Under the pieces are notes generated by a model that was given only the letters and a program-made list of their open reading frames with translations, had not been told where the DNA came from and searched no databases. The position numbers and the translations under genes are program-made. Of a stretch of 64,000 nucleotides of DNA, positions 1-64,000 are shown piece after piece (within the stretch, counting starts at the first letter, position 1; each line of letters begins with the position of its first letter). Source of the DNA: Spinactinospora alkalitolerans (GTDB lineage Bacteria; Actinomycetota; Actinomycetes; Streptosporangiales; Streptosporangiaceae); the NCBI RefSeq assembly GCF_013408795.1, contig NZ_JACCCC010000001.1, positions 3,100,001-3,164,000 of the forward strand. The letters are read 5' to 3'.

Positions 1-95
1 CAAGGGGTCGGCTGTCGCAGTGCGCGTAGCGCCGGCGGCACAGCAGGTCCGAGCCCTGGATTTCCCGCCTCGCTCCGCGAACGCGGCGGTCAGAG
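1..95 (+). repeat. Dispersed intergenic repeat A, copy 1 (cut by window start)
   Basis: This stretch closely matches 16478-16556 and 52996-53082. All three share a core of the form GTCGC(A/G)GTGCGCG, then GCGCCGGCGG(C/T)ACAGC, then CCCTGGA followed by TTCCCGCCTCGC. Copies 2 and 3 begin about 20 bp further upstream with CGATCGGGT(G/T)CGCACAGGG; here the window starts inside the element. It lies just 3' of the minus-strand kinase gene. It has no coding signature, and its function is unknown. Confidence 0.75.
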
Positions 96-100
96 CTCGA

Positions 101-583
101 TCAGGCGTCGCCGTCGTCGCGCCGGACGGTGAATCCGCCGGTTCCGTCGAAGCCGACGGCGTACAACCGGTCGAACCCGTCGGCCGGGCGCGGGCGGCGC
201 AGCCGCTTGAACGTGGCGTAGACGCCGACATCGGGCGTCCTGGCCCGCCCCCGCCTCGCGGCGTTGCGCTCCAGCGAGCCCGCCAGGTCCGGGGGGAACC
301 AGTACCCGACGACCTCGGCCCCGTGCTCGTGGGCGGCCTCGATGATGGGCCGCCACTCCTCGGGGGCCGGGTTGGTGTTGTCCACCGCCACGTCGCGCCC
401 CGCCGCGAGGGCGTCGGTGATCATGCGCATCTGGCGGCGCTGCCGCCGCCGGGCGTTGGGGAAGGCGTCCTTGCTGACGTGCTCGTGCGTCGCCGCCAGC
501 GACCGCCGGTAGAAGGTGGTCTTGCCCGAGGCCTGCAGTCCGATGAGGACGGCGACCTCCGGGCCCGCTCCCCGCGTCAGCAC
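101..583 (-). CDS. AAA/P-loop ATP-binding kinase-like protein
   Basis: Small P-loop NTPase of the polynucleotide-kinase/zeta-toxin-like group that phosphorylates nucleic-acid ends or small molecules; the substrate cannot be told. A Walker A motif, GLQASGKT, sits at residues 15-22. A conserved-looking VDNTNP stretch follows in the middle, as in T4 Pnk-like ATPases annotated AAA family. I chose the GTG start at 583 (160 residues) because the P-loop must lie near the N-terminus. The open frame runs further upstream, but it crosses the csp terminator hairpin and then the csp gene. No clear ribosome site precedes the start. The gene is downstream of and codirectional with csp but separated from it by that terminator, so it is probably transcribed separately or by read-through. 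Confidence 0.72.
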   Translation of the reverse strand: MLTRGAGPEVAVLIGLQASGKTTFYRRSLAATHEHVSKDAFPNARRRQRRQMRMITDALAAGRDVAVDNTNPAPEEWRPIIEAAHEHGAEVVGYWFPPDLAGSLERNAARRGRARTPDVGVYATFKRLRRPRPADGFDRLYAVGFDGTGGFTVRRDDGDA

Positions 584-614
584 GTCGGCGCCAAGGGGGT
601 CGGGAGAAAGGGCA

Positions 615-647
615 CGGGGGCCGCCCGGACGAACCGGACGGCCCCCG
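615..647 (-). terminator. Intrinsic terminator-like hairpin after csp
   Basis: Two 14-bp arms, 615-628 and 634-647 (CGGGGGCC...CCCGG against CCGG...GGCCCCCG), pair with a single mismatch around a 5-nt loop. The hairpin begins 19 nt beyond the csp stop codon, as expected for its terminator. Confidence 0.75.
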
Positions 648-665
648 CGGTGCTCGGCAACGCGC

Positions 666-869
666 TTAGAGCGCGCGGACGTTCTCGGCCTGCGGCCCCT
701 TGGGGCCCTGCGTGACGTCGAACTCGACGCGCTGGTCCTCTTCGAGGTTACGGAAGCCGGACCCGGCGATGTTGCTGTAGTGCACGAAAACGTCGGGGCC
801 ACCGGCGTCCTGGCTGATGAAGCCGAAGCCCTTTTCGCCGTTGAACCACTTGACGGTTCCCTGCGTCAT
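666..869 (-). CDS. cspA: Cold-shock protein (CspA family)
   Basis: A 67-residue single cold-shock domain that binds single-stranded RNA or DNA and acts as an RNA chaperone in the cytoplasm. Both RNA-binding motifs are present: KGFGFI at residues 13-18 and VFVHYS at 27-32. The protein opens [10 protein letters not shown] as in actinobacterial CspA. The ATG at 869 has a good GGGAG ribosome site (870-880). The length is typical of the family. The message has an unusually long leader, about 145 nt from the proposed promoter, with a terminator-like hairpin in it (see separate entries). That suggests control by attenuation. Identification is secure; which of several csp paralogues this is cannot be told. 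Confidence 0.96.
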
Positions 870-941
870 GCGATCTCCCAGTTCTGAGATCAGTTCCAGA
901 ACCGCACCCTGCGGTATCTGCGGGTGCTGCGAACCTTCCTC

Positions 942-979
942 AAAAGAAAAACGCCCGCTGGTCAAAAACTCCGCGGGCG
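942..979 (-). promoter_or_regulatory. Terminator-like hairpin in the csp 5' leader
   Basis: Read on the minus strand, a 7-bp all-GC stem (CGCCCGC at 979-973, GCGGGCG at 958-952) closes a 14-nt loop. It is followed directly by TTTTTCTTTT (951-942). That is the form of an intrinsic terminator, yet it lies about 65 nt upstream of the csp ribosome site, inside the transcribed leader if the promoter at 1024-1054 is right. It may act as an attenuator. It could instead terminate a short separate RNA. Confidence 0.55.
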
Positions 980-1023
980 ATCACATGCGATCAGGCGAAA
1001 TCAACGACTGCAACCCACCTGTT

Positions 1024-1054
1024 AAATTAGCACACTTTCATCTTCACAGGTCAA
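1024..1054 (-). promoter_or_regulatory. Putative csp promoter
   Basis: On the minus strand a -35 box TTGACC (1054-1049) and a -10 box CTAATT (1030-1025) are 18 bp apart in a locally AT-rich stretch. This predicts a start near 1016 and a leader of about 145 nt. A second TTGACC lies at 1076-1071. Confidence 0.55.
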
Positions 1055-1236
1055 GTCTCTCGCCTTCACCGGTCAAGTCTTCCACCAGAAGTCTCGCCTC
1101 CCCGCCGGGCCCGCGGCCCGCTCCCCTCCCCGCCCTCCGAGCGGCGGCTGCTGGGACAATGGTGGCGGCGCGCCGCCCGCCGCCATGGGACGCGCGCCGC
1201 ACGATCCGATCATGACCGCACGCAGGGGGTTGCCGC

Positions 1237-3555
1237 ATGTCCACCGCGCCCGAGGACGACCCGCGCCAGGACGCGCCGCGCGTCGGTGCGCCCAAACGCT
1301 CCTCCGTCGGACTGCCCGCCGTCACCAACGGCCTGCGCTTCGTCAACGCCCAGGCCGGCCCGAAACGCGGCCTGCTGACGCTGCTCAACGTCAACCAGAA
1401 GAAGGGCTTCGACTGCCCCGGCTGCGCCTGGCCCGAACCCGACCACCGGCACCCGGCGGAGTTCTGCGAGAACGGTGCCAAGGCCGTCGCCGAGGAGGCC
1501 ACCCGCCGTGCGGTGACCCCGGAGTTCTTCGCCCGCCACCCCGTCGCCGACCTCGCGCGGCGCTCCGGGTACTGGCTGGGGCAGCAGGGCCGCATCACCC
1601 GGCCGATGTACCTGGCCGAGGGCGCGACCCACTACGCGCCGATCGACTGGGACGAGGCCCTCGGGCTCGTCGCCGAGGAGCTCACCGGCCTGGACTCCCC
1701 CGACGAGGCCGTCTTCTACACCTCCGGACGCACCGGCAACGAGGCGGCCTTCCTCTACCAGCTCCTGGCCCGCCGGTTCGGCACCAACAACCTGCCGGAC
1801 TGCTCCAACATGTGCCACGAGTCCTCGGGGTCGGCGCTGACCGAGACGCTGGGCGTGGGCAAGGGCAGCGTGCTGCTGGACGACATCCACCAGGCCGACC
1901 TCATCATCGTCGCCGGCCAGAATCCCGGCACCAACCACCCGCGCATGCTCACCGCGCTGGAGAAGGCCAAGCGCTCCGGGGCGCGCATCATCACCGTCAA
2001 CCCGCTGCCCGAGGCCGGCACCGGGCGCTTCAAGAACCCGCAGGCCGCGCGCGGTCTGCTGGGGCGCGGCACCCGGCTCAGCGACCTGTTCCTGCAGATC
2101 CGGCTGGGCGGCGACCTCGCGCTGTTCAGCGCGCTGAACCGGATGCTGCTGCAGGCGGAGGAGGGCGCCCCGGGCACGGTGCTCGACCACGGCTTCATCG
2201 ACGCCCACACCCGCGGCTTCACCGACTTCGCCGGCACCCTGCTCAAGGCCGACGAGGAGGCGTTCTGGGCCGAGGTCGGCGAGGCCACCGGGCTGGAGCG
2301 CGAACGGATCGAGGAGGCGCTGGCCATGGTGCTGGCGTCGGAGCGGATCGTGGTGTGCTGGGCCATGGGCCTGACCCAGCACCGGCACTCGGTGCCCACC
2401 ATCCGCGAGGTCGTCAACTTCCTGCTGCTGCGCGGCAACGTGGGCCGGCCCGGCGCGGGCGTGTGCCCGGTGCGCGGGCACAGCAACGTCCAGGGCGACC
2501 GGACGATGGGCATCTTCGAGCGGCCGGCGCCGGCGTTCCTGGACGCGCTGGGCGCGGAGTTCGGCTTCGAGCCACCGCGCCGCCACGGCCACGACGTGGT
2601 GCGCTCGATCCGCGCGATGCGCGACGGCGCGGTGACGGTGTTCTTCGCGATGGGCGGCAACTTCGTCTCCGCCTCGCCCGACACCCGCGCCACCGAGGAC
2701 GCCGTACGCCGGTGCCGGCTGACCGTGCACGTCTCCACCAAGCTGAACCGGTCCCACGTCGTCACCGGCGCCCGCGCGCTGATCCTGCCCGCGCTGGGAC
2801 GCACCGACCGCGACGTGCGGGCCGGCGGCGAGCAATTTGTCACGGTCGAGGACTCGATGGGGATGGTGCACGCCTCGCGCGGCCGCGTCGCGCCGCTGTC
2901 GGAGCACATGCGCTCCGAGGTCGACATCATCGCCTCGCTGGCCCGGCGGGTGCTGGGCGCCGACGACGACGTGCCGTGGGAGGAGTTCGCCGCCGACTAC
3001 GACCGCATCAGGGACCGGATCGAACGCGTCGTCCCCGGCTTCGCCGACTTCAACGCCCGGGTGCGCGAGCCCGGCGGGTTCGCGCTGCCGCACGCCCCGC
3101 GCGACGACCGCCGCTTCCCCACCGCCACCGGATACGCCAACTTCACGGTGAACGAGGCGGCCGTGCTGCGGGTGCCGCCGGGGCGGCTGCTGCTGCAGAC
3201 CCTGCGCTCCCACGACCAGTTCAACACCACGATCTACGGCCTGGACGACCGCTACCGCGGCATCCGCGACGGCCGCCGCGTGGTGCTGGTCAACCCGGCC
3301 GACGCCGCAGAGCTCGGCCTGGCCGACGGCGACTACGCCGACCTCGTCGGGGAGTTCGACGACGGGGTGCGGCGCCGCGCGCCGCACTTCAGGGTCGTGC
3401 ACTACCCCACGGCGAAGGGCTGCGCCGCGGCCTACTACCCCGAGACCAACGTCCTGGTCCCCCTGGACTCCACCGCCGAGGTGAGCAACACCCCCACGTC
3501 GAAGTCGGTGGTCGTGCGCTTCGAGCCCGACAGCGGGGAGCCCTCCGTGATCTGA
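1237..3555 (+). CDS. FdhF/YdeP-family molybdopterin oxidoreductase
   Basis: A 772-residue cytoplasmic molybdopterin oxidoreductase of the YdeP/FdhF-like (FdhD-associated) branch of the DMSO-reductase superfamily. The N-terminus has Cys60, Cys63 and Cys77, and a CSNMCHE segment around residues 189-195 near the expected metal-binding region. It has no Tat signal and no selenocysteine. The C-terminal molybdopterin-dinucleotide domain contains a QFNTTIYG stretch near 663-670. In enteric bacteria YdeP is linked to acid resistance, but the reaction is not established. The ATG at 1237 follows a GGGGG-rich site. The gene stands alone and ends at a strong terminator. No fdhD or electron-transfer partner gene is present in the window, so its partner must be elsewhere. 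Confidence 0.9.
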   Translation: MSTAPEDDPRQDAPRVGAPKRSSVGLPAVTNGLRFVNAQAGPKRGLLTLLNVNQKKGFDCPGCAWPEPDHRHPAEFCENGAKAVAEEATRRAVTPEFFARHPVADLARRSGYWLGQQGRITRPMYLAEGATHYAPIDWDEALGLVAEELTGLDSPDEAVFYTSGRTGNEAAFLYQLLARRFGTNNLPDCSNMCHESSGSALTETLGVGKGSVLLDDIHQADLIIVAGQNPGTNHPRMLTALEKAKRSGARIITVNPLPEAGTGRFKNPQAARGLLGRGTRLSDLFLQIRLGGDLALFSALNRMLLQAEEGAPGTVLDHGFIDAHTRGFTDFAGTLLKADEEAFWAEVGEATGLERERIEEALAMVLASERIVVCWAMGLTQHRHSVPTIREVVNFLLLRGNVGRPGAGVCPVRGHSNVQGDRTMGIFERPAPAFLDALGAEFGFEPPRRHGHDVVRSIRAMRDGAVTVFFAMGGNFVSASPDTRATEDAVRRCRLTVHVSTKLNRSHVVTGARALILPALGRTDRDVRAGGEQFVTVEDSMGMVHASRGRVAPLSEHMRSEVDIIASLARRVLGADDDVPWEEFAADYDRIRDRIERVVPGFADFNARVREPGGFALPHAPRDDRRFPTATGYANFTVNEAAVLRVPPGRLLLQTLRSHDQFNTTIYGLDDRYRGIRDGRRVVLVNPADAAELGLADGDYADLVGEFDDGVRRRAPHFRVVHYPTAKGCAAAYYPETNVLVPLDSTAEVSNTPTSKSVVVRFEPDSGEPSVI

Positions 3556-3574
3556 GACCGCGGGAGGAGCCGAT

Positions 3575-3610
3575 GCCGGCGGCGGGCCAGCGGCCCGCCG
3601 CCGGCTTTTT
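3575..3610 (+). terminator. Strong intrinsic terminator
   Basis: A perfect 14-bp GC stem (3575-3588 with 3592-3605) has a 3-nt loop and is followed by TTTTT (3606-3610). It starts 19 nt after the stop codon of the molybdopterin oxidoreductase. Confidence 0.95.
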
Positions 3611-3712
3611 CGCGCACGGGCGCACGGACGCCGCCGGGGCCGCGCACGGGATGTGAAGAGATGGCGGCCAGGACTCGGAAAAGTCACAGATCATCTCAGG
3701 TCTTCCCAGGTA

Positions 3713-3763
3713 TTGACACGGGTCACCCCGTGGTTCAGGGTGGTTAACCGTTAACGGTTAACC
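3713..3763 (+). promoter_or_regulatory. GntR promoter with 22-bp palindromic operator
   Basis: A -35 box TTGACA (3713-3718) lies 17 bp before a -10-like CAGGGT (3736-3741). A perfect 22-bp palindrome (arms GGTTAACCGTT and AACGGTTAACC, 3742-3763) follows directly and would cover the transcription start. It ends 11 bp before the GntR start codon. This is the expected place for an autorepressor operator. The boxes and palindrome are visible; binding by the adjacent GntR protein is inferred. Confidence 0.75.
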
Positions 3764-3774
3764 GAAAGGCCGCA

Positions 3775-4443
3775 ATGTCGGAGATACACCCGATCAAGCA
3801 GTCGGCGCTGGGCGACCAGGTCGCCCACGAACTCCGGCGCCTGATCATCACCGGCCGCTACGCCCCGGGAACCTCCCTGGTCGAAGGCCACCTGGCCGAG
3901 CAGTTCAACCTCAGCCGGGGCCCGATCCGCGACGCGATCAAGACGCTGGCCGCCGAAGGGCTGCTCGACACCAACCGGCGCAGCGCCACCGTCGTCGGCC
4001 TGAGCGTGGACGACATCGACGAGCTGTTCTCCCTGCGGGAGTCGATGGAGCGGCTCGCGCTGGAGATCGCGCTGCGCACGAACCGGCCGGCGCTGAAGGC
4101 GGAGCTGGAGAAGACCCTGGACACCATGCGCCGGGCCGCGGAGACCGCGGACCCCGAGGCCTACACAGTGGCCGACCTGCAGTTCCACTCGGTCTTCTAC
4201 AGCACGGCCGAGCACCGGCGGCTGGGCGACGTCTGGGCGCAGTACCGGCCGACCATCGAGATGCTGCTGCTGGCCTCCAACGAGCGCTACGAGGACCTGC
4301 GCCCCTCGGTCAAGGCCCACGAGGTGCTCGCCGGCCTCATCGGCGCGGCCGATCCCGAAGAGGTCTTCGCCGAGCTCCACTCCCACCTCGACAACGCCCG
4401 GCGCAGGCTGCGCGAACCGTACTCGCAGGAGCGAAGGAACTAG
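3775..4443 (+). CDS. GntR-family regulator with FCD ligand domain
   Basis: A 222-residue FadR-subfamily repressor. The N-terminal winged helix (about residues 10-75) contains HLAEQFNLSRGPIRDAIKTL. The C-terminal all-helical FCD domain (about 85-210) has the acidic and histidine residues that usually bind a metal and an organic-acid effector. It precedes the TctCBA-aldolase-kinase genes in the same direction. By analogy it represses them until the transported acid, or a derivative, is bound. The palindrome at 3742-3763 is its likely autoregulatory site. The ATG at 3775 has a GAAAGG site. A 462-bp gap separates it from tctC, so the operon probably has a second promoter. Confidence 0.9.
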   Translation: MSEIHPIKQSALGDQVAHELRRLIITGRYAPGTSLVEGHLAEQFNLSRGPIRDAIKTLAAEGLLDTNRRSATVVGLSVDDIDELFSLRESMERLALEIALRTNRPALKAELEKTLDTMRRAAETADPEAYTVADLQFHSVFYSTAEHRRLGDVWAQYRPTIEMLLLASNERYEDLRPSVKAHEVLAGLIGAADPEEVFAELHSHLDNARRRLREPYSQERRN

Positions 4444-4905
4444 AGACCGGTGATGGGAAAAGGCGGAGACCGCTTCCAGGCCCTGCTGCGGTCCTGCCGA
4501 CCTGTCGAGGCTGCTGCCGGGCACGGAGTGTCTGGCAGCGCGAAAGGCCGTGGGAACACCGGCCGCTCAGGACCCCGGCCGCCTGCGGCGGGCGACCGGC
4601 GCAGACCGTGCGGCGCGACCTCCAGCACCGCCACCGCCGGCGCGCCGACGGCAGCCTTCCCACGTCACCGGCGGTAAACGGAGGACTGCGACCACAGCCT
4701 CCCAATTCACGCCACCGGTCCAGAGGCAGCCGCCTCCGGCCCGCCATAGCCCCCCCCGGCGCCGCCCATCCACGTACCGCCCGGCCCGCCTTCCCCGCTG
4801 GACCCGGTTACAGCCCGTCCACATCCACAAAACAGTCCCGCCGGAAACCGCGGAACCGACACCGGACGGACACACGGATTTCACCGAAGCAGTGAAAGGA
4901 ACGAC
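4444..4905. other. Non-coding gap between GntR and tctC
   Basis: No reading frame here looks protein-like in composition. I see no hairpin terminator and no second copy of the GGTTAACC palindrome. The last bases hold AAAGGAACGAC, the tctC ribosome site. A tctC promoter must lie here, but I cannot place its boxes. Confidence 0.5.
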
Positions 4906-5883
4906 ATGCGCACGAACACGATCCGGATCTCGGGAGGAGCGCTCGCGCTCACCGCCCTGCTGGCCGCCGTCGGCTGCGCCGACCGCGGCGGGAGCGCCGA
5001 ATCCGCCGCCGACTACCCCGCCGAGGACATCACACTGGTCGTCCCCTACCAGGCGGGCGGGGCCTCCGACCTCTCGGCCCGCACGCTGGCCACCGAGATG
5101 GAGCAGACCCTGGGCCGGTCGATCATCGTGGAGAACCGCACCGGCGGCGCCGGCTCCGTCGGCCTGCAGCACCTCGCCGGCCAACCCGCCGACGGCTACA
5201 CCATCGGATACCTGCCGGTCGAGACCGTCATGCTCGGCCACCAGGGCTACGAGGTCGACCCCGACTCCTACGACCTCATCGGCCAGATGGTCTCCGTGCC
5301 CGCGACCATCGCCGTCCCCGCCGACAGCCCCTACGAGAGCCTCGGCGACCTGGTCGAGGCGGCCGAGGAGGACCCCGGCACGATCACCGTCGCCAACTCC
5401 GGCGCGGGCTCCATCTGGGAGGCCGCGACCAACGCCCTCGGCGAGGCGACCGGCGCCGAGTTCAATCCGGTGCCCTTCGACGGCGGCGCCCCCGCCGTCA
5501 CCGCGGCCGTCGGCGGCGAGGTCGACGCCGTCGTCGCCGGCGTCTCCGAGACCGCGCCCTCCCACGCCGACGAGCAGCTCCGGGTCCTCGCGGTCTTCGA
5601 CGAGGAGCCCTCGGAGTCGCTGCCCGGCGTCGAGACGGCCGCCGAGCAGGGCGTCGACGTCACCATCGGCGGTTGGGGCGGCATCGGCGCGCCCGCCGGG
5701 CTGCCCGAGGAGGTCAGGACCACGCTGGAGGAGGCCTTCACCGCCGCGGCCGACTCCGAGGAGTTCACCGGCGTGATCACCGACTCCGGCAACATCCCGG
5801 TCAACGTCGGCGCCGGGGAGTTCGCCGAGTTCTACGACTCCGAGCTGTCCCGCTTCGAGGGACTGCTCGCCGACGGGTCCTGA
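4906..5883 (+). CDS. tctC: TctC-type extracytoplasmic solute-binding lipoprotein
   Basis: A 325-residue solute receptor of a tripartite tricarboxylate transporter (TTT, Bug family). It is anchored outside the membrane and captures a carboxylate for TctBA. The N-terminus is a lipoprotein signal with hydrophobic LALTALLAAVGC and Cys24 as the lipidated residue. The mature part shows the Bug signature around residues 42-60 (LVVPYQAGGASD) and a GGWGGIGAPAGLP loop near 257-269. The ribosome site AAAGGAACGAC precedes the ATG. It is first of a tctC-tctB-tctA-aldolase series. The substrate cannot be read from sequence; known TTT ligands include citrate, dicarboxylates, aromatic acids and sugar acids. 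Confidence 0.93.
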   Translation: MRTNTIRISGGALALTALLAAVGCADRGGSAESAADYPAEDITLVVPYQAGGASDLSARTLATEMEQTLGRSIIVENRTGGAGSVGLQHLAGQPADGYTIGYLPVETVMLGHQGYEVDPDSYDLIGQMVSVPATIAVPADSPYESLGDLVEAAEEDPGTITVANSGAGSIWEAATNALGEATGAEFNPVPFDGGAPAVTAAVGGEVDAVVAGVSETAPSHADEQLRVLAVFDEEPSESLPGVETAAEQGVDVTIGGWGGIGAPAGLPEEVRTTLEEAFTAAADSEEFTGVITDSGNIPVNVGAGEFAEFYDSELSRFEGLLADGS

Positions 5884-5888
5884 TTCCC

Positions 5889-6401
5889 GTGCCCGCCGCA
5901 CCGATCCCCGCTCCGGGGGAGTCCGGCGCCGCCGAGGCGGCGCCGGGCCCCTCCCGGCCCCGTTCCCGGCTCCGTGAGCTGGTGCCGGCCCTGGCCGGGC
6001 TGGCCCTGGGCCTCGCTGTCCTGGTGCTCACCGCGCAGATCCCCGAGGGCGCCGGGCTGACCGGCTTCAGCCCGCGCTGGTGGCCCGAGGGCCTGGCCCT
6101 GCTGCTGATCGTCCTGAGCGTCGTGCACGCCGCGCTGTCCTGGGCCCGTCCGGGGGCCGGGGAGGCGCCCTCCGAGGCCACCCGCACCGGCGCGCTGCGG
6201 CTGGTGTCGCTGGTGCTGACGATCCTCGGCTACGGGGTGCTCTGGTACTTCATCGACTTCCGGGTCTCCACGGTCGTGCTGTTCGCCGCCCTGACCTACC
6301 TCACCGGCGGGCGCGGCTGGAAGGCGCTGCTGGTCTTCCCCGTCGTCACCACCGGAGTGCTCTACCTCCTGTTCGGCGTTCTCCTGAGGGTTCCACTATG
6401 A
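5889..6401 (+). CDS. tctB: TctB-type small membrane subunit of TTT transporter
   Basis: A 170-residue protein with four predicted membrane segments after a Pro/Ala-rich cytoplasmic start of about 25 residues. The last segments include VSLVLTILGYGVLWYFIDF and a C-terminal VLYLLFGVLL. TctB proteins are poorly conserved; the call rests on size, topology and position between tctC and tctA. I chose the GTG at 5889, 5 nt after the tctC stop. Its stop overlaps the tctA start as ATGA (6398-6401), so the two are translationally coupled. Confidence 0.88.
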   Translation: MPAAPIPAPGESGAAEAAPGPSRPRSRLRELVPALAGLALGLAVLVLTAQIPEGAGLTGFSPRWWPEGLALLLIVLSVVHAALSWARPGAGEAPSEATRTGALRLVSLVLTILGYGVLWYFIDFRVSTVVLFAALTYLTGGRGWKALLVFPVVTTGVLYLLFGVLLRVPL

Positions 6402-7921
6402 GTCCGATCGTCGAGGGCTTCAGCGCGCTGCTGGACCCCACCGTCGCCCTGTGCGTCCTGGCCGGCGCGGTCCTGGGCATGCTCGTCGGCGCGTTCCCGG
6501 GGCTGACCGCCACCATGGCGGTGGCCCTGGCCAGCGGGTTCACTCTCGCGCTCGACCCCATTCCCGGCCTGGCCGTGCTGCTGACCATCTACGTCTCGGC
6601 CAATTTCGGCGACCGGGTCCCGGCGATCCTGGTCAACACGCCGGGCACCCCCGCCTCCATCGCGACCACCTTCGACGGCTATGCCATGGCCAAGCAGGGT
6701 CGGGCCGGCCTGGCGCTGACCTCGTCGGCCTTCGCCTCCGCCATCGGCACGGTCGTGGGCGTGGTGCTGCTGATGGTCGCCGCGATCCCGCTGTCGCGGC
6801 TGGCGCTGCAGTTCGGCCCGGCCGAGATGTTCGCCCTCGTGGTCTTCGGCCTGACGATGATGATCGGGGTCTCCGGCGGCAGGATCACCAAGGGGCTCAT
6901 GGCCGGCGTGCTTGGGCTGCTGCTCGGAGCGGTCGGGCGCGACCCGATCACCGGCGCCGCGCGGTTCACCTTCGGCATCCCCGAGCTGTCGGAGGGGGTC
7001 CCGTTCATCGCCGCGATCATCGGCCTGTTCGGGATCGCCGAGGTCTTCGAGCAGGTCCTGACCCACCGCCCCTCCAAGGTGAAGCCGATCACCCAGTTCG
7101 GCAAATGGTTCCCGACCCGCGAGGACTGGCGCGAGATGGGCAAGCCGCTCGTGATCGGCGGCGGCGTCGGCAGCGTCGTCGGCGCCGTCCCGGCCACCGG
7201 CGGCGACATCGCCGGCATCATCGCCTGGGACCAGGCCCGGCGCCGGTCGAAGCGGCCCGAGCGGTTCGGGAAGGGGTCCCTCGAGGGCATCACCGCCGCC
7301 GACACCTCCTCCAACGCCACGCTGGGCGGGTCGCTGACCACCACGCTGTCCCTGGGGATCCCCGGAGACTCGGTGATGGCGGTGATGATCGGCTCCATGG
7401 TGATCTGGGGCATCCAACCGGGGCCGTCCCTGTTCACCGGCAGCCCCGAACTCGTCTACAGCATCGCGGGCCTCATGCTCGTGGCGACGGTGCTGACCCT
7501 GGGCATCAGCCTGCTGCGGATGCGCGGCGTGGTGAAGCTCCTTGAGCTGCCGCCGCACTTCCTGTGGGCGGTCGTGCTGGTGTTCTGCATGGTCGGCACC
7601 TACGCCGTCAACAACAACGTCTTCGACGTCGGCGTCATGCTGGTCTTCGGCCTCGTCGGCCTGTTCCTGCGGCGGTTCGGCGTGCCCCCGGGCCCCATCG
7701 TCCTGGGTCTGCTCCTGGGCGAACTCGCCGAGGGCAACCTGCGCCGGGCCCTGGAGATCGGCGGCGTCGGCAACATCGCGACCAGCCCCATCGCCGTGGC
7801 CATCCTGACCGTCAGCGTGCTGGCCCTGGTCGTCCCGCCGCTGCGCGAGGGCCTGCGGCGCCGCCGCTCCGCCCGCGCCGCCGACACCGAGACCGCCCGC
7901 AGCGGCGAACACGTGGGGTAG
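6398..7921 (+). CDS. tctA: TctA-type large permease subunit of TTT transporter
   Basis: A 507-residue polytopic permease, the large membrane subunit of the tripartite tricarboxylate transporter. The family motif GAFPGLTATMAVALASG lies around residues 31-47. The second inverted-repeat signature is seen as ATGGDIAGIIAWDQARR near 266-282 and SLGIPGDSVMAVMIGS near 319-334. About 12 membrane segments are apparent, with a charged tail rich in Arg and Glu. It uses an ion gradient to move the acid delivered by TctC. The true start is the ATG at 6398, overlapping the tctB stop; the reading frame is open further upstream only as a shadow of tctB. Confidence 0.95.
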   Translation: MSPIVEGFSALLDPTVALCVLAGAVLGMLVGAFPGLTATMAVALASGFTLALDPIPGLAVLLTIYVSANFGDRVPAILVNTPGTPASIATTFDGYAMAKQGRAGLALTSSAFASAIGTVVGVVLLMVAAIPLSRLALQFGPAEMFALVVFGLTMMIGVSGGRITKGLMAGVLGLLLGAVGRDPITGAARFTFGIPELSEGVPFIAAIIGLFGIAEVFEQVLTHRPSKVKPITQFGKWFPTREDWREMGKPLVIGGGVGSVVGAVPATGGDIAGIIAWDQARRRSKRPERFGKGSLEGITAADTSSNATLGGSLTTTLSLGIPGDSVMAVMIGSMVIWGIQPGPSLFTGSPELVYSIAGLMLVATVLTLGISLLRMRGVVKLLELPPHFLWAVVLVFCMVGTYAVNNNVFDVGVMLVFGLVGLFLRRFGVPPGPIVLGLLLGELAEGNLRRALEIGGVGNIATSPIAVAILTVSVLALVVPPLREGLRRRRSARAADTETARSGEHVG

Positions 7922-7976
7922 GGCCCGACACGGCCCGCCCCGCCCCGACACCCGTCACCGACACGAGAAGAGAGAC

Positions 7977-8852
7977 ATGCCCACCCAGCAGCGAGCCCAG
8001 GTCATCACCGCGGCCCCGACCCCTTTCACCGCCGACGAGCGGCTCGACCGCGACGGCGTCGACGCGCTGTTCGACGCGATCCGCGCGCGCGGCGCCGACG
8101 GCGTCTTCGCCGCGGGCACCACGGGCGAGTTCACCGCGCTGGACGACGACGAGCGCATCGACGTCCTGGCGGCCGCGCTGGAGGTCTTCGGCCCCGAGGG
8201 GACCTACGCCCACGTGGGGGCGGCGACGGCCCGCCAGGCCGAGCGCCTGGCCGGCAGGGCCGTCGACGCCGGCGCCCGGCGGCTCGCGGCCGTCACCCCC
8301 TTCTTCCTGCCCGCGCCCGAGGACGCGCTGCTGCGCTACTACGAGCGCCTCGTCGCCGCGGCCGACGGCGCCGAGGTCTTCGCCTACCTGTTCCGGTTGC
8401 GCTCGACCACCGAGGTCGCCCCCGAGGCACTGCGGCGGCTCGCCGACGTCGGCGTCCGCGGCGCCAAGATCAGCGGGGAGAGCGACGCCTCGGTCGAGGC
8501 GTTCCTCGCCGCGGCCCCGGAGGGCTTCACGGTCATCTCCGGCAACGACGTCTCGTTCGGCCCGCTGATCCGGGCCGGCGGCCTCGGCGTGGTGTCGGGG
8601 GTCTCCTCGGTGTTCCCCGAGCCCTTCATCGCGCTGCGCGACGCCCTGCGCGCCGGCGACGCCGACGCGGCCGCCGCGGCCCAACCCCGGGTGGAGCGGG
8701 CGGTGGCGGCCGTCAAGGGCGGCAGCATCGCCCACCTCAAGGCCGGCCTGGAGGTGCGGGGTCTGCCCGCCGGCCCCGTGCGGGTGAGCTCGGAGTCGGT
8801 GTCGGAGCAGGACCTCCAGGTCCTCAGGGACACCGCGCGGGACCTGGGCTGA
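7977..8852 (+). CDS. DapA-superfamily aldolase/lyase
   Basis: A 291-residue class I aldolase barrel of the dihydrodipicolinate synthase/N-acetylneuraminate lyase superfamily. The pyruvate-binding GTTGEF is at residues 47-52. Tyr137 matches the catalytic tyrosine and Lys164 (GAKIS) the Schiff-base lysine. The usual YN.P after the tyrosine is replaced by YLFR, and DapA-specific substrate residues are not obvious. A catabolic 2-keto acid lyase or dehydratase is therefore more likely than lysine synthesis. It follows tctA by 55 bp with a GAAGAGAG ribosome site. Context suggests it cleaves or dehydrates the acid imported by TctABC, releasing pyruvate and an aldehyde. The exact reaction is unknown. 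Confidence 0.87.
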   Translation: MPTQQRAQVITAAPTPFTADERLDRDGVDALFDAIRARGADGVFAAGTTGEFTALDDDERIDVLAAALEVFGPEGTYAHVGAATARQAERLAGRAVDAGARRLAAVTPFFLPAPEDALLRYYERLVAAADGAEVFAYLFRLRSTTEVAPEALRRLADVGVRGAKISGESDASVEAFLAAAPEGFTVISGNDVSFGPLIRAGGLGVVSGVSSVFPEPFIALRDALRAGDADAAAAAQPRVERAVAAVKGGSIAHLKAGLEVRGLPAGPVRVSSESVSEQDLQVLRDTARDLG

Positions 8853-8860
8853 CCCCGTCG

Positions 8861-8902
8861 CCGGTCCTCGGGGGCGGCCGCACGGCCGCCCCCGGGGACC
8901 GG
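8861..8902 (+). terminator. Large hairpin between aldolase and kinase genes
   Basis: Arms of 19 bp (8861-8879 and 8884-8902, CCGGTCC...GGCGGCC) pair with one mismatch around a 4-nt loop. No T-run follows. It may end the tct-aldolase message or only reduce transcription into the kinase gene 47 bp downstream. Confidence 0.7.
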
Positions 8903-8949
8903 CATCCGATTCGATGATCGCGATTGTGACCGGAAGTGAGTGAGCGGAC

Positions 8950-10680
8950 GTGGCGTTGAAGAAGATCATCAACCGGCCGGCCGACTTCGTCGACGAGTTG
9001 ACCGAGGCGCTGCTCCTGGCCCACCCCGAGCGGCTGCGGGCCGCATCGGCCGACCGGCGCGCCCTGGTCCGCGCCGACGCCCCCGTCGCGGGCGAGGTGG
9101 GCATCGTCACCGGGGGCGGGTCGGGGCACCTGCCGCTGTTCCTCGGCTACGTGGGGCAGGGCCTGGCCACGGGCGTGGCCGTGGGCAACGTGTTCTCCTC
9201 CCCCTCGGCCGAGCAGATCGCCGCGGCGACCCGCGCCTGCGACGGCGGAGCCGGCGTCCTCTACCTGTACGGCAACTACGGCGGCGACGTCTACAACTTC
9301 GACCTGGCCGCCGACATCGTCGCCCCGCAGGGCATTCGGACGGCGACCGTCCTGGGCACCGACGACGTCCTGTCCGCGCCGCGGGGCAGGGAGTCCACCC
9401 GCCGGGGCGTGGCCGGGCTGTTCTTCGCCTACAAGACCGCCGGTGCCGCGGCGCGCCGCGGCGGCTCCCTGGAGGGGGTGAGCGAGATCGCGCGGCGCAC
9501 CGTCGAGGGCACCAGGACCATGGGCGTGGGACTGTCCCCGACGATCCTGCCCGCTGCGGGCGAGCCCACCTTCACCCTGGAGGAGGGCGAGATGGAGGTG
9601 GGGATCGGCATCCACGGCGAGCCGGGCAGCCACCGCGGCTCCCTGGAGACCGCCGACGAGATCACCGACCGCTTCCTCACCGAGATCCTGGCCGAACTGG
9701 AGCCCGGGCCGGGCGATCGGGTCGCCGTCCTGGTCAACGGCCTCGGAGCGACTCCTCTCGAAGAGCTCTACCTGATCTACCGGCGGGTGCACCACGTGCT
9801 GGCCGAGCGGGGCGTGGTCGTGCACCGCAGGTACATCGGGGAGTTCGCGACCAGCCTGGAGATGGCGGGGGCGTCCCTGTCGGTGCTGCGGCTGGACGAC
9901 GAGCTCGCCGAACTGCTCGACGCACCCGCGGCCTCCCCGTTCTTCGCCCAGGGCGGGGCGGAGCCGCCTGCGCCGAGCGCGGCGGCCGCGGCCCGCCCGG
10001 CGGCCTCCGGCGCGCCCGCGCCGGCCCCGCAGGCGCCGGAGGCCGAGGTGCGCCGCACGGGCACGCCCAGCGGGCTGCGCGCGCTGCTGCTGCCGGTGCT
10101 GGAGCGCATGCCCGAGCACGCCGACGAGCTGCGCGCGCTGGACGCCCGGCTCGGCGACGGCGACCTGGGCATCACCGTCTCCTCCGGCGCCGCAGCGGTG
10201 CGCGAGGCGCTGGTGGGTCTGCCCGACGACGCCCATCCCAGCGAGGTCCTGCGGACCGCGGGGATCGCCTTCGCCTCGGCCAACCCCTCCACCTTCGCCG
10301 CGCTCGTGGGATCGGGCCTGCTGGCCGCGGCGGAGCGGACCGGGGACCTCGACGAGGTCGCGGTCGCCGGGACCGCGCTGATCGCCGGGGCGGTCGCCGA
10401 CCGCGTCCAGGAGCGCGGCGGCGCCCGCGTCGGCGACAAGACCCTGCTGGACGTCCTGGCCGCGGTGCGCGAAGCGCTGGCGGGCGACCCCGGCGGCTCG
10501 GCGGCCGGGGCCGCCGGGCGCGCCGCGGCCGCGGCCGCCCGGGTGGTGGAGGAGACCGCGGACCTGCCCTCGGCGCGCGGCCGGGCCGCCTGGGTCGGCG
10601 AGCGCAGCATCGGAGAGCGCGACCCCGGCTCGGTGGCGGTGCTGCGCTTCGTCGAGGAGGTCAGCGACCACCTGGCCTGA
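8950..10680 (+). CDS. Fused dihydroxyacetone-kinase-family protein (DhaK-DhaL)
   Basis: A 576-residue ATP-dependent kinase of the fused DhaK-DhaL type, acting on dihydroxyacetone or related ketoses and aldoses. The DhaK domain (1-330) has GGGSGHLPLFLGYVG at residues 55-69 and His222 in GIGIHGEPG, the place of the histidine that binds the substrate carbonyl. An Ala/Pro linker spans about 335-368. The DhaL ATP domain (370-576) has GDGDLG at 402-407 for magnesium-nucleotide binding. This is the ATP-using fusion, not the PTS form. Related proteins phosphorylate dihydroxyacetone, glyceraldehyde or erythrulose. Next to the aldolase it could trap a triose released from the imported acid. GTG start at 8950. 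Confidence 0.9.
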   Translation: MALKKIINRPADFVDELTEALLLAHPERLRAASADRRALVRADAPVAGEVGIVTGGGSGHLPLFLGYVGQGLATGVAVGNVFSSPSAEQIAAATRACDGGAGVLYLYGNYGGDVYNFDLAADIVAPQGIRTATVLGTDDVLSAPRGRESTRRGVAGLFFAYKTAGAAARRGGSLEGVSEIARRTVEGTRTMGVGLSPTILPAAGEPTFTLEEGEMEVGIGIHGEPGSHRGSLETADEITDRFLTEILAELEPGPGDRVAVLVNGLGATPLEELYLIYRRVHHVLAERGVVVHRRYIGEFATSLEMAGASLSVLRLDDELAELLDAPAASPFFAQGGAEPPAPSAAAAARPAASGAPAPAPQAPEAEVRRTGTPSGLRALLLPVLERMPEHADELRALDARLGDGDLGITVSSGAAAVREALVGLPDDAHPSEVLRTAGIAFASANPSTFAALVGSGLLAAAERTGDLDEVAVAGTALIAGAVADRVQERGGARVGDKTLLDVLAAVREALAGDPGGSAAGAAGRAAAAAARVVEETADLPSARGRAAWVGERSIGERDPGSVAVLRFVEEVSDHLA

Positions 10681-10687
10681 GTGCCCG

Positions 10688-10715
10688 GCCCGCCGCCTCC
10701 CCCGGGGCGGCGGGC
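10688..10715 (+). terminator. Terminator hairpin after the DhaK-DhaL gene
   Basis: A perfect 10-bp stem (10688-10697 GCCCGCCGCC with 10706-10715) begins 8 nt after the kinase stop codon. It is followed by TCCTC, not a clean T-run. Confidence 0.75.
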
Positions 10716-10838
10716 TCCTCGGACTCGTGCGGCGCCCGTATCGTTGTCCGCGGAGGTCGATCAGGTGAACGCGAGTACAGCCGCTGCGGCGGCCGGGACC
10801 GATGGCGCACGGCGGTCGGCGGAGCTCCGCTGACGCCG

Positions 10839-11489
10839 ATGTCCGCCACGACCCTGCTGCTCGTCCTGGACCTGGCCGGCGTGTTCGCCTTCGCGCTGGA
10901 CGGGGCCCTCACCGGCATCCGCTCGGCGCGCATCGACATCGTCGGCGCCATCGTGCTGGGCCTGACCACCGCGATGGGCGGCGGCATCATCCGCGACCTG
11001 CTGCTGGGCGTGACCCCGGCGACGTTCCAGGACTGGCGCTACATCGCGGTCGCGCTGGCGGGCGCGCTGCTGGCGTTCTTCCTCAACCGCGTCCTGGAGC
11101 GGCTGGCGATGCCGATCGCGCTGCTGGACGCGGCCGGCCTGAGCCTGTTCTGCGTCATCGGCGCGACCAAGGCCCTGGAGTACGGTTTCGGGCCGGTGCA
11201 GGCGACGATCCTCGGCGCGGTCACCGGCGTCGGCGGCGGCACCCTGCGCGACGTGCTGATCAACAGGCTGCCGACCGTGCTGTCGCGCGACAGCGACATC
11301 TATGCGACCCCGGCCCTGCTCGGCGCGGCGATCGTGGTCCTGGCGGCCGCGGCCGGCGGCCAGGGCGCGTGGGCCGCGGTCCTGGCCGCGGCGGTGTGCT
11401 TCACCGTGCGCGTGGTCGCACTGCGCTACCGGTGGAACGCCCCGGGCCCGCCGGGCACCCGCCCGTCCGGCGCCGAGGACCGCTACTGA
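10839..11489 (+). CDS. Trimeric intracellular cation channel (TRIC/UPF0126) family protein
   Basis: A 216-residue membrane protein of the UPF0126/YicG family, the bacterial TRIC cation channels. Two homologous three-helix repeats are visible, each ending in a glycine-rich loop with an Arg-Asp pair: MGGGIIRDLLLG near residues 46-57 and GVGGGTLRDVLINRLP near 131-146. Seven membrane segments are predicted, followed by a Pro/Gly tail. I chose the ATG at 10839, with GGAG 12-15 nt upstream. The role in bacteria (potassium or other cation leak) is not settled. It stands apart from the kinase gene, behind a terminator. Confidence 0.92.
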   Translation: MSATTLLLVLDLAGVFAFALDGALTGIRSARIDIVGAIVLGLTTAMGGGIIRDLLLGVTPATFQDWRYIAVALAGALLAFFLNRVLERLAMPIALLDAAGLSLFCVIGATKALEYGFGPVQATILGAVTGVGGGTLRDVLINRLPTVLSRDSDIYATPALLGAAIVVLAAAAGGQGAWAAVLAAAVCFTVRVVALRYRWNAPGPPGTRPSGAEDRY

Positions 11490-11493
11490 CGCA

Positions 11494-11673
11494 CTTTCGC
11501 CTCAAGGGCCTTCGGCCACGCGAGAGGATCGCCCAGTCACCGCGGATCCCACCTTGGGCTGAGGTTTCACGACCCCCTGGGGCCGGGGACGGCGTGCACC
11601 ATCGCCCAGTCACCGCGGATCCCACCTTCGGCTGAGGCTTCACAGCCCCCTGAGGCCGAGGTCACAACTCACG
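11494..11673. repeat. Mosaic repeat B locus 1, with 73-bp tandem duplication
   Basis: Two copies of a 73-bp unit begin at 11528 and 11601. Each runs ATCGCCCAGTCACCGCGGAT, then CCCACCTT(G/C)GGCTGAGG(T/C)TTCAC, then CCCCCTG. The same sequence occurs once at 28089-28158. The preceding stretch 11500-11526 is the reverse complement of 28068-28088, so modules are rearranged between loci. The right end (about 11653-11672) matches the terminal repeat of the 27993-28158 element with one base changed. No coding potential. Confidence 0.75.
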
Positions 11674-11679
11674 TTGACG

Positions 11680-11880
11680 TTGTCAGGGTTATTTGAGCGA
11701 TTTCAGGCCTTACAAGGTCAAGATCGCCGAGAGAGTCCCCTGCGCGCCTGCCCGGGTCCGCCGCCGCCTTCGCCGCTGCTTTTCCCGTGCAGGCCACCCG
11801 CCGCCCGGCAGCGCACAAGGCCGCACAGCAGACCGTAACCGCCTGATCATCGACGGCCCGAGCGACTTCCGCGAAGCTCA
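11680..11880. repeat. Mosaic repeat B module related to 20480-20770
   Basis: Blocks TTGTCAGGG, TTTCAGGCC, AAGGTCAAGATCGCCGAGA, CGCCTTCGCCGCTGCTTTT, AAGGCCGCACAGCAGACCGT and GCGACTTCCGCGAAGCTCA recur in the same order at 20480-20770 with substitutions. The last block ends exactly on the stop codon (11878-11880) of the minus-strand acetyltransferase, so this gene's 3' end abuts the element. Confidence 0.7.
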
Positions 11881-12381
11881 GTGAAGCTCCCTGGACCAGT
11901 TCTGTCCGATGAGGTCGCGACCGAAGCTGCGGTGAGGCTCCTCGTCGAGGAGCTCGAACCCGGCGGCCTCGTAGATCCGTCGGGCCGAGACCAGTACGTC
12001 GTTGGTCCACAGCGTGATCCGCCGGTACCCGGCCTCCTCGGCGAACCGCAGGCATCGGTCGACCAGCCGGGAACCGATGCCCATTCCCCGCGCGGACGGG
12101 TGCACGAGCAGGATCCGCAGCTTGGCCGTGCGCGCATCCGCGGCGACGCAGAAGACGCAGCCGACTCGCCGGCCGTCGACCTCGGCGATCCAGGCCGCCT
12201 CCCGTGCCGGATCGTGGTCGCCGGCGTAGTCGGCGACGATTCGCGACACCAGGACCTCGAAACCGGTGTCCCACCCGTACTGGTCGGCGTAGACCTCCCC
12301 GTGGGCCAGCACCACCCATCCCAGATCGCCGGGCCGGTCCAGCGGCCGCACCGTCACTCGCCCCTCGCCGATGGAGTGCAT
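11878..12381 (-). CDS. GNAT-family N-acetyltransferase
   Basis: A 167-residue single-domain GNAT acetyltransferase using acetyl-CoA; the acceptor is unknown. The acetyl-CoA-binding motif A is visible as HPSARGMGIGSRL near residues 93-105, and a C-terminal AAGFELLDEE matches the usual YEaaGF strand. The ATG at 12381 has a good GAGGAG ribosome site. It is divergent from the TetR regulator at 12433 with only 51 bp between them, so TetR may control it. Its stop lies at the edge of the repeat at 11680-11880. Confidence 0.9.
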   Translation of the reverse strand: MHSIGEGRVTVRPLDRPGDLGWVVLAHGEVYADQYGWDTGFEVLVSRIVADYAGDHDPAREAAWIAEVDGRRVGCVFCVAADARTAKLRILLVHPSARGMGIGSRLVDRCLRFAEEAGYRRITLWTNDVLVSARRIYEAAGFELLDEEPHRSFGRDLIGQNWSRELH

Positions 12382-12394
12382 CCCGACAGCTCCT

Positions 12395-12426
12395 CACTGA
12401 CACGACTGTTTCAGTGCTGCTACGGT
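12395..12426 (+). promoter_or_regulatory. TetR promoter with overlapping inverted repeat
   Basis: An imperfect palindrome CACTGACAC-N4-TGTTTCAGTG (12395-12416) overlaps a -35 box CTGACA (12397-12402). The -10 box TACGGT (12421-12426) lies 18 bp further on. The ATG at 12433 is 6 nt after the -10 box, so the transcript is probably leaderless. A TetR dimer on this site would block its own promoter and probably that of the divergent acetyltransferase. Confidence 0.65.
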
Positions 12427-12432
12427 AGCGTC

Positions 12433-13086
12433 ATGCCCGGCGACGGACCACCCCCCTCCGCGCGCCAGATCGACCTGGTCGAACGCGCCTACCGGTACGC
12501 GCTCGACCACGGTCTGGCCGAACTCTCGCTGCGCCCGCTGGCCTCGGCGATCGGGTCCAGTCCCCGGGTCCTGCTGTATCTGTTCGGCAGCAAGGACGGT
12601 CTCGTGCGCGCTCTGCTGGCCCGGGCCCGCGCCGATGAGCTCGCCCTCCTGGACCGGCTCCGCGACCTCAACGGCCGGCGGCCGCTGGGGCTCGATACGG
12701 TCGCCGAGCAGATCTGGGCCTGGCTGGCCGCGCCGGAACACCGGCCGCTGCTGACTCTGTGGGCGGAGGGCTACAGCCGTTCGCTGATCGACCCCGAGGG
12801 GCCCTGGGGCGGCTTCGCCCGGGCCACCGTCGAGGACTGGCTCGACGTGCTGGCTGCGGCACAACCGCCCGAGCACCGCGACGCCCCCCTCGGTGCACGG
12901 CAGCGGACCCTGGTGCTCGCCGTGCTGCGAGGGGCGCTGCTGGATCTGCTGGCCACCGGCGACGAGGAACGCACCACCGCCGCCGTCCGGACCCAGCTCG
13001 CGGTTCTGCGCTCCGAGCGCCCTTCCGGCGCCGACGGCGACACGCCGACGGCCGCAACCGGGCACACCCGTCGACCGGACCGGTGA
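12433..13086 (+). CDS. TetR-family transcriptional regulator
   Basis: A 217-residue TetR regulator. The N-terminal helix-turn-helix covers about residues 15-60, with LSLRPLASAIGSSPRVLLYLFGSKDGLVRALL containing the usual PLA..iG.S...ly.yF.sKe.L pattern. The rest is a variable helical ligand domain ending in a Thr/Pro tail. It sits divergently beside a GNAT gene and probably controls it and itself through 12395-12416. No ligand can be proposed. There is no ribosome site at the proper distance; translation is likely leaderless from the ATG at 12433. Confidence 0.9.
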   Translation: MPGDGPPPSARQIDLVERAYRYALDHGLAELSLRPLASAIGSSPRVLLYLFGSKDGLVRALLARARADELALLDRLRDLNGRRPLGLDTVAEQIWAWLAAPEHRPLLTLWAEGYSRSLIDPEGPWGGFARATVEDWLDVLAAAQPPEHRDAPLGARQRTLVLAVLRGALLDLLATGDEERTTAAVRTQLAVLRSERPSGADGDTPTAATGHTRRPDR

Positions 13087-13141
13087 ACCCCGGATCCGGT
13101 TCCGCGCCGCCACCCGTTCGGAGAAGCACCGCCCGGCGCCT

Positions 13142-14050
13142 TCACGCCAAGGCGCCGCGCGCCGCCTGACGCAGGGTCGCGACCATGGTGAGGACCGGGT
13201 CGCGGGGGCGGTTGCGGTGCACCAGGTAGATCTCGCGGGCCAGGTCCGCACCTGCCAGGGTGCGGTGGACCCAGCCGCCGGAGGGGGCCGCGCCCAGAAT
13301 GGTGCGGGGGATGAGGCCCACCCCCACGCCCGCCCGGATCAGGGCGAGCGTGACCTCGTAGTCGCGGGTCTCGTAGGCCACGTTGAGCCGTGCGCCCTGG
13401 GCCCGGGCGACGGTGTCCAGCGCGACGCGGTTGGAGATGCCGGGGGCGCCGCAGATCCACTCCTCGTCGACGAGGTCGGCCAGGCGCGGCTCGGCGGCGC
13501 CGGCCAGCGGGTGCCCCTCGGGCAGTACCAGCAGCAGCGGGTCGACGAGCAGTTCCTCGCGGTGCAGGCCGGTGACCGCGGGCAGCGCCACCCCCGGGTA
13601 GCGGTGGGTGATGAGCAGGTCGAGGTCGCCGGAGGCGACCAGCCCGTAGCCGTCGGGCGGCTCGACGTCGGACAGCGCCAGGCGCACGTGCGGCTGGGCG
13701 CGGCCGAACGCCGCCAGCGCGCTGGGCACCAGGGCCTTGCCCGCGCTGGCGAACGCGCCCAGGGAGAGCCGGTGCGGCCGCTCCCCCGCCGTGGCGCGCA
13801 CCGCCGCCTCGGCGTCGCGCAGCTCGCCGAGCACGCGCTCGCCGTGCTCCAGCAGCACCCGGCCCGCCTCGGTGAGGCGCACGCCGGTGCGGCCCCGCTC
13901 GACCAGGACGCAGCCGAGCTCCCGCTCCAGCTTGGTCAACTGCTGCGACAGCGCCGGCGGGGTGAAGGACATGCGCTTGGCCGCGGCGGCGATGGAGCCG
14001 GTGTGCGCGACCTCCACCAGCACCCGCAGCCGGTTGGCGTCCAAGACCAT
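13142..14050 (-). CDS. LysR-family transcriptional regulator
   Basis: A 302-residue LysR-type regulator. The N-terminal winged helix (1-60) reads SIAAAAKRMSFTPPALSQQLTKLE at about residues 19-42. The C-terminal periplasmic-binding-like effector domain covers about 90-295. It is divergent from the serine/threonine dehydratase at 14275, across 224 bp. This is the usual arrangement for a LysR activator and its target, so hydroxy-amino-acid catabolism is the likely regulon. ATG at 14050 with a GGGAAGGGG site. It is convergent with the TetR gene. Confidence 0.92.
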   Translation of the reverse strand: MVLDANRLRVLVEVAHTGSIAAAAKRMSFTPPALSQQLTKLERELGCVLVERGRTGVRLTEAGRVLLEHGERVLGELRDAEAAVRATAGERPHRLSLGAFASAGKALVPSALAAFGRAQPHVRLALSDVEPPDGYGLVASGDLDLLITHRYPGVALPAVTGLHREELLVDPLLLVLPEGHPLAGAAEPRLADLVDEEWICGAPGISNRVALDTVARAQGARLNVAYETRDYEVTLALIRAGVGVGLIPRTILGAAPSGGWVHRTLAGADLAREIYLVHRNRPRDPVLTMVATLRQAARGALA

Positions 14051-14274
14051 GCGCGCCCCTTCCCTGCGCCGCCGACCGGAGCGGCGAAACCGCCCCCGCC
14101 CGCGGGTGCGTGCAGCCAGGCTGTGCGGATTCGCGTGGCCGGGCGTCCCCCGGCCACGGCGGGCCGACCGACCGCGGCCCGCCGGCGCGACATCCTCCGG
14201 TGCAAAGATCTGCTTAACGCATCCCTAGTAGACCCAACTTTAACTTAATGATGAGTGCAGGCAGAGTGGAGAAC

Positions 14275-15204
14275 ATGACACCGAGCACGGCAGTCCCCAC
14301 ACCCGTACCGTCGGCCGTCGACGTCGAAGCCGCGGCCGGGCGCATCGCCGGCTACGCCCGCCGCACCCCGATGCTGCGCACCAGCATCGACGGGCGGCCG
14401 CTGTCGCTGAAGCTGGAGCACCTCCAACTGACCGGCGCGTTCAAACTGCGCGGCGCGCTGAACGCGCTGCTGGCCGGGGAGCGGACCGAGCGGGTGATCA
14501 CCGCCTCGGGCGGCAACCACGGCCTGGGCGTGGCCACCGCCGCGCGGCTGCTCGGCATCGAGGCGGTGGTGTACGTGCCCGAGACCGTTCCGCAGGCCAA
14601 GGCCAGGCGGCTGGCGGACTCGGGGGCCGAACTGGTCCGCGTCGGCGAGCACTACGCCGTGGCCGCCGCGACGGCCAGGCGGCGCGCCGACGCCGAGGGC
14701 GTGCGCTACCTGCACGCCTACGACGACCCCGACGTGGTGGCCGGGCAGGGAACGCTCGGCCACGAGATCGCGGCCGACGCGCCCGAGTGCGACTCGGTGG
14801 TGGTCGCCGTCGGCGGCGGCGGGCTGGTCGCCGGGGTCAGCGTGGCGATCGGGCCGGACCGGCGCGCGGTCGCGGTGGAGCCGGAGGGATGCCAGAGCCT
14901 GCACGCCGCGCTCGCCGCAGGCGAGCCGGTGGAGACCCCCGTCGACTCCGTGGCCTCCTCGGCGCTGGGCGCCTCCCGGCTGGGTGACGTCCCCTTCGCG
15001 GTGCTGCGCGAGCATCCGGTGACGCCGGTGCTGGTCGACGACGCCGAGATCCTGGCCGCGCGGGACCGCCTGTGGGAGGAGTTCCGCATCGCCGCCGAAC
15101 CGGCCGCGGCCGTCCCCTTCGCCGCATGGCTCGCCGGGCGCGTTCCCGGCGAGCACCCCTGCCTGGTGATCTGCGGCGCCAACACCGATTGGACCCCGGC
15201 CTGA
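14275..15204 (+). CDS. PLP-dependent serine/threonine dehydratase
   Basis: A 309-residue fold-type II PLP enzyme that deaminates serine or threonine to the keto acid and ammonia. Lys57 in GAFKLRGALNA carries PLP. SGGNHG lies near residues 81-86, and the phosphate-binding VGGGGLVAG near 178-186. There is no C-terminal ACT domain, which points to a catabolic enzyme rather than the isoleucine-pathway IlvA. I prefer the ATG at 14275, which follows GTGGAG, over the ATGs at 14248 and 14251. It is divergent from a LysR gene that probably controls it. A second, distinct dehydratase lies at 28152-29096. Confidence 0.9.
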   Translation: MTPSTAVPTPVPSAVDVEAAAGRIAGYARRTPMLRTSIDGRPLSLKLEHLQLTGAFKLRGALNALLAGERTERVITASGGNHGLGVATAARLLGIEAVVYVPETVPQAKARRLADSGAELVRVGEHYAVAAATARRRADAEGVRYLHAYDDPDVVAGQGTLGHEIAADAPECDSVVVAVGGGGLVAGVSVAIGPDRRAVAVEPEGCQSLHAALAAGEPVETPVDSVASSALGASRLGDVPFAVLREHPVTPVLVDDAEILAARDRLWEEFRIAAEPAAAVPFAAWLAGRVPGEHPCLVICGANTDWTPA

Positions 15205-15232
15205 CCGGTCCCGGCGCCGGGACCGGTCAGGC
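15199..15232. terminator. 34-bp palindromic bidirectional terminator spanning two stop codons
   Basis: A perfect inverted repeat of 17-bp arms (GCCTGACCGGTCCCGGC and its complement). The dehydratase TGA (15202-15204) lies in the left arm. The stop of the convergent PCD-like gene (15227-15229) lies in the right arm. The symmetry makes one element serve both genes. Confidence 0.85.
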
Positions 15233-15532
15233 GGAGGGCGGCACGGCGTCGGCGCCGCCCATCTCGATCGCCTGCTCGATGCGGGCCGCGAGTTCGACGT
15301 CCACGGCGGTGATCCCCCGGGCCTCGGGCGTGGCCACGCGCAACACCACCCCGTTGGGGGTGTCGACGGTGGAGATGTGGTCGCGGTCCTCGCCCGCGAC
15401 CCGCTCGATGACCTCGTCGAAGCCCTTGGGGTCGTCGGTGGGGGCGAGCCGGGCGAGCGTGTCGACCTGGTGCTCCCAGTTGGCCAGGCTCGCCAGGGCG
15501 ACGGAGATCTCGTTGTCGGTCAGGGTCCGCAT
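15227..15532 (-). CDS. Pterin-4a-carbinolamine-dehydratase-like protein
   Basis: A 101-residue protein with the size and pattern of the PCD/DCoH fold, including a C-terminal GITAVDVELAARI like the family's GlT..D..lA..id. The canonical active-site HHP...N.YN is not preserved; the region reads DRDHISTVDTPNGVV, with one histidine. It may thus lack 4a-hydroxytetrahydrobiopterin dehydratase activity, or recycle another pterin. The ATG at 15532 follows GAGGAGAG, and I reject the longer Arg-rich N-terminal extension. It converges on the serine/threonine dehydratase. No aromatic-amino-acid hydroxylase is nearby. Confidence 0.75.
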   Translation of the reverse strand: MRTLTDNEISVALASLANWEHQVDTLARLAPTDDPKGFDEVIERVAGEDRDHISTVDTPNGVVLRVATPEARGITAVDVELAARIEQAIEMGGADAVPPSA

Positions 15533-15749
15533 CGTCGGCTCTCCTCGTCGATGTCGGTCGGTGCTGCCTTGCGCCCGCCCACTACCCAGGAGCCGCCGGG
15601 CAATCCCCCGTCCTGGGCGGCCGCGAACCAGCGGACGCGCGCCCGGTCCGATAAGCGCACGCGCGATGACCACCGGTGACCCCCTGCCCCCGGGCCTGCG
15701 CCGGGGAGCCGCTGCGGGTAGGTTCTAGCTACGCGATCGCTGGTCGGGG

Positions 15750-16448
15750 ATGCTTGAGGACGGGGGGGAAGACCGGGTGCTCTACGAGACGCTCCGGAGG
15801 GTCGGCTCGGTCGTGGGCAGGGCGCTGTACCGGCCGAGGATCGAAGGGCTGGAGCACATCCCGGACACCGGGCCGGTGATCCTGGCCAGCAACCACCTGT
15901 CCTTCTGCGACAGCGTGGTGATCCCGCTCGCCGTGCGGCGCCGGGTGCGGTTCCTGGCCAAGGCGGAGTACTTCGAGGGCACGGGGCTGCGGGGACGGCT
16001 GTCGGAGGCGACGTTCGCCTCGCTGGGCGCGGTGCCGGTGCGGCGCGGCACCGGCCGCGAGGCGCTGGACGCCCTGGACCTGGGCCTGCGCGTCCTCAAG
16101 GACGGGGAGGTCTTCGCGATCTACCCCGAGGGGACGCGCTCGCGCGACGGGAGGCTGTACCGCGGCCGCACCGGCGTGGCGCACCTGGCGCTGACGTCGG
16201 GCGCACCCGTGGTGCCGGTGGCGCTGGCGGGGACCCGGGAGATCCAGCCGATCGGCGCGCGGCTGCCGCGCGTGCGTCCGATCACGATCCGCTTCGGCGC
16301 CCCGCTGGACTTCTCCACCGGCTACGGCCACCTCAAGCCCGGGCGGGCCCGCCGTGTGATCACCGACGAGGTCATGGCCGCGATCCACGCCCTCTCCGGC
16401 CAGGAGCAGGCCGGAGAGTACAACAACCACGGGGGCGGCGACGCCTGA
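15750..16448 (+). CDS. plsC: 1-acyl-sn-glycerol-3-phosphate acyltransferase (PlsC-like)
   Basis: A 232-residue membrane-surface acyltransferase that makes phosphatidic acid from lysophosphatidate and acyl donor. The catalytic HX4D box is NHLSFCD near residues 48-54. The EGTRSRDG glycerophosphate-binding motif lies near 126-133, and PVVPVAL near 150-156. The length suits actinobacterial PlsC. An alternative GTG start at 15777, with GGGGGGGAAG just upstream, would remove nine residues and may be the real start. It stands alone; the next gene converges on it across repeat A copy 2. Confidence 0.9.
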   Translation: MLEDGGEDRVLYETLRRVGSVVGRALYRPRIEGLEHIPDTGPVILASNHLSFCDSVVIPLAVRRRVRFLAKAEYFEGTGLRGRLSEATFASLGAVPVRRGTGREALDALDLGLRVLKDGEVFAIYPEGTRSRDGRLYRGRTGVAHLALTSGAPVVPVALAGTREIQPIGARLPRVRPITIRFGAPLDFSTGYGHLKPGRARRVITDEVMAAIHALSGQEQAGEYNNHGGGDA

Positions 16449-16459
16449 CCGATGTTCGA

Positions 16460-16556
16460 CGATCGGGTGCGCACAGGGCCGGCTGTCGCAGTGCGCGCAA
16501 GCCGCCGGCGGCACAGCGGATCCGCGCCCTGGAGGTTCCGCCCCGCCCCGCGGACT
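16460..16556 (+). repeat. Dispersed intergenic repeat A, copy 2
   Basis: This copy begins with CGATCGGGTGCGCACAGGG and continues through GTCGCAGTGCGCG, GCCGGCGGCACAGCGG and CCCTGGAGGTTCCGCC. It fills the gap between the convergent plsC and peptidase genes. Same orientation as the other two copies. Confidence 0.78.
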
Positions 16557-16579
16557 CAACGCTCGAAGCTCGACGAGCG

Positions 16580-18097
16580 TCAGCCCCGCGGCAGCAGGTC
16601 GGCCAGCCACGCCTCGACGTCGGCGGAGGCGCGCGGGAGCGCGGCGGAGAGCACGCGGCTGCCCTCGGCGGTGACGAGCACGTCGTCCTCGATGCGCACG
16701 CCGATGCCGCGCAGCTCCTCGGGCGCCGTCTCGTCGTCGGGCTGGAAGTACAGGCCCGGCTCGACGGTGAGCACCATGCCGGGTTCGAGCACGCCGTCGA
16801 CGTGGCCCTCGGTGCGGGCGGCCGCGCAGTCGTGCACGTCCAGGCCGAGCATGTGGCCGGTGCCGTGCAGGGAGTAGCGGCGCTGCAGCCCCAGTTCGAG
16901 CACGCGCTCCAGCGGCCCCTCCAGCAGGCCCCACTCGATCAGCCCCTCGGCCAGCACGCGCTGGGCGGCCTCGTGGAAGGCGCGGAACGGCCGGCCCGGG
17001 GCGACGGCGGCGATGCCGGCCTCCTGCGCGGCGTGGACGAGGTCGTAGACGCGCCGCTGGACGTCGGTGAAGGTGCCCGAGATCGGCAGCGTGCGGGTGA
17101 CGTCGGCGGTGTAGAGCGTGGTGGTCTCCACCCCGGCGTCCAGCAGCAGCAGCTCTCCCGCGCGCACCGGGCCGTCGTTGCGGACCCAGTGCAGCGTGGT
17201 GGCGTTGGGACCGGAGGCGGCGATCGTGCCGTAGCCGACGTCGTTGCCCTCCACGCGGGCGCGCAGGAAGAACGTGCCCTCGATGTAGCGCTCGGAGGTG
17301 GCCTGGGCCTCGGGCAGCGCGCGGACCACGTCGGTGAAGCCGCGCACGGTGGAGTCGACGGCCCGCTGCAGTTGGCCGACCTCCCAGTCGTCCTTGACCA
17401 GGCGGACGTCGTGCAGGTGGACGCTCAGTTCGCCGTCGCGCTCGGCCGCGGCCCCCTCGGCCTCGTCGCCGCCCTCGCGCAGGGAGGCCAGCACCTCTTC
17501 CAGGGCCGCGTCGTGGCCGCGCACGATGCGGGTGGGCGCGGCCGGGGCCTCGCGCAGCACCTCGGGCAGCTCTCGGACGTCGCGGGAGGCCAGGCCGAGC
17601 AGCCGGCTCGCCTCGGTGAGGCTGTTGCGCCGGCCCGTCCACAGCTCGCCGTGGCCGTCCAGCCAGAACTCGCCGTTGCCGCGGTCGGAGCGCGGCAGCA
17701 GGTAGACGGTGGCGTCGTGGCCGCCCTCGGCGCGCGGCTCCAGCACCAGGCAGCCGTCCTCGGACTGGTCGCCGGTGAGGTAGACGTAGTCGCAGGCGGC
17801 GCGGAAGGGGTACTCGGTGTCGTTGGAGCGGACCTTGAGGTTGCCCGCGGGAACGACGATGCGCTCGCCGGGGAAGCGCGCGCTCAGCGCGGCGCGGCGC
17901 TTGGCGGCGTAGGGGGCCTGGTCGAGGGGCTCCAGGCCGCGGCGCTCGGTGTCGGCCCAGCCGGTGCGCATCCACGCGGCGAGCTCCTCGGAGACGCTCT
18001 GGTACTGGCCGTTCTTGCGGGGCTTGAACACCGGGGCGTCACCGCCGGCGGCGCTGCTCTGTTCCGTCTCGGCACGGGGACGCTGGTGTTCGGTCAC
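16580..18097 (-). CDS. Aminopeptidase P family (Xaa-Pro) metallopeptidase
   Basis: A 505-residue creatinase-fold peptidase that removes N-terminal residues preceding proline. The N-terminal aminopeptidase-P domain covers about 45-190 and the catalytic pita-bread domain about 235-490. Metal ligands are recognisable in LLLDAG, TADVTRTLP, HGTGHMLGLDVHD, TVEPGLYF and RIEDDVLVT, in family order. No signal peptide, so cytoplasmic. The GTG at 18097, with GAGGAGAG before it, is the right start; the upstream frame is Arg/Pro-rich noise. It is monocistronic, with a codirectional acetyltransferase upstream. Confidence 0.95.
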   Translation of the reverse strand: MTEHQRPRAETEQSSAAGGDAPVFKPRKNGQYQSVSEELAAWMRTGWADTERRGLEPLDQAPYAAKRRAALSARFPGERIVVPAGNLKVRSNDTEYPFRAACDYVYLTGDQSEDGCLVLEPRAEGGHDATVYLLPRSDRGNGEFWLDGHGELWTGRRNSLTEASRLLGLASRDVRELPEVLREAPAAPTRIVRGHDAALEEVLASLREGGDEAEGAAAERDGELSVHLHDVRLVKDDWEVGQLQRAVDSTVRGFTDVVRALPEAQATSERYIEGTFFLRARVEGNDVGYGTIAASGPNATTLHWVRNDGPVRAGELLLLDAGVETTTLYTADVTRTLPISGTFTDVQRRVYDLVHAAQEAGIAAVAPGRPFRAFHEAAQRVLAEGLIEWGLLEGPLERVLELGLQRRYSLHGTGHMLGLDVHDCAAARTEGHVDGVLEPGMVLTVEPGLYFQPDDETAPEELRGIGVRIEDDVLVTAEGSRVLSAALPRASADVEAWLADLLPRG

Positions 18098-18260
18098 GGT
18101 TCGGCTCTCCTCGGTCGAAAAGTGCGTGCGGTGGTCGGCCCGCTTGTGGCGGCCCGCTTCCCATCGTAGTGAGCGCGGGCGCGCGAAGGGTCTGCGGCTT
18201 CCGACTGGGCGGCCGGGCGGTGCGGCGGGGTCCGGGGCGGCGCGCCCGGGCGGAGCCGCC

Positions 18261-18818
18261 TCACGCACCGTCCGGGTCCGGCCCCAACTCCTTGTCGAAG
18301 GCGTAGTAGCGGCGGCGCCCGGCCTCGTCGGTGCCCTCGGTTTCGAGCAGCCGGTAGCCCAGCCCCGCATACAGCGCGACGGCCTCGGGCTGGTGCGGAC
18401 CCGTCGTCAAGAACACCCGGGTGTAGCCGCGCGCGGCCGCCTCGGCCTCCAGGGCGGCCACGATGCGCCGCCCCAGGCCGCGGCGGCGGTGGGTCGCGGC
18501 GGTCCAGATCCGCTTGAGTTCGGCGGTGCGCGGGTCGAACCGGCGGAAGGCGCCGCCGGCCACGGCCGCTCCGCGGGCCACCGCAAGCAGGAACGCGCCG
18601 TGCGGGGCGGCGAAGTCGGACGCGGGGTGGGCGGCCATCTCCTCGCGCGCGGCCTCGGCGCCGTAGCGGTCGGTGTACTCGGCGATCAGGTCGCTGATCA
18701 TGGGCCGGGCCGCGGGGTCGGTCACCGCGACGGCCCGGATGGCGGGGCCGCCGCCCGGGCCGCCGCCGGGGTCGCCGCCGGATCCGTCCGCGCCGCGCCG
18801 CACCTCGCCCACCGTCAT
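18261..18818 (-). CDS. GNAT-family N-acetyltransferase
   Basis: A 185-residue GNAT protein. The acetyl-CoA-binding pyrophosphate loop is ATHRRRGLGRRIV near residues 107-119. A VALYAGLGYRLLE segment forms the usual motif B. A Gly/Pro-rich N-terminal stretch of about 25 residues precedes the fold. The ATG at 18818 has a perfect AGGAGG site, so I reject the longer frame that runs into the divergent aminotransferase promoter. Acceptor unknown. Confidence 0.88.
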   Translation of the reverse strand: MTVGEVRRGADGSGGDPGGGPGGGPAIRAVAVTDPAARPMISDLIAEYTDRYGAEAAREEMAAHPASDFAAPHGAFLLAVARGAAVAGGAFRRFDPRTAELKRIWTAATHRRRGLGRRIVAALEAEAAARGYTRVFLTTGPHQPEAVALYAGLGYRLLETEGTDEAGRRRYYAFDKELGPDPDGA

Positions 18819-18984
18819 GCCGGCCGCCTCCTGCTCCTGCTCCGCTGCCGCTCCGCCGCGCCGGCGCCCGCCGGATCCGGGCGCACCGCCAACGGTCGGC
18901 AACGCCGGAGGGGCGGGTGCTATTTCCGGAGCCGGTCGGGGGTGGTGTCGGCCGCACCCGATGCGAGGTCCTAGAGTGATCGCC

Positions 18985-20082
18985 ATGGCTTTGACCGAGC
19001 GCACCCTCCTCGGCCCCGGGCCGAGCAACCCCTACCCCGAGGCGACCGCGGGGCTGTCGGCACCGCTGCTGGGCCACCTGGACCCCGAGTTCATCGGCCT
19101 CCTGGAGCGGACCTGCGACCGGCTGCGCGCCGTATGGGGCACCGCCAACCCCCTGACGCTGCCGCTGTCGGGGACCGGATCCATCGGCATGGAGGCCGCG
19201 TTCGCCAACACCGTGCGGCGCGGTGACGTCGCCGTGATCGCGGTCAACGGCCTCTTCGGCGCGCGCATGTGCGAGGTCGCGGCCCGCTACGGCGCCGAGG
19301 TCGTGCGCGTCGACCACGCGTGGGGCGAGCCCGTCGACGTCGAACGCGTCCTGGCCGCGCACCCGGCCCCCGCGATCGTGGCCGCGGTGCACGCCGAGAC
19401 CTCCACCGGCGTGCGCAGCGACATCGCCGCGCTCGGCGCGGCGCTGCGGGAGCGCTCGCCCGAGGCGCTGCTGCTGGCCGACTGCGTGACCTCGCTGGGC
19501 GGCACCGAGATCGCACTGGACGCGTGGGGCGTCGACATCGCCTACTCCGGCACCCAGAAGTGCCTGGGGGTCGCCCCGGGCCTGGCGCCGTTCAGCTTCT
19601 CCGAGCGGGCCTGGCAGCGGCGGGTGACGGCGCCGCCGATCTGGTACCTCGACCTCGGCCTGCTCGGCGCCTACGTGCGCGGCGGCCCCGGCGGGCGCAC
19701 CTACCACCACACCGCGCCGGTGGCGATGATCGCGTCGCTGGACGCCGCGCTGGAGCGGATCGCCGAAGAGGGCGTGGACGCCGTCGCCGAGCGCCACCGG
19801 GCTGCGGGCCGGCGGCTGCAGGAGGGCCTGGTCGAGATGGGCCTGGAGCTGTTCGCCGCCGAGGGCCACCGCCTGCCGCAGCTGACGACGGTGCGGGTGC
19901 CCGGCGACGTCGATTCGGCGAAGGTCCGCGAGCAGCTGCTCACCGAGTACGGCATCGAGATCGGCGCGGGCGCCGGCGAGTACGCGTCCTCGGTGTGGCG
20001 GATCGGGCTGATGGGCCACAACGCCCGGATGGACCGCGCCGAGCTGGTGCTGGGCGCGCTGCGCCGGGTGCTGCGGCGCTGA
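18985..20082 (+). CDS. Class V aminotransferase (alanine/serine-glyoxylate type)
   Basis: A 365-residue PLP enzyme of the alanine-glyoxylate/serine-pyruvate aminotransferase group. It opens GPGPSNPYPE, as family members do. PLP-binding Lys192 lies in YSGTQKCLG, and the aspartate of ADCVTSLGG (166-174) would hold the pyridine ring. The ATG at 18985 immediately follows a GTGATCGCC context without a strong ribosome site. It is divergent from the acetyltransferase. A role in glyoxylate detoxification or serine/glycine balance is likely, but the amino donor cannot be assigned. Confidence 0.92.
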   Translation: MALTERTLLGPGPSNPYPEATAGLSAPLLGHLDPEFIGLLERTCDRLRAVWGTANPLTLPLSGTGSIGMEAAFANTVRRGDVAVIAVNGLFGARMCEVAARYGAEVVRVDHAWGEPVDVERVLAAHPAPAIVAAVHAETSTGVRSDIAALGAALRERSPEALLLADCVTSLGGTEIALDAWGVDIAYSGTQKCLGVAPGLAPFSFSERAWQRRVTAPPIWYLDLGLLGAYVRGGPGGRTYHHTAPVAMIASLDAALERIAEEGVDAVAERHRAAGRRLQEGLVEMGLELFAAEGHRLPQLTTVRVPGDVDSAKVREQLLTEYGIEIGAGAGEYASSVWRIGLMGHNARMDRAELVLGALRRVLRR

Positions 20083-20142
20083 CGGGCCGCAGGGGCCCGC
20101 CCGGGCGGCATCGGCGCCGCCCGGGGCTCGGACCCCGCGGCG

Positions 20143-20364
20143 CTACTCCTCGGCGTTGGGGCCGTAGCGGGCGTCGTGGTCGGCGGGGTCGGTGGGGTCG
20201 GAGGAGTTGGCGATGATCACCGCGATCGGCGGGATCACCATCGCCACCAGGCACATCGCCACCGCCCAGCCGGTGCCGAACAGGTACCACACCGGCAGCG
20301 ACCCGGCGAACAGCGTCAGACAGGCCCCCATGAGCCACCCGTAGCGGCGGACTCGCCGTTTCAT
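20143..20364 (-). CDS. Small two-helix membrane protein, DUF3099-like
   Basis: A 73-residue protein with two predicted membrane helices (about residues 9-29 and 32-52), a basic N-terminus (MKRRVRRYG) and an acidic Asp/Pro tail. The PPIAVIIAN end of helix 2 resembles actinobacterial DUF3099 proteins, whose function is unknown. It converges with the class V aminotransferase. The ATG at 20364 lacks a strong ribosome site. Confidence 0.7.
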   Translation of the reverse strand: MKRRVRRYGWLMGACLTLFAGSLPVWYLFGTGWAVAMCLVAMVIPPIAVIIANSSDPTDPADHDARYGPNAEE

Positions 20365-20375
20365 ACCGCCAGCCT

Positions 20376-20770
20376 ACTGAGCTCTGCGAAAGTCGCGTGG
20401 CCTCGGCTTTCGGTGAATGTGCGGCTCAGGTCTGCTGTGCGGCCTTGTACCCCGGGCCTTCCTCCGGCGGTCTTGGCCTTGTCGGGGCTATCGCGACGTT
20501 TTCAGGCCCCATATCTTCAACGCGAGTTTTGACCTCGGCCATCGGGGGTCGAGGTGGAGGGGGCCCGCCCGTGTGCCCACTCCATCCCGGGGCCGAGGTT
20601 GGAATCCAAGGTCAAGGTCGGTGAGAAAGCCACCGCCCTCGCCGCTGCTTCTCTTGACGGCGCCCCCTCACCCGGCCGACCACACGGCCGCACAGCAGAG
20701 CGTGGCCGCCGACCGCAGACGGTCCGAGGCCGACCAAGCGCAACTTCCGCAGACCTCGGTAATGTCCCTT
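20376..20770. repeat. Mosaic repeat B locus 2
   Basis: A gene-free stretch built of repeat modules. GGTCTGCTGTGCGGCCTTGT (20429-20448) is the reverse complement of a block at 11815-11834. TTGTCGGGGCTAT...TTTTCAGGCC (about 20478-20507) matches 11688-11716. GAGTTTTGACCTCGGCCA (20523-20540) is one end of the 27993-28158 element. AAGGTCAAGGTCGGTGAGA...CTCGCCGCTGCTTCT, then GGCCGCACAGCAGAGCGT, then CAACTTCCGCAGACCTCGG repeat the 11725-11880 order. It looks like nested or recombined copies. Confidence 0.72.
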
Positions 20771-20859
20771 TTCTCGCGGTCCGGTTCGGTGGTCTAGTCC
20801 CGCAGGCGGAGGGGGAGTGGCCGGGAGGGGGAGGCGGGGCACCGCCCCGGGCGGGGATC

Positions 20860-21903
20860 ATGGTGGACATGGCAGACCGACCGGCCCCGCCCGCTGCCGG
20901 GGCTCCCGCTCCCGCTGCGCCCGGTGCCCGCATCGAGGCTCTCGACGCCCTGCGCGGTTTCGCGCTCTGCGGGATCGTCTTCATCAACATCCCGCAGACC
21001 ATGGAGATGTTCGCCTACGCCGGCCAAATGCCGGACGGACTGCGGCTGTTCGTCCTCGGCCGCTTCTACCCGATCTTCTTCCTGCTGTTCGGCGTCGGCT
21101 TCGGCATCTTCTTCCGCTCCGCGATCCGGCGTACGGACAGGCCGCGGGTGCTGCTGGTCCGGCGGTTCGTCGCCCTGGCGGTCCTGGGCGCGGTCCTGCA
21201 CCTGCTGCAACCGGGCGAGGTGCTGCTGCCGTTCGCGGTGGCCGGCCTGGTCGTCCTGCTGCCGTTGAGCCTCCTGCGCGGGCGCGCCGTCCTGGTCGCC
21301 GGGGTGCTCCTCACCGTGGCGGGGCTGCTGGCCGGCGTCGGCGGCCTGGGACTGCTCCCCGGCCTGTTCGCCCTGGGGTTCGCGCTGGCCGAGCTGCGGG
21401 TGCCGGAGACGCTGCACGAGCGGAGTGCGCAGCTGGCCGCGGTCGCCGCCGCGGCGGTGGCCGCCGCCCTGGTCTCGGCCGGGCTCGCCTTCGCCGACCT
21501 GCCCGACACCGCCCAGATCCGGATCGGCATGGCGCTGTCGGTGTCGATGGCCGCGGCCTACGCCGCGCTGTTCCTCCTGCTGCTGCGCACGCCGGCGGCG
21601 CCGCTGCTCCTCCGGGCGCTGGCCCCCATGGGCAGGATGGCGCTGACCAACTACTTCTCCGCCGCCCTGCTGTTCGTCCCGATCGGGGCGGCGCTGGGGC
21701 TGCGCGGCTCCGCCGACTGGGCGACCGCGTCGCTGCTGGGCGCCGCGATCCTGGTCGTGCAGGGGGTCTGGAGTATCCTTTGGCTGCAGAGATTCGATTA
21801 CGGCCCCCTGGAGTGGGCGTGGCGGTGCGTCACCTACTGGCGACCGCTGCCGATCCGGGGACGGCGAGGGCCGCGGCCGGTGCAACGAGCACACGGAGCG
21901 TGA
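20860..21903 (+). CDS. DUF418-family polytopic membrane protein
   Basis: A 347-residue membrane protein of the DUF418 type. The typical N-terminal RIEALDALRGFALCGIVFINI and FYPIFFLLFG are at about residues 25-45 and 69-78. The C-terminal DUF418 region has GRMALTNYFSAALLF and ends with LEWAWRCVTYW. About nine membrane helices. The function of the family is not established; some members resemble acyltransferase-3 proteins. I chose the ATG at 20860; an internal ATG at 20869 is possible. Its stop overlaps the histidine-kinase start (TGATG, 21901-21905), so it is coexpressed with the two-component system. Confidence 0.88.
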   Translation: MVDMADRPAPPAAGAPAPAAPGARIEALDALRGFALCGIVFINIPQTMEMFAYAGQMPDGLRLFVLGRFYPIFFLLFGVGFGIFFRSAIRRTDRPRVLLVRRFVALAVLGAVLHLLQPGEVLLPFAVAGLVVLLPLSLLRGRAVLVAGVLLTVAGLLAGVGGLGLLPGLFALGFALAELRVPETLHERSAQLAAVAAAAVAAALVSAGLAFADLPDTAQIRIGMALSVSMAAAYAALFLLLLRTPAAPLLLRALAPMGRMALTNYFSAALLFVPIGAALGLRGSADWATASLLGAAILVVQGVWSILWLQRFDYGPLEWAWRCVTYWRPLPIRGRRGPRPVQRAHGA

Positions 21904-23168
21904 TGACCTGGTGGCGTGACCGGTCGGCGCGGCTGGGGATCCGCACGGCCACCGGCCGGGACACCGCGGCCGCGGCCGTGCTCGCGGCGGTGGGGCTGTC
22001 CCGGCTGCCCCTGGTCACCGTCCTCGCCCCTGCCCCGCCCTTCGCGCTCTGGGCGCTGTTCGCCGGCCACCTGCTCGCCACGCTCGACTTCGGCACCATC
22101 GCCGTCCGCCGCAGCCACCCCCGCGCCGCGCTGGTGATCGCAACGGTGATCCCGCTGGTGAGCGCCGTCCTGCCCACCCGCCCGCCGCTGATCGGTGTGG
22201 GGCTGGCCGTCTGCTCCTACACCGTCGCCGCCCTGCTGCCGCGGCGCGAGGCCGCCCCGCTGATCGCCGCGTGCCTGGCGGCGCACGTGCTCGGCGGGGT
22301 CGCCGTGGCGAGTGCGGGGGGCGACCTCGGCGGGCTGCTGACGTTCTGGGGCGCGGCCCACGGAGACCTCCTGGACAGGGTCGTCGCGCCGGCGGCGCCC
22401 TACCTCGTGGCGGCCCTGATCGGCTCCTACGCGCGGACCCGGCGGGCCTACGCCGCCGAGCACACCGCCCGCCTCGAACGGGAGCGGGAGGAGCGCGCCC
22501 GCGCCGCGGTGACCGAGGAGCGCACCCGGATCGCCCGCGAGCTGCACGACATCGCCGCCCACGACCTGTCGGCGATCGTCGTCCAGGCGGGAGCCGCCGA
22601 CCGCCTGCTCGACCAGGACCCCGACGCCGCCAGGGCCGTCCTGCGCGGAATCCGCGAACAGGGGCGCGAGACCCTCACGGCGCTGCGCGGCCTGGTCGGG
22701 ATCATGCGCGGCGATCCCCGCGCGGACGGCCCCGGCGACGACCCCGGCCATGACGACCGCGCCCCGCAGCCGACGCTGGCCCGCCTGGACGAGCTCGTGC
22801 GGCGCGCCCGCGACAGCGGCATGCGCGTGGAGGTGGAGGCCCGCGGCGCGCCGCGTCCGCTGCCGCCCGCCGTCGACCTCGCCGCCTCCCGTATCGTCCA
22901 GGAGGGGCTGGCCAACGCCCGCAGGCACGCGCCGGGGGCGACGGTGACCCTGTCGACGGTCTTCGACGAGGAGGAGCTGCGCGTGGCCGTGCGCAACACA
23001 CCGGCGAGGGAACCCGCGTGGAACGACTCCTCGCCCGGCGGGCACGGGCTGCTGGGCATGCGCGAACGCGTGCTGCACGCCGGCGGCAGCCTCATCGCCG
23101 GCCCCCTGGCCGCGGGGGGCTGGCGGGTGGAGGCCCGCTTCACCGTCCCGGCACCGGAGCGGCCGTGA
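21903..23168 (+). CDS. DesK/NarL-type sensor histidine kinase
   Basis: A 421-residue membrane sensor kinase with the HisKA_3 arrangement. The N-terminal half has about five membrane helices (20-175) and no large outside loop, so it probably senses within the membrane. A short charged coiled coil (185-210) leads to the phosphoacceptor His215 in ARELHDIAAHDLSAIV. The ATPase domain shows the N-box-like ANARRHAPGA and a GHGLLGMRER G-box. It phosphorylates the regulator encoded directly after it. ATG at 21903 overlaps the DUF418 stop. Confidence 0.93.
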   Translation: MTWWRDRSARLGIRTATGRDTAAAAVLAAVGLSRLPLVTVLAPAPPFALWALFAGHLLATLDFGTIAVRRSHPRAALVIATVIPLVSAVLPTRPPLIGVGLAVCSYTVAALLPRREAAPLIAACLAAHVLGGVAVASAGGDLGGLLTFWGAAHGDLLDRVVAPAAPYLVAALIGSYARTRRAYAAEHTARLEREREERARAAVTEERTRIARELHDIAAHDLSAIVVQAGAADRLLDQDPDAARAVLRGIREQGRETLTALRGLVGIMRGDPRADGPGDDPGHDDRAPQPTLARLDELVRRARDSGMRVEVEARGAPRPLPPAVDLAASRIVQEGLANARRHAPGATVTLSTVFDEEELRVAVRNTPAREPAWNDSSPGGHGLLGMRERVLHAGGSLIAGPLAAGGWRVEARFTVPAPERP

Positions 23169-23827
23169 CCATCCGCGTGGTACTCGCCGATGACCAGGCC
23201 GTCGTGCGGGCCGGCTTCACGGTGATCCTGGAGTCCGAGGGCGACATCGCGGTCGTCGGTGCCGCCGCCGACGGCGCCGAGGCCGTCCGGGTCGCCGAGG
23301 AGACCCGCCCCGACCTCGTCCTCATGGACGTGCGCATGCCGGGGCTCGACGGCATCGCCGCGACCGAGCGGCTCGCCGGGTCCGCCGTCCGCGATCCGCT
23401 CGCGGTGCTCGTCATCACGACCTTCGACCTCGACGAGTACGTGTTCGCCGCCCTGCGCGCGGGGGCCTGCGGGTTCCTGCTCAAGGACGTGGAACCCGAC
23501 CGGCTCGTGGAGGCGGTCCGGGTCGTGGCCTCGGGGCAGGGGCTGGTCGCGCCGCAGGTGACCCGCCGGCTCATCTCCGAATTCGCCCGGACGGCGCGGC
23601 CGGCCCTCCGTACCGGGCCGGTGCCCAGGCTCACCGAGCGGGAACGGGACATCCTCGTGCTGGTCGCCCGCGGCCTGTCCAACGCCGAGATCTCGGAGTC
23701 GCTCTTCGTCAGCGTCTCCACCGTCAAGACCCACGTGGCCAACCTGCTCACCAAGCTGGGCTGCCGCGACCGCGTCCAGGCCGTCGTCTACGCCTACGAG
23801 CGCGGAATCGTCCAACCCGGCCCCTGA
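23165..23827 (+). CDS. NarL/FixJ-family response regulator
   Basis: A 220-residue response regulator. The receiver domain has the acidic pair Asp9-Asp10, phosphoacceptor Asp55 in LMDVRMPG, Thr at ITTFD and the conserved Lys in LLKDV. A LuxR-type helix-turn-helix follows at about 155-205 (LTERERDILVLVARG...VSTVKTHV). The GTG start overlaps the kinase stop by 3 nt (GTGA at 23165-23168). Partner of the upstream DesK-type kinase. Likely targets include its own operon with the DUF418 gene. Confidence 0.95.
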   Translation: MTIRVVLADDQAVVRAGFTVILESEGDIAVVGAAADGAEAVRVAEETRPDLVLMDVRMPGLDGIAATERLAGSAVRDPLAVLVITTFDLDEYVFAALRAGACGFLLKDVEPDRLVEAVRVVASGQGLVAPQVTRRLISEFARTARPALRTGPVPRLTERERDILVLVARGLSNAEISESLFVSVSTVKTHVANLLTKLGCRDRVQAVVYAYERGIVQPGP

Positions 23828-23871
23828 CGCCGCCCGCCCGCGCCACCGGCCCGCGCGGTCGGAGCGCCCGC

Positions 23872-24792
23872 TCAGGCCGGCGAGGGGCGCCCGCGTGCGC
23901 GAGCGGGCCAGGTCCGGGGATGCCTCAGGCCGACGAAGCCGCCGCTGACGTCGTAGCCGGCCGCGGCCAGCCGCTCGCGGGCCGCCGCGGCGCGCCAGAC
24001 CGTGACCTCGTCGAAGAGCCGGTCATAGATCGGGTCGGGCGTGGCGTTCAGGCCCGCGCGCAGGCCGCGCAGGGCCGCCGTCGCCGCGGCCTGCCCCCCG
24101 GGGAGCTCGGGCAGGACGCGGTACTCCCGCCGCGCCCAGCCGGGCAGCGCGTAGTAGGCCAGGGAGCCGACGGGCAGCCACAGCGGTTTGAGCGGGACCA
24201 GCCACCTCAGCCGCCGGGGGATCTTGGGCCACAGCAGGAACCGCACGGCCGCCGCGGCCTCCTCGGTGGCCCTCAGCCGCGGGCGGACGCCGGCGAGGTA
24301 GCGGCGCATCTGCGCGACCGAGCCGGGCACGTCGCCGGGGTCGAGCCCGACGTATCCGGCGGTGGCGGTCTGCTCGGCGAAGTAGCGGTCGGCCTCGGCC
24401 CGGGTGAGCCGCAGTCCGGCCCGCATCACGACCTCCAGATAGGAGACCACTTCGGCGCAGTGGACCCAGACCAGCAGGTCGGGATCGTCGGCCCGGTGGC
24501 CGCGACCGGTGGCGGGGTCGGTGAAGCGCAGCCGCCGGTGCACCGCGCGCACCCGCCGGCCCAGCTCCTCGGCCTCCTCGGGGCTGCCGTAGGTGGTGGT
24601 GGCGACGAAGTCGGCGGTGCGCAGCAGCCGCCCGATGGGGTCGTCCATGAAGTCCGAGCGCTGCCACACGCCCTGCATCGCGACGGGGTGCAGCGCCTGC
24701 AGCATGAGACCCCGGACCCCGGCGACCCACATGGCCCGGTCGGTCTGGACCCGCCAGGTGACGCTCTCGGGCGGGGCGACGGTCGGTCTCAC
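23872..24792 (-). CDS. MpaB-type oxygenase (DUF2236)
   Basis: A 306-residue member of the DUF2236/MpaB/latex-clearing-protein superfamily, heme-dependent oxygenases or peroxygenases. The family opening ESVTWRVQTDRAMWVAGVRGLML and ALHPVAMQGV lies within the first 45 residues, and WVHCAEVVSYLEVVMRAG contains a candidate heme-ligand histidine. I prefer the GTG at 24792, preceded by GGGAG, because known members start shortly before ESVTWRV. The frame stays open to an ATG at 24876, which would add 28 low-complexity residues and overlap a palindrome at 24858-24871. Substrate unknown. Confidence 0.82.
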   Translation of the reverse strand: MRPTVAPPESVTWRVQTDRAMWVAGVRGLMLQALHPVAMQGVWQRSDFMDDPIGRLLRTADFVATTTYGSPEEAEELGRRVRAVHRRLRFTDPATGRGHRADDPDLLVWVHCAEVVSYLEVVMRAGLRLTRAEADRYFAEQTATAGYVGLDPGDVPGSVAQMRRYLAGVRPRLRATEEAAAAVRFLLWPKIPRRLRWLVPLKPLWLPVGSLAYYALPGWARREYRVLPELPGGQAAATAALRGLRAGLNATPDPIYDRLFDEVTVWRAAAARERLAAAGYDVSGGFVGLRHPRTWPARARGRPSPA

Positions 24793-24857
24793 GGCTGGCA
24801 CACTCCCACTCGCGCTCGTGCCCACGGGGCGGCGCGGTCGGCCACCCCCCACTTTAG

Positions 24858-24871
24858 CGACCGCTCGGTCG
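24858..24871. promoter_or_regulatory. Inverted repeat CGACCG-CT-CGGTCG in divergent promoter
   Basis: A perfect 6-bp dyad with a 2-bp spacer lies between the DUF2236 gene and the alpha/beta hydrolase. It is non-coding if the DUF2236 start is at 24792. The form (nACCG..CGGTn) is common for TetR-family operators. No regulator gene is adjacent. Confidence 0.45.
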
Positions 24872-24947
24872 GACATAGGCTGCGGGCGCGGTCGTACTGC
24901 CCGCCGACGCCCCGTCCGGCGGTCTGTTCCCCAGCGAGAGGCGGACC

Positions 24948-25808
24948 ATGTCCCACGACCTCGTCCCCGATGCCCAAGCGTGCACGATCGAGCACGCCGC
25001 CATGACCTTCGACGCCCTGGCCGCCGGCCCGGCCGACGGGCCGCTGGTGCTGTTCCTGCACGGCTTTCCCGAGTTCGCGACCTCCTGGAGGTCCCAGATC
25101 GCCGCAGCGGCCCGGGCCGGCTACCGGGCGGTCGCCGTGGACCAGCGGGGCTACTCCCCCGGGGCCCGCCCGGCGCGGACGGCCGACTACGCGGTGGCCG
25201 ACCTGGTCACCGACGTGTTCGCCTTCGCCGACGCGCTCGGCGCCGAGCGCTTCCACCTGGTGGGCCACGACTGGGGCGGCGTGCTGGCCTGGCCGGCCGC
25301 CGCGCGCCGCCCCGAACGGCTGATCACGCTGAGCGTGCTGTCGACGCCGCACCCCAAGGCGCTGACCGAGGCGGCGGCGACCTCGGCGGAGCAGCGCGAA
25401 CGCCTGGCCTACATCCAGCTCTTCCGCCAGGAGGGCAAGGCCGAGGACGTGCTGCTGAAGGACGGCGCGGCCGGGCTCGGCGCGGTCTACGAGGGGCGGG
25501 TGCCCGAGGACCTCGTCGCCGACAACGTGCGCCGGCTGCGCGAGCCCGGCGCGCTGACGGCGGCGCTGAACTGGTACCGGGCGCTGCGCGGCGCCGATTC
25601 GGAGGTGCCGGCGATCACCGTGCCGACCCTGTACGCCTGGGGCGAGGACGACCTGGCCTTCACCGCCCTGGCCGCCGAGAAGACGGCGTCGTGGGTGAGC
25701 GGCCCCTACGAGTACGCGCCCCTGCCCGGGGCGAGCCACTGGCTGCCCGAGGAGGACCCGGCCCGGGTGACCGGCCCCCTCCTGAAGCACCTGGGCGCGC
25801 ACGCCTGA
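24948..25808 (+). CDS. Alpha/beta hydrolase (epoxide-hydrolase-like)
   Basis: A 286-residue alpha/beta hydrolase. The oxyanion motif HGFPE is at residues 38-42. The nucleophile elbow GHDWGG has Asp108, as in epoxide hydrolases and haloalkane dehalogenases rather than Ser of esterases. The catalytic histidine is in [11 protein letters not shown] near the end. No signal peptide. Epoxide hydrolase is the likelier call because of the HGxP motif. ATG at 24948 follows GAGAGGCGG. It is divergent from the MpaB-type oxygenase, so oxidation followed by hydrolysis is conceivable. Confidence 0.9.
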
Positions 25809-25818
25809 GACGCGCGGG

Positions 25819-26835
25819 TCACAGTCCCCGGGCGATCTCGGTGACGATCTCGGCGGCGGGGCGCTCCGCGGCCGCGCGGTGGCCGGTGCCGGCCCACAGG
25901 TGCAGGCTGTCGGCGTCACCGGCGCGGGCCGCGGCGGCGCGCAGCGGGCCGGTCAGGTGGTGGACGTGCGGGTAGGCGGCCGGCGCGGCGGCACCGTGGT
26001 CGGCCATGAAGCGGTTGGCCAGGCCGCGGGCGCGGCGCCCGCTGAAGGCGCGGGTGACGGCGGTGGCGGTGAAGCGCCCGTCGGCCAGTGCGTTCTTGTG
26101 GGTGGCGTTGGCCCCGCTCTCCGGCGCGCGCAGGAAGGCCGTTCCCATCTGCGCCGCGATCGCCCCCGAGGCCAGGACGGCGCGCACTCCGACGGCCCCG
26201 GTGATGCCGCCGGCGGCGATCAGCGGGACGTCCACGGCGGCGCGCACCGCGGCCAGCACCTCCGCCAAGGGCGCGGTGCGCTCCTCGGCGTCGTCGAACG
26301 AGCCCTGGTGGCCGCCCGCCTCGGCGCCCTGCACGCACAGGGCGTCGGCGCCGGCTTCGACCGCCGCGCGCGCCTCTGCCGCGTCGGTCACGGTGACGAC
26401 GACGGCGCTGCCCGCGCGCCGCAGCGCGGCGACCGCAGAGGCCTGCGGGCAGCCGAAGGTGAAGCCCACGAGCGGCACCGGATCGGCCAGCAGCGCATCG
26501 ACCTTGGCGTCGAAGTCGTCGTCGCTCCACCGCGGGGTTCCCGGTTCGGCGCCGAGGCGGGCTGCCTCGGGGGCGATCCTGGCGCGGTAGGCCTCGACCG
26601 CCGCCGGATCGGCGTCGTCGGGGCCGGGGACGAACACGTTGACGCCGAACGGGGCGCCGGTGCGCGAGCGCACCCGGGCGATCTGGCCGGCCATCGCCTC
26701 GGCGCCGCGGTAGCCGGCCGCGAGGAAGCCCAGCCCGCCCGCTGCGGCCACGGCCGCGACGAGTTCGGGCGTGCTCGCGCCGCCCGCCATGGGCGCCGCC
26801 ACCACCGGGACGCCGACTCCACCGAGTACCTGCAC
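25819..26835 (-). CDS. Nitronate monooxygenase family flavoprotein
   Basis: A 338-residue FMN-dependent TIM-barrel enzyme of the 2-nitropropane dioxygenase/nitronate monooxygenase family. It starts with PVVAAPMAGGASTPELVAAV and GGLGFLAAGY. The phosphate-binding region has ADALCVQGAEAGGHQG near residues 163-178, with the histidine conserved in class I enzymes. LIAAGGIT follows, then AQMGTAFL. GTG start at 26835 with an AAGGGAGC site. It converges closely with the hydrolase gene (10 bp). It detoxifies alkyl nitronates such as propionate-3-nitronate, although some members have other substrates. Confidence 0.92.
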   Translation of the reverse strand: MQVLGGVGVPVVAAPMAGGASTPELVAAVAAAGGLGFLAAGYRGAEAMAGQIARVRSRTGAPFGVNVFVPGPDDADPAAVEAYRARIAPEAARLGAEPGTPRWSDDDFDAKVDALLADPVPLVGFTFGCPQASAVAALRRAGSAVVVTVTDAAEARAAVEAGADALCVQGAEAGGHQGSFDDAEERTAPLAEVLAAVRAAVDVPLIAAGGITGAVGVRAVLASGAIAAQMGTAFLRAPESGANATHKNALADGRFTATAVTRAFSGRRARGLANRFMADHGAAAPAAYPHVHHLTGPLRAAAARAGDADSLHLWAGTGHRAAAERPAAEIVTEIARGL

Positions 26836-26954
26836 CGTTCGCTCCCTTGGCCGTTGGCCGCGCCGCGGCGGCGGGTCGCCGCCCTCGCCCGGGGACAGGG
26901 TCGCACACCGGTGGCGGCCGGGAGCCGCCCGGGGGCCGGGAGCCGCGGCGCGGG

Positions 26955-27395
26955 CTACATCGCGTAGATGCGGGTGGGCCGGATGAGGACGGCGCTGCGG
27001 CGCTGCTCGGCCATCGCGCGGTCGTAGTCGTCCCAGTCGTCATGGGTGCCGCCGGCCGCGGTGAACACCTCGCGCAGCAGCAGCCGCAGCCCTTCGGCGT
27101 CGACGCCCTCGTGGGCGTCGCCGTAGCCGATGAGGTCGGCCTCGCCCTCGACGGCCGCCCAGTGGTAGTCGGGCTGGACGACGAACGTGGTCTTGGGGCG
27201 TTCGCGCAGGAACCGCAGCTTGACGGCGTCGCCGGAGGTGGTGAAGGCGACGACCTCCTCGCCGGTGACGGGGTGCCGGGTGATGCCCGCGGCGACGACG
27301 CTGGATTGGATCGAGCCGTCGGCGCGCACGGTGGATACGACGCCGCGGTGGCCGCCGCGGTCGATGAGCGTCCGGACGTCGTCGAGTGTGGCCAC
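26955..27395 (-). CDS. PPOX-class F420-dependent oxidoreductase-like protein
   Basis: A 146-residue split-barrel protein of the pyridoxamine-phosphate-oxidase-like superfamily, in the small F420-binding group common in actinomycetes. Typical features are GGHRGVVSTVRADGSIQSSVV near residues 14-34, a KLRFLRERPKTTFVV stretch and a C-terminal ILIRPTRIYAM-like end. The GTG at 27395, with GGGAGC before it, gives the usual family length; I reject the Arg-rich extension. It lies upstream of and codirectional with the nitronate monooxygenase gene, with 119 bp between. Confidence 0.88.
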   Translation of the reverse strand: MATLDDVRTLIDRGGHRGVVSTVRADGSIQSSVVAAGITRHPVTGEEVVAFTTSGDAVKLRFLRERPKTTFVVQPDYHWAAVEGEADLIGYGDAHEGVDAEGLRLLLREVFTAAGGTHDDWDDYDRAMAEQRRSAVLIRPTRIYAM

Positions 27396-27693
27396 GGTGG
27401 GCTCCCTGCCGGTCGGTTCACGTGGGCGGGAACTCTGCCTCCCGCACACGTGAACCCTACCGAGCGCGCGGCGGCGATGTGAGACGCGTCGCACGCCCGT
27501 TCGCGGAAGCCCGCACCGGGGCCGGTGACCGGTGCCTTCCCGGCGTGGCGGGCGCGCCCGGCACGCCTATGACGCGGTTCACTTCAGAGAACATGACGAA
27601 GAGAAGTTAACGGTGATTACGATCGGAGGCAGGACGCGGACCGCGGCCGTCCACGCGCGATCCGCCGGCGCGGCGCAGGAGGGACGAGCGGAA

Positions 27694-27909
27694 ATGATCG
27701 ACGCAGGCCTGATCACCGGCGTACTCGCCATCGCCTTCGCCGGCATCGGAGTCGTCCTCGCCGGCGGCGCGGTCGTCGTCATCAGGGAACGGCTCCGGAA
27801 CGACCGCGGCCCCCGCGGCTCCGCCGCCGCGGCCGCTCCCGCCGAGGACGCCCGCACCGCGACCGCTCAGACCTCCCGAGACGGGCAGCCCGTCCTCCAC
27901 CGGCCCTGA
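27694..27909 (+). CDS. Small single-span membrane protein of unknown function
   Basis: A 71-residue hypothetical protein. One long hydrophobic helix (about residues 4-30, Gly/Ala/Val-rich) is followed by RERLRND and an Ala/Pro/Thr-rich soluble tail. The ATG at 27694 has AGGAGGGACGAGCGG upstream. I recognise no family. Coding is supported by the ribosome site and by the amphipathic membrane pattern only. Its 3' side runs into repeat locus 3. Confidence 0.5.
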   Translation: MIDAGLITGVLAIAFAGIGVVLAGGAVVVIRERLRNDRGPRGSAAAAAPAEDARTATAQTSRDGQPVLHRP

Positions 27910-27917
27910 TTCGGGCT

Positions 27918-28158
27918 CCCCTTCCGAGGTCTGGAGAAGTCGGGGGCCGGCCCCTTGGTGGGCGACGAGTCCGGCGGCGATCTCGATCTCGGGTTTTGAC
28001 CTCGGCCACAGGGGGTCTTCAAGCCCAACCCCAGGAGGGACGGCGCGCGGGCGGGCGATTCTCCCGCGTGGCCGAAGGCCCTTGACAGGGATCGCCCGGT
28101 CACCGCGGATCCCTCCTTCGGCTGAGGCTTCACAGCCCCCAGTGGCCGAGGTCAAAAC
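27918..28158. repeat. Mosaic repeat B locus 3; element with terminal inverted repeats at 27993-28158
   Basis: GTTTTGACCTCGGCCAC at 27993-28009 is matched by GTGGCCGAGGTCAAAAC at 28142-28158. The similarity extends inward (A/T, then GGGGG), giving a roughly 23-bp inverted repeat around a 166-bp element. The inside contains CCGCGTGGCCGAAGGCCCTTGA and ATCGCCCGGTCACCGCGGAT, shared with 11500-11665. To the left, 27918-27945 is the reverse complement of the 20740-20765 block. This has the form of a small non-autonomous (MITE-like) element. Target duplications are not evident. Confidence 0.72.
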
Positions 28159-29096
28159 TCGGTGATGGCGCGAGCGAGCAGGTCCGGCTGCACGTTGCCG
28201 CCGGAGACGACGGCGACGGCGCGGCCGGGCGGGGTCCGGCCCGCCAAATGGGCCGCCGCGGCGACGGCCCCGCTGGGCTCGGCGACCACGCGGGCCCGGC
28301 GGGCCAGCACGCCCATCGCGGCGAGGATCTCCTCCTCGGTGACGGTGACCACGCCGTCCAGGCGGGCCCGCAGGTGCGCGAACGTCAGCTCCGACAACGA
28401 CACCCGCACGCCGTCGGCGACGGTGCGCTGCGCGCGCTCCGGCGGCCAGGACACGAGCCTGCCCGCGGCGAGGCTCTCGGCGGCGTCGGCGGCCAGCTCC
28501 GGCTGCACGCCGATCACCTTGGCGCCCGGCCGCAGCGCGGTGACGGCGGTGGCGACCCCCGAGGCCAGTCCTCCGCCGCCCACGGGCACCAGCACGACGT
28601 CGGCGTCGGGGAGGTCCTCAAGGATCTCCGGCCCGATCGTGCCCTGCCCGGCGATGACGTCGGCGTGGTCGAAGGGCGGCACCAGGGTGGCGCCGTGCTC
28701 GGCCGCGAGCGCCTCGGCCCTGGCGCGCCGCTGGGCCGGCGGCACCATGACGATCCGCGCGCCGAACCGGCGCATCGCCGCGACCTTCACCTCCGGCGCG
28801 CCCTCGGGCACCACGACCGTGCACCCGACTCCCATGGCACGGGCCGCGTAGGCCAGCGCCTGGCCGTGGTTGCCCGAGGAGTGGGTGACGACCCCGGCCG
28901 CGCGGGTCCGCTCGTCCAGGCGGGCCAGGGCGTTGGTGGCGCCGCGGATCTTGAACGCGCCGACCGGTTGCAGGCTCTCCGGTTTCAACCACAGCCCGCC
29001 CGGCGCCCACGGGCACTCCAGCAGCGGCGTACGCAGCACCCGGCCCCGCAGCCGCCCGGCGGCGGCGGTGACGTCGTCGATCCCGATCAGCTCCAT
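28152..29096 (-). CDS. PLP-dependent threonine/serine ammonia-lyase
   Basis: A 314-residue fold-type II dehydratase converting threonine (or serine) to the 2-keto acid. PLP-lysine Lys49 is in PVGAFKIRGATNA. SSGNHGQALAYAA lies near 76-88, and the glycine loop VPVGGGGLASG near 180-190. It lacks an ACT domain, so it is the catabolic (TdcB-like) kind. ATG at 29096. The last codons and the TGA (28154-28152) lie inside the terminal inverted repeat of the 27993-28158 element, so the C-terminus may have been set by its insertion. It is distinct from the dehydratase at 14275. Confidence 0.92.
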   Translation of the reverse strand: MELIGIDDVTAAAGRLRGRVLRTPLLECPWAPGGLWLKPESLQPVGAFKIRGATNALARLDERTRAAGVVTHSSGNHGQALAYAARAMGVGCTVVVPEGAPEVKVAAMRRFGARIVMVPPAQRRARAEALAAEHGATLVPPFDHADVIAGQGTIGPEILEDLPDADVVLVPVGGGGLASGVATAVTALRPGAKVIGVQPELAADAAESLAAGRLVSWPPERAQRTVADGVRVSLSELTFAHLRARLDGVVTVTEEEILAAMGVLARRARVVAEPSGAVAAAAHLAGRTPPGRAVAVVSGGNVQPDLLARAITEF

Positions 29097-29157
29097 GCCC
29101 GCCAGTATGCCCGCCCCGACCGCGGCGCCACCGCTTCCGGGCGCGGCCGCTCGGGCG

Positions 29158-29193
29158 GCCCTCCCGGAGCGGGGACACCCGGGCCGGGAGGGC
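29158..29193 (-). terminator. Hairpin between MDMPI and dehydratase genes
   Basis: A perfect 10-bp stem (GCCCTCCCGG 29158-29167 with 29184-29193) has a 16-nt loop. It lies just beyond the stop of the gene at 29222-29893 in its direction of transcription. No T-run. Confidence 0.55.
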
Positions 29194-29221
29194 GCGGGGC
29201 CCGAAGCGCCCCGGGCCGGGC

Positions 29222-29893
29222 TCACTCCACCAGGTCGGCGGTCGGCATCGGGAAACTGTTCATCCGGTCCGCGACCGCCCCGGCCGGGCCGCTCCAGTCC
29301 ATCGCGAGGACCTGGGCCCGGCTGCGGCGCCCGATCAGCATCCGGGCCAGCTCGAAGGCCGTCGCGCGCAGCACGAGGGCCCGCTCCCCCTCGCCCAGGC
29401 TCCATCGGGCGCCGGCATCGGTGGCGACCAGGACGACCGCGGGCGCATCGGGCTCCCAACCGCGCGCCCGCCCGCGGGCGAGGACGTCGGCGACCTCGGC
29501 GGCGTCCTCGCGGCCGCCCGGCAGCCCCAGCGCGCCCCGGATGTCGTGCTCGTGGTGCCAGACGTCCAGCGCCGCCCGGACCAGCGGGAAGCCGGGGGCG
29601 GCCCGCAGCATCCCGGCGACGGCCGGGCCGTCGGCGCCCCACCGCTCGCACACGGCGGCCAGGTCGAGGTGGCGGCGCTGCTCGATGTGGCCGGCGGTCC
29701 ACTCAGCACCGATGTCGGGGTCGGCCGTGCCGGCCACGGTGTCGGCGCACACCCCGGCCAGGTGGGCGTAGGTGTCGCGCACCGTCCAGCCGGGCAGCGC
29801 CGGCACGGGGGTCCGCTCCTGGGACGAGCTCATCCGGGCGGCCAGGTCCAGGAGGCGGGCCTGCGATCGGGCGTAAACGCGTGCGGTGTCCAT
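29222..29893 (-). CDS. Mycothiol-dependent maleylpyruvate-isomerase-family protein
   Basis: A 223-residue protein of the actinobacterial MDMPI N-terminal/DinB-like superfamily. It has LPGWTVRDTYAHLAG near residues 33-47 and a metal-binding DVWHHEHDIRGALG near 110-123; a histidine in the first motif and the HxxxH here would form the zinc site. Many members are mycothiol-dependent transferases or isomerases. Which reaction this one performs cannot be read from the sequence. ATG at 29893. It lies between the dehydratase and GH15 genes on the same strand, without tight coupling. Confidence 0.87.
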   Translation of the reverse strand: MDTARVYARSQARLLDLAARMSSSQERTPVPALPGWTVRDTYAHLAGVCADTVAGTADPDIGAEWTAGHIEQRRHLDLAAVCERWGADGPAVAGMLRAAPGFPLVRAALDVWHHEHDIRGALGLPGGREDAAEVADVLARGRARGWEPDAPAVVLVATDAGARWSLGEGERALVLRATAFELARMLIGRRSRAQVLAMDWSGPAGAVADRMNSFPMPTADLVE

Positions 29894-29963
29894 GGCGGAA
29901 ACCTAGTCCGGGCCTCCCCGTCGGCCCGCAGCAGGGTCCGGCGGACGGGACCGCGCCCCGCCC

Positions 29964-31895
29964 CTACCCGCCGCCCCCGGCGCCAGCGTGGCGGCCCGCC
30001 CAGCCGTGCAGGGCGTCGCGGCGGCCCGTCTCCTCCAGGTTCATCGCCGCCTCGATGAGGGCCAGGTGGGTGAAGGCCTGCGGGTAGTTGCCCAGCATGG
30101 TGCCGTCGGCGGTCATCTCCTCGGCGAACAGCCCGAGGCGCCCGGCGCTGCGGCACAGGGCCTCGAAGCGCTCCCTCGCCTGCTCCACCCGCCCGGCCAG
30201 CACCAGCGCCGAGACCATCGCGAACGAGCACAGCAGGAAGGCGCCCTCCGGGCTGTCCAGGCCGTCGTCGGTGGCGACGGGGTCGTAGCGGCGGACGAGG
30301 AAGCCGGCCTCGCCCAGCTCGGCGTCGATCCGGTCCAGGGTGGACAGCACCCGCGGGTCGTCCCCGTCCAGGAAGCCCAGCAGCGGCACCTGCAGCAGCG
30401 CGGCGTCGAGGTTGGTGGAGCCGTAGGACTGGGTGAACGCCCCCACCTCCTCGTTGTAGCCGCGCTCCAGGATGTCGCGGCGCAGCGCGTCGCGCTCCCT
30501 GCGCCACGTGTCCACCGGGACCTCGCCGGTGTCGCCGCGGAACTCGGCGAGCGCGATGCCGCGGTCCAGGCAGAACCAGGCGAGCAGCTTGGAGTGCGTC
30601 CAGTGCCGCGGCCGGCCCCGGACCTCCCAGATGCCGTGGTCGGGGTCGCGCCAGCGCTTGCACACCGTATCGGCGACCCGCCACATCAGGGCGATGTCGT
30701 CGTCGCCGAGTTCCCCGGTGACCTGGTGGTAGGCGCACGCCGCGCCGAGGATGTGGCCGTAGACGTCGAGCTGCTCCTGGGCGTTGGCCCCGTTGCCGGA
30801 GCGCACCGGGCGTGAGCCGGCGTAACCCGGCAGGTGCTCCAGCGTCTCCTCCCGCACCTCCACGCCGCCGTCCAGGGCCATCATGGGCGGCACGGGCCCC
30901 TCGGCCTGCGCGCAGTGCCGGTTCAGGAAGGCCAGGTAGCGGCCGACCTCCTCCTTGTGGCCCAGCCGCAGCAGGGCGAGCACGACCAGCACCGCGTCGC
31001 GGTGCCAGACGTGGCGGTAGTCCCAGTTGCGCTCGCCGCCGGGCCACTCCGGCAGTGAGGTGGTGGGCGCGGCGATCAGGGCGCCGGTCTCCTCGAACAG
31101 GAGCCCGCGCAGCACCACGGCGCTGCGTTCGACCTGCTCGGCCCCGACCCCCTGGTAGTCGGAGCGGTCCGTCCAGTCCTGCCACGTCCGCAGGGTCTCC
31201 CGGAGCAGCCGCTCGGCGTCCTCCACGGCCATGCGTTCGCCGGTCCCCCCGCGATAGCCCATGACCAGTGCCAGGGTGTCGCCGGCGCGCAGGTCGGCGT
31301 CGACGCCGACGTCGCCCTCGCCGTCCACCGACAGCAGGCCGGGGTCGCCCGACAGCCACAGGCCGCCGTGCTCGGTGTGCAGTACGCCTTCGCCGCCCCG
31401 CCACCGCGGAGCGCGCCGACCGTGGTCCGGCCGCGCCCGCAGCCGCGAGAGGACACGGGCCCGGCCCTCCTCGCAGCGCACCAGCCGCACCAGGAATCCC
31501 CGCGAGGCCAGTTCCCCGTCGGGTCCGGCCCCGCGGGGACGGACCGCCAGGAAGTCGTGGGCCAGCACGGTCGCCGACGGGGTCCGCCAGCGGCTGCGCA
31601 GCACGAGGCCGGCGCCGGCGTAGTCGCGCTCCGGGGCGCCGGCGTCGGCCACGCTCAACTCCCACGCTCCTCCTCCGCCGCGGTCCAGCAGCCGGCCGAA
31701 GACACTCGGGGAGTCGAACTGCGGCGCGCACATCCAGTCGACCGCCCCGTCGGGACCGACCAGCGCGCAGGTGTGGCAGTCGGAGAGGAACACGTACTCA
31801 CCGATCGGCGGGCACCCGTTCCCGTTCATCGGGACCGCCCCGGCCCCTCGACCAAGCGCGATCGCGGTACCCGCATCCCCGTACCCCCTGCTCAT
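29964..31895 (-). CDS. Glycoside hydrolase family 15 protein
   Basis: A 643-residue cytoplasmic GH15 enzyme (glucoamylase/trehalase type). The N-terminal beta domain opens PPIGEYVFLSDCHTCALVGPDGAVDWMC. The alpha/alpha barrel has WDYRHVWHRDAVL near residues 301-313, the catalytic-acid region HGIWEVRGRPRHWTHSKLLAW, and YGSTNLDAALL later on. It is not secreted, so an intracellular trehalose- or oligosaccharide-cleaving role is likely, as for mycobacterial GH15 trehalase. The start may be the ATG at 31829 (MNGNGCPPIGEY), which removes 22 weakly conserved residues. Confidence 0.92.
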   Translation of the reverse strand: MSRGYGDAGTAIALGRGAGAVPMNGNGCPPIGEYVFLSDCHTCALVGPDGAVDWMCAPQFDSPSVFGRLLDRGGGGAWELSVADAGAPERDYAGAGLVLRSRWRTPSATVLAHDFLAVRPRGAGPDGELASRGFLVRLVRCEEGRARVLSRLRARPDHGRRAPRWRGGEGVLHTEHGGLWLSGDPGLLSVDGEGDVGVDADLRAGDTLALVMGYRGGTGERMAVEDAERLLRETLRTWQDWTDRSDYQGVGAEQVERSAVVLRGLLFEETGALIAAPTTSLPEWPGGERNWDYRHVWHRDAVLVVLALLRLGHKEEVGRYLAFLNRHCAQAEGPVPPMMALDGGVEVREETLEHLPGYAGSRPVRSGNGANAQEQLDVYGHILGAACAYHQVTGELGDDDIALMWRVADTVCKRWRDPDHGIWEVRGRPRHWTHSKLLAWFCLDRGIALAEFRGDTGEVPVDTWRRERDALRRDILERGYNEEVGAFTQSYGSTNLDAALLQVPLLGFLDGDDPRVLSTLDRIDAELGEAGFLVRRYDPVATDDGLDSPEGAFLLCSFAMVSALVLAGRVEQARERFEALCRSAGRLGLFAEEMTADGTMLGNYPQAFTHLALIEAAMNLEETGRRDALHGWAGRHAGAGGGG

Positions 31896-32330
31896 GACGG
31901 TTGGCCACGTGCGATGGCGACGCCGTGCCGCCTACCCGCACCCGTCCCCCTTCATGCGCTCCTCACGGCCCTCCCGATACGGCGCCTCCTCGGGCTGCCG
32001 GCGGCGGGGAGCCCGGCATCGAAGCCCCCGAGGCGCCGCCGTCCCACCTGGGCCAACACGGGTCCGGCAGGGCCTGGAAACAATCCCGGCCTTCTCGTCA
32101 ACGTCCCTCGACGGCCCCGCCCACTTCTTACCTTCACCGCATTGCCGCTGGCCGGCGTGGTCCACGGCGACGTCGGTGGCCCCGCGCCTGCAGGAACGGA
32201 TCCACCGGGGGCAGCAGGCGCACGCCGCGCGTCGGCGCCGTCCCGCGTCCGGCGCCCCCGTCCGCGCCCGCATCGATCCTCCTGCCCCTACCTGACACCT
32301 GCTGTCAGGCGATGCGGTAAGACTGGCCCC
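31896..32330. promoter_or_regulatory. Gene-free region with WYL-regulator operator at 32291-32309
   Basis: No convincing gene in 31896-32330. Just before the WYL regulator is a perfect dyad CCTGACA-CCTGC-TGTCAGG (32291-32309), 21 bp upstream of the ATG. Dyads of this form recur upstream of actinobacterial YafY-type regulators and are taken as their autoregulatory sites. The ATG has no good ribosome site, so a leaderless transcript is possible. Confidence 0.6.
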
Positions 32331-33362
32331 ATGCGCGCCAGCCGACTGCTGTCCCTGCTCCTGCTGCTGCAGAACCGCGGCCGAATGACCGCCGCCCAGC
32401 TCGCCGCGGAGCTCGAGGTCTCCGAACGCACCGTCTACCGCGACGTCGACTCCCTCAGCGCGGCCGGCATCCCCGTCTACGCCGACCGCGGAACGGGCGG
32501 CGGCTACCAGCTCCTCGCCGGCTACCGCACGCGCCTGACCGGGCTCACCGGCGCCGAAGCCGACTCCCTGTTCTTCGCCGGCCTGCCCACGGCGGCCGCC
32601 GAACTCGGCCTCGGCGCGGAGATGGCCGCCGCCAACCTCAAACTCCTGGCCGCCCTGCCCGAGGAGCTGCGCGAGCGCGCCGAACGCGTCCGCGGCCGCT
32701 TCCACCTCGACGCGCCCGGCTGGTTCCGCGCCCCCGAACCGACACCGCACCTGGCCGCGATCGCCACCGCCGTGTGGGAGGAGCACACCGTCGACGTGCA
32801 CTACGAGCGCTGGGACTCCATCCGCGTGCAGCGCACCCTCGACCCGCTGGGCCTCGTCCTCAAAGGCGGCTCCTGGTACTTCCTCGCCCGACCGCACTCC
32901 CACCGGCCCGACCGGCCCGACCCCGCGCCGCGCACCTTCCGGGTGACGCGCGTCCGTGAGCTCACCGACACCGGCCGGACCTTCCACCGGCCCGAAGGAT
33001 TCGACCTCGCGGCCAGTTGGGACGAGTGGTCGCGGGAGTTCGAACTCAGCAGGCACCGCATGCTCGCGCGGGTCCGCCTCACCCGGTACGGGCGCGACAT
33101 GGTGCGGACGCTGTCCTCCCCCATCACCGCCGCCGCCCTGCCCGATGACGACGCCCCCACCGCCGGCGACGGCCGGATCGAGGCCGTGCTGCCCATCGAA
33201 TCCGTCGAGCACGCCCTCGTGGAGTTCTGCGGCTACGGCCCCGAGATCGAGGTTCTCGAACCACCCGAACTGCGCGAACGCATGGCCGAGACCGTCCGCG
33301 CCACCCTCCGGCTCTACGATCGAGCCGCCGCGGCCGGCCAAAAACCCGAAAAACCGGCTTGA
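32331..33362 (+). CDS. YafY/WYL-domain transcriptional regulator
   Basis: A 343-residue regulator with an N-terminal HTH_11 winged helix (1-60; LQNRGRMTAAQLAAELEVSERTVYRDVDSLS spans the recognition helix). A central WYL domain (about 140-210) has HYERWD and the ligand-loop VLKGGSWYFLARP. A C-terminal WCX domain ends near 325. WYL regulators bind small or nucleic-acid ligands and often act on neighbouring genes. Here the nearest codirectional gene is a TipA-type MerR regulator 34 bp downstream. Autoregulation via 32291-32309 is inferred. Confidence 0.93.
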   Translation: MRASRLLSLLLLLQNRGRMTAAQLAAELEVSERTVYRDVDSLSAAGIPVYADRGTGGGYQLLAGYRTRLTGLTGAEADSLFFAGLPTAAAELGLGAEMAAANLKLLAALPEELRERAERVRGRFHLDAPGWFRAPEPTPHLAAIATAVWEEHTVDVHYERWDSIRVQRTLDPLGLVLKGGSWYFLARPHSHRPDRPDPAPRTFRVTRVRELTDTGRTFHRPEGFDLAASWDEWSREFELSRHRMLARVRLTRYGRDMVRTLSSPITAAALPDDDAPTAGDGRIEAVLPIESVEHALVEFCGYGPEIEVLEPPELRERMAETVRATLRLYDRAAAAGQKPEKPA

Positions 33363-33389
33363 CCCTCCAGTAAGGGGAGACACCAGGCT
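33359..33389 (+). promoter_or_regulatory. MerR-type promoter with 19-bp spacer
   Basis: A -35 TTGACC (33359-33364, whose first bases form part of the upstream stop codon TGA at 33360-33362) and a -10 CAGGCT (33384-33389) are separated by 19 bp, the over-long spacing MerR regulators correct. CCTCCAGTAAGGGGAG, a partial dyad, fills the spacer. The ATG is 7 nt after the -10 box, so the message is probably leaderless. Confidence 0.7.
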
Positions 33390-33396
33390 TGGGGCC

Positions 33397-34338
33397 ATGG
33401 AACCGCACCACGGCCTGCACACCATCGGCGAACTGGCCAAACGCACCGGCCTGCCGGTCAAGACCATCCGGTTCTACGCCGACGCCGGCATCGTGCCGCC
33501 GACCGGGCGCAGCCCCGCCGGGTACCGCCTCTACGACGCCGAGGCCACCGCGCGCCTGGACCTGGTGCGCACCCTGCGCGATCTCGGCATCGATCTGGCC
33601 ACCATCGGCCGGGTCCTGGCGCACGAGGCCGACCTCGGACAGGTCGCCGCCGCGCACGCCGATGCGCTGGACGCCCAGATCCGCCTGCTGCGCCTGCGCC
33701 GGGCCGTGCTGCGCACCGTCGCCCACCGAGACCCGACAGAAAGGGACATCAGCCTCATGAACAAGCTCGCCCGGCTCTCCGCCGAGGAGCGGCAGCACAT
33801 CATCGACGACTACCACGACGCCGTCTTCGGCGGCCTCGACATGGACGATGAGTTCGTCGCCAGGATCCGCTCGATCGGACCCGACCTGCCCGACGAGCCG
33901 ACCGCCGAACAGGTCGACGCCTGGGTCGAGCTCGCCGAACTCGTCTCCGACCCGGCCTACCGGGAGCGCGTCCGCGAGATGGCCCTCGGCCAGGCCCGTG
34001 CGCGCGCCGAGGGCGTCTACCGGCAGCCGCCGCAGGAGGTCGCCGAGCTCGTCTCCGGCAGGGCCGGGGCCGCGCTGAACGCCGGCCTCGACCCGGCCTC
34101 ACCCGCCGGACAGGCCGTCGTGGCCGAGGTGATGCCCGCCCTGGCCCAGGCGCACGGCCGCGCCGACACCCCGGACCGGTGGGCCGAGCTCGCCGACGAG
34201 TTCGCCGCCTACACCGACGCCCGCGTCGAGCGGTACTACCAGTTGATGGGCATCATCAACGGCTGGCCGCCCTTCGAGGCGCGGGTCCCGGCCTGGGAGT
34301 GGTTCATCGCCGCCCTGCGCGCCGGAGCCCGGAGCTGA
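33397..34338 (+). CDS. MerR-family regulator, TipA-like
   Basis: A 313-residue MerR regulator. The DNA-binding domain (about 7-75) shows HTIGELAKRTGLPVKTIRFYADAGIV and GYRLYD. A helical dimerisation segment follows (76-115), then a long C-terminal helical region (120-313) with QHIIDDYHDAVFGG, as in TipAS-type or related antibiotic-sensing domains. In TipA this part binds thiopeptides; whether it does here is unknown. It probably regulates itself through the 19-bp-spacer promoter. It converges on the Ser/Thr kinase across a strong hairpin. Confidence 0.9.
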   Translation: MEPHHGLHTIGELAKRTGLPVKTIRFYADAGIVPPTGRSPAGYRLYDAEATARLDLVRTLRDLGIDLATIGRVLAHEADLGQVAAAHADALDAQIRLLRLRRAVLRTVAHRDPTERDISLMNKLARLSAEERQHIIDDYHDAVFGGLDMDDEFVARIRSIGPDLPDEPTAEQVDAWVELAELVSDPAYRERVREMALGQARARAEGVYRQPPQEVAELVSGRAGAALNAGLDPASPAGQAVVAEVMPALAQAHGRADTPDRWAELADEFAAYTDARVERYYQLMGIINGWPPFEARVPAWEWFIAALRAGARS

Positions 34339-34360
34339 CCGGCGCCCGGCCGCGCGAAGA

Positions 34361-34398
34361 CGGCGGCCCCCGCCCGCATCCGCGGGCGGGGGCCGCCG
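34361..34398. terminator. Bidirectional terminator hairpin
   Basis: A perfect 17-bp GC stem (CGGCGGCCCCCGCCCGC, 34361-34377, with 34382-34398) has a 4-nt loop. It lies between the convergent MerR and protein-kinase genes, 22 and 37 nt from their stops. Confidence 0.88.
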
Positions 34399-34435
34399 AC
34401 CGGTCCGGTCCCGGTCGATCCCGGCTCGGCCGGGA

Positions 34436-36169
34436 TCAGCCGAAGAACCCGAAGTACCACAGCACACCGTTGGTGCCGGCGATCACCGCCAGCGCCAGCA
34501 TCACGCCCGTGACGAAGCTCGTGCGCGCCGAACGCACCAGGTACTCCAGCGCCACCACGTTGTTGAGCAGGAAGTAGCCCAGGAAGAGCGCGTGGAAGAA
34601 GCCTTCGCCGGTCAGGATGCCCCCGTAGGACCAGGGAGCGCCCCAGTAGACATCGGTGGTGGTGAACCACTGCCAGGCGTGGGAGGCGCCCCACCCCAGC
34701 GGGATCTGGATCAGCGGGATGATCAGCAGCGGCAGCAGCCTGGCGAAGCTCCACAGGCCCGGCTGCTCGGCCGTGCGGGCGTTGTACTCGGCTCGCCGGG
34801 CGGCCGCCCGCTCGGCGCGGATCCGCTCCTGGTGCGCGCGCTCGGCCTCGTCGCGGCGGCGCCGCTCCTCCTCCCGCAGCCGCTGCTCCTCCTCCTGGCG
34901 GTACCGGGCCCGGAGCTGCTCCTCCTCCTGCCCGCGGCGGCGCGACAGCTCGTCCCTGCGCGAGCCCCGGTACAGGTCGGAGTAGGCGTCCTCGTCCGCG
35001 GCCCCCCGCGTGTGCGCGCCCTGGCCGGTGGGCGGCATCGCCGACGTCGGCGCGGCGTGCCGGCCGTCCCCGCCGTAGACCGCGGTCTCGGGGTAGCCGG
35101 CGGTCCGGCCCGACTCCGCGCCGATGACCGACGTCGGATCCGCCGCCCCGTACCCGGTGGCCGCCCGCGTCGCCTGGTGGTCGCCCAGCGCCCCCGCCGC
35201 CGCGGCGCCCGCGGCGGCTCCCGCGCCGGCGGCCCCCGCCGCGCCCAGGACCGCCGTGGTGCCGTCGGCGTTGGTCGGCGACGTGGCCGGTGCGCCGCTC
35301 AGCGCCGCGTTGACCTTGTTGACCTGCTCCTGCACGCCGTGCATGAACACCGGCGGCAGCCAGGAGGTCCCGGCGGGGATGTCGCCCAGGGCGTCGAGCA
35401 CGTCGCCCGGCCCCGGGCGGTAGCGCTCGTCCTTGGCCAGGCACGCCGAGACCAGGCGCTGCAGCGACGGCGGCACCGCCGACAGGTCCGGCTCGTGCTG
35501 CAGGACGCGCATCACCATGGTCGGCATCGCGCCCTCGCCGAACGGGCCGACTCCCCCCGCCGCGTGGACCAGCACCGCGCCGTAGGCGAACATGTCGCTG
35601 CGGGGCGTCAGCGGCGCGCCCTGGATCTGCTCGGGCGACATGAAACCGGGCGTGCCGATGACCGACTGCGTGGCGGCGGTGCCGTCGGTGGCGCGCGCGA
35701 TGCCGAAGTCGATGACGCGCGGCCCGTCCTCGGCCAGCAGCACGTTGCCCGGCTTGAGGTCGCGGTGGATCAGTCCGACCCGGTGGATCTCGGTCAGCGC
35801 CTCGGCGAGCCCGGCGGCCAGCACCCGCAGCGTCTGCTCGGGCAGCGGGCCGTGGGCGCGCACGGCGTCGTCCAGCGGCAGCGACGGGACGTAGGAGGTG
35901 ACCAGCCAGGGCACCTCGCCCTCGGGGTCGGCGTCGATGACCGGGGCGGTGAACGCGCCGCTCACCTGGCGCGCCGCGGTGACCTCGCGGGCGAAGCGCT
36001 CCCGGAAGGAGGGGTCCGTGGCCAGGTGCGGGTGGATCCGCTTGACCGCCACGGCCCGCCCGCCGGCGGAGCGACCGAAGAACACCTGACCCATTCCCCC
36101 GGCGCCCAGCCGACCGATCAGCCGGTACCGGCCGATCCGCTCCGGGTCACCGTTCTCCAGTGGACCCAC
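34436..36169 (-). CDS. Membrane-anchored serine/threonine protein kinase
   Basis: A 577-residue Hanks-type kinase. The GTG at 36169 with GGAGG 6 nt upstream is the best start. The kinase domain (about 12-270) has RLGAGGMGQVFFG, Lys43, HRDLKPGN with Asp137, and DFG at 154. A linker rich in Ala, Gly and Thr follows. Next is a strongly charged Arg/Glu coiled coil (about 395-460), then three hydrophobic segments (472-577) with only short loops. No PASTA or other outside sensor domain is seen, which is unusual, since most bacterial STKs carry one. The coiled coil and membrane domain may scaffold a partner. Confidence 0.93.
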   Translation of the reverse strand: MGPLENGDPERIGRYRLIGRLGAGGMGQVFFGRSAGGRAVAVKRIHPHLATDPSFRERFAREVTAARQVSGAFTAPVIDADPEGEVPWLVTSYVPSLPLDDAVRAHGPLPEQTLRVLAAGLAEALTEIHRVGLIHRDLKPGNVLLAEDGPRVIDFGIARATDGTAATQSVIGTPGFMSPEQIQGAPLTPRSDMFAYGAVLVHAAGGVGPFGEGAMPTMVMRVLQHEPDLSAVPPSLQRLVSACLAKDERYRPGPGDVLDALGDIPAGTSWLPPVFMHGVQEQVNKVNAALSGAPATSPTNADGTTAVLGAAGAAGAGAAAGAAAAGALGDHQATRAATGYGAADPTSVIGAESGRTAGYPETAVYGGDGRHAAPTSAMPPTGQGAHTRGAADEDAYSDLYRGSRRDELSRRRGQEEEQLRARYRQEEEQRLREEERRRRDEAERAHQERIRAERAAARRAEYNARTAEQPGLWSFARLLPLLIIPLIQIPLGWGASHAWQWFTTTDVYWGAPWSYGGILTGEGFFHALFLGYFLLNNVVALEYLVRSARTSFVTGVMLALAVIAGTNGVLWYFGFFG

Positions 36170-36406
36170 GCCCAACCTCCGCTTCCGCCGTGCCACGAAC
36201 TCATGTCAGGAACCCCTGCGATCGTAACGAAGACTCGGAGCGTGCTGACCGGAAACACCCGTGAAGCAACCAATGTGACGGGGTTTTCGGCTGGGTTTTG
36301 CAAAGTCCGGGGTGCTTCCGCCTCGATGGTCGGGCCGCGCGCGCCGTGGGTGCGGATTTCCGGTATCGGGAGCCGTCGGATCTTTTATGTAAACACAGCC
36401 ACTACC

Positions 36407-36419
36407 TTTACAGCGTAGA
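36407..36419. promoter_or_regulatory. TTTACnnCGTAGA motif, copy 1
   Basis: TTTACAGCGTAGA lies in an AT-rich island (36380-36430) 65 bp upstream of the NUDIX gene. The same 13-mer form recurs at 42313-42325 (AA) and 43008-43020 (GG). It is a partial dyad (TnTAC...GTAnA), reminiscent of MecI/BlaI-type sites. The regulator is unknown. Confidence 0.45.
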
Positions 36420-36484
36420 TTTATTTTTCGACCGGGAACGAACGCTCGGCCCGCCCGCCCCGGCCGCTGGGCTAGCCTGCGGGC

Positions 36485-36952
36485 ATGGCGCAAATCCTCC
36501 CGGCGGAGCAGTGGTTCGCCTCGCTGCCGACCGCCTACCTCGCCGCCTCGGCCCTCATCACCGACGAGTCCGGCAACGTGCTGCTGGTCGACCCCAACTA
36601 CCGGGAGCACTGGACGCTGCCCGGCGGCGTGGTCGAGAACGGCGAGCCCCCGCACCTGGCGTGCGAGCGCGAGGTCGCCGAGGAGGTGGGGCTCACCGTG
36701 GCCGCGGGCCCGCTGCTGTCCTGCCACTGGAGCGCGCCGCGGGGCGTGCGGCCCAAACCGTTCATGTCCTTCGTCTTCGACTGCGGCACCGTCGCCGCCG
36801 GCACCCCCATCGTGCTGCAGGAGGAGGAGCTCGACGGCTACGCCTGGACCGAGCCCGAACGCGCGGTCGCCATGCTGCACCCGGCCATCGCGCCCCGACT
36901 CTCCGGCGCCCTGCGCGCCCGCGCCGAGGGCGGCGCGGTCTACGTCGCGTAG
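36485..36952 (+). CDS. NUDIX hydrolase
   Basis: A 155-residue NUDIX pyrophosphohydrolase. The Nudix box is complete and in frame: GGVVENGEPPHLACEREVAEEVGL at about residues 46-69, giving G-x5-E-x7-RE-x-x-EE-x-G. It hydrolyses a nucleoside-diphosphate derivative; specificity cannot be told. ATG at 36485. Divergent from the Ser/Thr kinase, with a 315-bp AT-richer intergenic region holding the TTTACnnCGTAGA motif. Confidence 0.94.
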   Translation: MAQILPAEQWFASLPTAYLAASALITDESGNVLLVDPNYREHWTLPGGVVENGEPPHLACEREVAEEVGLTVAAGPLLSCHWSAPRGVRPKPFMSFVFDCGTVAAGTPIVLQEEELDGYAWTEPERAVAMLHPAIAPRLSGALRARAEGGAVYVA

Positions 36953-37033
36953 AGGCCGACCGGACCCCCGCCGGCCGTCCCCGTCAGACGAACGCGCACA
37001 CCGTGCCGTCGGCCGAGCGGGTAAACCGCGCCG

Positions 37034-38026
37034 TCAACCGAACGTACAGGGGGTCAGGTACTCCGGCGTCGTGACCTTCGTGCGCCTGCTCGCCTCGCGC
37101 ACCTCGGCGGTGAACTCCTCGAGGCTCATCGACATCGCCGTGTCGGGCGTCGGCGGGTTGGCCAGCTCCCCCTCGAACACGTCCCAGTGGACCGGGACCA
37201 CGGTCGCCGGCCCGTCCAGCGCCTTGACCAGGCGGGGCACGTAGTCGTAGGTGGAGGAGGCGGCGGGCAGCGCGATCATCGCGACGTCGGGCTCCAGGCC
37301 GCTCAGGTTGCGCTCGACGAAGTCGCTGGCGCCCATGAGGAAGATCGACGGCCCGCCCTTGACCGTGACCTGGTAGGCCAGGGTGTCGCCCTCGGGCAGG
37401 TCGGCGATCGTGGCGGGGGCGCTCGGCGGGGTGAGGCGCACGCCGGAGAACAGCACGGCGTAGTTCTTGTTGCGGCTGTGCAGACTGGCCACGACCTCGA
37501 CGGTGAAATCGCCGAAGTCGAAGACCTCGCCGCCCTTGACCCCGCTGAGTCGGGAGTTCGGCACCGGGTCGAGCCCGTGCTCGGTCAGGTCGAACGCCGA
37601 GGCGAGGTTGCAGGTGGTCGCGGTGCCGACGATGCGGGCGCCGTGCCTGGCGGCGATGTAGGGCACGTCGGCGAAGTGGTCCCAGTGGGAGTGGGAGACC
37701 AGGATCAGCTCCGGCTCGCCCACGTGGGCGTCGACGGCCGCGGTGTCGACCGTCAGCGGCGTCGCGGCGTCGAACGCCCCGTCGTAGAGACCGGTCTTGA
37801 ACCGGGAGACGTAGGGGTCGAAGAGCACGGTGCGGCCGTTGATCTCGATGCGCCATCCCGAGGTGCCCAGCCAGGTGAGGTCGGCGGTCGCGCCGCCGCC
37901 TCCCCTGGCCGGCGCGGCCGCGGCCGCACCCGCGGCCGGGGGCGAGGCGACCCCCATGGTGGTGAGCGCGGCGCCGGCGGTGGCGGTGCGGAAGAACCCG
38001 CGCCGGTTGAAACGGAGATCGGACAC
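37034..38026 (-). CDS. Tat-exported MBL-fold metallo-hydrolase
   Basis: A 330-residue metallo-beta-lactamase-fold protein of the UlaG/YtnP-like group. The N-terminus has a Tat signal, NRRGFFRTATAGAAL, followed by a hydrophobic stretch and an AAAAAPA cleavage region. The metal site HxHxDH is SHSHWDHF near residue 110. LTWLGTSGWRIEINGRTVLFDPYVS is the family opening. The GTG at 38026 follows AAGGAG, so I reject the longer frame. Likely a secreted lactonase or phosphodiesterase-type hydrolase; the substrate is unknown. Monocistronic. Confidence 0.9.
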   Translation of the reverse strand: MSDLRFNRRGFFRTATAGAALTTMGVASPPAAGAAAAAPARGGGGATADLTWLGTSGWRIEINGRTVLFDPYVSRFKTGLYDGAFDAATPLTVDTAAVDAHVGEPELILVSHSHWDHFADVPYIAARHGARIVGTATTCNLASAFDLTEHGLDPVPNSRLSGVKGGEVFDFGDFTVEVVASLHSRNKNYAVLFSGVRLTPPSAPATIADLPEGDTLAYQVTVKGGPSIFLMGASDFVERNLSGLEPDVAMIALPAASSTYDYVPRLVKALDGPATVVPVHWDVFEGELANPPTPDTAMSMSLEEFTAEVREASRRTKVTTPEYLTPCTFG

Positions 38027-38189
38027 GAAGGCACTCCTTGGGGTGTGGGCCCGTGGGACTGGTGGGCGACACCGGAAAGCCAAGCACCGCCGGAGCGGCC
38101 GCGTCCAAGATCATCGGCGGCATCCGAGGATATGCGTTCACGTATTCCCGCAGGTGGCAGCGGAGCGGCCCGGCCGGGCGCCCGGGAAT

Positions 38190-39071
38190 TCATCCGTCCC
38201 GCAGCGCCTCCACGGCCGCCCGGGCCGCCCGCCCCATCACCAGGTCCACCTCCAGCCGCCGGGTGTGCAGCCGGCGGGCGCGGGCGAACACCGCCATGGC
38301 GTAGCGGCGGCCGTCGGGGTACTCGGCGACACCGGCCTCGATGTGCAGGCTCGGCAGCGTCCCGGTCTTGGCCGCCACGCGCACGCCGGGGTCGAAGCCC
38401 GAGGCCAGCCGGGTCCAGAAGATCTGGCCCGCCATGAAGGCGCGCACCGCCGCGCACGCCTCGGGCGGCCCGGCCTCGTCGCGCCAGATCAGCTCCAGCA
38501 GCCGGGCGATCTCCCCGGCCGTGCTGGAGGTGGTGTGCGCGGGGTCCAGCACGCGCAGCCCGTGCACCCGCTCCTCGGTGAGGGTGGGGAAGATCCGGGC
38601 GAACTCGGCGTCGTCGCGCGCGCCCACGTCGGCCAGCATCGACTCCAGCAGCTCGCGCGGGCCGCCGACGACCCGCGTGCGCTCCAGCCCGAGCTCGGCG
38701 GCCAGCAACTGCACGGTGTCGGAGCCGATGCGGCGCATCAGCAGGTCGGCGGCGGTGTTGTCGCTGACCGCCATAGCGAAGCGGGCGCAGTCGCGCAGCG
38801 ACAGCTCGACGTCGTCGGCGCAGCCCGCCGTCCCCCAGCCGCCCAACCGGTCGGCGGCGGTCACCAGCACCCGCTCGGCCGGGTCGACCTGGCCGGCCGC
38901 GGCCTGGCGGGCGAACTCCAGCACCAGCAGGATCTTGAACACCGAGGCGATGACCACCTGCTCGCCGGAGCCGACGCCGACGGCGCGGCCGTCGTCGACA
39001 TCGGTCACGTGCAGGCGGCCGTGCACGCCGGCCTCGGCGAAGATCGCCCGGATCCGTTCCTCGATCGACAC
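38190..39071 (-). CDS. Class A beta-lactamase-like serine hydrolase
   Basis: A 293-residue penicillin-recognising serine hydrolase. Ser43-x-x-Lys46 (ASVFK), SDN at 103-105 and KTG at 235-237 are all in place and order. There is no signal peptide or Tat motif; the GTG at 39071 starts VSIEERIRA. A cytoplasmic esterase or transpeptidase-like function is therefore at least as likely as resistance. The omega-loop glutamate of true class A enzymes is not clearly placed. It is divergent from a LysR regulator by 61 bp, the classic ampC/ampR-like layout. Confidence 0.88.
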   Translation of the reverse strand: MSIEERIRAIFAEAGVHGRLHVTDVDDGRAVGVGSGEQVVIASVFKILLVLEFARQAAAGQVDPAERVLVTAADRLGGWGTAGCADDVELSLRDCARFAMAVSDNTAADLLMRRIGSDTVQLLAAELGLERTRVVGGPRELLESMLADVGARDDAEFARIFPTLTEERVHGLRVLDPAHTTSSTAGEIARLLELIWRDEAGPPEACAAVRAFMAGQIFWTRLASGFDPGVRVAAKTGTLPSLHIEAGVAEYPDGRRYAMAVFARARRLHTRRLEVDLVMGRAARAAVEALRDG

Positions 39072-39132
39072 GCGCGCAACGTTATCCGCGCCGGCGTCCG
39101 GACGGTCATAGGCCGTCGCATATCGTCGCACC

Positions 39133-40089
39133 GTGGATCTGTCCCGCCATCTCGGAAACTTCCTCGCGGTCGCCGAGGAGCTGCACTTCACCCGCGCCGC
39201 CGAGGTGCTGGGCATGGCGCAGCCGCCGCTGAGCCAGTCGATCCGGCGCCTGGAGCGCGAGCTGGGCGTCGCCCTGTTCGACCGCGGCGCGCGGCAGGTG
39301 GAGCTGACGACGGCCGGGCAACTGCTGGTGGCCGAGGCGCGGGAGTTCGTGGCGCGCGAGGAGCGGCTGCGGGCACTCATGCGCCAGGCCCGCGACGGCG
39401 AGCTGGGCACGCTGCGCGCCGGGGTGCCGCCCGAGACCTCGGCGGTCACGCTGCGCGCGCTGATGGCGGGCCTAGCCGAGCGGGCGCCGGAGCTCACCGT
39501 GGACCTGGCGGAGCTCACCACCGCCGAGCAGGTGCGCGGACTCGCCTCGGGCCAGCTCGACGTCGGCCTCGTACACGCCCCGGTCGACGCCACCGATCTG
39601 CGGGCCGGCCCCGCCGTGCAGACCGTGCTGGGCGCGGTGCTGCCGCGGACGTCGCCGCTGGCGCGCGCCCGCGAACTGGAGCTGGCCGACCTGGCCGGCC
39701 ACGAGCTGATCGCGTTCCCGCGCGCGGCGGCGCCCGGCGCCTACGACCGCCTGCTCGCGCTCTGCCGCGACGGGGGCTTCTCCCCCGCCCGGGTCCGGCA
39801 CGCCCGCAACCCCGAGTTCGTGCTCGGCCTCGTGCTCGCCGGCCAGGGGGTGGCCTTCGAGGAGGAGCGGATGGCCCGCAGGGAACCGCGGGTGGCGTGG
39901 CGGCCCCTCGCCGGGACCCCGCTGCTCCGCCGCGTGACGGCCGTCTGGCCGGACCAGTCCCCGCACCCGACCGCGTCCCGCTTCGCCGCGATCGCCGCCG
40001 ATGTGCTGTGCCGGGACGAGACGGCCACCGTCCCGCTCACCTCCCCCTCGACCCCCCGCCCGTGGTCGGTCGTCTACACCCCGCCGTAG
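39133..40089 (+). CDS. LysR-family transcriptional regulator
   Basis: A 318-residue LysR regulator. The winged helix (2-60) reads NFLAVAEELHFTRAAEVLGMAQPPLSQSIRRLE at residues 9-41. The effector domain runs to about 300. The start is the GTG at 39133. It is divergent from the beta-lactamase-like hydrolase, which is its likely target. The 3' end overlaps the convergent sulfite-oxidase-like gene by 16 bp. The effector is unknown. Confidence 0.92.
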   Translation: MDLSRHLGNFLAVAEELHFTRAAEVLGMAQPPLSQSIRRLERELGVALFDRGARQVELTTAGQLLVAEAREFVAREERLRALMRQARDGELGTLRAGVPPETSAVTLRALMAGLAERAPELTVDLAELTTAEQVRGLASGQLDVGLVHAPVDATDLRAGPAVQTVLGAVLPRTSPLARARELELADLAGHELIAFPRAAAPGAYDRLLALCRDGGFSPARVRHARNPEFVLGLVLAGQGVAFEEERMARREPRVAWRPLAGTPLLRRVTAVWPDQSPHPTASRFAAIAADVLCRDETATVPLTSPSTPRPWSVVYTPP

Positions 40090-40790
40090 CGGCCGCCGCG
40101 AGGGCGCCACTCGGAGCCGGCGTAGCGCGCGTAGCGCCGCCGCACCGGCGCGACCTGCATGCGCCACAGCGGGCGCCACACGCGGCCGGGCAGGATTCGG
40201 CTCCGCTCCTCGCGCCGGACCCGGCCGCGGGGGTGCTCCGCCCAGCCGGCGGACCCGGAGGCGTGGCGGAGGCGGTACTCCACCGCGCACACGTGCCGGA
40301 CGCTCTTGTAGCCGTAGTGCGCGGGGGCGACCAGGCGCAGCGGCGCTCCACGCTCGACCGTGAGCGGGACGCCGTCGAGGGTGTCGGCGAGCAGGACGTC
40401 CTCGCTGAGGGCGTCATCGAGCCGCAGGCAGCCGCGGTAGCCGTCGAGGCCGACGAACACGACCCACGAGCACCGCGGATGGGCGGCGACCCGCTGGACG
40501 AGCGACTCGTGCACCGCCCGGAAGGGGACGCCGCCCCACGTGAGTCCGGTCGCGCTCCAGGTCGTCACGCAGTGGAGGTCGCTCCTCGCCTCCCGCCGCC
40601 CGGGCAGCGCCATGAGCTCGCCGACCGGGATCTGCGTGGGGCCGCGCACCGCGCCGCCCACCCGGACCACCGGGCGGTCGGGGACCACCGGGCGCACCGC
40701 CGCGAACTCCGGCAGGCCGAACCTGCGCAGAGGGGCCTGCCTCTGCCCCGGGGGCAGCGACCGCGCCCCGCCGTCCGCCGCGTTCACCAT
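40074..40790 (-). CDS. Small sulfite-oxidase-like molybdopterin oxidoreductase
   Basis: A 238-residue protein with only the molybdopterin (sulfite-oxidase/YedY) domain. Cys74 in DLHCVTTWSATGLTWGGV is the expected molybdenum ligand. RLVAPAHYGYKSVRHVCAVEY is the conserved C-terminal region. It lacks the Ig-like dimerisation domain and has no Tat signal, so it is cytoplasmic. The tail is very basic and Arg/Trp-rich. The ATG at 40790 has GAGGAGG. The upstream codirectional gene encodes a polytopic membrane protein with CxxC pairs, a possible redox partner, though a palindrome separates them. Confidence 0.88.
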   Translation of the reverse strand: MVNAADGGARSLPPGQRQAPLRRFGLPEFAAVRPVVPDRPVVRVGGAVRGPTQIPVGELMALPGRREARSDLHCVTTWSATGLTWGGVPFRAVHESLVQRVAAHPRCSWVVFVGLDGYRGCLRLDDALSEDVLLADTLDGVPLTVERGAPLRLVAPAHYGYKSVRHVCAVEYRLRHASGSAGWAEHPRGRVRREERSRILPGRVWRPLWRMQVAPVRRRYARYAGSEWRPRGGRYGGV

Positions 40791-40926
40791 CGCGTCCTCC
40801 TCTGGGCGACCGGAAAACCGTGCTCTCGGGGGCCCCGCCCTCCGGGACCCTCGGTGTGGGACCGGCCGCGGGGACCGCTCCAGCGGGGGCGGCACCGTCC
40901 GCCGGCCCCCGCTCCTCTTCGGGACC

Positions 40927-40960
40927 GGTGTCCCCGCCGGCCGCGGCCGGCGGGGACACC
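40927..40960. terminator. 34-bp perfect palindrome
   Basis: Arms of 17 bp, GGTGTCCCCGCCGGCCG and its complement, meet without a loop. It lies 18 nt past the stop of the membrane-protein gene in its direction and is its likely terminator. Confidence 0.75.
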
Positions 40961-40977
40961 CCGGACGGAAGCGGGCC

Positions 40978-42117
40978 TCACACGGCCGCTTCGTCCGGCA
41001 CGGCCGCCTCCGCCTGCTCGCCGCCGCGGCCGCAGGTGCGGCAGGCGCCTCGGCGGCGCAGGTGGTAGGCGAGCGTCGCCGCGGCCAGGGCCACGCCCCA
41101 CAGCGGCCAGGGCAGGGCCGGTGCCACGGCCATCCAGTCGGCCGAGTCCGTGGTCACCGTCCGGGCGAAGCCGCTCCACATCCCGATGCCGCCGACCGTG
41201 ACCAGAACCGAGACGATCGAGGCGGGGACGACCGCCAGCGAGATCGGCACCCTGCGGCCGGCCAGGCCGACCATCCAGCGGGGGAAGACCTCGCCCCAGC
41301 GCTGCACCAGGCCCAGCGTGAGGATCGCGCCGACGACGCCGAACGTCGCGAGGAACGCACCGGAGGTCCACGCGCCCTGCTCCCGGCCTTGGCGCAGGAA
41401 GTCCTCGCTGATGCCGAGCGGGATGCCCAGCGCCCAGGCGTAGCGGCTGACGGCGTAGAGCACCGGGATCACCGCGGCGACGTAGGCGGCCACGCGGCCC
41501 CAGCGCGCCGCCGAGGCCGGGGCGGTCCACCCCTGGGTCCCGGAGCGGCGGCCGCACGCCATGCAGGCGTCGCCGGTGCGGCGCGCGTAGGCCACGGTGG
41601 CCATGAGCCACAGGAACCCGCCGACCACGCACAGGTACTGGTGCGGTATCGGCCAGGCGACCACGGCGTTGACGAAGACCTCGCCCACCGGGGCGCCGGT
41701 GGTCAGCCCGTAGACGCCGTAGGGGACGTAGCCCAGCGCAGCGAGGAGGTTGACGTCGGTCATCGCGAGCAACAGCAGCGCCGAGGCCGCGCACCCCGCA
41801 GCCGTCAGCGCCGGACGGCCGGTGCGCGCGCCGCGCAGCATCGCCGCGGCCACCACCGCCATCGGCAGGCCCAGCAGCACGACGGCCGTCCAGGCCGCCG
41901 ACGGCCCGAAGCGGCCGAGCAGCGCCGCACCGGGAAGCCGCGCGGTCTCCCCCGTGTAGGGAAAGCCCGTGCCGCTCCACGCCCAGTAGGCCGCGATCAG
42001 CGCGTACCCGATCGACCAGGCGAGCGCCGCGTAGGGCGCCCACACCCGCCACCGCCCCGGCCGGCCCGCCCGAGGCCGCTCCGGGGCGGCCGGCGCGGTG
42101 TTCTCCCGTGCTCGCAT
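40978..42117 (-). CDS. Polytopic membrane protein with CxxC pairs, unknown function
   Basis: A 379-residue integral membrane protein with about eight to nine helices; family not recognised. Two cysteine pairs face the same side: CMACGRR in a loop near residues 185-191, and CRTCGRG in the soluble tail near 358-364. They may bind metal or act as redox thiols. The Pro/Arg-rich N-terminus precedes WRVWAPYAALAWSIGY. It is upstream of the small sulfite-oxidase-like gene on the same strand, which suggests an electron-transfer or assembly role by context only. Confidence 0.8.
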   Translation of the reverse strand: MRARENTAPAAPERPRAGRPGRWRVWAPYAALAWSIGYALIAAYWAWSGTGFPYTGETARLPGAALLGRFGPSAAWTAVVLLGLPMAVVAAAMLRGARTGRPALTAAGCAASALLLLAMTDVNLLAALGYVPYGVYGLTTGAPVGEVFVNAVVAWPIPHQYLCVVGGFLWLMATVAYARRTGDACMACGRRSGTQGWTAPASAARWGRVAAYVAAVIPVLYAVSRYAWALGIPLGISEDFLRQGREQGAWTSGAFLATFGVVGAILTLGLVQRWGEVFPRWMVGLAGRRVPISLAVVPASIVSVLVTVGGIGMWSGFARTVTTDSADWMAVAPALPWPLWGVALAAATLAYHLRRRGACRTCGRGGEQAEAAVPDEAAV

Positions 42118-42417
42118 GCTCCACTCCTCGCCGGCCCGGGCGCCCGCGCCCTTCGCGCGGACCCCGTCCCCCGGACCGTGCCCACCACGATCACGGAGAA
42201 GCCGACCGGAAACGTCCCGCTGAGGAGGGGACCGGCGCCCCCGCCCTCCCCCTCAGGAGGGAGGGCGGGGAGGGAGATCCGGACACCGGATGAACGATCG
42301 ACAGCAGCCGCATTTACAACGTAGATCAGCAATATGCCCCGATCGCGCCGCCACCGGCCCTCCCGCCGTGCGGGTCCGCAGCGCGCATCCCCGATGGGCC
42401 TGCCTAGACTCCCGGCC
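42118..42417. other. Divergent intergenic region with hairpin (42240-42269) and motif (42313-42325)
   Basis: A perfect 11-bp stem CCCGCCCTCCC (42240-42250) with GGGAGGGCGGG (42259-42269) and an 8-nt loop lies between two divergent genes, where a terminator is not expected. TTTACAACGTAGA at 42313-42325 is copy 2 of the motif also seen at 36407 and 43008. A -10-like TAGACT (42405-42410) precedes the flavoprotein ATG by 7 nt. Confidence 0.5.
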
Positions 42418-42942
42418 ATGGGTTCTCGTGCGCTGTACCTCGTCGTGTCCGCCGCGTCCGCCGCTGAGGGCGTTCCCGCGCTCGTCCGGCTGCTCCAGGA
42501 CGACGGCCGGCGGGTCACGGTGCTGTCCACGCCCCTGGGGGCCCGGTTCCACGACCTCGCGGAGCTGGAGCGGCTCACCGGCGAGCCGGTGCGCGTCGAC
42601 TACCGGATGCCGGGCACGGGCAGGAGCCTGCCACCGCCCGACACCGTGCTGGCGTGCCCGCTCACCTTCAACTCGGTGAACAAGTTCGCGCACGGCCACG
42701 CCGACAACTTCGCCGTCGGCCTGCTGTGCGAAATGGCCGGGTACGGGGTCCCCATGGTGGTGGTGCCGCACTGCAAGCCCCAACTCGCCTCGCACCCGGC
42801 CTTCCGGACCGCCCTGGAGACGCTGCGGGGCATGGGGGTGACCGTCCTGCACGACGCGGACCAGGCCGACGAGTACGAACCGCCGGCCTGGTCCGACGTC
42901 GTCGAGGCCGTGCGCGCGGTCAGCGGGGCGGGGCGCCGGTAA
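42418..42942 (+). CDS. Flavoprotein-family protein (PPC-decarboxylase-like fold)
   Basis: A 174-residue protein with the homo-oligomeric flavin-containing Cys decarboxylase (HFCD)/flavoprotein fold. It opens ALYLVVSAASAAEGV, a nucleotide-binding-like strand-loop. The conserved DTVLACPLTFNSVNKFAHGHADNFAVGLLCEM lies near residues 71-102, with PMVVVPHCKP following. Such proteins bind FMN. It is a lone domain, not a CoaBC fusion, and its reaction is unknown. The ATG at 42418 has a -10-like box just upstream, so it is probably leaderless. Motif copies lie on both sides of the gene. Confidence 0.82.
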   Translation: MGSRALYLVVSAASAAEGVPALVRLLQDDGRRVTVLSTPLGARFHDLAELERLTGEPVRVDYRMPGTGRSLPPPDTVLACPLTFNSVNKFAHGHADNFAVGLLCEMAGYGVPMVVVPHCKPQLASHPAFRTALETLRGMGVTVLHDADQADEYEPPAWSDVVEAVRAVSGAGRR

Positions 42943-43007
42943 GCCCTCCCTGCCTTGGGAACGCGGCCGTGCCCGGGCCGGTAAGAGAGGACGGTCGAAC
43001 CCCCTCC

Positions 43008-43020
43008 TTTACGGCGTAGA
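43008..43020. promoter_or_regulatory. TTTACnnCGTAGA motif, copy 3
   Basis: TTTACGGCGTAGA sits between the convergent 3' ends of the flavoprotein and pentapeptide-repeat genes, not at a promoter. It forms a direct pair with 42313-42325 around the flavoprotein gene. Confidence 0.4.
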
Positions 43021-43037
43021 CCCGTATCGTGCCGCGG

Positions 43038-43766
43038 TCACGTCTGCACCCGGATCCCCGTGGCGGCGAGGAGCTGGGTGGCCTGGTCGGGGGAGATGAC
43101 GGCGCCGCGCAGCCATTCGGTGTCGGGCAGGCCGATCTCGCCGAGGTCGGCGCCGCGCAGGTCCGCGCCGGTGAGGTCGGCCCGGCGCAGCACCGCCCCG
43201 CGCAGCCGGGACTCGCGCCACACGGTGCCGCGCAGGTCGGCGCCTGAGAGGTCGGCCTCGTCCATGCGCAGCCCGGTGAGCTCCCGGCCGCGCAGGTCGA
43301 TCCCCTTGAGCCGGGCCAGCATCAGGTTGCAGTTGACGAAGGCGTAGCCGATCCCCCGGCAGCCGTCGAAGTTCGCGCCGGTCAGCCGGCAGCCGGTGAA
43401 CGCGGTGTCGGTGAGCAGCGCGCCCGGCCACCGGGTGTTGGCGAGGTCGACGTCGCGGAACCCCGCTTCGGCGCACTCGGCGTCGGCGAGGACCGCCCCG
43501 GCCGCCGTCCCGCCCTTCCACACCGCCCCGTCCATGACCGCGCCGGACAGCCTCGCCCCCGCGAATCGGCAGTCGGTGAAGGCCGCCTCGACGAGGTCGG
43601 CCTCCCGCAGGTCGGCCCCTGTGAGGTCGCAGTCGACGAACACCCGCGGCTCCTGCGGCCGTCCGGCGAGCACCGCGCGCAGGTCCCGCTCCGACAGGTC
43701 GGCGCCGCGCAGCTCGCCGCCCCGGGCCAGGACCGCATCGGTCTCGCCGTCCGCCCGCTCCGCCAT
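43038..43766 (-). CDS. Pentapeptide-repeat protein
   Basis: A 242-residue right-handed beta-helix made of A(D/N)LXX-type pentapeptides. Examples are LRGADLSERDLRA, LTGADLREADLVEAAF, LSGADLRGTVW and LTGADLRGADLGEI. Repeats span about residues 20-215 with a short break near the middle, and the C-terminus is globular (DQATQLLAATGIRVQT). Qnr and MfpA of this fold mimic DNA and protect gyrase, but most such proteins have no known role. ATG at 43766 with GGGGGAG upstream. Monocistronic. Confidence 0.92.
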   Translation of the reverse strand: MAERADGETDAVLARGGELRGADLSERDLRAVLAGRPQEPRVFVDCDLTGADLREADLVEAAFTDCRFAGARLSGAVMDGAVWKGGTAAGAVLADAECAEAGFRDVDLANTRWPGALLTDTAFTGCRLTGANFDGCRGIGYAFVNCNLMLARLKGIDLRGRELTGLRMDEADLSGADLRGTVWRESRLRGAVLRRADLTGADLRGADLGEIGLPDTEWLRGAVISPDQATQLLAATGIRVQT

Positions 43767-44239
43767 GGCCACTCCCCCGATCGATCGCCTCGTGCCGGGC
43801 CCGATCGTAGCGAGGGGGTGCGACGCGGGGCGCCCGCCCCGGAGGCGGGGCACCGTCCCGGCCCGGCCGGAACGGGTCCACCCGACTGCCCGCGTCCGCC
43901 GCCGGAGTGCGGGATCGGTTCGACAGCGCGCGCAGCCGAGGAGGAGAACGCCGCGGCCCACGGCCGCCTGCCCGATCCCCTGCCCGACGTCGCCCGGCCC
44001 GACGTCGGCACCGTCCTGGTCAGCGCGCCGACGGTGGCCGCGCGAGAGGTCCCGCCCGGCCTTCTACGCGCCGGAGCCCGGCCACAAGACCCGCACACGC
44101 GCCGACACCGCGACCTTCCGCGTCGCCGACGCCGGCGCGCTGACGACAGCCTGGTTTCGCGGACTCCGGCCAAGGGGAGCAACGGACCCGCAACGCCCCT
44201 CGACACCCCCGCCCACCACTGAACTCCACGGCATTGCGC
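43767..44239. other. Gene-free stretch between pentapeptide-repeat and PucR genes
   Basis: Several overlapping frames are open, but their composition (Arg/Pro-rich in all frames) looks like GC-rich noise. One frame near 44040-44170 has a more protein-like stretch (YAPEPGHKTRTRADTATFRV) without a start or ribosome site. It could be a decayed remnant. No repeat or hairpin was recognised. Confidence 0.4.
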
Positions 44240-45847
44240 CTAGCCCCGCAGCTTCAGGGCCAGGAAGAGATCGACGCGGTGCTCCAGGGCGCTCAGGTCG
44301 CGGCCGGTCAGCTCCTCGATGCGGCCGATGCGGTAGCGCAGCGTGTTGACGTGGACGTGCATGGCCGCGGCGCAGCGCTGCCAGGAGCCGGAGTGCTCCA
44401 GGAACATCTCCAGGGTCGCCACCAGGTCGGAGCGGTGGTCGCGGTCGTAGTCGAGCAGGGGCCGCAGCAGGCGGTCGCGGTAGGAGGACTGGACCTCCTC
44501 GGGCACCGAGGCCAGCAGCAGCTCGTGGGAGTCGATCTCGGCGCCGGCGATGACGCGGGAGCGGCCGCCGCGCAGCTCGGCGAGGCGGCGGGCGTGCCGG
44601 GCCTCGACGGCGGCGCCGCGCAGCTCGGGGACGGCGCGGGCGGTCGAGCTGACACCCACGGCCAGGCGGTGGTCGGTCAGGCCGGGCTCCAGCGCCTGGG
44701 CGCTTCGGGCCAGCTCCCGACGCAGCTCGGCCGAGGCCTGCGCCGCGGGCTCGTCGGCGCCGGTCACCGGCACGACCGCCAGGACGTCGTCCTCCCCCGT
44801 CACCACCGCCCCCGGCCAGGCGGCGGCCAGCTCGGCGACGATCCTGCGGGCGAGGTCGGGCGGCCGGGCCGCGGGCAGCAGCGCCGCGCTGAGGGCTACG
44901 TGGCCGGTGCCTCCGACCCGCGCGGGGCCGGTGCGCCCGACCGCCTTGAGCAGCGCCGCGGCCTCGTCGAAGCGCTGCGCCGCCAGCAGGCGGGGCAGCT
45001 CCTCGGCCTGCCGGGCGTCGGTGAGCGCGCGCTCCTCGTCGCGGCTGCGGGCCAGCACCGCGATCGACGCCAGTTCCGCGACGGCCTCGTGCGTCTCCTC
45101 CGGCCAGGCCGCGTGGTCGCCGGCGCACACCAGGAACCAGCCGGCGAGCGGGTGCGAATCGCGGGTGCGCACCGGCAGCAGCGTCACGGTGTGCGGCGCG
45201 CCCTCGCGCTCCTCCCCGCCGCTTCCCTCCGCCGGCGGCTCGACCGCGCGGGGCAGCCGCGGGGAGTCCAGGAAGCGCGCCGCCAGCCACGCGCGCCCCG
45301 CGGGGCCCGGCGGCGGACCGGCGGCCGCGACGCACCGGCCGGTGCTGGAGAGGATCCAGGCGTCGATTCCGGCCTTCTGCGCGGCGTCGCCGAACACCCC
45401 GGCGAGGTCGCCGCCCGCGGCGAGGTCGGCCATCAGGCGGCGGTGGCGGTCGCGGTTCTCGGTGATGGTGCTGAACCGCCGACTCGTCAGCAGCCGCAGC
45501 ACCTCCTCGGTGACCGCGCCGAATGAGGTCTCGGTGGGCACCTCGATCAGCGGCATGCCGTGGCGCTCGCACGCCTCGATCAGGTCGGCGGGCACCGCGC
45601 CCAGCGCCGTCCCCGCCCCGAGGCAGGCCACGCCGGCGTCGACCAGCGAGCGCACGAAGGTCTCGGAGTCCTCGGGGCGGCGACGCCACATCATGCCGGT
45701 GAGCACCAGCTCGCCGCCCTTGAGGTAGCGCTTGGGCTCCAGCAGGTCGGTGGTGTAGGCCCAGCGGATCCGGCGCCCGGCGTGCTCGACGCCCGAGAGG
45801 AACCGCAGGCGCAGTCGTGCGACCGCGAGCAGTTCGCTGATCAGCAT
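44240..45847 (-). CDS. PucR-family transcriptional regulator
   Basis: A 535-residue PucR regulator. The N-terminal purine-catabolism domain (1-125) opens MLISELLAVARLRLRFLSG and contains LKGGELVLTGMMW. A GAF-like middle and CdaR-type GGDEF-like part follow. The C-terminal HTH_30 domain is at about 470-530, with AAAMHVHVNTLRYRIGRIEELTG. It is divergent from the xanthine-dehydrogenase operon and is almost certainly its regulator. In Bacillus, PucR senses allantoin-type intermediates; the effector here is unknown. ATG at 45847 with AAGGACG. A dyad at 45907-45921 is a candidate site. Confidence 0.94.
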   Translation of the reverse strand: MLISELLAVARLRLRFLSGVEHAGRRIRWAYTTDLLEPKRYLKGGELVLTGMMWRRRPEDSETFVRSLVDAGVACLGAGTALGAVPADLIEACERHGMPLIEVPTETSFGAVTEEVLRLLTSRRFSTITENRDRHRRLMADLAAGGDLAGVFGDAAQKAGIDAWILSSTGRCVAAAGPPPGPAGRAWLAARFLDSPRLPRAVEPPAEGSGGEEREGAPHTVTLLPVRTRDSHPLAGWFLVCAGDHAAWPEETHEAVAELASIAVLARSRDEERALTDARQAEELPRLLAAQRFDEAAALLKAVGRTGPARVGGTGHVALSAALLPAARPPDLARRIVAELAAAWPGAVVTGEDDVLAVVPVTGADEPAAQASAELRRELARSAQALEPGLTDHRLAVGVSSTARAVPELRGAAVEARHARRLAELRGGRSRVIAGAEIDSHELLLASVPEEVQSSYRDRLLRPLLDYDRDHRSDLVATLEMFLEHSGSWQRCAAAMHVHVNTLRYRIGRIEELTGRDLSALEHRVDLFLALKLRG

Positions 45848-45906
45848 GGCCGTCCTTCGTCGTGCGGAGAGGCCGGGTTTCGGACCGGTCGGTTCGCCAT
45901 ATTTTG

Positions 45907-45921
45907 CGGCACGGCGTGCCG
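45907..45921. promoter_or_regulatory. Inverted repeat CGGCACG-G-CGTGCCG, candidate PucR site
   Basis: A perfect 7-bp dyad with a 1-bp centre lies in the 265-bp divergent region between pucR-like and xanthine-dehydrogenase genes, next to an AT-rich patch (45899-45905). Binding is an inference from location. Confidence 0.45.
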
Positions 45922-46112
45922 GGAACGCCAATTCGGACCCGCGGTTGTAGGAAAACACCAATGGGAGGCGGTAACCGGGGCGGCACTTCATGTCATCGCG
46001 TACTGGAGACCGGAACCGGACGAGTGTTGTACTTCACACAGAGGCCGACGAGCGCCGGGGAGCGCCTTCGCGCGGCGGCCTTTTCGCAGCACGGCGACCG
46101 ACGAGGACGAAC

Positions 46113-46982
46113 ATGGAATTCCTTAGCCCTTCCACATGGGAGGAGGCGCTCGCGGCCAAGAGCGAGCATCCCGACGCGGTGCCGATCATGGGCGGCACCG
46201 ACGTCATGGTCGAGCTGAACTTCGACAAGCACCGGCCGCCCGCGCTGCTGGACCTGACGCGCATCGCGGAGCTGCGCGAATGGCGACCCGACGGCGACGG
46301 CGTGCGACTGGGCGCCGGCGTCAGCTACACCGAGATCACCACCCGGCTGCGCGAGCGCGCCCCCGCCCTGGCCCTGGCCTCCCGCACGGTCGCCTCGCCG
46401 CAGATCCGCAACCGCGGCTCGGTCGGCGGCAACCTCGGCGGGGCCTCCCCCGCGGGCGACGCCCACCCGCCGCTGCTGGCCACCGACGCCGTCATCGAGC
46501 TGGCCTCGGTCCGCGGCGTGCGGCGGGTCCCCGCGCGCGAGTTCTACCTCGGCCCGCGGCGCACGGCCCGGCAGAGCGACGAGCTGATCGCCGCGGTCCT
46601 GCTGCCCGCCCCGGCCGGCCCGCAGCAGTTCGCCAAGATCGGCACCCGCAACGCGATGGTGATCGCGGTCACCTCGTTCTCCATCGCGTTCAACGCCCGC
46701 ACCCGCGAGATCGGCACCGGCGTCGGCTCGGCCGGGCCGACGCCGCTGCGCGCGACGCGCGCCGAGGAGTTCCTGGCCGCGGAGTTCGACTGGGAGGGCG
46801 GTACGGCGCCGTCCCCCGCCGCCGTGGCGAGGTTCGGCGAGCTGGTGGCCTCGGCCGCCCGGCCGATCGACGACGTGCGCGGCAGCGCCGACTACCGCAG
46901 GCACGCTCTTTCGGTCATGGCCCGCCGGACCCTGAGCTGGGCCGTCACCGACTACCGGAAGGCAACCCAACGATGCGCGTGA
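46113..46982 (+). CDS. Xanthine dehydrogenase family FAD-binding subunit
   Basis: A 289-residue FAD subunit of a three-protein xanthine-dehydrogenase-type hydroxylase. The FAD-binding loops are present: MGGTDVMVELNF near residues 26-37, and RNRGSVGGNLGGASPAGDAHPP near 103-124. The C-terminal CO_deh_flav_C-like domain covers about 180-280. It passes electrons from the 2Fe-2S subunit to NAD or another acceptor. First gene of the operon. Its end overlaps the next gene by 10 bp, so translation is coupled. Confidence 0.95.
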   Translation: MEFLSPSTWEEALAAKSEHPDAVPIMGGTDVMVELNFDKHRPPALLDLTRIAELREWRPDGDGVRLGAGVSYTEITTRLRERAPALALASRTVASPQIRNRGSVGGNLGGASPAGDAHPPLLATDAVIELASVRGVRRVPAREFYLGPRRTARQSDELIAAVLLPAPAGPQQFAKIGTRNAMVIAVTSFSIAFNARTREIGTGVGSAGPTPLRATRAEEFLAAEFDWEGGTAPSPAAVARFGELVASAARPIDDVRGSADYRRHALSVMARRTLSWAVTDYRKATQRCA

Positions 46983-47491
46983 CATTCGAGGTCAACGGCA
47001 GGGAAGTGACCGCTGACAACGTCTGGGCCGGCGAGAGCCTGCTCTACGTGCTGCGCGAGCGCGTCGGCCTGCCGGGCAGCAAGAACGCCTGCGAGCAGGG
47101 CGAGTGCGGCTCGTGCACGGTCTACCTCGACGGCGTGACCGCCTGCTCCTGCCTGGTCGCCGCCGGGCAGGCCGACGGCCGCAGCGTGCGCACCGTCGAG
47201 GGGCTCGCCGAGTCCGACGCGGCCGGCGAGCAGCGGCTTGGCCACGTCCAGGAGGCGTTCGTCGAGGCCGGCGCGGTGCAGTGCGGCTTCTGCACCCCGG
47301 GGCTGCTGGTGCAGACCGACGACCTGATCGAGCGCACGGTCGGCCGGGGCGGCGGCGTACCGGAGGAGGCCGAGATCCGCGAGGCCCTCGCCGGCAACCT
47401 GTGCCGCTGCACCGGCTACGAGAAGATCATCGACGCCGTGCGGCTCGCGGCCGGGCGCGCCGGAGCCGAGAAGGCGGAGGGGGCCCGGTGA
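46973..47491 (+). CDS. Xanthine dehydrogenase family 2Fe-2S subunit
   Basis: A 172-residue iron-sulfur subunit. The plant-ferredoxin-type cluster has CEQGECGSC plus a later cysteine (residues 40-60). The helical second-cluster domain has CGFCTPG and CRCTGY at about 105-150. All eight cluster cysteines appear present. It shuttles electrons from molybdenum to FAD. The start ATG overlaps the FAD-subunit gene, and the stop overlaps the next start (GTGA at 47488-47491). Confidence 0.96.
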   Translation: MRVTFEVNGREVTADNVWAGESLLYVLRERVGLPGSKNACEQGECGSCTVYLDGVTACSCLVAAGQADGRSVRTVEGLAESDAAGEQRLGHVQEAFVEAGAVQCGFCTPGLLVQTDDLIERTVGRGGGVPEEAEIREALAGNLCRCTGYEKIIDAVRLAAGRAGAEKAEGAR

Positions 47492-48843
47492 GCGAGACGC
47501 TGGTCATCGAGGGCGCCCACATCGCGACGGTCGGCGGGGCCGAGTACGCCGACGGCCACATCGTGGTCGCCGACGGCCGCATCGCGGCGGTCGGTCCCGG
47601 CCCCGCGCCGCGGACGCCCGGGGCCCGGCGGATCGACGCCGACGGCTGCCTGGCGACGCCCGGCCTGGTCAACACGCACAACCACCTCTACCAGTGGGCC
47701 ACGCAGGGCCTGTTCGCCGACGGCACGCTGTTCGAGTGGCTGACCGGCTCCTACGAGATCTGGAACCGCCTGGACGCCCAGGTCGTGTCCGGCACCACGA
47801 CGGCCGGCCTGGGCTGGCTGGCGCTGTCGGGCTGCAGCACCGCCTCCGACCACCACTACATCTTCCCCTCCGGCCGCGGCGACATCGCGGCCGCCGAGGT
47901 CGAGGCGGCCCGCGCCGTCGGCATCCGGCTGGACCTGGCACGCGGCTCCATGGACCGCGGCCGCGGGCAGGGCGGCCTGCCGCCGGACGGCGTCGTGGAG
48001 ACGCTGGAGGGCGCGCTCGCGGCCACCGAGGCCGCGATCGACGCCCACCACGACGCGTCGCCGGAGTCCATGACCCGCGTCGCGGTCGCCCCCTGCTCGC
48101 CGTTCTCGGTCAGCCGCGATCTGATGACCGAGGCCGCCCGGCTGGCCCGCGCCAAGGGCGTGCGGCTGCACACCCACCTCGCCGAGACCGTCGACGAGGA
48201 GGAGCAGTGCCTGGCCGAGTTCGGCTGCACCCCGGTGGAGTACGCCGAGAAGCTCGGCTGGCTCGGCTCCGACGTGTGGTTCGCCCACGCCGTGCACCTC
48301 TCCGACGCCGCGATCGCGCGCATCGCCGCGACCGGCACCGGCATCGCGCACTGCCCCTCCTCCAACGCCCGCCTGGGCGCCGGCATCTGCCGGGTGACCG
48401 AACTGCTGGAGGCCGGGGCCAACGTCGGCCTGGGCGTGGACGGGCCCGCCTCCAGCGAGCTGACCTCGCTGTCGGGCGAGATGCGCCAGGCGCTGCTCAT
48501 GGCCCGCGCCCGCAAGGGCCCGCAGGCGCTCACCGCCCGCCGGGCCCTGGAGATGGCCACCCTCGGCGGGGCCCGCTGCCTGGGCCGCGAGGAGGAGCTG
48601 GGCTCCCTGGAGGTCGGCAGGCTCGCCGACATCGCGCTGTGGCGGGTCGACGGCTACGGCCACGACGTGATCGACGACCCGGTGGTGTCCCTGGTCTTCG
48701 GGCCCGCCGCCCCGCTGGAGCGGCTCCTCGTCGGCGGCGCGACCGTCGTCGAGCGCGGCGAGCTCCGCACCGTTCCCGCCGATGCGGCGGCCCGCGCCGG
48801 CCGCGCGGCCCACCGCACCCTGCTCAAGGAGGTGACGCGCTGA
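47488..48843 (+). CDS. 8-oxoguanine deaminase-like amidohydrolase
   Basis: A 451-residue zinc amidohydrolase of the 8-oxoguanine deaminase/TrzN/hydroxydechloroatrazine-hydrolase group. Metal ligands are NTHNH at residues 62-66, the HTHLAET strand-5 histidine near 230, and the aspartate of GLGVDGPAS. HAVHLSD and CPSSNARL are typical of the group. 8-oxoguanine deaminase makes uric acid; placement inside a xanthine-dehydrogenase operon supports a purine substrate, but guanine or another aminopurine is possible. GTG start overlaps the 2Fe-2S gene; the stop overlaps the Mo-subunit start (TGATG). Confidence 0.88.
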   Translation: MSETLVIEGAHIATVGGAEYADGHIVVADGRIAAVGPGPAPRTPGARRIDADGCLATPGLVNTHNHLYQWATQGLFADGTLFEWLTGSYEIWNRLDAQVVSGTTTAGLGWLALSGCSTASDHHYIFPSGRGDIAAAEVEAARAVGIRLDLARGSMDRGRGQGGLPPDGVVETLEGALAATEAAIDAHHDASPESMTRVAVAPCSPFSVSRDLMTEAARLARAKGVRLHTHLAETVDEEEQCLAEFGCTPVEYAEKLGWLGSDVWFAHAVHLSDAAIARIAATGTGIAHCPSSNARLGAGICRVTELLEAGANVGLGVDGPASSELTSLSGEMRQALLMARARKGPQALTARRALEMATLGGARCLGREEELGSLEVGRLADIALWRVDGYGHDVIDDPVVSLVFGPAAPLERLLVGGATVVERGELRTVPADAAARAGRAAHRTLLKEVTR

Positions 48844-51242
48844 TGGCCGCCACGACCACCCGCGCCCCGTCCGACCTGTCCAGCGTGGCAAAGGACGGCC
48901 TGGGCGCCAGTCCCCGCCGCCCCGACGGCACGCTGAAGGTGACGGGCGAGTTCGCCTACTCCTCCGACATGTGGATGGAGGACATGCTGTGGGGGATGAC
49001 GCTGCGCAGCCCCCACCCGCACGCCGCCATCCGCGGGATCGACATCACCGAGGCGCTGAAGCTGCCCGGCGTGCACGCCGTGCTCACCCACGAGGACGTC
49101 CCCGGCGAGAAGCGCTACGGGCTGGAGTACCAGGACCAGCCGGTGCTGGCCTTCGGCAAGGTCCGCTACAAGGGCGAGCCGGTGGCGATCGTGGCCGCCG
49201 ACCACCCCGAGACCGCGCGCCGGGCCCTGGAGCGCATCAAGGTCGACTACGAGGTCCTGGAGCCGGTGAGCGACTCGCGCCGCGCCGCGTTCGACCCGGA
49301 GTGCCCCCTGGTGCACGAGGAGGGCTCGCTGCCCGTGCACGAGGACTACAACCAGAGCGGCAACCGGGTCCGCCACCAGCCGATCCGCACCGGCGCCTTC
49401 GCCGAGGGCGCGTCCCCGGAGGAGGTGCGCGCGCTGGCCGACGTGGTCGTCACCAGTGAGTACGAGGTCGGCATGCAGGACCAGGCCTTCCTCGGCCCGG
49501 AGTCGGGCATGGCGGTACCGGCCGAGGACGGCGGCGTCGACCTCTACATCGCCACCCAGTGGCTGCACGTCGACCAGCGCCAGATCGCCCCCTGCCTCGG
49601 GCTGGACCAGGACAAGGTGCGGCTGACCCTGGCCGGCGTCGGCGGCGCGTTCGGCGCCCGCGAGGACCTGTCGATGCAGATCCACGCGTGCATGCTGGCG
49701 CTGCACACCGGCAAGCCGGTGAAGATCGTCTACAACCGCGAGGAGTCGTTCTTCGGCCACGTGCACCGGCACCCGGCCAAGATGCGCTACGAGCACGGCG
49801 CCAAGAGCGACGGCACGCTGGTCTACGCCACGCTGGAGATCATCGTCGACGGCGGGGCCTATGCCTCGGCGACGCCGGCCGTGGTCGGCGTCGCCTCCTC
49901 CCTGGGCATCGGCCCCTACGAGGTCCCCAACGTCAGCGTGGACGCCTACGGCGTCTACACCACCAACCCGCCGTGCGGGGCGATGCGCGGCTTCGGCGCG
50001 GTGCAGGCGTGCTTCGGCTACGAGTCCCAGATGGACCGGCTGGCCGCGGAGCTGGGCATGCACCCGGTCGAGCTGCGGATCAAGAACGCCGTCGCCGAGG
50101 GCTCGGCGATCATCACCGGCCAGGTGATCGACATGCCGCTGCCGATGGCCGACATGCTGCGGCGGTGCAGGGAGCTGCCGATGCCGCCGGAGCGCTCGGC
50201 CCTGCCCGACCCCTCCGACCTGCGGACCCTGCCCGGGGGCGTGGCCAACACCAGCCACGGCGAGGGCGTGGTGCGCGGCGTCGGCTACGGCGTGGGCCTG
50301 AAGAACCTGTGCTTCTCCGAGGGCTTCGACGACTACTCCACCGCCAGGGTGCGCATGGAGGTCATCGGCGGTGAGCCGACCGTCATGGTGCACACCGCCG
50401 CCGCCGAGGTCGGCCAGGGACTGGTCACGATCAAGGGCCAGATCGCCCGCACCGAGCTGGGCGTGGAGCGGGTGACGATCCAGCCCGCCGACACCCGGGT
50501 CGGCTCGGCCGGGTCCTCTTCGGCGTCGCGGCAGTCCTACATGACCGGCGGCGCGGTGAAGACGGCGTGCGAGGCGGTCCGGGAGCGGGTCTTCGAGCTG
50601 GCGCGCGAGCGCGGCCTGGTCCCGGCAGGGCACCCCGACGCGCTGCTGAGCCTGGTCGGCGGCAAGCTGGTCTCGGAGACCGACGGCGCGCTCGCCGCAC
50701 TGGCCGACCTGCTCGGCGACTCCCACATCGAGGAGACCAGGGAGTACCACCACCGGCCCACCGAGATGCTCGACCCGACCCGGGGCCAGGGCTCCTCCCA
50801 CACCCAGTTCGGGATGTGCGTGCATCGCGCGGTGGTCGACGTCGACGTCGAACTCGGGCTGGTCAAGGTCGTGGCGCTGGACGCGGTCCAGGACGTCGGC
50901 AAGGTCCTGCACCCCCAGCAGTTGCTCGGCCAGATCCAGGGCGGCTCCACTCAGGGCCTCGGCCTGGCGCTGATGGAGGAGATCCAGGTCTCCGACAGCG
51001 TGATCCGCAACCCGTCGTTCACCGACTACCTGATCCCGACCATCCTCGACACGCCCCCGATGCGGATCGAGGTGCTGGAGCACCCGGACCCGCACTCGCC
51101 CTACGGTCTGCGCGGCGCAGGGGAACCCCCGACGCTGTCGTCGACACCGGCCATCGTCGCGGCCGTCCGCGACGCCACCGGCATGGCCCTCACCCACGCA
51201 CCGGTCCGCCCGGAGGACATCGTGGGCATCGAGGTCCCCTAG
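48843..51242 (+). CDS. Xanthine dehydrogenase family molybdopterin subunit
   Basis: A 799-residue large subunit carrying the molybdopterin cofactor. The Ald_Xan_dh_C domain covers about 30-150. The molybdenum-binding part has GGAFGAREDLS near residues 263-273, CGAMRGFGAVQ near 378-388, a VGQG loop near 523, and the catalytic glutamate in LRGAGEPPTLS near the end. It hydroxylates hypoxanthine/xanthine-like substrates. Substrate residues cannot be assigned from sequence alone; related aldehyde or nicotinate hydroxylases share the fold, but PucR, deaminase and permease neighbours favour purines. No xdhC maturation gene is in the window. Confidence 0.94.
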   Translation: MAATTTRAPSDLSSVAKDGLGASPRRPDGTLKVTGEFAYSSDMWMEDMLWGMTLRSPHPHAAIRGIDITEALKLPGVHAVLTHEDVPGEKRYGLEYQDQPVLAFGKVRYKGEPVAIVAADHPETARRALERIKVDYEVLEPVSDSRRAAFDPECPLVHEEGSLPVHEDYNQSGNRVRHQPIRTGAFAEGASPEEVRALADVVVTSEYEVGMQDQAFLGPESGMAVPAEDGGVDLYIATQWLHVDQRQIAPCLGLDQDKVRLTLAGVGGAFGAREDLSMQIHACMLALHTGKPVKIVYNREESFFGHVHRHPAKMRYEHGAKSDGTLVYATLEIIVDGGAYASATPAVVGVASSLGIGPYEVPNVSVDAYGVYTTNPPCGAMRGFGAVQACFGYESQMDRLAAELGMHPVELRIKNAVAEGSAIITGQVIDMPLPMADMLRRCRELPMPPERSALPDPSDLRTLPGGVANTSHGEGVVRGVGYGVGLKNLCFSEGFDDYSTARVRMEVIGGEPTVMVHTAAAEVGQGLVTIKGQIARTELGVERVTIQPADTRVGSAGSSSASRQSYMTGGAVKTACEAVRERVFELARERGLVPAGHPDALLSLVGGKLVSETDGALAALADLLGDSHIEETREYHHRPTEMLDPTRGQGSSHTQFGMCVHRAVVDVDVELGLVKVVALDAVQDVGKVLHPQQLLGQIQGGSTQGLGLALMEEIQVSDSVIRNPSFTDYLIPTILDTPPMRIEVLEHPDPHSPYGLRGAGEPPTLSSTPAIVAAVRDATGMALTHAPVRPEDIVGIEVP

Positions 51243-51245
51243 ACC

Positions 51246-51273
51246 GGCTTCGCCCCGCACCCCGGGCGAAGCC
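51246..51273 (+). terminator. Terminator hairpin after the xanthine dehydrogenase operon
   Basis: A perfect 10-bp stem GGCTTCGCCC (51246-51255) with GGGCGAAGCC (51264-51273) begins 4 nt after the stop codon. Confidence 0.8.
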
Positions 51274-51530
51274 CCGTCCCCGCCCGCCCCGTGCCGCCGG
51301 CGCCCTCGGCGCCGGGGCGGGCGGCCTCCGTTCGCCTCATGCCTGTTACGTCGGTAATGTCACCTTCATCCCCCGATGTGGCACTGGACGCGGACGCGGT
51401 CACCGGTCGGCCGGCACCGTGCGGCCTTTCGGGCATACACGGCCGACAATGGCCACCCTGAGCGACCGACCCCCCACCGAAAGCGACGGGCCGCGACGCG
51501 CCCGCCCTCATATCCCTCCAGGAGGGGACC

Positions 51531-52967
51531 ATGACGAAACTCGACGAAACGGGCCCGCAGGTGCGGGACCGATCGGATCGATCCTGGCTCGACCGGTTTT
51601 TCTTCATCAGCGAGCGCGGCTCCGGCATCGGACGAGAGGTCCGCGGCGGCCTCACCACCTTCATGGCGATGGCCTACATCATCGTCCTCAACCCGATCAT
51701 CCTGGGCGGCGCCACCGACATCAACGGCGACAGCCTGAACGCGGCCCAGCTCACCACCATGACCGCGCTCTCGGCGGGCATCGTCACCATCCTCATGGGC
51801 GTCATCGGCCGGGCCCCCATCGCCCTGGCCGCCGCACTCGGCGTGATGGCCGTGGTCGCCTACCAGGCCGTGCCGCTGATGACCTGGCCCGAGGCGATGG
51901 GCCTGGTGGTCTGGCAGGGGATCATCATCATCCTGATGGTGGTCACCGGCATCCGCACCGCCGTGATGAACGCGCTCCCGCACGACCTGAAGGTGGCGAT
52001 CGGCGTCGGCATCGGCCTGTTCGTCGCCCTGATCGGGCTGGACAACGCGGGTTTCCTCAGCGCGGGCGACGGCAAACTGCTGCAGCTCGGCGCCGACGGC
52101 CACCTCTCCGGCTGGCCGATCACGGTGTTCATCATCGGGCTGCTCGTCTCGGGCGTGCTGCTGGCGCGCAGGGTCTCCGGCGCCATCTTCTACGGCATCA
52201 TCACCGCCACCGTCATCGCCGTCGTCGTGCACCAGGTCTTCGGCCTGGAGCCCGGGGCGTGGGGCGGCGGCGTGCCCGAGCCGCCCGACCAGCTCCTGGT
52301 GGCCCCCGACTTCGGGCTGCTCCTGCAGGTCGACATGTTCGGCGCCTGGTCCTCCGCCGGGGTGGCCAGCGCGGGGGTCATCCTGTTCACCCTGGTCCTG
52401 GCCGGCTTCTTCGACGCGCTGGGCACCATCCTGGCCGTCGGCGACAAGGCCGGCCTGACCGACCGCAACGGCCAGATGCCGCGCACCAACGAGATCCTGG
52501 CCATGGACGGCGTCGGCGCGGTCTCCGGCGGCCTCACCAGCTCCTCGGCCACCCTGGTGTTCGTGGAGTCCACAGCGGGGGTCACCGAGGGCGCCCGCAC
52601 CGGGCTGGCCAGCGTCGTCACCGGCGGGCTGTTCCTGGTGGCGATCCTGTTCGCCCCGGTCTTCGGCATGGTGCCGGCCCAGGCGGCCTCGGTCGCCCTG
52701 GTGCTGGTCGGCGCGATGATGATGATGGGCGTCGGCCGGATCGGCTGGGACGACATCACCGTCGCGATCCCCGCGTTCCTGACCATCTCGCTGATGGCGT
52801 TCACCTTCGACATCGCCAACGGCATCGGCGCCGGCATCGTCGTCTACACGGTGCTCAGGAGCGCCGTCGGCAGGCACCGCGAGGTGGGCTGGCTGATGTG
52901 GGTCCTGACGGGGGTCTTCGCGGTGCACTTCGGCATCACCGGGGTCGAGCACCTGCTCGGCGTCTGA
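51531..52967 (+). CDS. AzgA-like NCS2 purine permease
   Basis: A 478-residue transporter of the NCS2/AzgA branch, importing guanine, hypoxanthine or adenine with protons. GGLTTFMAMAYIIVLNPIILGG lies near residues 39-60. The second-repeat signature is FFDALGTILAVGDKAG near 297-312, followed by TSSSATLVFVESTAGVTEGARTGLA. About 13 membrane segments. The ATG at 51531 has GGAGGGGACC upstream. It has its own 288-bp upstream region after a terminator, so it is a separate transcript, probably also under PucR. It completes a purine-scavenging locus. Confidence 0.95.
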   Translation: MTKLDETGPQVRDRSDRSWLDRFFFISERGSGIGREVRGGLTTFMAMAYIIVLNPIILGGATDINGDSLNAAQLTTMTALSAGIVTILMGVIGRAPIALAAALGVMAVVAYQAVPLMTWPEAMGLVVWQGIIIILMVVTGIRTAVMNALPHDLKVAIGVGIGLFVALIGLDNAGFLSAGDGKLLQLGADGHLSGWPITVFIIGLLVSGVLLARRVSGAIFYGIITATVIAVVVHQVFGLEPGAWGGGVPEPPDQLLVAPDFGLLLQVDMFGAWSSAGVASAGVILFTLVLAGFFDALGTILAVGDKAGLTDRNGQMPRTNEILAMDGVGAVSGGLTSSSATLVFVESTAGVTEGARTGLASVVTGGLFLVAILFAPVFGMVPAQAASVALVLVGAMMMMGVGRIGWDDITVAIPAFLTISLMAFTFDIANGIGAGIVVYTVLRSAVGRHREVGWLMWVLTGVFAVHFGITGVEHLLGV

Positions 52968-52978
52968 CCGGCGTCCGG

Positions 52979-53082
52979 CGATCGGGTTCGCACAGGGGAG
53001 TCGGCCGTCGCGGTGCGCGCAGCGCCGGCGGTACAGCGGGCCCGGACCCTGGACTTCCCGCCTCGCCCCGCGAACGCGGCGG
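52979..53082 (+). repeat. Dispersed intergenic repeat A, copy 3
   Basis: This copy begins CGATCGGGTTCGCACAGGGG and continues with GTCGCGGTGCGCG, CAGCGCCGGCGGTACAGCG and CCCTGGACTTCCCGCCTCGC to GCGAACGCGGCGG, nearly identical to copy 1. It starts 12 bp after the permease stop, again between convergent genes. Confidence 0.8.
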
Positions 53083-53112
53083 CCAAGGCCTGCTGAGACG
53101 CCCCGCCGCACG

Positions 53113-53162
53113 CGGCGACGGCCGCGCCGCCCTCCACGTGGAGGGCGGCGCGGCCGTCGCCG
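53113..53162. terminator. 50-bp perfect palindrome
   Basis: Two 25-bp arms (CGGCGACGG...CCTCCAC and complement) meet at 53137/53138 without a loop. It lies in the gap between the convergent permease and D-Ala-D-Ala-ligase-like genes and is probably a bidirectional terminator. It is the longest perfect palindrome I found in the window. Confidence 0.8.
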
Positions 53163-53304
53163 TCCATGACCGCACGCGCGGTGACGGGGCGACGCGCGCG
53201 ACTGGTATGACACCCGCCCAACCAGCCCAGCGAGGTCGCGCACGTACTCACCCGGCTGTCCGGCCCCGTGCGCCCATATCGTGCCACATCCGGGCCGCGC
53301 CGCC

Positions 53305-54255
53305 TCAGCCGCGCAGCAGGGCCCGGTGGGCCAGTTCGCGGCAGACCACCGCGAAGTCGAGGTCGGCCGCCTGCACGGCCAGCGGGAGGGTGGAGGTGTC
53401 GGTCATGCCGGGGGCGACGTTGACCTCCAGGAACCGCACCCGGCCGTCGGCGCCGACGATCAGGTCGGTGCGGGAGACGTCGCGCAGGCCCAGCGCCCGG
53501 TGCGCGGTGATCGCCGCCTCGGCCGCCGCAGCGGCGACCTCCTCCCCCAGCCGCGCCGGGCTGAAGAACTCGGTGCGGCCGGCGGTGTAGCGCGCGGAGT
53601 AGTCGTAGACCCCGCCGTCGGGCACGATCTCCACGGCCGGCAGCGCGAACGGCCCCTCGCCGAGGTCGAGCACGCCGACGGCGATCTCGGTGCCGTCCAC
53701 GCGCTCCTCGATCAGCGCGGTGTCGCTGTAGGCGAAGCAGCTCACCAGCGCCGCCGACAGCTCCTGGGCCGTGTTCACCGCGGTGGCGCCGAACGCCGAG
53801 CCGCCCTGGTCGGGCTTGACGAACAGCGGCAGGCCGAGCGCGTCGACGACGCGCTCCAGCACCGCGGGCGCGCCCAGGTCGTGGAAGATCGACTTGGGCA
53901 GCGCCACGCCGCGCGGCACGGCGATGCCGCGCTCGGCGACCAGCGCCTTGGCGATCGGCTTGGCGAAGGCGGCCCGGCACGCCTGGGGCCGCGCGCCCAC
54001 ATAGGGCACGCCGCTGAGCTCCAGGATCTCGCGGATGGAGCCGTCCTCGCCGGAGGCGCCGTGCAGGACGGGGAACACCACCTGCGGCGAATCGCCGGCG
54101 AGCCTGCCCAGCAGCCCCGAACCCGCGTCGGCGATCTGCACCTCGATACCCAGACGGCGCAGGGCTTCGGCCACCCGCCGCCCCGAGCGCAGCGACACCT
54201 CGTGCTCGGGGGACATCCCGCCCGCCAGCACGAGCACCCGGTCGAGATCGGCCAC
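53305..54255 (-). CDS. D-alanine--D-alanine ligase family ATP-grasp protein
   Basis: A 316-residue ATP-grasp ligase that joins two D-alanines for peptidoglycan, or a related reaction. It has LAGGMSPEHEVSLRSG near residues 9-24. VFPVLHGASGEDGSIREILELSGVPYVG lies near 60-87, and FVKPDQGGSAFGAT near 150-163. The C-terminal ends in LEVNVAPGMTDTSTLP, the ligand loop (Ddl usually has EVNT.PG). The GTG at 54255 follows AAGGAAGGCAGG. It is shorter than housekeeping Ddl (about 350-370), so it may be a second, DdlB-like ligase. It lies 50 bp downstream of the aminotransferase gene on the same strand. Confidence 0.85.
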   Translation of the reverse strand: MADLDRVLVLAGGMSPEHEVSLRSGRRVAEALRRLGIEVQIADAGSGLLGRLAGDSPQVVFPVLHGASGEDGSIREILELSGVPYVGARPQACRAAFAKPIAKALVAERGIAVPRGVALPKSIFHDLGAPAVLERVVDALGLPLFVKPDQGGSAFGATAVNTAQELSAALVSCFAYSDTALIEERVDGTEIAVGVLDLGEGPFALPAVEIVPDGGVYDYSARYTAGRTEFFSPARLGEEVAAAAAEAAITAHRALGLRDVSRTDLIVGADGRVRFLEVNVAPGMTDTSTLPLAVQAADLDFAVVCRELAHRALLRG

Positions 54256-54307
54256 GGTCCTGCCTTCCTTCTGTCCTGCGTCGACTGTCACGGCCGCGCC
54301 CCGCGCC

Positions 54308-55633
54308 TCAAGGGAGATCGGGGGCCGGCACGTCGCTGCCGCCGGTCGGCGGCGCGGAGGCGCTGCCGAACGTATCACGCAGCGCGGTCTCGGCCTCGAT
54401 GACGCCCACCAGGCGCCGCACGCCCTCCCGGATCTGCTCGGGCGTGGGGTAGCAGAACGACAGGCGCATGTTGCGGTGGCCGTCGTCGCCGGCGTAGAAG
54501 CCGGTCCCCGGCACGTAGGCGACCCGCTCGTTGACCGCGCGCGGCAGCATGGACTTGGCGTCCAGCCCCTCCGGCAGCGTCACCCAGACGAAGAAGCCGC
54601 CCTGGGGCCGGGTCCAGGTGGTGCCGGCCGGCATGAGCGCCTCCAGCGCGCCCATCATCGCGTCGCGGCGCCCGCGGTACATCTCGTTGAAGTCCTTGAT
54701 CTGCTCCCGCCAGGGGTGGGCGGCGAGGTAGCGGCCCACGACCATCTGGTTGAAGGTGGAGTGGCTGAGCATCGCCGACTCGGCGGCCAGCACGAGCTTG
54801 GCGCGCACCGCCGAGGGGGCCAGCGCCCAGCCGATCCGGAACCCCGGCGACAGCGTCTTGGAGAAGGATCCCAGGTAGATGACGTTGTCGGGGGCGTCGG
54901 CGCGCAGCGCCCGCACCGGCTCGCCCTCGTAGCGCAGCAGGCCGTAGGGGTTGTCCTCCAGCACCAGCAGCCCGTACCTGTGGCAGATCTCCAGCACCCG
55001 CCGCCGGCGCTCGGCGGTCAGCGTGACGCCGGCGGGGTTCTGGAAATTGGGGACGGTGTAGAAGAACTTCACCCGGTGCCCGGCGGCGGTCAGGTCGGCG
55101 AGGTTCTCCTCCAGCGCCTCGGGGATGACGCCGTCGTCGTCCATGGCGACGTGCCGGATGTCGGCCTGGAAGGCGGCGAAGGTGTTGATGGCGGTGACGT
55201 AGGTGGGCGCCTCGGCCAGGACCACGTCGCCCGGGTCGACGAAGACGCGGGTGATCAGGTCGAGCGCCTGCTGGGAGCCGACGGTGACGATGACGTCGTC
55301 GGCGGCGGCCTCGATGCCCTCGAGGCTCATGACCTCGCAGATCCGCTCGCGCAGCACCGGGTCGCCCTGGGCCGAGCCGTACTGCAGGGCCGTGGCCCCC
55401 TGGTCGGTGACGACCTGGCGCACGATCTCGCTGATGGACTCCAGCGGCAGCGCGCTGACGTTGGGCATGCCGCCGGCGAGGGAGACCACCTCGGGGCGGG
55501 ACGCGACGGCGAACAGTGCCCGGACCTCCGATGCCACCATGCCCTGTGCCCGTGCGGCGTAGGCGCCGACGTAGGGGTCGATGCGCGAGCCCTGCGGCGA
55601 GGGCTGCCGGTGGGATTCGGGATCAACGGACAC
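54308..55633 (-). CDS. PLP-dependent class I/II aminotransferase
   Basis: A 441-residue fold-type I aminotransferase of the LysN/2-aminoadipate-transaminase-like (MocR-catalytic-domain-like) group. It has VVSLAGGMPNVSALPLESI near residues 49-67 and LQYGSAQGDPVLRERI near 83-98. NFQNPAGVTLTAERR lies near 195-209, and the PLP-lysine in SFSKTLSPGFRIGW near 253-266. The GTG at 55633, with GGAGG upstream, is the start; the long Arg-rich upstream frame is spurious. It is upstream of and codirectional with the Ddl-like gene, so a link to D-amino-acid or cell-wall supply is possible but unproven. Confidence 0.92.
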   Translation of the reverse strand: MSVDPESHRQPSPQGSRIDPYVGAYAARAQGMVASEVRALFAVASRPEVVSLAGGMPNVSALPLESISEIVRQVVTDQGATALQYGSAQGDPVLRERICEVMSLEGIEAAADDVIVTVGSQQALDLITRVFVDPGDVVLAEAPTYVTAINTFAAFQADIRHVAMDDDGVIPEALEENLADLTAAGHRVKFFYTVPNFQNPAGVTLTAERRRRVLEICHRYGLLVLEDNPYGLLRYEGEPVRALRADAPDNVIYLGSFSKTLSPGFRIGWALAPSAVRAKLVLAAESAMLSHSTFNQMVVGRYLAAHPWREQIKDFNEMYRGRRDAMMGALEALMPAGTTWTRPQGGFFVWVTLPEGLDAKSMLPRAVNERVAYVPGTGFYAGDDGHRNMRLSFCYPTPEQIREGVRRLVGVIEAETALRDTFGSASAPPTGGSDVPAPDLP

Positions 55634-55902
55634 GATCCACCTCCGCTTTCGGGAGCGTTCTCGGCTGGGCGGCCGCGGGGACACCGGCGCCGCGATCGGC
55701 GTCCGGGCCGGCGCGGGGAGCGGGCGGTCGGCACGGACGCCTGGCGGCGCCCGGCAGCGCGCCGGTGCGCTGACACCCTGCTGGACGACCCAGGAATTGT
55801 CAGCAAGTGTACGCACCGGCGCCCCGGAACGGGCCGGTGCCCCGTCGCCGACCGGGTCCGGAGAGCCGAATAGGCCCGTCGGCGGGCGGGCATCCTGGAG
55901 GG

Positions 55903-56637
55903 ATGGACCAACCGGAACTGCGCGTGCGCTTCGCCGCCGAACTGCGGTTCTTCCTTCCGCCGCGGCACCGGCGCGTCGACCTGCGCGTCGCCCACGACGC
56001 GACGTCGTCGCTGGGGCACGTGGTCGAGTCGGCCGGCGTCCCGCTCCCCGAGGTCGGCCGCATGCTCGTCGACGGCGAGGAGGTCCCGCCGTCGCACCGG
56101 CCCGGTCCCGGCGCCACCGTGGACGTCCACGCGGTGCGGCGGCCGCAGGAGGTGCCGTTCTCCGCGCCGCGCTTCGTCCTGGACGTCCACCTCGGCGCGC
56201 TGGCGCGGAGGCTGCGGCTGGTCGGCGTGGACACCGCCTACCGCAACGACCGCGACGACGACGCCCTGGTCGACCAGGCCAACGAGGAGCAGCGGGTGCT
56301 GCTGACCCAGGACCGCCGGCTGCTGCACCGCAGGCGCCTGCGGGCCGGGGCCTACGTCCGCGGCGCCGACCCGGACCGGCAGTTCGACGACGTCCTCGAC
56401 CGCTTCGCGCCGCCGCTGGCCCCGTGGAGCCGCTGCACGGCCTGCAACGGGGCGGTGCTCCCGGTGCGCAAGGAGGACGTCGCCGACATGCTGGAGCCGG
56501 GCACCCGGGCGAACTACGACACCTTCGCCCAGTGCCGCGACTGCGGGCGGCTCTACTGGCCCGGCGCCCACCACCGGCGGCTCGCGGCCCTCGTCGCCGC
56601 GGCCGGGGAGACCGTCTCGCGCCGGGCGGCCCCGTGA
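55903..56637 (+). CDS. Mut7-C RNase-domain protein with ubiquitin-like N-terminus
   Basis: A 244-residue two-domain protein. The N-terminal beta-grasp (Mut7-C_ub, about 5-80) reads VRFAAELRFFLPP...GVPLPEVGRMLVDGEEVPP. The PIN-like Mut7-C domain (about 90-240) has RFVLDVHLGALARRLRLVGVDTAYRND and LLTQDRRLLHRR. A zinc ribbon is formed by CTAC and CRDC (near 180-225). Predicted to cleave RNA or bind it with the beta-grasp as a partner module; experimental knowledge of the family is scant. ATG at 55903 with GGAGG 4 nt before it. Divergent from the aminotransferase. Confidence 0.9.
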   Translation: MDQPELRVRFAAELRFFLPPRHRRVDLRVAHDATSSLGHVVESAGVPLPEVGRMLVDGEEVPPSHRPGPGATVDVHAVRRPQEVPFSAPRFVLDVHLGALARRLRLVGVDTAYRNDRDDDALVDQANEEQRVLLTQDRRLLHRRRLRAGAYVRGADPDRQFDDVLDRFAPPLAPWSRCTACNGAVLPVRKEDVADMLEPGTRANYDTFAQCRDCGRLYWPGAHHRRLAALVAAAGETVSRRAAP

Positions 56638-56691
56638 CGCCCCGCCGTCGGCGCCCCCGGCCCGGGAACGCGGTACGCGGCACGCGGGGCA

Positions 56692-56742
56692 TTGTCCGGC
56701 GGACTTCAGTGCAGTAGGTTCATGATTATCAATAGCACTGAA
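56692..56742 (+). promoter_or_regulatory. LLM-gene promoter with operator and inverted repeat
   Basis: A -35 TTGTCC (56692-56697) and -10 TAGGTT (56715-56720) are 17 bp apart. TCATGATTATCA (56720-56731) covers the predicted start and matches 12 bases of the palindrome at 61238-61252 in reverse complement. In addition TTCAGTGC (56705-56712) and GCACTGAA (56735-56742) form a perfect 8-bp dyad around it. Confidence 0.68.
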
Positions 56743-56755
56743 AAGAGGGAGTGAC

Positions 56756-57766
56756 GTGTCCCTGAAGTTCGGCCTCGCCGTCATGAACGACTTCCCGCCG
56801 GACGTGGTGCCGGCCGACCGCATCGCGGCGCTGCGCGAGCAGGTGCGGGCCGCCCGCGACGCGGGCATCTCCTCCGTCTGGGTGCTGCAGCACTACCTCG
56901 GCAACATGCCCACGCTCCAGCCGGTGCCGCTGCTGGCCGCACTGGCCCGGGACGCCGGCGAGATGGCGCTGGGCACCAACATGTTCATCCTGCCCCTGCG
57001 GCATCCGGTCGAGGTGGCCGAGGAGTTCGCGACGCTCGACCACATCACGGGCGGGCGCGCCGTCGCCGGGTTCGGGATGGGCTACCGCGAGAACGAGTTC
57101 GCGTCGTTCGGCGTGGCGCTGGAGGACCGGATCCAGCGCTACGAGGAGGGCGTCGGCCTGATCCGGAGCCTGTGGTCGGGAGAGCCGACGACGTTCGAAG
57201 GGAAGCACTTCCGCGTCGAGGACCAGCGCATCGGCCTCGAACCGGTCCAGCAGGGCGGGCCGCCGATCTGGGTCGGTGCGGGGCCGCACCGGACGGGAGC
57301 CCACCGCGCGGCGCGGCTCGGCGACGCGTGGATCGTTCCGCCGCACGTCACGCCGGAGCGGCTGGAGGCCGTCCTCGGGCACTACCGGGCCGAGCGCGAA
57401 CGCCTCGGCCGCGGCGCCTCCGAGCTCGTCGTGCGCAGGGAGCTCGTGCTCGACGAGGACGCCGAGCGGGCCCGCGCCATCGGGATCCGGGCGCGCGGCG
57501 CGCTCACCCGCAGGTACGCCGCCTTCAACCCGCCCGAGCAGGGCGGGAACTACCGCCACCTGGAGACGGACAAGGCCGCCGAGGAGGTGGCGGACGCCTC
57601 CTACCTCTTCACCGACCCCGCCGGCGCCGTCGCGGCGCTGAAGGAGCTGGAACGGCGGGGCCTGACCTACGTCATCCTGCGGATGCAGTGGTACGACCTC
57701 GGCCAGGAGCAGGTGCTCCGGACGCTGGAGACGTTCAGGAACGAGGTGCTGCCCGCGTTCCGCTGA
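56756..57766 (+). CDS. LLM-class flavin/F420-dependent oxidoreductase
   Basis: A 336-residue luciferase-like TIM barrel using FMN or F420. It has ALGTNMFILPLRHPVEVAEEFATLDHITGGRAVAGFGMGYRENEF at residues 71-115, the core of the family. PPIWVGAGPHRTGAHRAARLGDAW follows near 169-192. Such enzymes oxidise or monooxygenate small carbonyl compounds. It heads the acyl-CoA catabolic region and shares its operator-like sequence, so it probably acts early or in a side reaction of that pathway. GTG start at 56756, with GAGGGAG upstream. Confidence 0.92.
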   Translation: MSLKFGLAVMNDFPPDVVPADRIAALREQVRAARDAGISSVWVLQHYLGNMPTLQPVPLLAALARDAGEMALGTNMFILPLRHPVEVAEEFATLDHITGGRAVAGFGMGYRENEFASFGVALEDRIQRYEEGVGLIRSLWSGEPTTFEGKHFRVEDQRIGLEPVQQGGPPIWVGAGPHRTGAHRAARLGDAWIVPPHVTPERLEAVLGHYRAERERLGRGASELVVRRELVLDEDAERARAIGIRARGALTRRYAAFNPPEQGGNYRHLETDKAAEEVADASYLFTDPAGAVAALKELERRGLTYVILRMQWYDLGQEQVLRTLETFRNEVLPAFR

Positions 57767-57775
57767 GCCCCGGCG

Positions 57776-57797
57776 GGCCCTCCCCGGTGGAGGGAGG
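57776..57797. terminator. Short bidirectional hairpin
   Basis: CCCTCC and GGAGGG pair across CCGGT in the 33-bp gap between the convergent LLM and GntR genes. Small, but well placed for both. Confidence 0.55.
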
Positions 57798-57799
57798 GT

Positions 57800-58546
57800 C
57801 TAGCCCATCACCTGGCTCCAGGAGACCTCCTGGGTGAGCAGGTCGGGGTACTTCACCTCGGCGTAGCGGACGTATTCGAGGATGTGGTCGCGCATCGCCT
57901 CGCCGGCCTGGGCGGAGTCGCGCGCGCTCAGCGCCCGGTAGACCCTTTCGTGGGCCTCCAGGATCGCGCTGCGGCGGTGGGCGGGGTAGTCGATGCCCAG
58001 GACCGTGCCGTCGAGCATGCCCAGGATGGCATCGACGAGGTGCCCGAAGAGCGCGTTGCCGGAGGACCAGGCGATGATGTCGTGGAAGCCCTTGTTGGCC
58101 TCCAGGAAGATCACGCGGTCCTCGATGTTGTCGCGCATGGTCGTGACGGAGTCGGCCAGGCGGGCGACGGCGTCGTCGTCCATCCGGTCGGCGGCGAGGG
58201 TGGCCATCACCGGCTCGAAGGCGCTGCGGGCCTCCATGATGACCCGGTAGGGCGCCTGGGCGAACTGCAGAAGCAGCATCAGGTTGGCCGCGAGGTGGGT
58301 GGAGTCGGGGCTGGCCACGACCGGCCCGCCGCCCGGCCCCGGCTTGAGGGTCAGGGCCCCCTGGAGCTCCAGATAGCGCAGGGCCTCCCGCAGGGTCCCC
58401 CGCCCGACGTTGTACTCATCGAGCATGATGCGCTCCGACGGCAGCTTGTCGCCGGCGGTGAGGCTCTGGTCCTTCATGTCGGCGACGATGCGCTGCGCGA
58501 TGATCATCGCCGTCTTCTGGGGTCGCGCCCGGTTCGCAACTACCAC
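57800..58546 (-). CDS. FadR/FCD-type GntR regulator
   Basis: A 248-residue GntR regulator. The winged helix (about 12-78) reads GDKLPSERIMLDEYNVGRGTLREALRYLELQGAL at residues 32-65. An FCD domain (about 95-230) follows, with NKGFHDIIAWSSGN and HRRSAILEAHERVYRAL supplying the metal-site histidines. The GTG at 58546 follows AAAGGAACG. It lies in the middle of the acyl-CoA genes, whose control regions share a palindrome; a 15-bp version lies just downstream of its own -10 box. It likely represses the locus and itself, released by an acyl-CoA or organic acid. Confidence 0.93.
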   Translation of the reverse strand: MVVANRARPQKTAMIIAQRIVADMKDQSLTAGDKLPSERIMLDEYNVGRGTLREALRYLELQGALTLKPGPGGGPVVASPDSTHLAANLMLLLQFAQAPYRVIMEARSAFEPVMATLAADRMDDDAVARLADSVTTMRDNIEDRVIFLEANKGFHDIIAWSSGNALFGHLVDAILGMLDGTVLGIDYPAHRRSAILEAHERVYRALSARDSAQAGEAMRDHILEYVRYAEVKYPDLLTQEVSWSQVMG

Positions 58547-58591
58547 GTCATCGTTCCTTTGCAGACCAGCGGGAAACCCCGGGACGAAAAT

Positions 58592-58615
58592 CCATGCATA
58601 TCATCAACAAGTATA
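58592..58615 (-). promoter_or_regulatory. GntR -10 box and operator-like palindrome
   Basis: On the minus strand a -10 box TATACT (58615-58610) is followed 3 nt later by TGATGATATGCATGG (58606-58592). That matches 11 of 15 bases of TCATGATAATCATGA at 61238-61252. The site would overlap the transcription start. No good -35 box is seen. Confidence 0.55.
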
Positions 58616-58668
58616 GGTGCCCGCTGCTGTGCGTAGGCTAACGCGTCGAAATCGCACACGGAGAGTTC

Positions 58669-58686
58669 CGGGGCCGCGGGGCCCCG
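58669..58686 (-). terminator. Terminator hairpin after the ligase gene
   Basis: CGGGGCC (58669-58675) pairs with GGCCCCG (58680-58686) around GCGG. It is 20 nt past the ligase stop in its transcription direction. Confidence 0.55.
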
Positions 58687-58705
58687 CCGGAGGGACCCCG
58701 CGTTC

Positions 58706-60346
58706 TCATGCGCGTTCGCGCCCGGCCAGCCGGTCGTGGGTGTCGGCGGTGACGCCCGCCTCGCGCAGGACCGCCTTTCGCACCTTCTCCGAAGGCGTCT
58801 TGGGCAGGCTCTCCACGACGCGCAGGAAGCGCGGGACGGCGAAGGCCGGCAGCCGGGAGTCGCACCATGTCCACAGCTCTTCGGGGCCGACCGGCTCGCG
58901 CGTGACCACGCAGGCCATGACCTCGTCCTCGCCGGCGTCGACATCGGCGGCGACGGCGACGACCGCGCACTCGGCGACCGCGCCGTGGCCGAGCACCGCC
59001 TGCTCGACCTCGTAGGAGCTGATGTTCTCGCCGCGCCGGCGCAGCGCGTCCTTGTAGCGGTCGACGAAGTAGTACCAGCCCTCGGCGTCGCGGCGCAGCG
59101 CGTCACCGGTGTGGAACCACAGGTTGCGCCACGCCTCGGCGGTGCGCTCGGGCATGCCGTAGTAGCCCATGCTGGTGATCCAGGGCACCTTGGGCCGCAC
59201 GACCAGCTCGCCCACCTCGCCGACCGGGACCTCCTCGTCGGTCTCGGGGTCCACCAGGCGCACGTCGAACCACTCGGCCGCGGCGAGCCCGGCCGCGCCG
59301 GCGGGGCGGTCCTCGCCGTAGGGCGACAGGATCGGCGCCGAGGTCTCGGTGAGGCCGAAGACCTCGACGAAGGCGTCGACGCCGAAGCGCTTCCTGCAGT
59401 CGTCCAGGATCGAGGTGGCGGTGGGGGCCGCGAAGACGCAGCGCAGCGGGTTGTCCCGGTCGTCGGGCCGCGGGGGCTGCTTGTACACGAAGTCCATCAT
59501 CACGCCGATGAAGTTGGTGACGGTGACCCCGGACTCGCGGATCTGGTCGATCCACCGGCTGGCGCTGAAGCGCGTGCGCAGGACGAACCGGGCTCCGGCC
59601 ACCAGCGCGGGGTAGGCCGACATGAACTGGGCGTTGCCGTGGAACAAGGGGGTGGTCACCATGGCGGCGTCGGCGTCGGTGAGCCTGGTCAGGCAGGCGG
59701 TCTCCGCGGCGAAGAAGAACATCTGCGCGTGCGGCATCGCCACGCCCTTGGAGGGGCCGGTGGTGCCGGAGGTGAAGAAGATGGAGGCCAGTGAGCGGGG
59801 CGACACCTCGGGCAGTTCGCCGTCGCGGGCGGCGGTGAGGCCGTCCCAGCGCTCGGCCCGCAGGCCGGCGGCGCGCAGCGCGGCGATCGCCTCGTCGGCA
59901 CCGCCGTGGTCGATCACCCAGAACCGCTCGATCCCGGCGCACTCCTCGGCCGTCTCGATGAAGCGGGCGGCGTGCTCGTCGTCGATGACCGCCCAGCGCG
60001 ACCGCGAGGTGCGCACCTGGTGGGTGAGGAAGTCGCCCTTGTAGGCGGTGTTGACGGGCACCTCGACCATGCCGGCCAGGGCGCTGCCCAGCCAGCTGAA
60101 GACGAAGGCCGAGGAGTTGCGGGCCATGATGACCACCCGGTCGCCGGGGTCGCCGTCGGCGAGCAGCGCGCGGGCGACGTTCTCGGCGGTGGCCAGGGTC
60201 TCGGCGTAGGTCCAGCGCCGTCCCTCCTCGGGGACGTCGAGGTAGACGTCGCCGGGGGCCAGTTCGGCGCGGCGGCGCAGCACCGTGGGCAGCGCCCAGT
60301 CCGCGCGGTCGGGGAACCGGGGCCGGAGGTCCTCGTAGACGCGCAT
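58706..60346 (-). CDS. AMP-dependent acyl-CoA ligase
   Basis: A 546-residue ANL-superfamily synthetase activating a carboxylic acid to its CoA thioester with ATP. The P-loop is FFTSGTTGPSKGVAMPH near residues 171-187. VEVFGLTETS (motif II) lies near 300, WFHTGDALRRDAEG near 411, DRYKDALRRRGENIS near 429-443, and the C-terminal catalytic lysine in TPSEKVRK. It is similar in layout to crotonobetaine/cyclohexanecarboxylate-type ligases. The ATG overlaps the stop of the upstream crotonase gene by one base, so the two form an operon. It supplies the CoA ester for the pathway. Confidence 0.93.
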   Translation of the reverse strand: MRVYEDLRPRFPDRADWALPTVLRRRAELAPGDVYLDVPEEGRRWTYAETLATAENVARALLADGDPGDRVVIMARNSSAFVFSWLGSALAGMVEVPVNTAYKGDFLTHQVRTSRSRWAVIDDEHAARFIETAEECAGIERFWVIDHGGADEAIAALRAAGLRAERWDGLTAARDGELPEVSPRSLASIFFTSGTTGPSKGVAMPHAQMFFFAAETACLTRLTDADAAMVTTPLFHGNAQFMSAYPALVAGARFVLRTRFSASRWIDQIRESGVTVTNFIGVMMDFVYKQPPRPDDRDNPLRCVFAAPTATSILDDCRKRFGVDAFVEVFGLTETSAPILSPYGEDRPAGAAGLAAAEWFDVRLVDPETDEEVPVGEVGELVVRPKVPWITSMGYYGMPERTAEAWRNLWFHTGDALRRDAEGWYYFVDRYKDALRRRGENISSYEVEQAVLGHGAVAECAVVAVAADVDAGEDEVMACVVTREPVGPEELWTWCDSRLPAFAVPRFLRVVESLPKTPSEKVRKAVLREAGVTADTHDRLAGRERA

Positions 60347-61140
60347 CAGTGCTCCCTCGGGCCGGTGAACGGGGGCTCGAAGCGGGGCGGCCGCTTCTCC
60401 ATGAAGGCGCGGGCGCCTTCGAGCATGTCGGCGCTGCCGACGGCCTGGGCGAGCATGCCGATCCCGCTGCGGAACGAGTCGCGGGCGCTGTTCCACCACA
60501 GGTTGGAGCTGATCTTGGCGATCTCGAGGTAGCGCGGGCTGAGCGCGAGGAGCTCCGCCGCCCACTCCTCGACCACGGCCTCCAGCTCGTCGGGGTCGGC
60601 GACCGCGTTGACCAGCCCCATGTCCAGGGCCTCGGCGGCCGTGTAGCGCCGGCAGAGGAAGGACAGCTCCTTGGCGCGCTTCTCCCCGATCTGCACCGAC
60701 ATGACGTTGGTGCCGCCGAGGACCGGGGCGCTGCCGACGCGGGGACCGGTCTGGCCGAAGGTGGCCCTGCTGGAGGCGATCGCCAGGTCGCAGGCCACGA
60801 CCAGTTCGTTGCCGCCGCCGGCCGCAGCCCCGTTGACGGCGGCGATCACCGGCCGGGGGGAGGTGCGGACCGCGTCGACGAGGTCGAGGGACCCCTCGTA
60901 CATGGCGCGCACCTCGCGCGGGTCGGGGTCCTCCATCCGGGCCAGGTAGCCGCCGGCGCAGAAGCTCCTGCCCTCTCCGGTGAGCACGATGACGCCACTG
61001 TCGGCGCAGTCCTCGATCGCCGCGACCACCGATCGCGCCATCGCGCCGTCGAAGGCGTTGCGCCGCTCGGGCCGGTTCAGCCGGATCCAGGCGGCGCGGC
61101 CGCGCCGTTCGATCCGCACGTCTTCCTCTGGATCTCCCAT
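60346..61140 (-). CDS. Crotonase-family protein of the MenB/BadI subgroup
   Basis: A 264-residue crotonase. The oxyanion hole glycines are in CAGGYL (61-66) and AAAGGGNELVV (105-115). FGQTGPRVGS at 128-137 has Thr-Gly-Pro where true enoyl-CoA hydratases have the second catalytic glutamate. CRRYTAAEALDMGLVNAV near 170-187 is the pattern of naphthoyl-CoA synthase (MenB) and 2-ketocyclohexanecarboxyl-CoA hydrolase (BadI). No other men gene is near, so ring opening of an alicyclic beta-keto acyl-CoA is more likely than menaquinone synthesis. It is first gene of the minus-strand operon with the ligase. Confidence 0.88.
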   Translation of the reverse strand: MGDPEEDVRIERRGRAAWIRLNRPERRNAFDGAMARSVVAAIEDCADSGVIVLTGEGRSFCAGGYLARMEDPDPREVRAMYEGSLDLVDAVRTSPRPVIAAVNGAAAGGGNELVVACDLAIASSRATFGQTGPRVGSAPVLGGTNVMSVQIGEKRAKELSFLCRRYTAAEALDMGLVNAVADPDELEAVVEEWAAELLALSPRYLEIAKISSNLWWNSARDSFRSGIGMLAQAVGSADMLEGARAFMEKRPPRFEPPFTGPREH

Positions 61141-61163
61141 GACACCCCCAGCTTTCTACCGTA

Positions 61164-61252
61164 TAATCATATTCATAGATTAGATCGCACACCTCACCCG
61201 CCCGAGCGAGCCAGGCCACCGCATCCCTAAAGGCATCTCATGATAATCATGA
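61164..61252. promoter_or_regulatory. Divergent control region with palindrome TCATGATAATCATGA
   Basis: In the 149-bp gap between the crotonase and acyl-CoA-dehydrogenase genes, 61238-61252 is a 15-bp palindrome with an A centre. A second ATAATCAT lies at 61164-61171 next to the crotonase start. Similar sites stand at 56720-56731 and 58592-58606. The region is far more AT-rich than its surroundings. Confidence 0.65.
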
Positions 61253-61289
61253 ATACCAATATATGAAAAGCTTCCGAAAGGGGACGCCG

Positions 61290-62450
61290 GTGAGCGCCTT
61301 CGAGCTCAGCGAGGAACAGCAGCACCTCAAGGAGACGGCCGCACGCCTGGCCGCGGACGTCTACGCCCCGCACGCCGCCGAATGGGACCGCGAGCGGACC
61401 TTCCTGCCCGCCGAGGAGCGCCTGCGCCTGGGCAAACTGGGACTGCTCGGCATCGCCCTGCCCGAGGAGTACGGCGGCTCCGGCGCTCCCCTCATGGACG
61501 CCCTGATCGTGGTGGAGGAGCTGGCCAAGGTCTGCCGGCCGGCCGCCTTCCAGGTCTTCGAGGCCAACACCGGGCCGGCGCGGGTCGTCGCGCTCATGGG
61601 CACCGAGGAGCAGAAGCAGCGCTTCCTGCCCGGGATCGCCGGCGGCGAGGCGACCATGGCGGTGGGCATCTCCGAGCCCGACGCCGGATCGGCGGCGACC
61701 GACATGACCACGAGCGCCCGCAAGGTCGGCGGCGAGTTCGTGGTCAACGGGACCAAGCGCTGGATCTCCGGCGGCGGGCACGCCGAGTACTACCTGCTCT
61801 ACGCCCGCATGGACGAGGCCCCCGGCCACCGGGGCATCGGCGCCGTCGTGGTCGAGGCCGACACCCCGGGCCTGACCTTCGGCCCGCAGGAGCAGTTGAT
61901 GGGCTTCCGCGGCATCCCCTCATGCGACCTGATCTTCGACGACGCCCGGGTACCGGTGGAGAACATGGTCGTCGAGCCCGGCGGGTTCCGCGACCTGTTC
62001 CGCGCGTTCTCCATCGAGCGGCTGGGCAACGCCACGATGAGCCTGGCCATCGGGCAGGCCGCGCTCGACCGCAGCGCGCGCTACGTGCGGGAGCGCGAGC
62101 AGTTCGGCAAACCGCTCGCCGAGTTCCAGACCGTCCAGTCCATCCTGGCCGACATGCTCATCCAGGTGGAGAGCGCCCGGCTGCTGATCCACCGGGCCGC
62201 CGCCAACGCCGGAACCGGCCTGCCCGACCCGCTGGAGGCGTCGCTGGCCAAGTGCCACGCCAACGAGATGGCCAAGCGGGTCAGCGACCTCGGCATGCAA
62301 CTGCACGGCGGCAACGGCTACACCGAGGAGTTCGGCCTGGAACGCCTGCACCGCGACGCGCACGGCTGGGCGATCGCCGGAGGCACCCCCGCGATGCAGC
62401 GCGTCCGGATCGCCTCGCAGATGCTGGGGCGCCGGTTCGGCCAGCGGTAG
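61290..62450 (+). CDS. Acyl-CoA dehydrogenase (IVD-type catalytic Glu)
   Basis: A 386-residue FAD acyl-CoA dehydrogenase introducing an alpha-beta double bond. ISEPDAGSAATDM (127-139) and WISGGG (158-163) bind FAD. The MCAD-type glutamate of YEGT is replaced by Gly (AIAGGT, 361-366), but Glu243 in SIERL on helix G sits where isovaleryl-CoA dehydrogenase has its base. Branched or cyclic acyl-CoA substrates are therefore likely. I prefer the GTG at 61290, with AAGGGGA upstream, over the ATG at 61263. It is first of an operon with a second dehydrogenase and an SDR. Confidence 0.93.
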   Translation: MSAFELSEEQQHLKETAARLAADVYAPHAAEWDRERTFLPAEERLRLGKLGLLGIALPEEYGGSGAPLMDALIVVEELAKVCRPAAFQVFEANTGPARVVALMGTEEQKQRFLPGIAGGEATMAVGISEPDAGSAATDMTTSARKVGGEFVVNGTKRWISGGGHAEYYLLYARMDEAPGHRGIGAVVVEADTPGLTFGPQEQLMGFRGIPSCDLIFDDARVPVENMVVEPGGFRDLFRAFSIERLGNATMSLAIGQAALDRSARYVREREQFGKPLAEFQTVQSILADMLIQVESARLLIHRAAANAGTGLPDPLEASLAKCHANEMAKRVSDLGMQLHGGNGYTEEFGLERLHRDAHGWAIAGGTPAMQRVRIASQMLGRRFGQR

Positions 62451-62493
62451 CGGCACACGTCCACGAGCAAGGCACGAGCAAGGAGAGTCACCG

Positions 62494-63621
62494 GTGTTCG
62501 ATCTACCTCCGGACCACCAGGGCATCAAGGACGAGGCCGCGCGGCTGGCCGACTCCCTGCGCCCGATCGCCGCCCGGGCCGACGAGGCCGACCGGGTCGA
62601 CGCGGACGTGGCCGCCGCGCTGCGCGAGAGCGGGCTGTGCGGGCTGACCGTCCCGCTGCGCCACGGCGGCCGCCACGAGCGCGTGGACCCGCTCGCCGTG
62701 ACCGTCGCAAGGGAGTCGCTGTGCGCCGTCTCGGCGCACCTGGACTCGCTCTTCGCCCTCCAGGGCATCGGCGGCCACGCGCTGGCGGTGAGCGGCAACG
62801 AGGCCCTGGCCGCCGAATGGCTGCCCCGGGTCGCGCGCCTGGACGCGATCGCCGGGCTGGCGCTGACCGAGCCGGACGCCGGCTCCGACCTCAAGAACAT
62901 CGGCACCCGGGTGCGGGCCAAGGGCGGCGAGCTCGTCGTCTCCGGGCACAAGACCTTCATCTCCAACGGCGCCGACGCCGACTTCTTCACCGTGCTCTGC
63001 CGCGAGGACGAGGGCCATTCCCTGGTGCTGGTCCCGGCCGGCCTGCCGGGGGTCACGGTGCGGCCCAGCCCGCAGATCATGGCCCCGCACGTGCTCGGCG
63101 ACATCGAGTTCGCCGATGTCGCCGTCCCCGAGTCCCACCGCCTCAGCGCGCCCGGCGGCGGCTTCGCCCCGGTCCTGGCCACCCTGAGCACCTTCCGCGT
63201 CTCCGTGGCCGGTGCGGCGGTCGGCCTGGCCCAGGCCGCACTCGACGAGGCGGTCCGCCACACCCGCGAGCGCGAGCAGTTCGGCAGGCCGCTCATCGGG
63301 ATCGGCGCCGTCGGACAGATGCTCGCCCTGTCCTGGACCGAGATCGAGATGGCCCGCTCGCTCACCTACCGGGCGGCCTGGCAGGCCGGCCGGGACGCCC
63401 GGGCGGCGCTGCACCTGTCCTCCATGGCCAAGGTCGGCGCCACCGAGACCGCCGGCAGGGTCGTCGACCGCAGCGTGCAGGCGATGGGCCGGTTCGGCCT
63501 CGTCCGGGGGTCGGTCATCGAGCGGCTCTACCGTACGGCGCGGCCCATGCGGGTCTACGAGGGCGGTACCGAGGTCATCCTCGACTCCCTCGCCAAGACC
63601 CTGGCCAAGGGGGAGGCCTGA
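62494..63621 (+). CDS. Acyl-CoA dehydrogenase (MCAD-type catalytic Glu)
   Basis: A 375-residue acyl-CoA dehydrogenase. TEPDAGSDLKN (125-135) and FISNGA (155-160) are the FAD-binding strands. The classic base is kept as Glu356 in YEGGTE, while the helix-G position lacks a glutamate (TFRVSVAG). It thus differs from the dehydrogenase just upstream and probably acts on another intermediate or a second desaturation. GTG start at 62494, with AAGGAGAG upstream and 43 bp after the previous gene. The stop overlaps the SDR start (TGATG at 63619-63623). Confidence 0.94.
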   Translation: MFDLPPDHQGIKDEAARLADSLRPIAARADEADRVDADVAAALRESGLCGLTVPLRHGGRHERVDPLAVTVARESLCAVSAHLDSLFALQGIGGHALAVSGNEALAAEWLPRVARLDAIAGLALTEPDAGSDLKNIGTRVRAKGGELVVSGHKTFISNGADADFFTVLCREDEGHSLVLVPAGLPGVTVRPSPQIMAPHVLGDIEFADVAVPESHRLSAPGGGFAPVLATLSTFRVSVAGAAVGLAQAALDEAVRHTREREQFGRPLIGIGAVGQMLALSWTEIEMARSLTYRAAWQAGRDARAALHLSSMAKVGATETAGRVVDRSVQAMGRFGLVRGSVIERLYRTARPMRVYEGGTEVILDSLAKTLAKGEA

Positions 63622-64000
63622 TGACCGGGGAGCTCGAAGGCAGGGTGGCGCTGGTCACCGGCGCGGGCCGGGGGATCGGGGCCGCGATCGCCCGCGGGTT
63701 CGCCGAGCGCGGGGCGCTCGTGGTCGGCGCGGCCCGCTCCAAGGACCAACTGGAGGAGCTGGCCGCCGAGGACCCCGAGCACATCTTCGCCGCCGCGGTG
63801 GACCTGCGCGACGAGGCGTCGCTGTCGGGCCTGGTCGACCTGGTCGTCGAGCGGCACGGCCGGATCGACGTCCTGGTCAACAACGCCGGCGTCGCCCCGG
63901 CGGCCGACTTCGTTCATGAGCCGGTCCAGCAGTGGCGCGACACCCTGGCGGTGAACGTGATCGCCCCGATGGCGCTGGCCCAGGCCGCCGGACGGCACTT
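63621..64000 (+). CDS. Short-chain dehydrogenase/reductase (cut by window end)
   Basis: The first 126 residues of a classical SDR. The cofactor-binding TGAGRGIG is at residues 13-20, DLRD near 58, VLVNNAGVAPAADF near 85-98, and NVIAPMALAQAAGRHF at the end of the window. The Ser-Tyr-Lys catalytic part lies beyond the edge. It is coupled to the second acyl-CoA dehydrogenase. In this setting it would oxidise a beta-hydroxyacyl-CoA, as BadH does in cyclohexanecarboxylate degradation. Confidence 0.92.
   Translation, partial: MTGELEGRVALVTGAGRGIGAAIARGFAERGALVVGAARSKDQLEELAAEDPEHIFAAAVDLRDEASLSGLVDLVVERHGRIDVLVNNAGVAPAADFVHEPVQQWRDTLAVNVIAPMALAQAAGRH

Follow-up and report, generated by a model that had tools for sequence, protein, structure and literature searches.

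The locus and its FCD-GntR regulator

The window, that is, the whole 64,000-nucleotide stretch of Spinactinospora alkalitolerans DNA that was analysed, contains a catabolic locus with an FCD-type GntR regulator. The genes were assigned by their protein domains as follows.

56756–57766, plus strand: LLM-class (luciferase-like) oxidoreductase (PF00296, E 3e-50)
57800–58546, minus strand: FCD-type GntR regulator, likely a repressor (PF00392 and PF07729 above cut-off)
58706–60346, minus strand: acyl-CoA synthetase ACS, AMP-binding (PF00501)
60346–61140, minus strand: crotonase-family enzyme ECH (PF00378)
61263–62450, plus strand: acyl-CoA dehydrogenase ACD1 (PF00441, PF02770, PF02771)
62494–63621, plus strand: acyl-CoA dehydrogenase ACD2 (PF00441)
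63621–64000, plus strand: short-chain dehydrogenase SDR1, continuing beyond the window end (PF00106, PF13561)

SDR1 is complete at 8621–9370 of locus L031. The best NCBIfam score of ECH was that of BadI (TIGR03210), 184.6 bits, below the cut-off of 467.6. The GTG codon at 61290 may be an alternative start of ACD1; alignment of its relatives begins at about residue 5–21.

The regulator carries an N-terminal GntR winged helix (PF00392, 50.6 bits against a cut-off of 27) and a C-terminal FCD domain (PF07729, 79.4 bits against 24.3), an architecture shared with the FadR subfamily (LldR, PdhR, NanR), and its closest solved relatives were 2di3, 6az6, NanR (6on4) and PdhR (9jpj). FCD domains have an Asp/His/His/His metal site, though it is absent from some members. 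Among 75 orthologs, His 155, 199 and 221 were kept in 75, 69 and 72, respectively, and the Asp position was filled by Asn in 52, Thr in 11, Ser in 9 and Asp in 3. G48 and G50 of the recognition helix were invariant (75/75). In contrast to this G-R-G arrangement, 24 other FCD proteins had Ser in the first place in 22 cases and Gly in two, and Gly in the last place in only one.

Four predicted operators and a conserved motif

Sequence reading and profile searches yielded the following features.

56692–56720, plus strand: candidate LLM promoter (TTGTCC 56692–56697, 17 nt, TAGGTT 56715–56720)
56715–56736, core 56720–56734, strand not applicable: predicted operator 1, on and just 3' of the LLM -10
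58589–58608, minus strand: predicted operator 2, next to TATACT (58610–58615) in the promoter of the regulator gene
61162–61181, strand not applicable: predicted operator 3, in the divergent intergenic region, towards ECH
61233–61263, strand not applicable: predicted operator 4, ACD1 side, containing the palindrome 61238–61252

The initial annotation had described an AT-rich palindrome with three partial copies. The palindrome, TCATGATAATCATGA, was found exactly at 61238–61252; TCATGATTATCA at 56720–56731 is its reverse complement across 12 bases, 58592–58606 agrees with the reverse complement at 11 of 15 positions (10 of 15 in the forward sense), and TAATCATA at 61164–61171 agrees at 7 of 8. 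Across the 6.68 Mb genome this 15-mer has a single exact occurrence; the copies at 56720 and two other places have two mismatches. Allowing up to three mismatches, the window held six matches (three places, both strands) against 0.03 expected, a number that none of 100 dinucleotide shuffles reached. Among the three, the place at 51922 falls within ORF 51531–52967. Of five look-alike places fetched from the same genome, 6489091 scored 13.6 bits and 4592131 scored 10.9 bits.

The predicted operators sit on or beside -10-like hexamers. Two of the sites had been said to overlap predicted transcription starts: TTGTCC-17-TAGGTT of the LLM gene and TATACT of the regulator are indeed present, but a promoter scan reports neither, so these two starts are only inferred. 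The same scan reports a plus-strand ATGACA-17-TATAAT, which operator 3 overlaps.

A de novo motif search over orthologous upstream regions, suggested in the initial annotation, found the motif in regions outside the window. Log-likelihoods were 316 for ACD1, 334 for thiolase (THL) and 522 for regulator upstreams, against 74–141 for shuffles (three each; 15 starts for shuffles, 40 for the real data). ACS upstreams alone returned only an unrelated weak pattern; as ACS is mostly internal to its operon, no site is expected there.

A profile was then trained on 47 non-window ACD1/THL upstream regions, which are not independent because ACD1 and THL upstreams overlap in divergent loci; 8 of the 47 scored below 8 bits. 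Its four best places in the window were the four sites, at 22.4 (operator 4, the best), 16.2 (operator 1), 15.9 and 13.9 bits (operator 2, at 58596); the next place, within an ORF, scored 12.5 bits, and ten base shuffles peaked at 4.8–9.9. With a profile from 66 other regulator upstreams, the top seven window matches all fell inside the four sites. Operator 3 (32.6 bits) led the window as the most family-like site, operator 2 (25.7 bits) was the second-best place, and operator 1 reached 20.9 bits. Operator 3 was also the top match across the whole genome (E 0.099) with profile R1, built from 38 sites, which is too short for sensitive genome searches and at E ≤ 10 missed three of the four sites in the window. 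The family operator is predicted to be longer than the 15-bp palindrome: an imperfect 20-mer, about TAATCATnnnCATnGATT, of which the palindrome represents a special copy.

Lack of conservation in orthologous loci had been named in the initial annotation as an outcome that would overturn the proposal; the motif is conserved there, many related soil bacteria having matching sites next to the corresponding genes. Relatives of the regulator, 44–61% identical, were collected from 76 loci (three of an original 79, L113–L115, were dropped at 27–32%). When each genus was held out in turn, 55 of the 76 regulator upstreams (73 loci) reached 15 bits, compared with 50 of 1520 random same-locus windows; the motif was present in 19 of 24 genus-level groups, and 11 of the 76 upstreams stayed below 12 bits. 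Upstreams of the other predicted targets in other genomes passed in 26 of 42 cases versus 34 of 840 random windows. Furthermore, three LLM relatives (L055, L062, L198) have a similar site 35–41 nt 5' of their start.

Co-occurrence with the regulator and rival readings

With the ACD1/THL profile, ACD1 loci reached 14 bits in 11 of the 12 genomes that have the regulator (the exception being L147) and in 0 of 14 without it (p 1.6e-6), some of the scored loci (those of the G344–G347 genus and G013) being near or identical to training loci. This comparison excludes three ACD1 loci from genomes with only distant regulators, one of which (G281) has the motif; the scores cover the 30 other genomes that have an ACD1 relative, except G077, and leave aside second ACD1 copies in G027 and G256. 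With the regulator-trained profile, two of the 14 regulator-less loci reached 18.9 (L163) and 20.3 bits (L162). R1 matches at E ≤ 1 occurred in 8 of 25 genomes with a regulator ortholog, at least four of the eight (three of the G032 genus and G345) being closely related to training sites, and in 2 of 317 without one (G134 and G068). The 25 ortholog genomes recurred in a draw of 339, and the 342 names behind the 25 and 317 are incompletely listed.

That the sites resemble each other simply as AT-rich -10 regions of a GC-rich genome appears extremely improbable. Their position on or next to -10-like hexamers would agree with it, as would the 44 of 366 AT-matched same-locus windows that reach 15 bits, some of which may be true operators of unmapped genes. 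Against it stand the motif-free ACD1 loci of the 14 regulator-less genomes (ACD1/THL profile), the upstreams of unrelated FCD regulators, 0 of 24 of which reached 15 bits with the regulator profile, and the way in which profiles from other genomes single out these four places in 64 kb. We regard it as very improbable that the palindrome belongs to Fur or Zur, metal regulators of the FUR family. The core ATGATAATCAT of 61238–61252 does recur next to a CobW-type gene (genome position 2184827) and next to a FecCD permease (2496153), and metal-regulator-like boxes elsewhere scored 15.6–17.1 bits, comparable to the LLM site. The E. coli Fur consensus is GATAATGATNATCATTATC (PMC545781). Fur/Zur boxes have the core ATGATNATCAT in common with 61238, but differ in arms and gene context: among the four window sites a GATAATGATNATCATTATC-like core is present only at 61238 and absent at 56720, 58589 and 61162, orthologous sites (the TCATGATAAGCATTA and TAATCATnnnCATnGATT forms) lack Fur arms, the locus genes are not metal genes, and the motif tracks the FCD regulator across genomes.

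A second FCD paralogue, GntR2 (genome 3168945–3169709; 13945–14709 of L031), lies in a neighbourhood whose genes carry similar sites (at 13461 and 17230 of L031). It is possible, though rather unlikely, that the sites are read mainly by GntR2 or by both proteins. In G281, where the sole regulator is of the GntR2 type (52.5% identity to GntR2 of this genome; one match at E ≤ 1e-50), the contig that carries it still has a 36.9-bit site before ACD1; either paralogue, or both, may therefore use the sites. In G027 and G118 both stand side by side. Conversely, among the matches listed within at most 10 kb on each side, GntR2 appears in only 2 of the 76 loci (L053 and L054), whereas the motif is widespread and precedes the GntR gene itself in the 55 upstreams counted above; four more loci (L057, L059, L060, L091) have a second GntR copy.

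Proposed regulation and extent of the regulon

The four AT-rich sites are very probably operators through which the FCD-GntR protein of 57800–58546 represses this catabolic regulon. Motif, conservation, placement and co-occurrence with the regulator were computed; binding, repression, ligand and substrate are inferred. Most likely, the protein would act as a dimer on a roughly 20-bp imperfect inverted repeat (TAATCATnnnCATnGATT or a variant of it); sitting on or near the -10 element, it would repress the genes for itself and for LLM as well as the operons ECH-ACS and ACD1-ACD2-SDR1. A pathway intermediate, in all likelihood an acyl-CoA or the corresponding acid, would release the repressor. 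The view that a shared palindrome defines an FCD-GntR regulon held in that the motif is conserved and tracks the regulator, but the operator is longer, the regulon is probably larger and the paralogue may share the sites. The prediction names an operator, a regulator and a set of targets, all open to testing, for a catabolic regulon present in many actinobacterial genera.

All genes reached had been placed in one catabolic locus, which is so inside the window; further sites lie just past it, at genome 3168461 and 3172230 (the 13461 and 17230 of L031; ACD1/THL profile), and 525–550 kb away. Similar sites beyond the window occur on the thiolase and CitE side. The second catabolic island, 525–550 kb off, has them at monooxygenase, old-yellow-enzyme (OYE), TRAP-transporter and aldehyde-dehydrogenase (ALDH) genes, including a Baeyer-Villiger-type monooxygenase gene 525 kb away. 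In other genera, genes related to those for the distant monooxygenase, ALDH, OYE and DctP were found within about 10 kb of the regulator. Given the similar operators before catabolic genes beyond the window, the two clusters, far apart in this genome, probably form a single split regulon and likely serve one pathway: a CoA-dependent breakdown that an oxygenase starts and whose substrate is perhaps a cyclic ketone or similar alicyclic compound.

We tentatively suggest that an FCD-GntR clade with the invariant G-R-G helix and two operator-sharing paralogues could read a GT/AC-less operator and control a widespread, undescribed regulon of actinobacteria for the CoA-dependent breakdown of a cyclic compound, begun by a Baeyer-Villiger step. 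An unusual recognition helix paired with an unusual operator would bear on DNA reading by FadR-type proteins. A literature search, with most subscription journals outside its coverage, found no description of this regulon, nor do the available portions of a paper on the FadR subfamily name this gene set (PMC4494728). As those portions describe it, FadR-type GntR proteins usually have operators near promoters, autoregulation and two-site divergons, and the predicted arrangement here shares all of these. The usual operator consensus is TKGT/ACMA with GT and AC 2–3 nt apart, which was not taken as defining because exceptions are published; GT-N2/3-AC was found in only 7 of 52 sites of other genomes. 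Among subfamily members with motifs off the common consensus, the same portions include NanR and BioR, whose operators are atypical like those predicted here but differ in motif (TGGTATAW repeats and TTATMKATAA, respectively).

Genes and candidate operators

The initial annotation had read this region as one palindrome-marked regulon around the FCD-GntR regulator, which proved correct in substance; to this we add that the operator is longer, that it is conserved and how far the regulon probably extends. The window carries genes for an LLM-class oxidoreductase, the GntR/FCD regulator (57800-58546), an acyl-CoA synthetase (ACS), a crotonase-family enzyme (ECH), two acyl-CoA dehydrogenases (ACD1 and ACD2) and one SDR. 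Past the window end lie genes for an amidohydrolase, a second crotonase, an SDR, a thiolase (THL), a second FCD regulator (GntR2), and CaiB and CitE-like genes. Judged from gene content, the pathway substrate may be a cyclic ketone or alicyclic acid and the regulator ligand an acyl-CoA.

A sequence check confirmed the palindrome TCATGATAATCATGA at 61238-61252, and the three further places said to match it were found as described. Matches with at most three mismatches numbered six in the window, versus 0.03 expected, and 0 of 100 dinucleotide shuffles reached six. The exact word occurs once in the 6.68 Mb genome, in which the window spans C1:3100001-3164000, and 56720 is one of three genomic places with two mismatches. 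The candidate operators and two neighboring features are as follows:

55807-56637: Mut7-C RNase domain fused to a Mut7-C ubiquitin-like domain, directly before the LLM operator
~56715: operator 1, on or adjoining a -10-like hexamer of the LLM gene
~58589: operator 2, on or adjoining a -10-like hexamer of the regulator gene
~61162: operator 3, ECH side, overlapping ATGACA-17-TATAAT on the + strand
~61238: operator 4, ACD1 side, 27-57 bp upstream of GTG 61290, the likely ACD1 start
Genome 3168945-3169709 (13945-14709 of L031, the locus running past the window end): GntR2, a 35% identical FCD-GntR paralogue whose CaiB, CitE and thiolase neighbors carry similar sites

The geometry of these operators appears compatible with repression.

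Conservation of the motif in orthologous loci

Relatives of the regulator with 52-59% identity were found in 4 of 59 other genomes, the next match in that set being 38% identical. A scan of genome contigs yielded 79 loci. At 76 of these the relative is 44-61% identical, and they span Nocardioides, Thermobifida, Herbidospora, Rhodococcus, Nocardia, Gordonia, Aeromicrobium and others; the lower-identity relatives may be paralogues. Many are surrounded by the same enzymes, which provided 20 ACD1 and 31 THL upstream regions. ACD1 and thiolase are divergent in 16 loci, and most of their intergenic regions hold two conserved islands, for example TTGTAATCATTATCCTAGATT toward ACD1 and GAATATCATGATAAGCATTAGG toward thiolase; TCATGATAAGCATTA, part of the thiolase-side island, is identical to the window palindrome at 13 of 15 bases.

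The de novo motif search proposed in the initial annotation was performed by EM on upstream regions of orthologous loci, and it recovered the motif with window sequences excluded: ATCATGATAA-type in ACD1 and THL upstreams and TAATcATnngCATngATT in regulator upstreams. Compared with shuffles, which were run with fewer starts, the log-likelihoods were three- to fourfold higher. The ACD1/THL profile (47 upstreams) placed 61242/61233 (22.4), 56715 (16.2), 61162 (15.9) and 58596 (13.9) highest in the window, followed by 51920 (12.5) within an ORF; ten base shuffles gave maxima of 4.8-9.9. With the regulator profile (66 regions), 61162 (32.6) and 58589 (25.7) led, and the top seven matches all fell within the four sites, the eighth being 34241 (19.2). 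Since profiles trained without the window rank the four sites best, these sites were recovered from data that do not contain them.

When whole genera were held out, thresholds of 12, 15 and 18 bits were reached by 65, 55 and 41 of the 76 regulator upstreams, which come from 73 loci; of 1520 random, mostly coding, windows of the same loci, 83, 50 and 40 did so. At least one upstream reached 15 bits (rounded) in 19 of 24 genus-level groups. At 15 bits, two stricter controls gave 0 of 24 upstreams of unrelated FCD regulators and 44 of 366 AT-matched windows away from mapped genes in the same loci; some of these 44 may be operators of genes that were not mapped.

Regulator specificity and competing assignments

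The comparison of ACD1 relatives covered 29 loci in 29 of the 30 other genomes. The ACD1/THL motif reached at least 14 bits near ACD1 in 11 of 12 genomes with a regulator ortholog versus 0 of 14 without (p 1.6e-6). The regulator profile separated less cleanly, as two of the 14 ACD1 loci without regulator scored 18.9 and 20.3 bits. A 38-site profile (R1) matched at E<=1 in 10 of 342 genomes, namely 8 of 25 with an ortholog and 2 among the remainder; for at least four of the eight, the training sites include near relatives. As far as can be told, the matches in G118 (three, within 41 kb together with its ACD1 and regulator), in G185 (on the same contig as its ACD1 and regulator) and in the Spinactinospora genome are independent. 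In G013, the match lies directly upstream of an LLM relative on another contig. The best Spinactinospora match was 61161-61182 (E 0.099); none of the three remaining window sites appeared at E<=10 in that genome search.

The serious rival to control by the regulator is that the operators are common to both FCD paralogues, the regulator and GntR2. Among three genomes whose sole regulator is a distant one, the motif is present in one, G281, whose regulator is of the GntR2 type, and in G027 and G118 relatives of both proteins stand side by side. Taken alone, the 61238 palindrome could also be misread as a Fur or Zur box: its core ATGATAATCAT resembles the Fur consensus (PMC545781) and recurs next to both a CobW-type gene and a FecCD permease, and Fur/Zur-like boxes elsewhere score 15.6-17.1 bits. 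The three other window sites and the orthologous sites do not fit Fur. Two boxes elsewhere in the genome are probably Zur or Fur boxes:

Genome 2184827 (L176): AATGATAATCATT-type box upstream of the CobW-type gene, permease nearby
Genome 2496153 (L177): AATGATAATCATT-type box upstream of the FecCD permease

The FCD-GntR regulator itself has 2di3, 6az6, NanR and PdhR as its nearest solved relatives by sequence. TKGT/ACMA boxes are usual in FadR-subfamily operators, NanR and BioR being exceptions (PMC4494728). For the regulator motif, 7 of 52 sites contain GT-N2/3-AC. All 75 regulator orthologs have Gly at recognition-helix positions 48 and 50, and among 24 other FCD proteins of the relatives Gly occurs at position 48 in two and at position 50 in one; we suggest that the unusual helix may be connected with the unusual operator. 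The usual FCD metal site includes an Asp; at this position the regulator has N151, Asn in 52 of 75 orthologs, with the three His mostly kept.

Likely reach beyond the window

The regulon likely extends beyond the window locus. The second and last R1 match of the Spinactinospora genome, 3686007 (E 3.07), lies upstream of a Baeyer-Villiger-like monooxygenase of the FMO type (PF00743), which scores 307.8 bits with the PtlE model, whose cut-off is 1100. The gene belongs to a second catabolic island (genome 3686007-3709000; loci L182 and L181) with two Oxidored_FMN (OYE-type) enzymes, ADH, ALDH, ferredoxin reductase, an ADP-forming acyl-CoA synthetase and a TRAP DctP gene. Additional sites lie upstream of DctP (20.5) and ALDH (19.0), and those at the OYE-type genes are weaker or on a single profile (14.9, 20.5). 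No FCD regulator relative was found in the island by tblastn with the regulator and GntR2.

In other genera, relatives of island genes are found no more than about 10 kb from the regulator: monooxygenase relatives (63-66%) at nine regulator loci in Nocardioides, Pimelobacter, Aeromicrobium and a Nocardioidaceae genome, and ALDH, OYE and DctP relatives at other loci. Upstreams of these predicted targets, absent from training, were scored together with those of three LLM relatives, a pass being G>=20 or B>=15, and 26 of 42 passed (monooxygenase 10/16, ALDH 7/12, DctP 4/6, OYE 1/4, LLM 3/3, ferredoxin reductase 1/1). Under the same rule, passes numbered 34 of 840 for random windows, 1 of 24 for upstreams of unrelated FCD regulators and 36 of 366 for AT-matched windows. 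Example sites are AATATTCATACGCATTGATT upstream of a Nocardioides monooxygenase and ACTATTCATGCGCATTGATT upstream of that of Spinactinospora. Just past the DctP site, at L181:9314-9327, a second palindrome, TCCATGCGCATGGA, resembles ATGCGCAT, an element found in several regulator operators.
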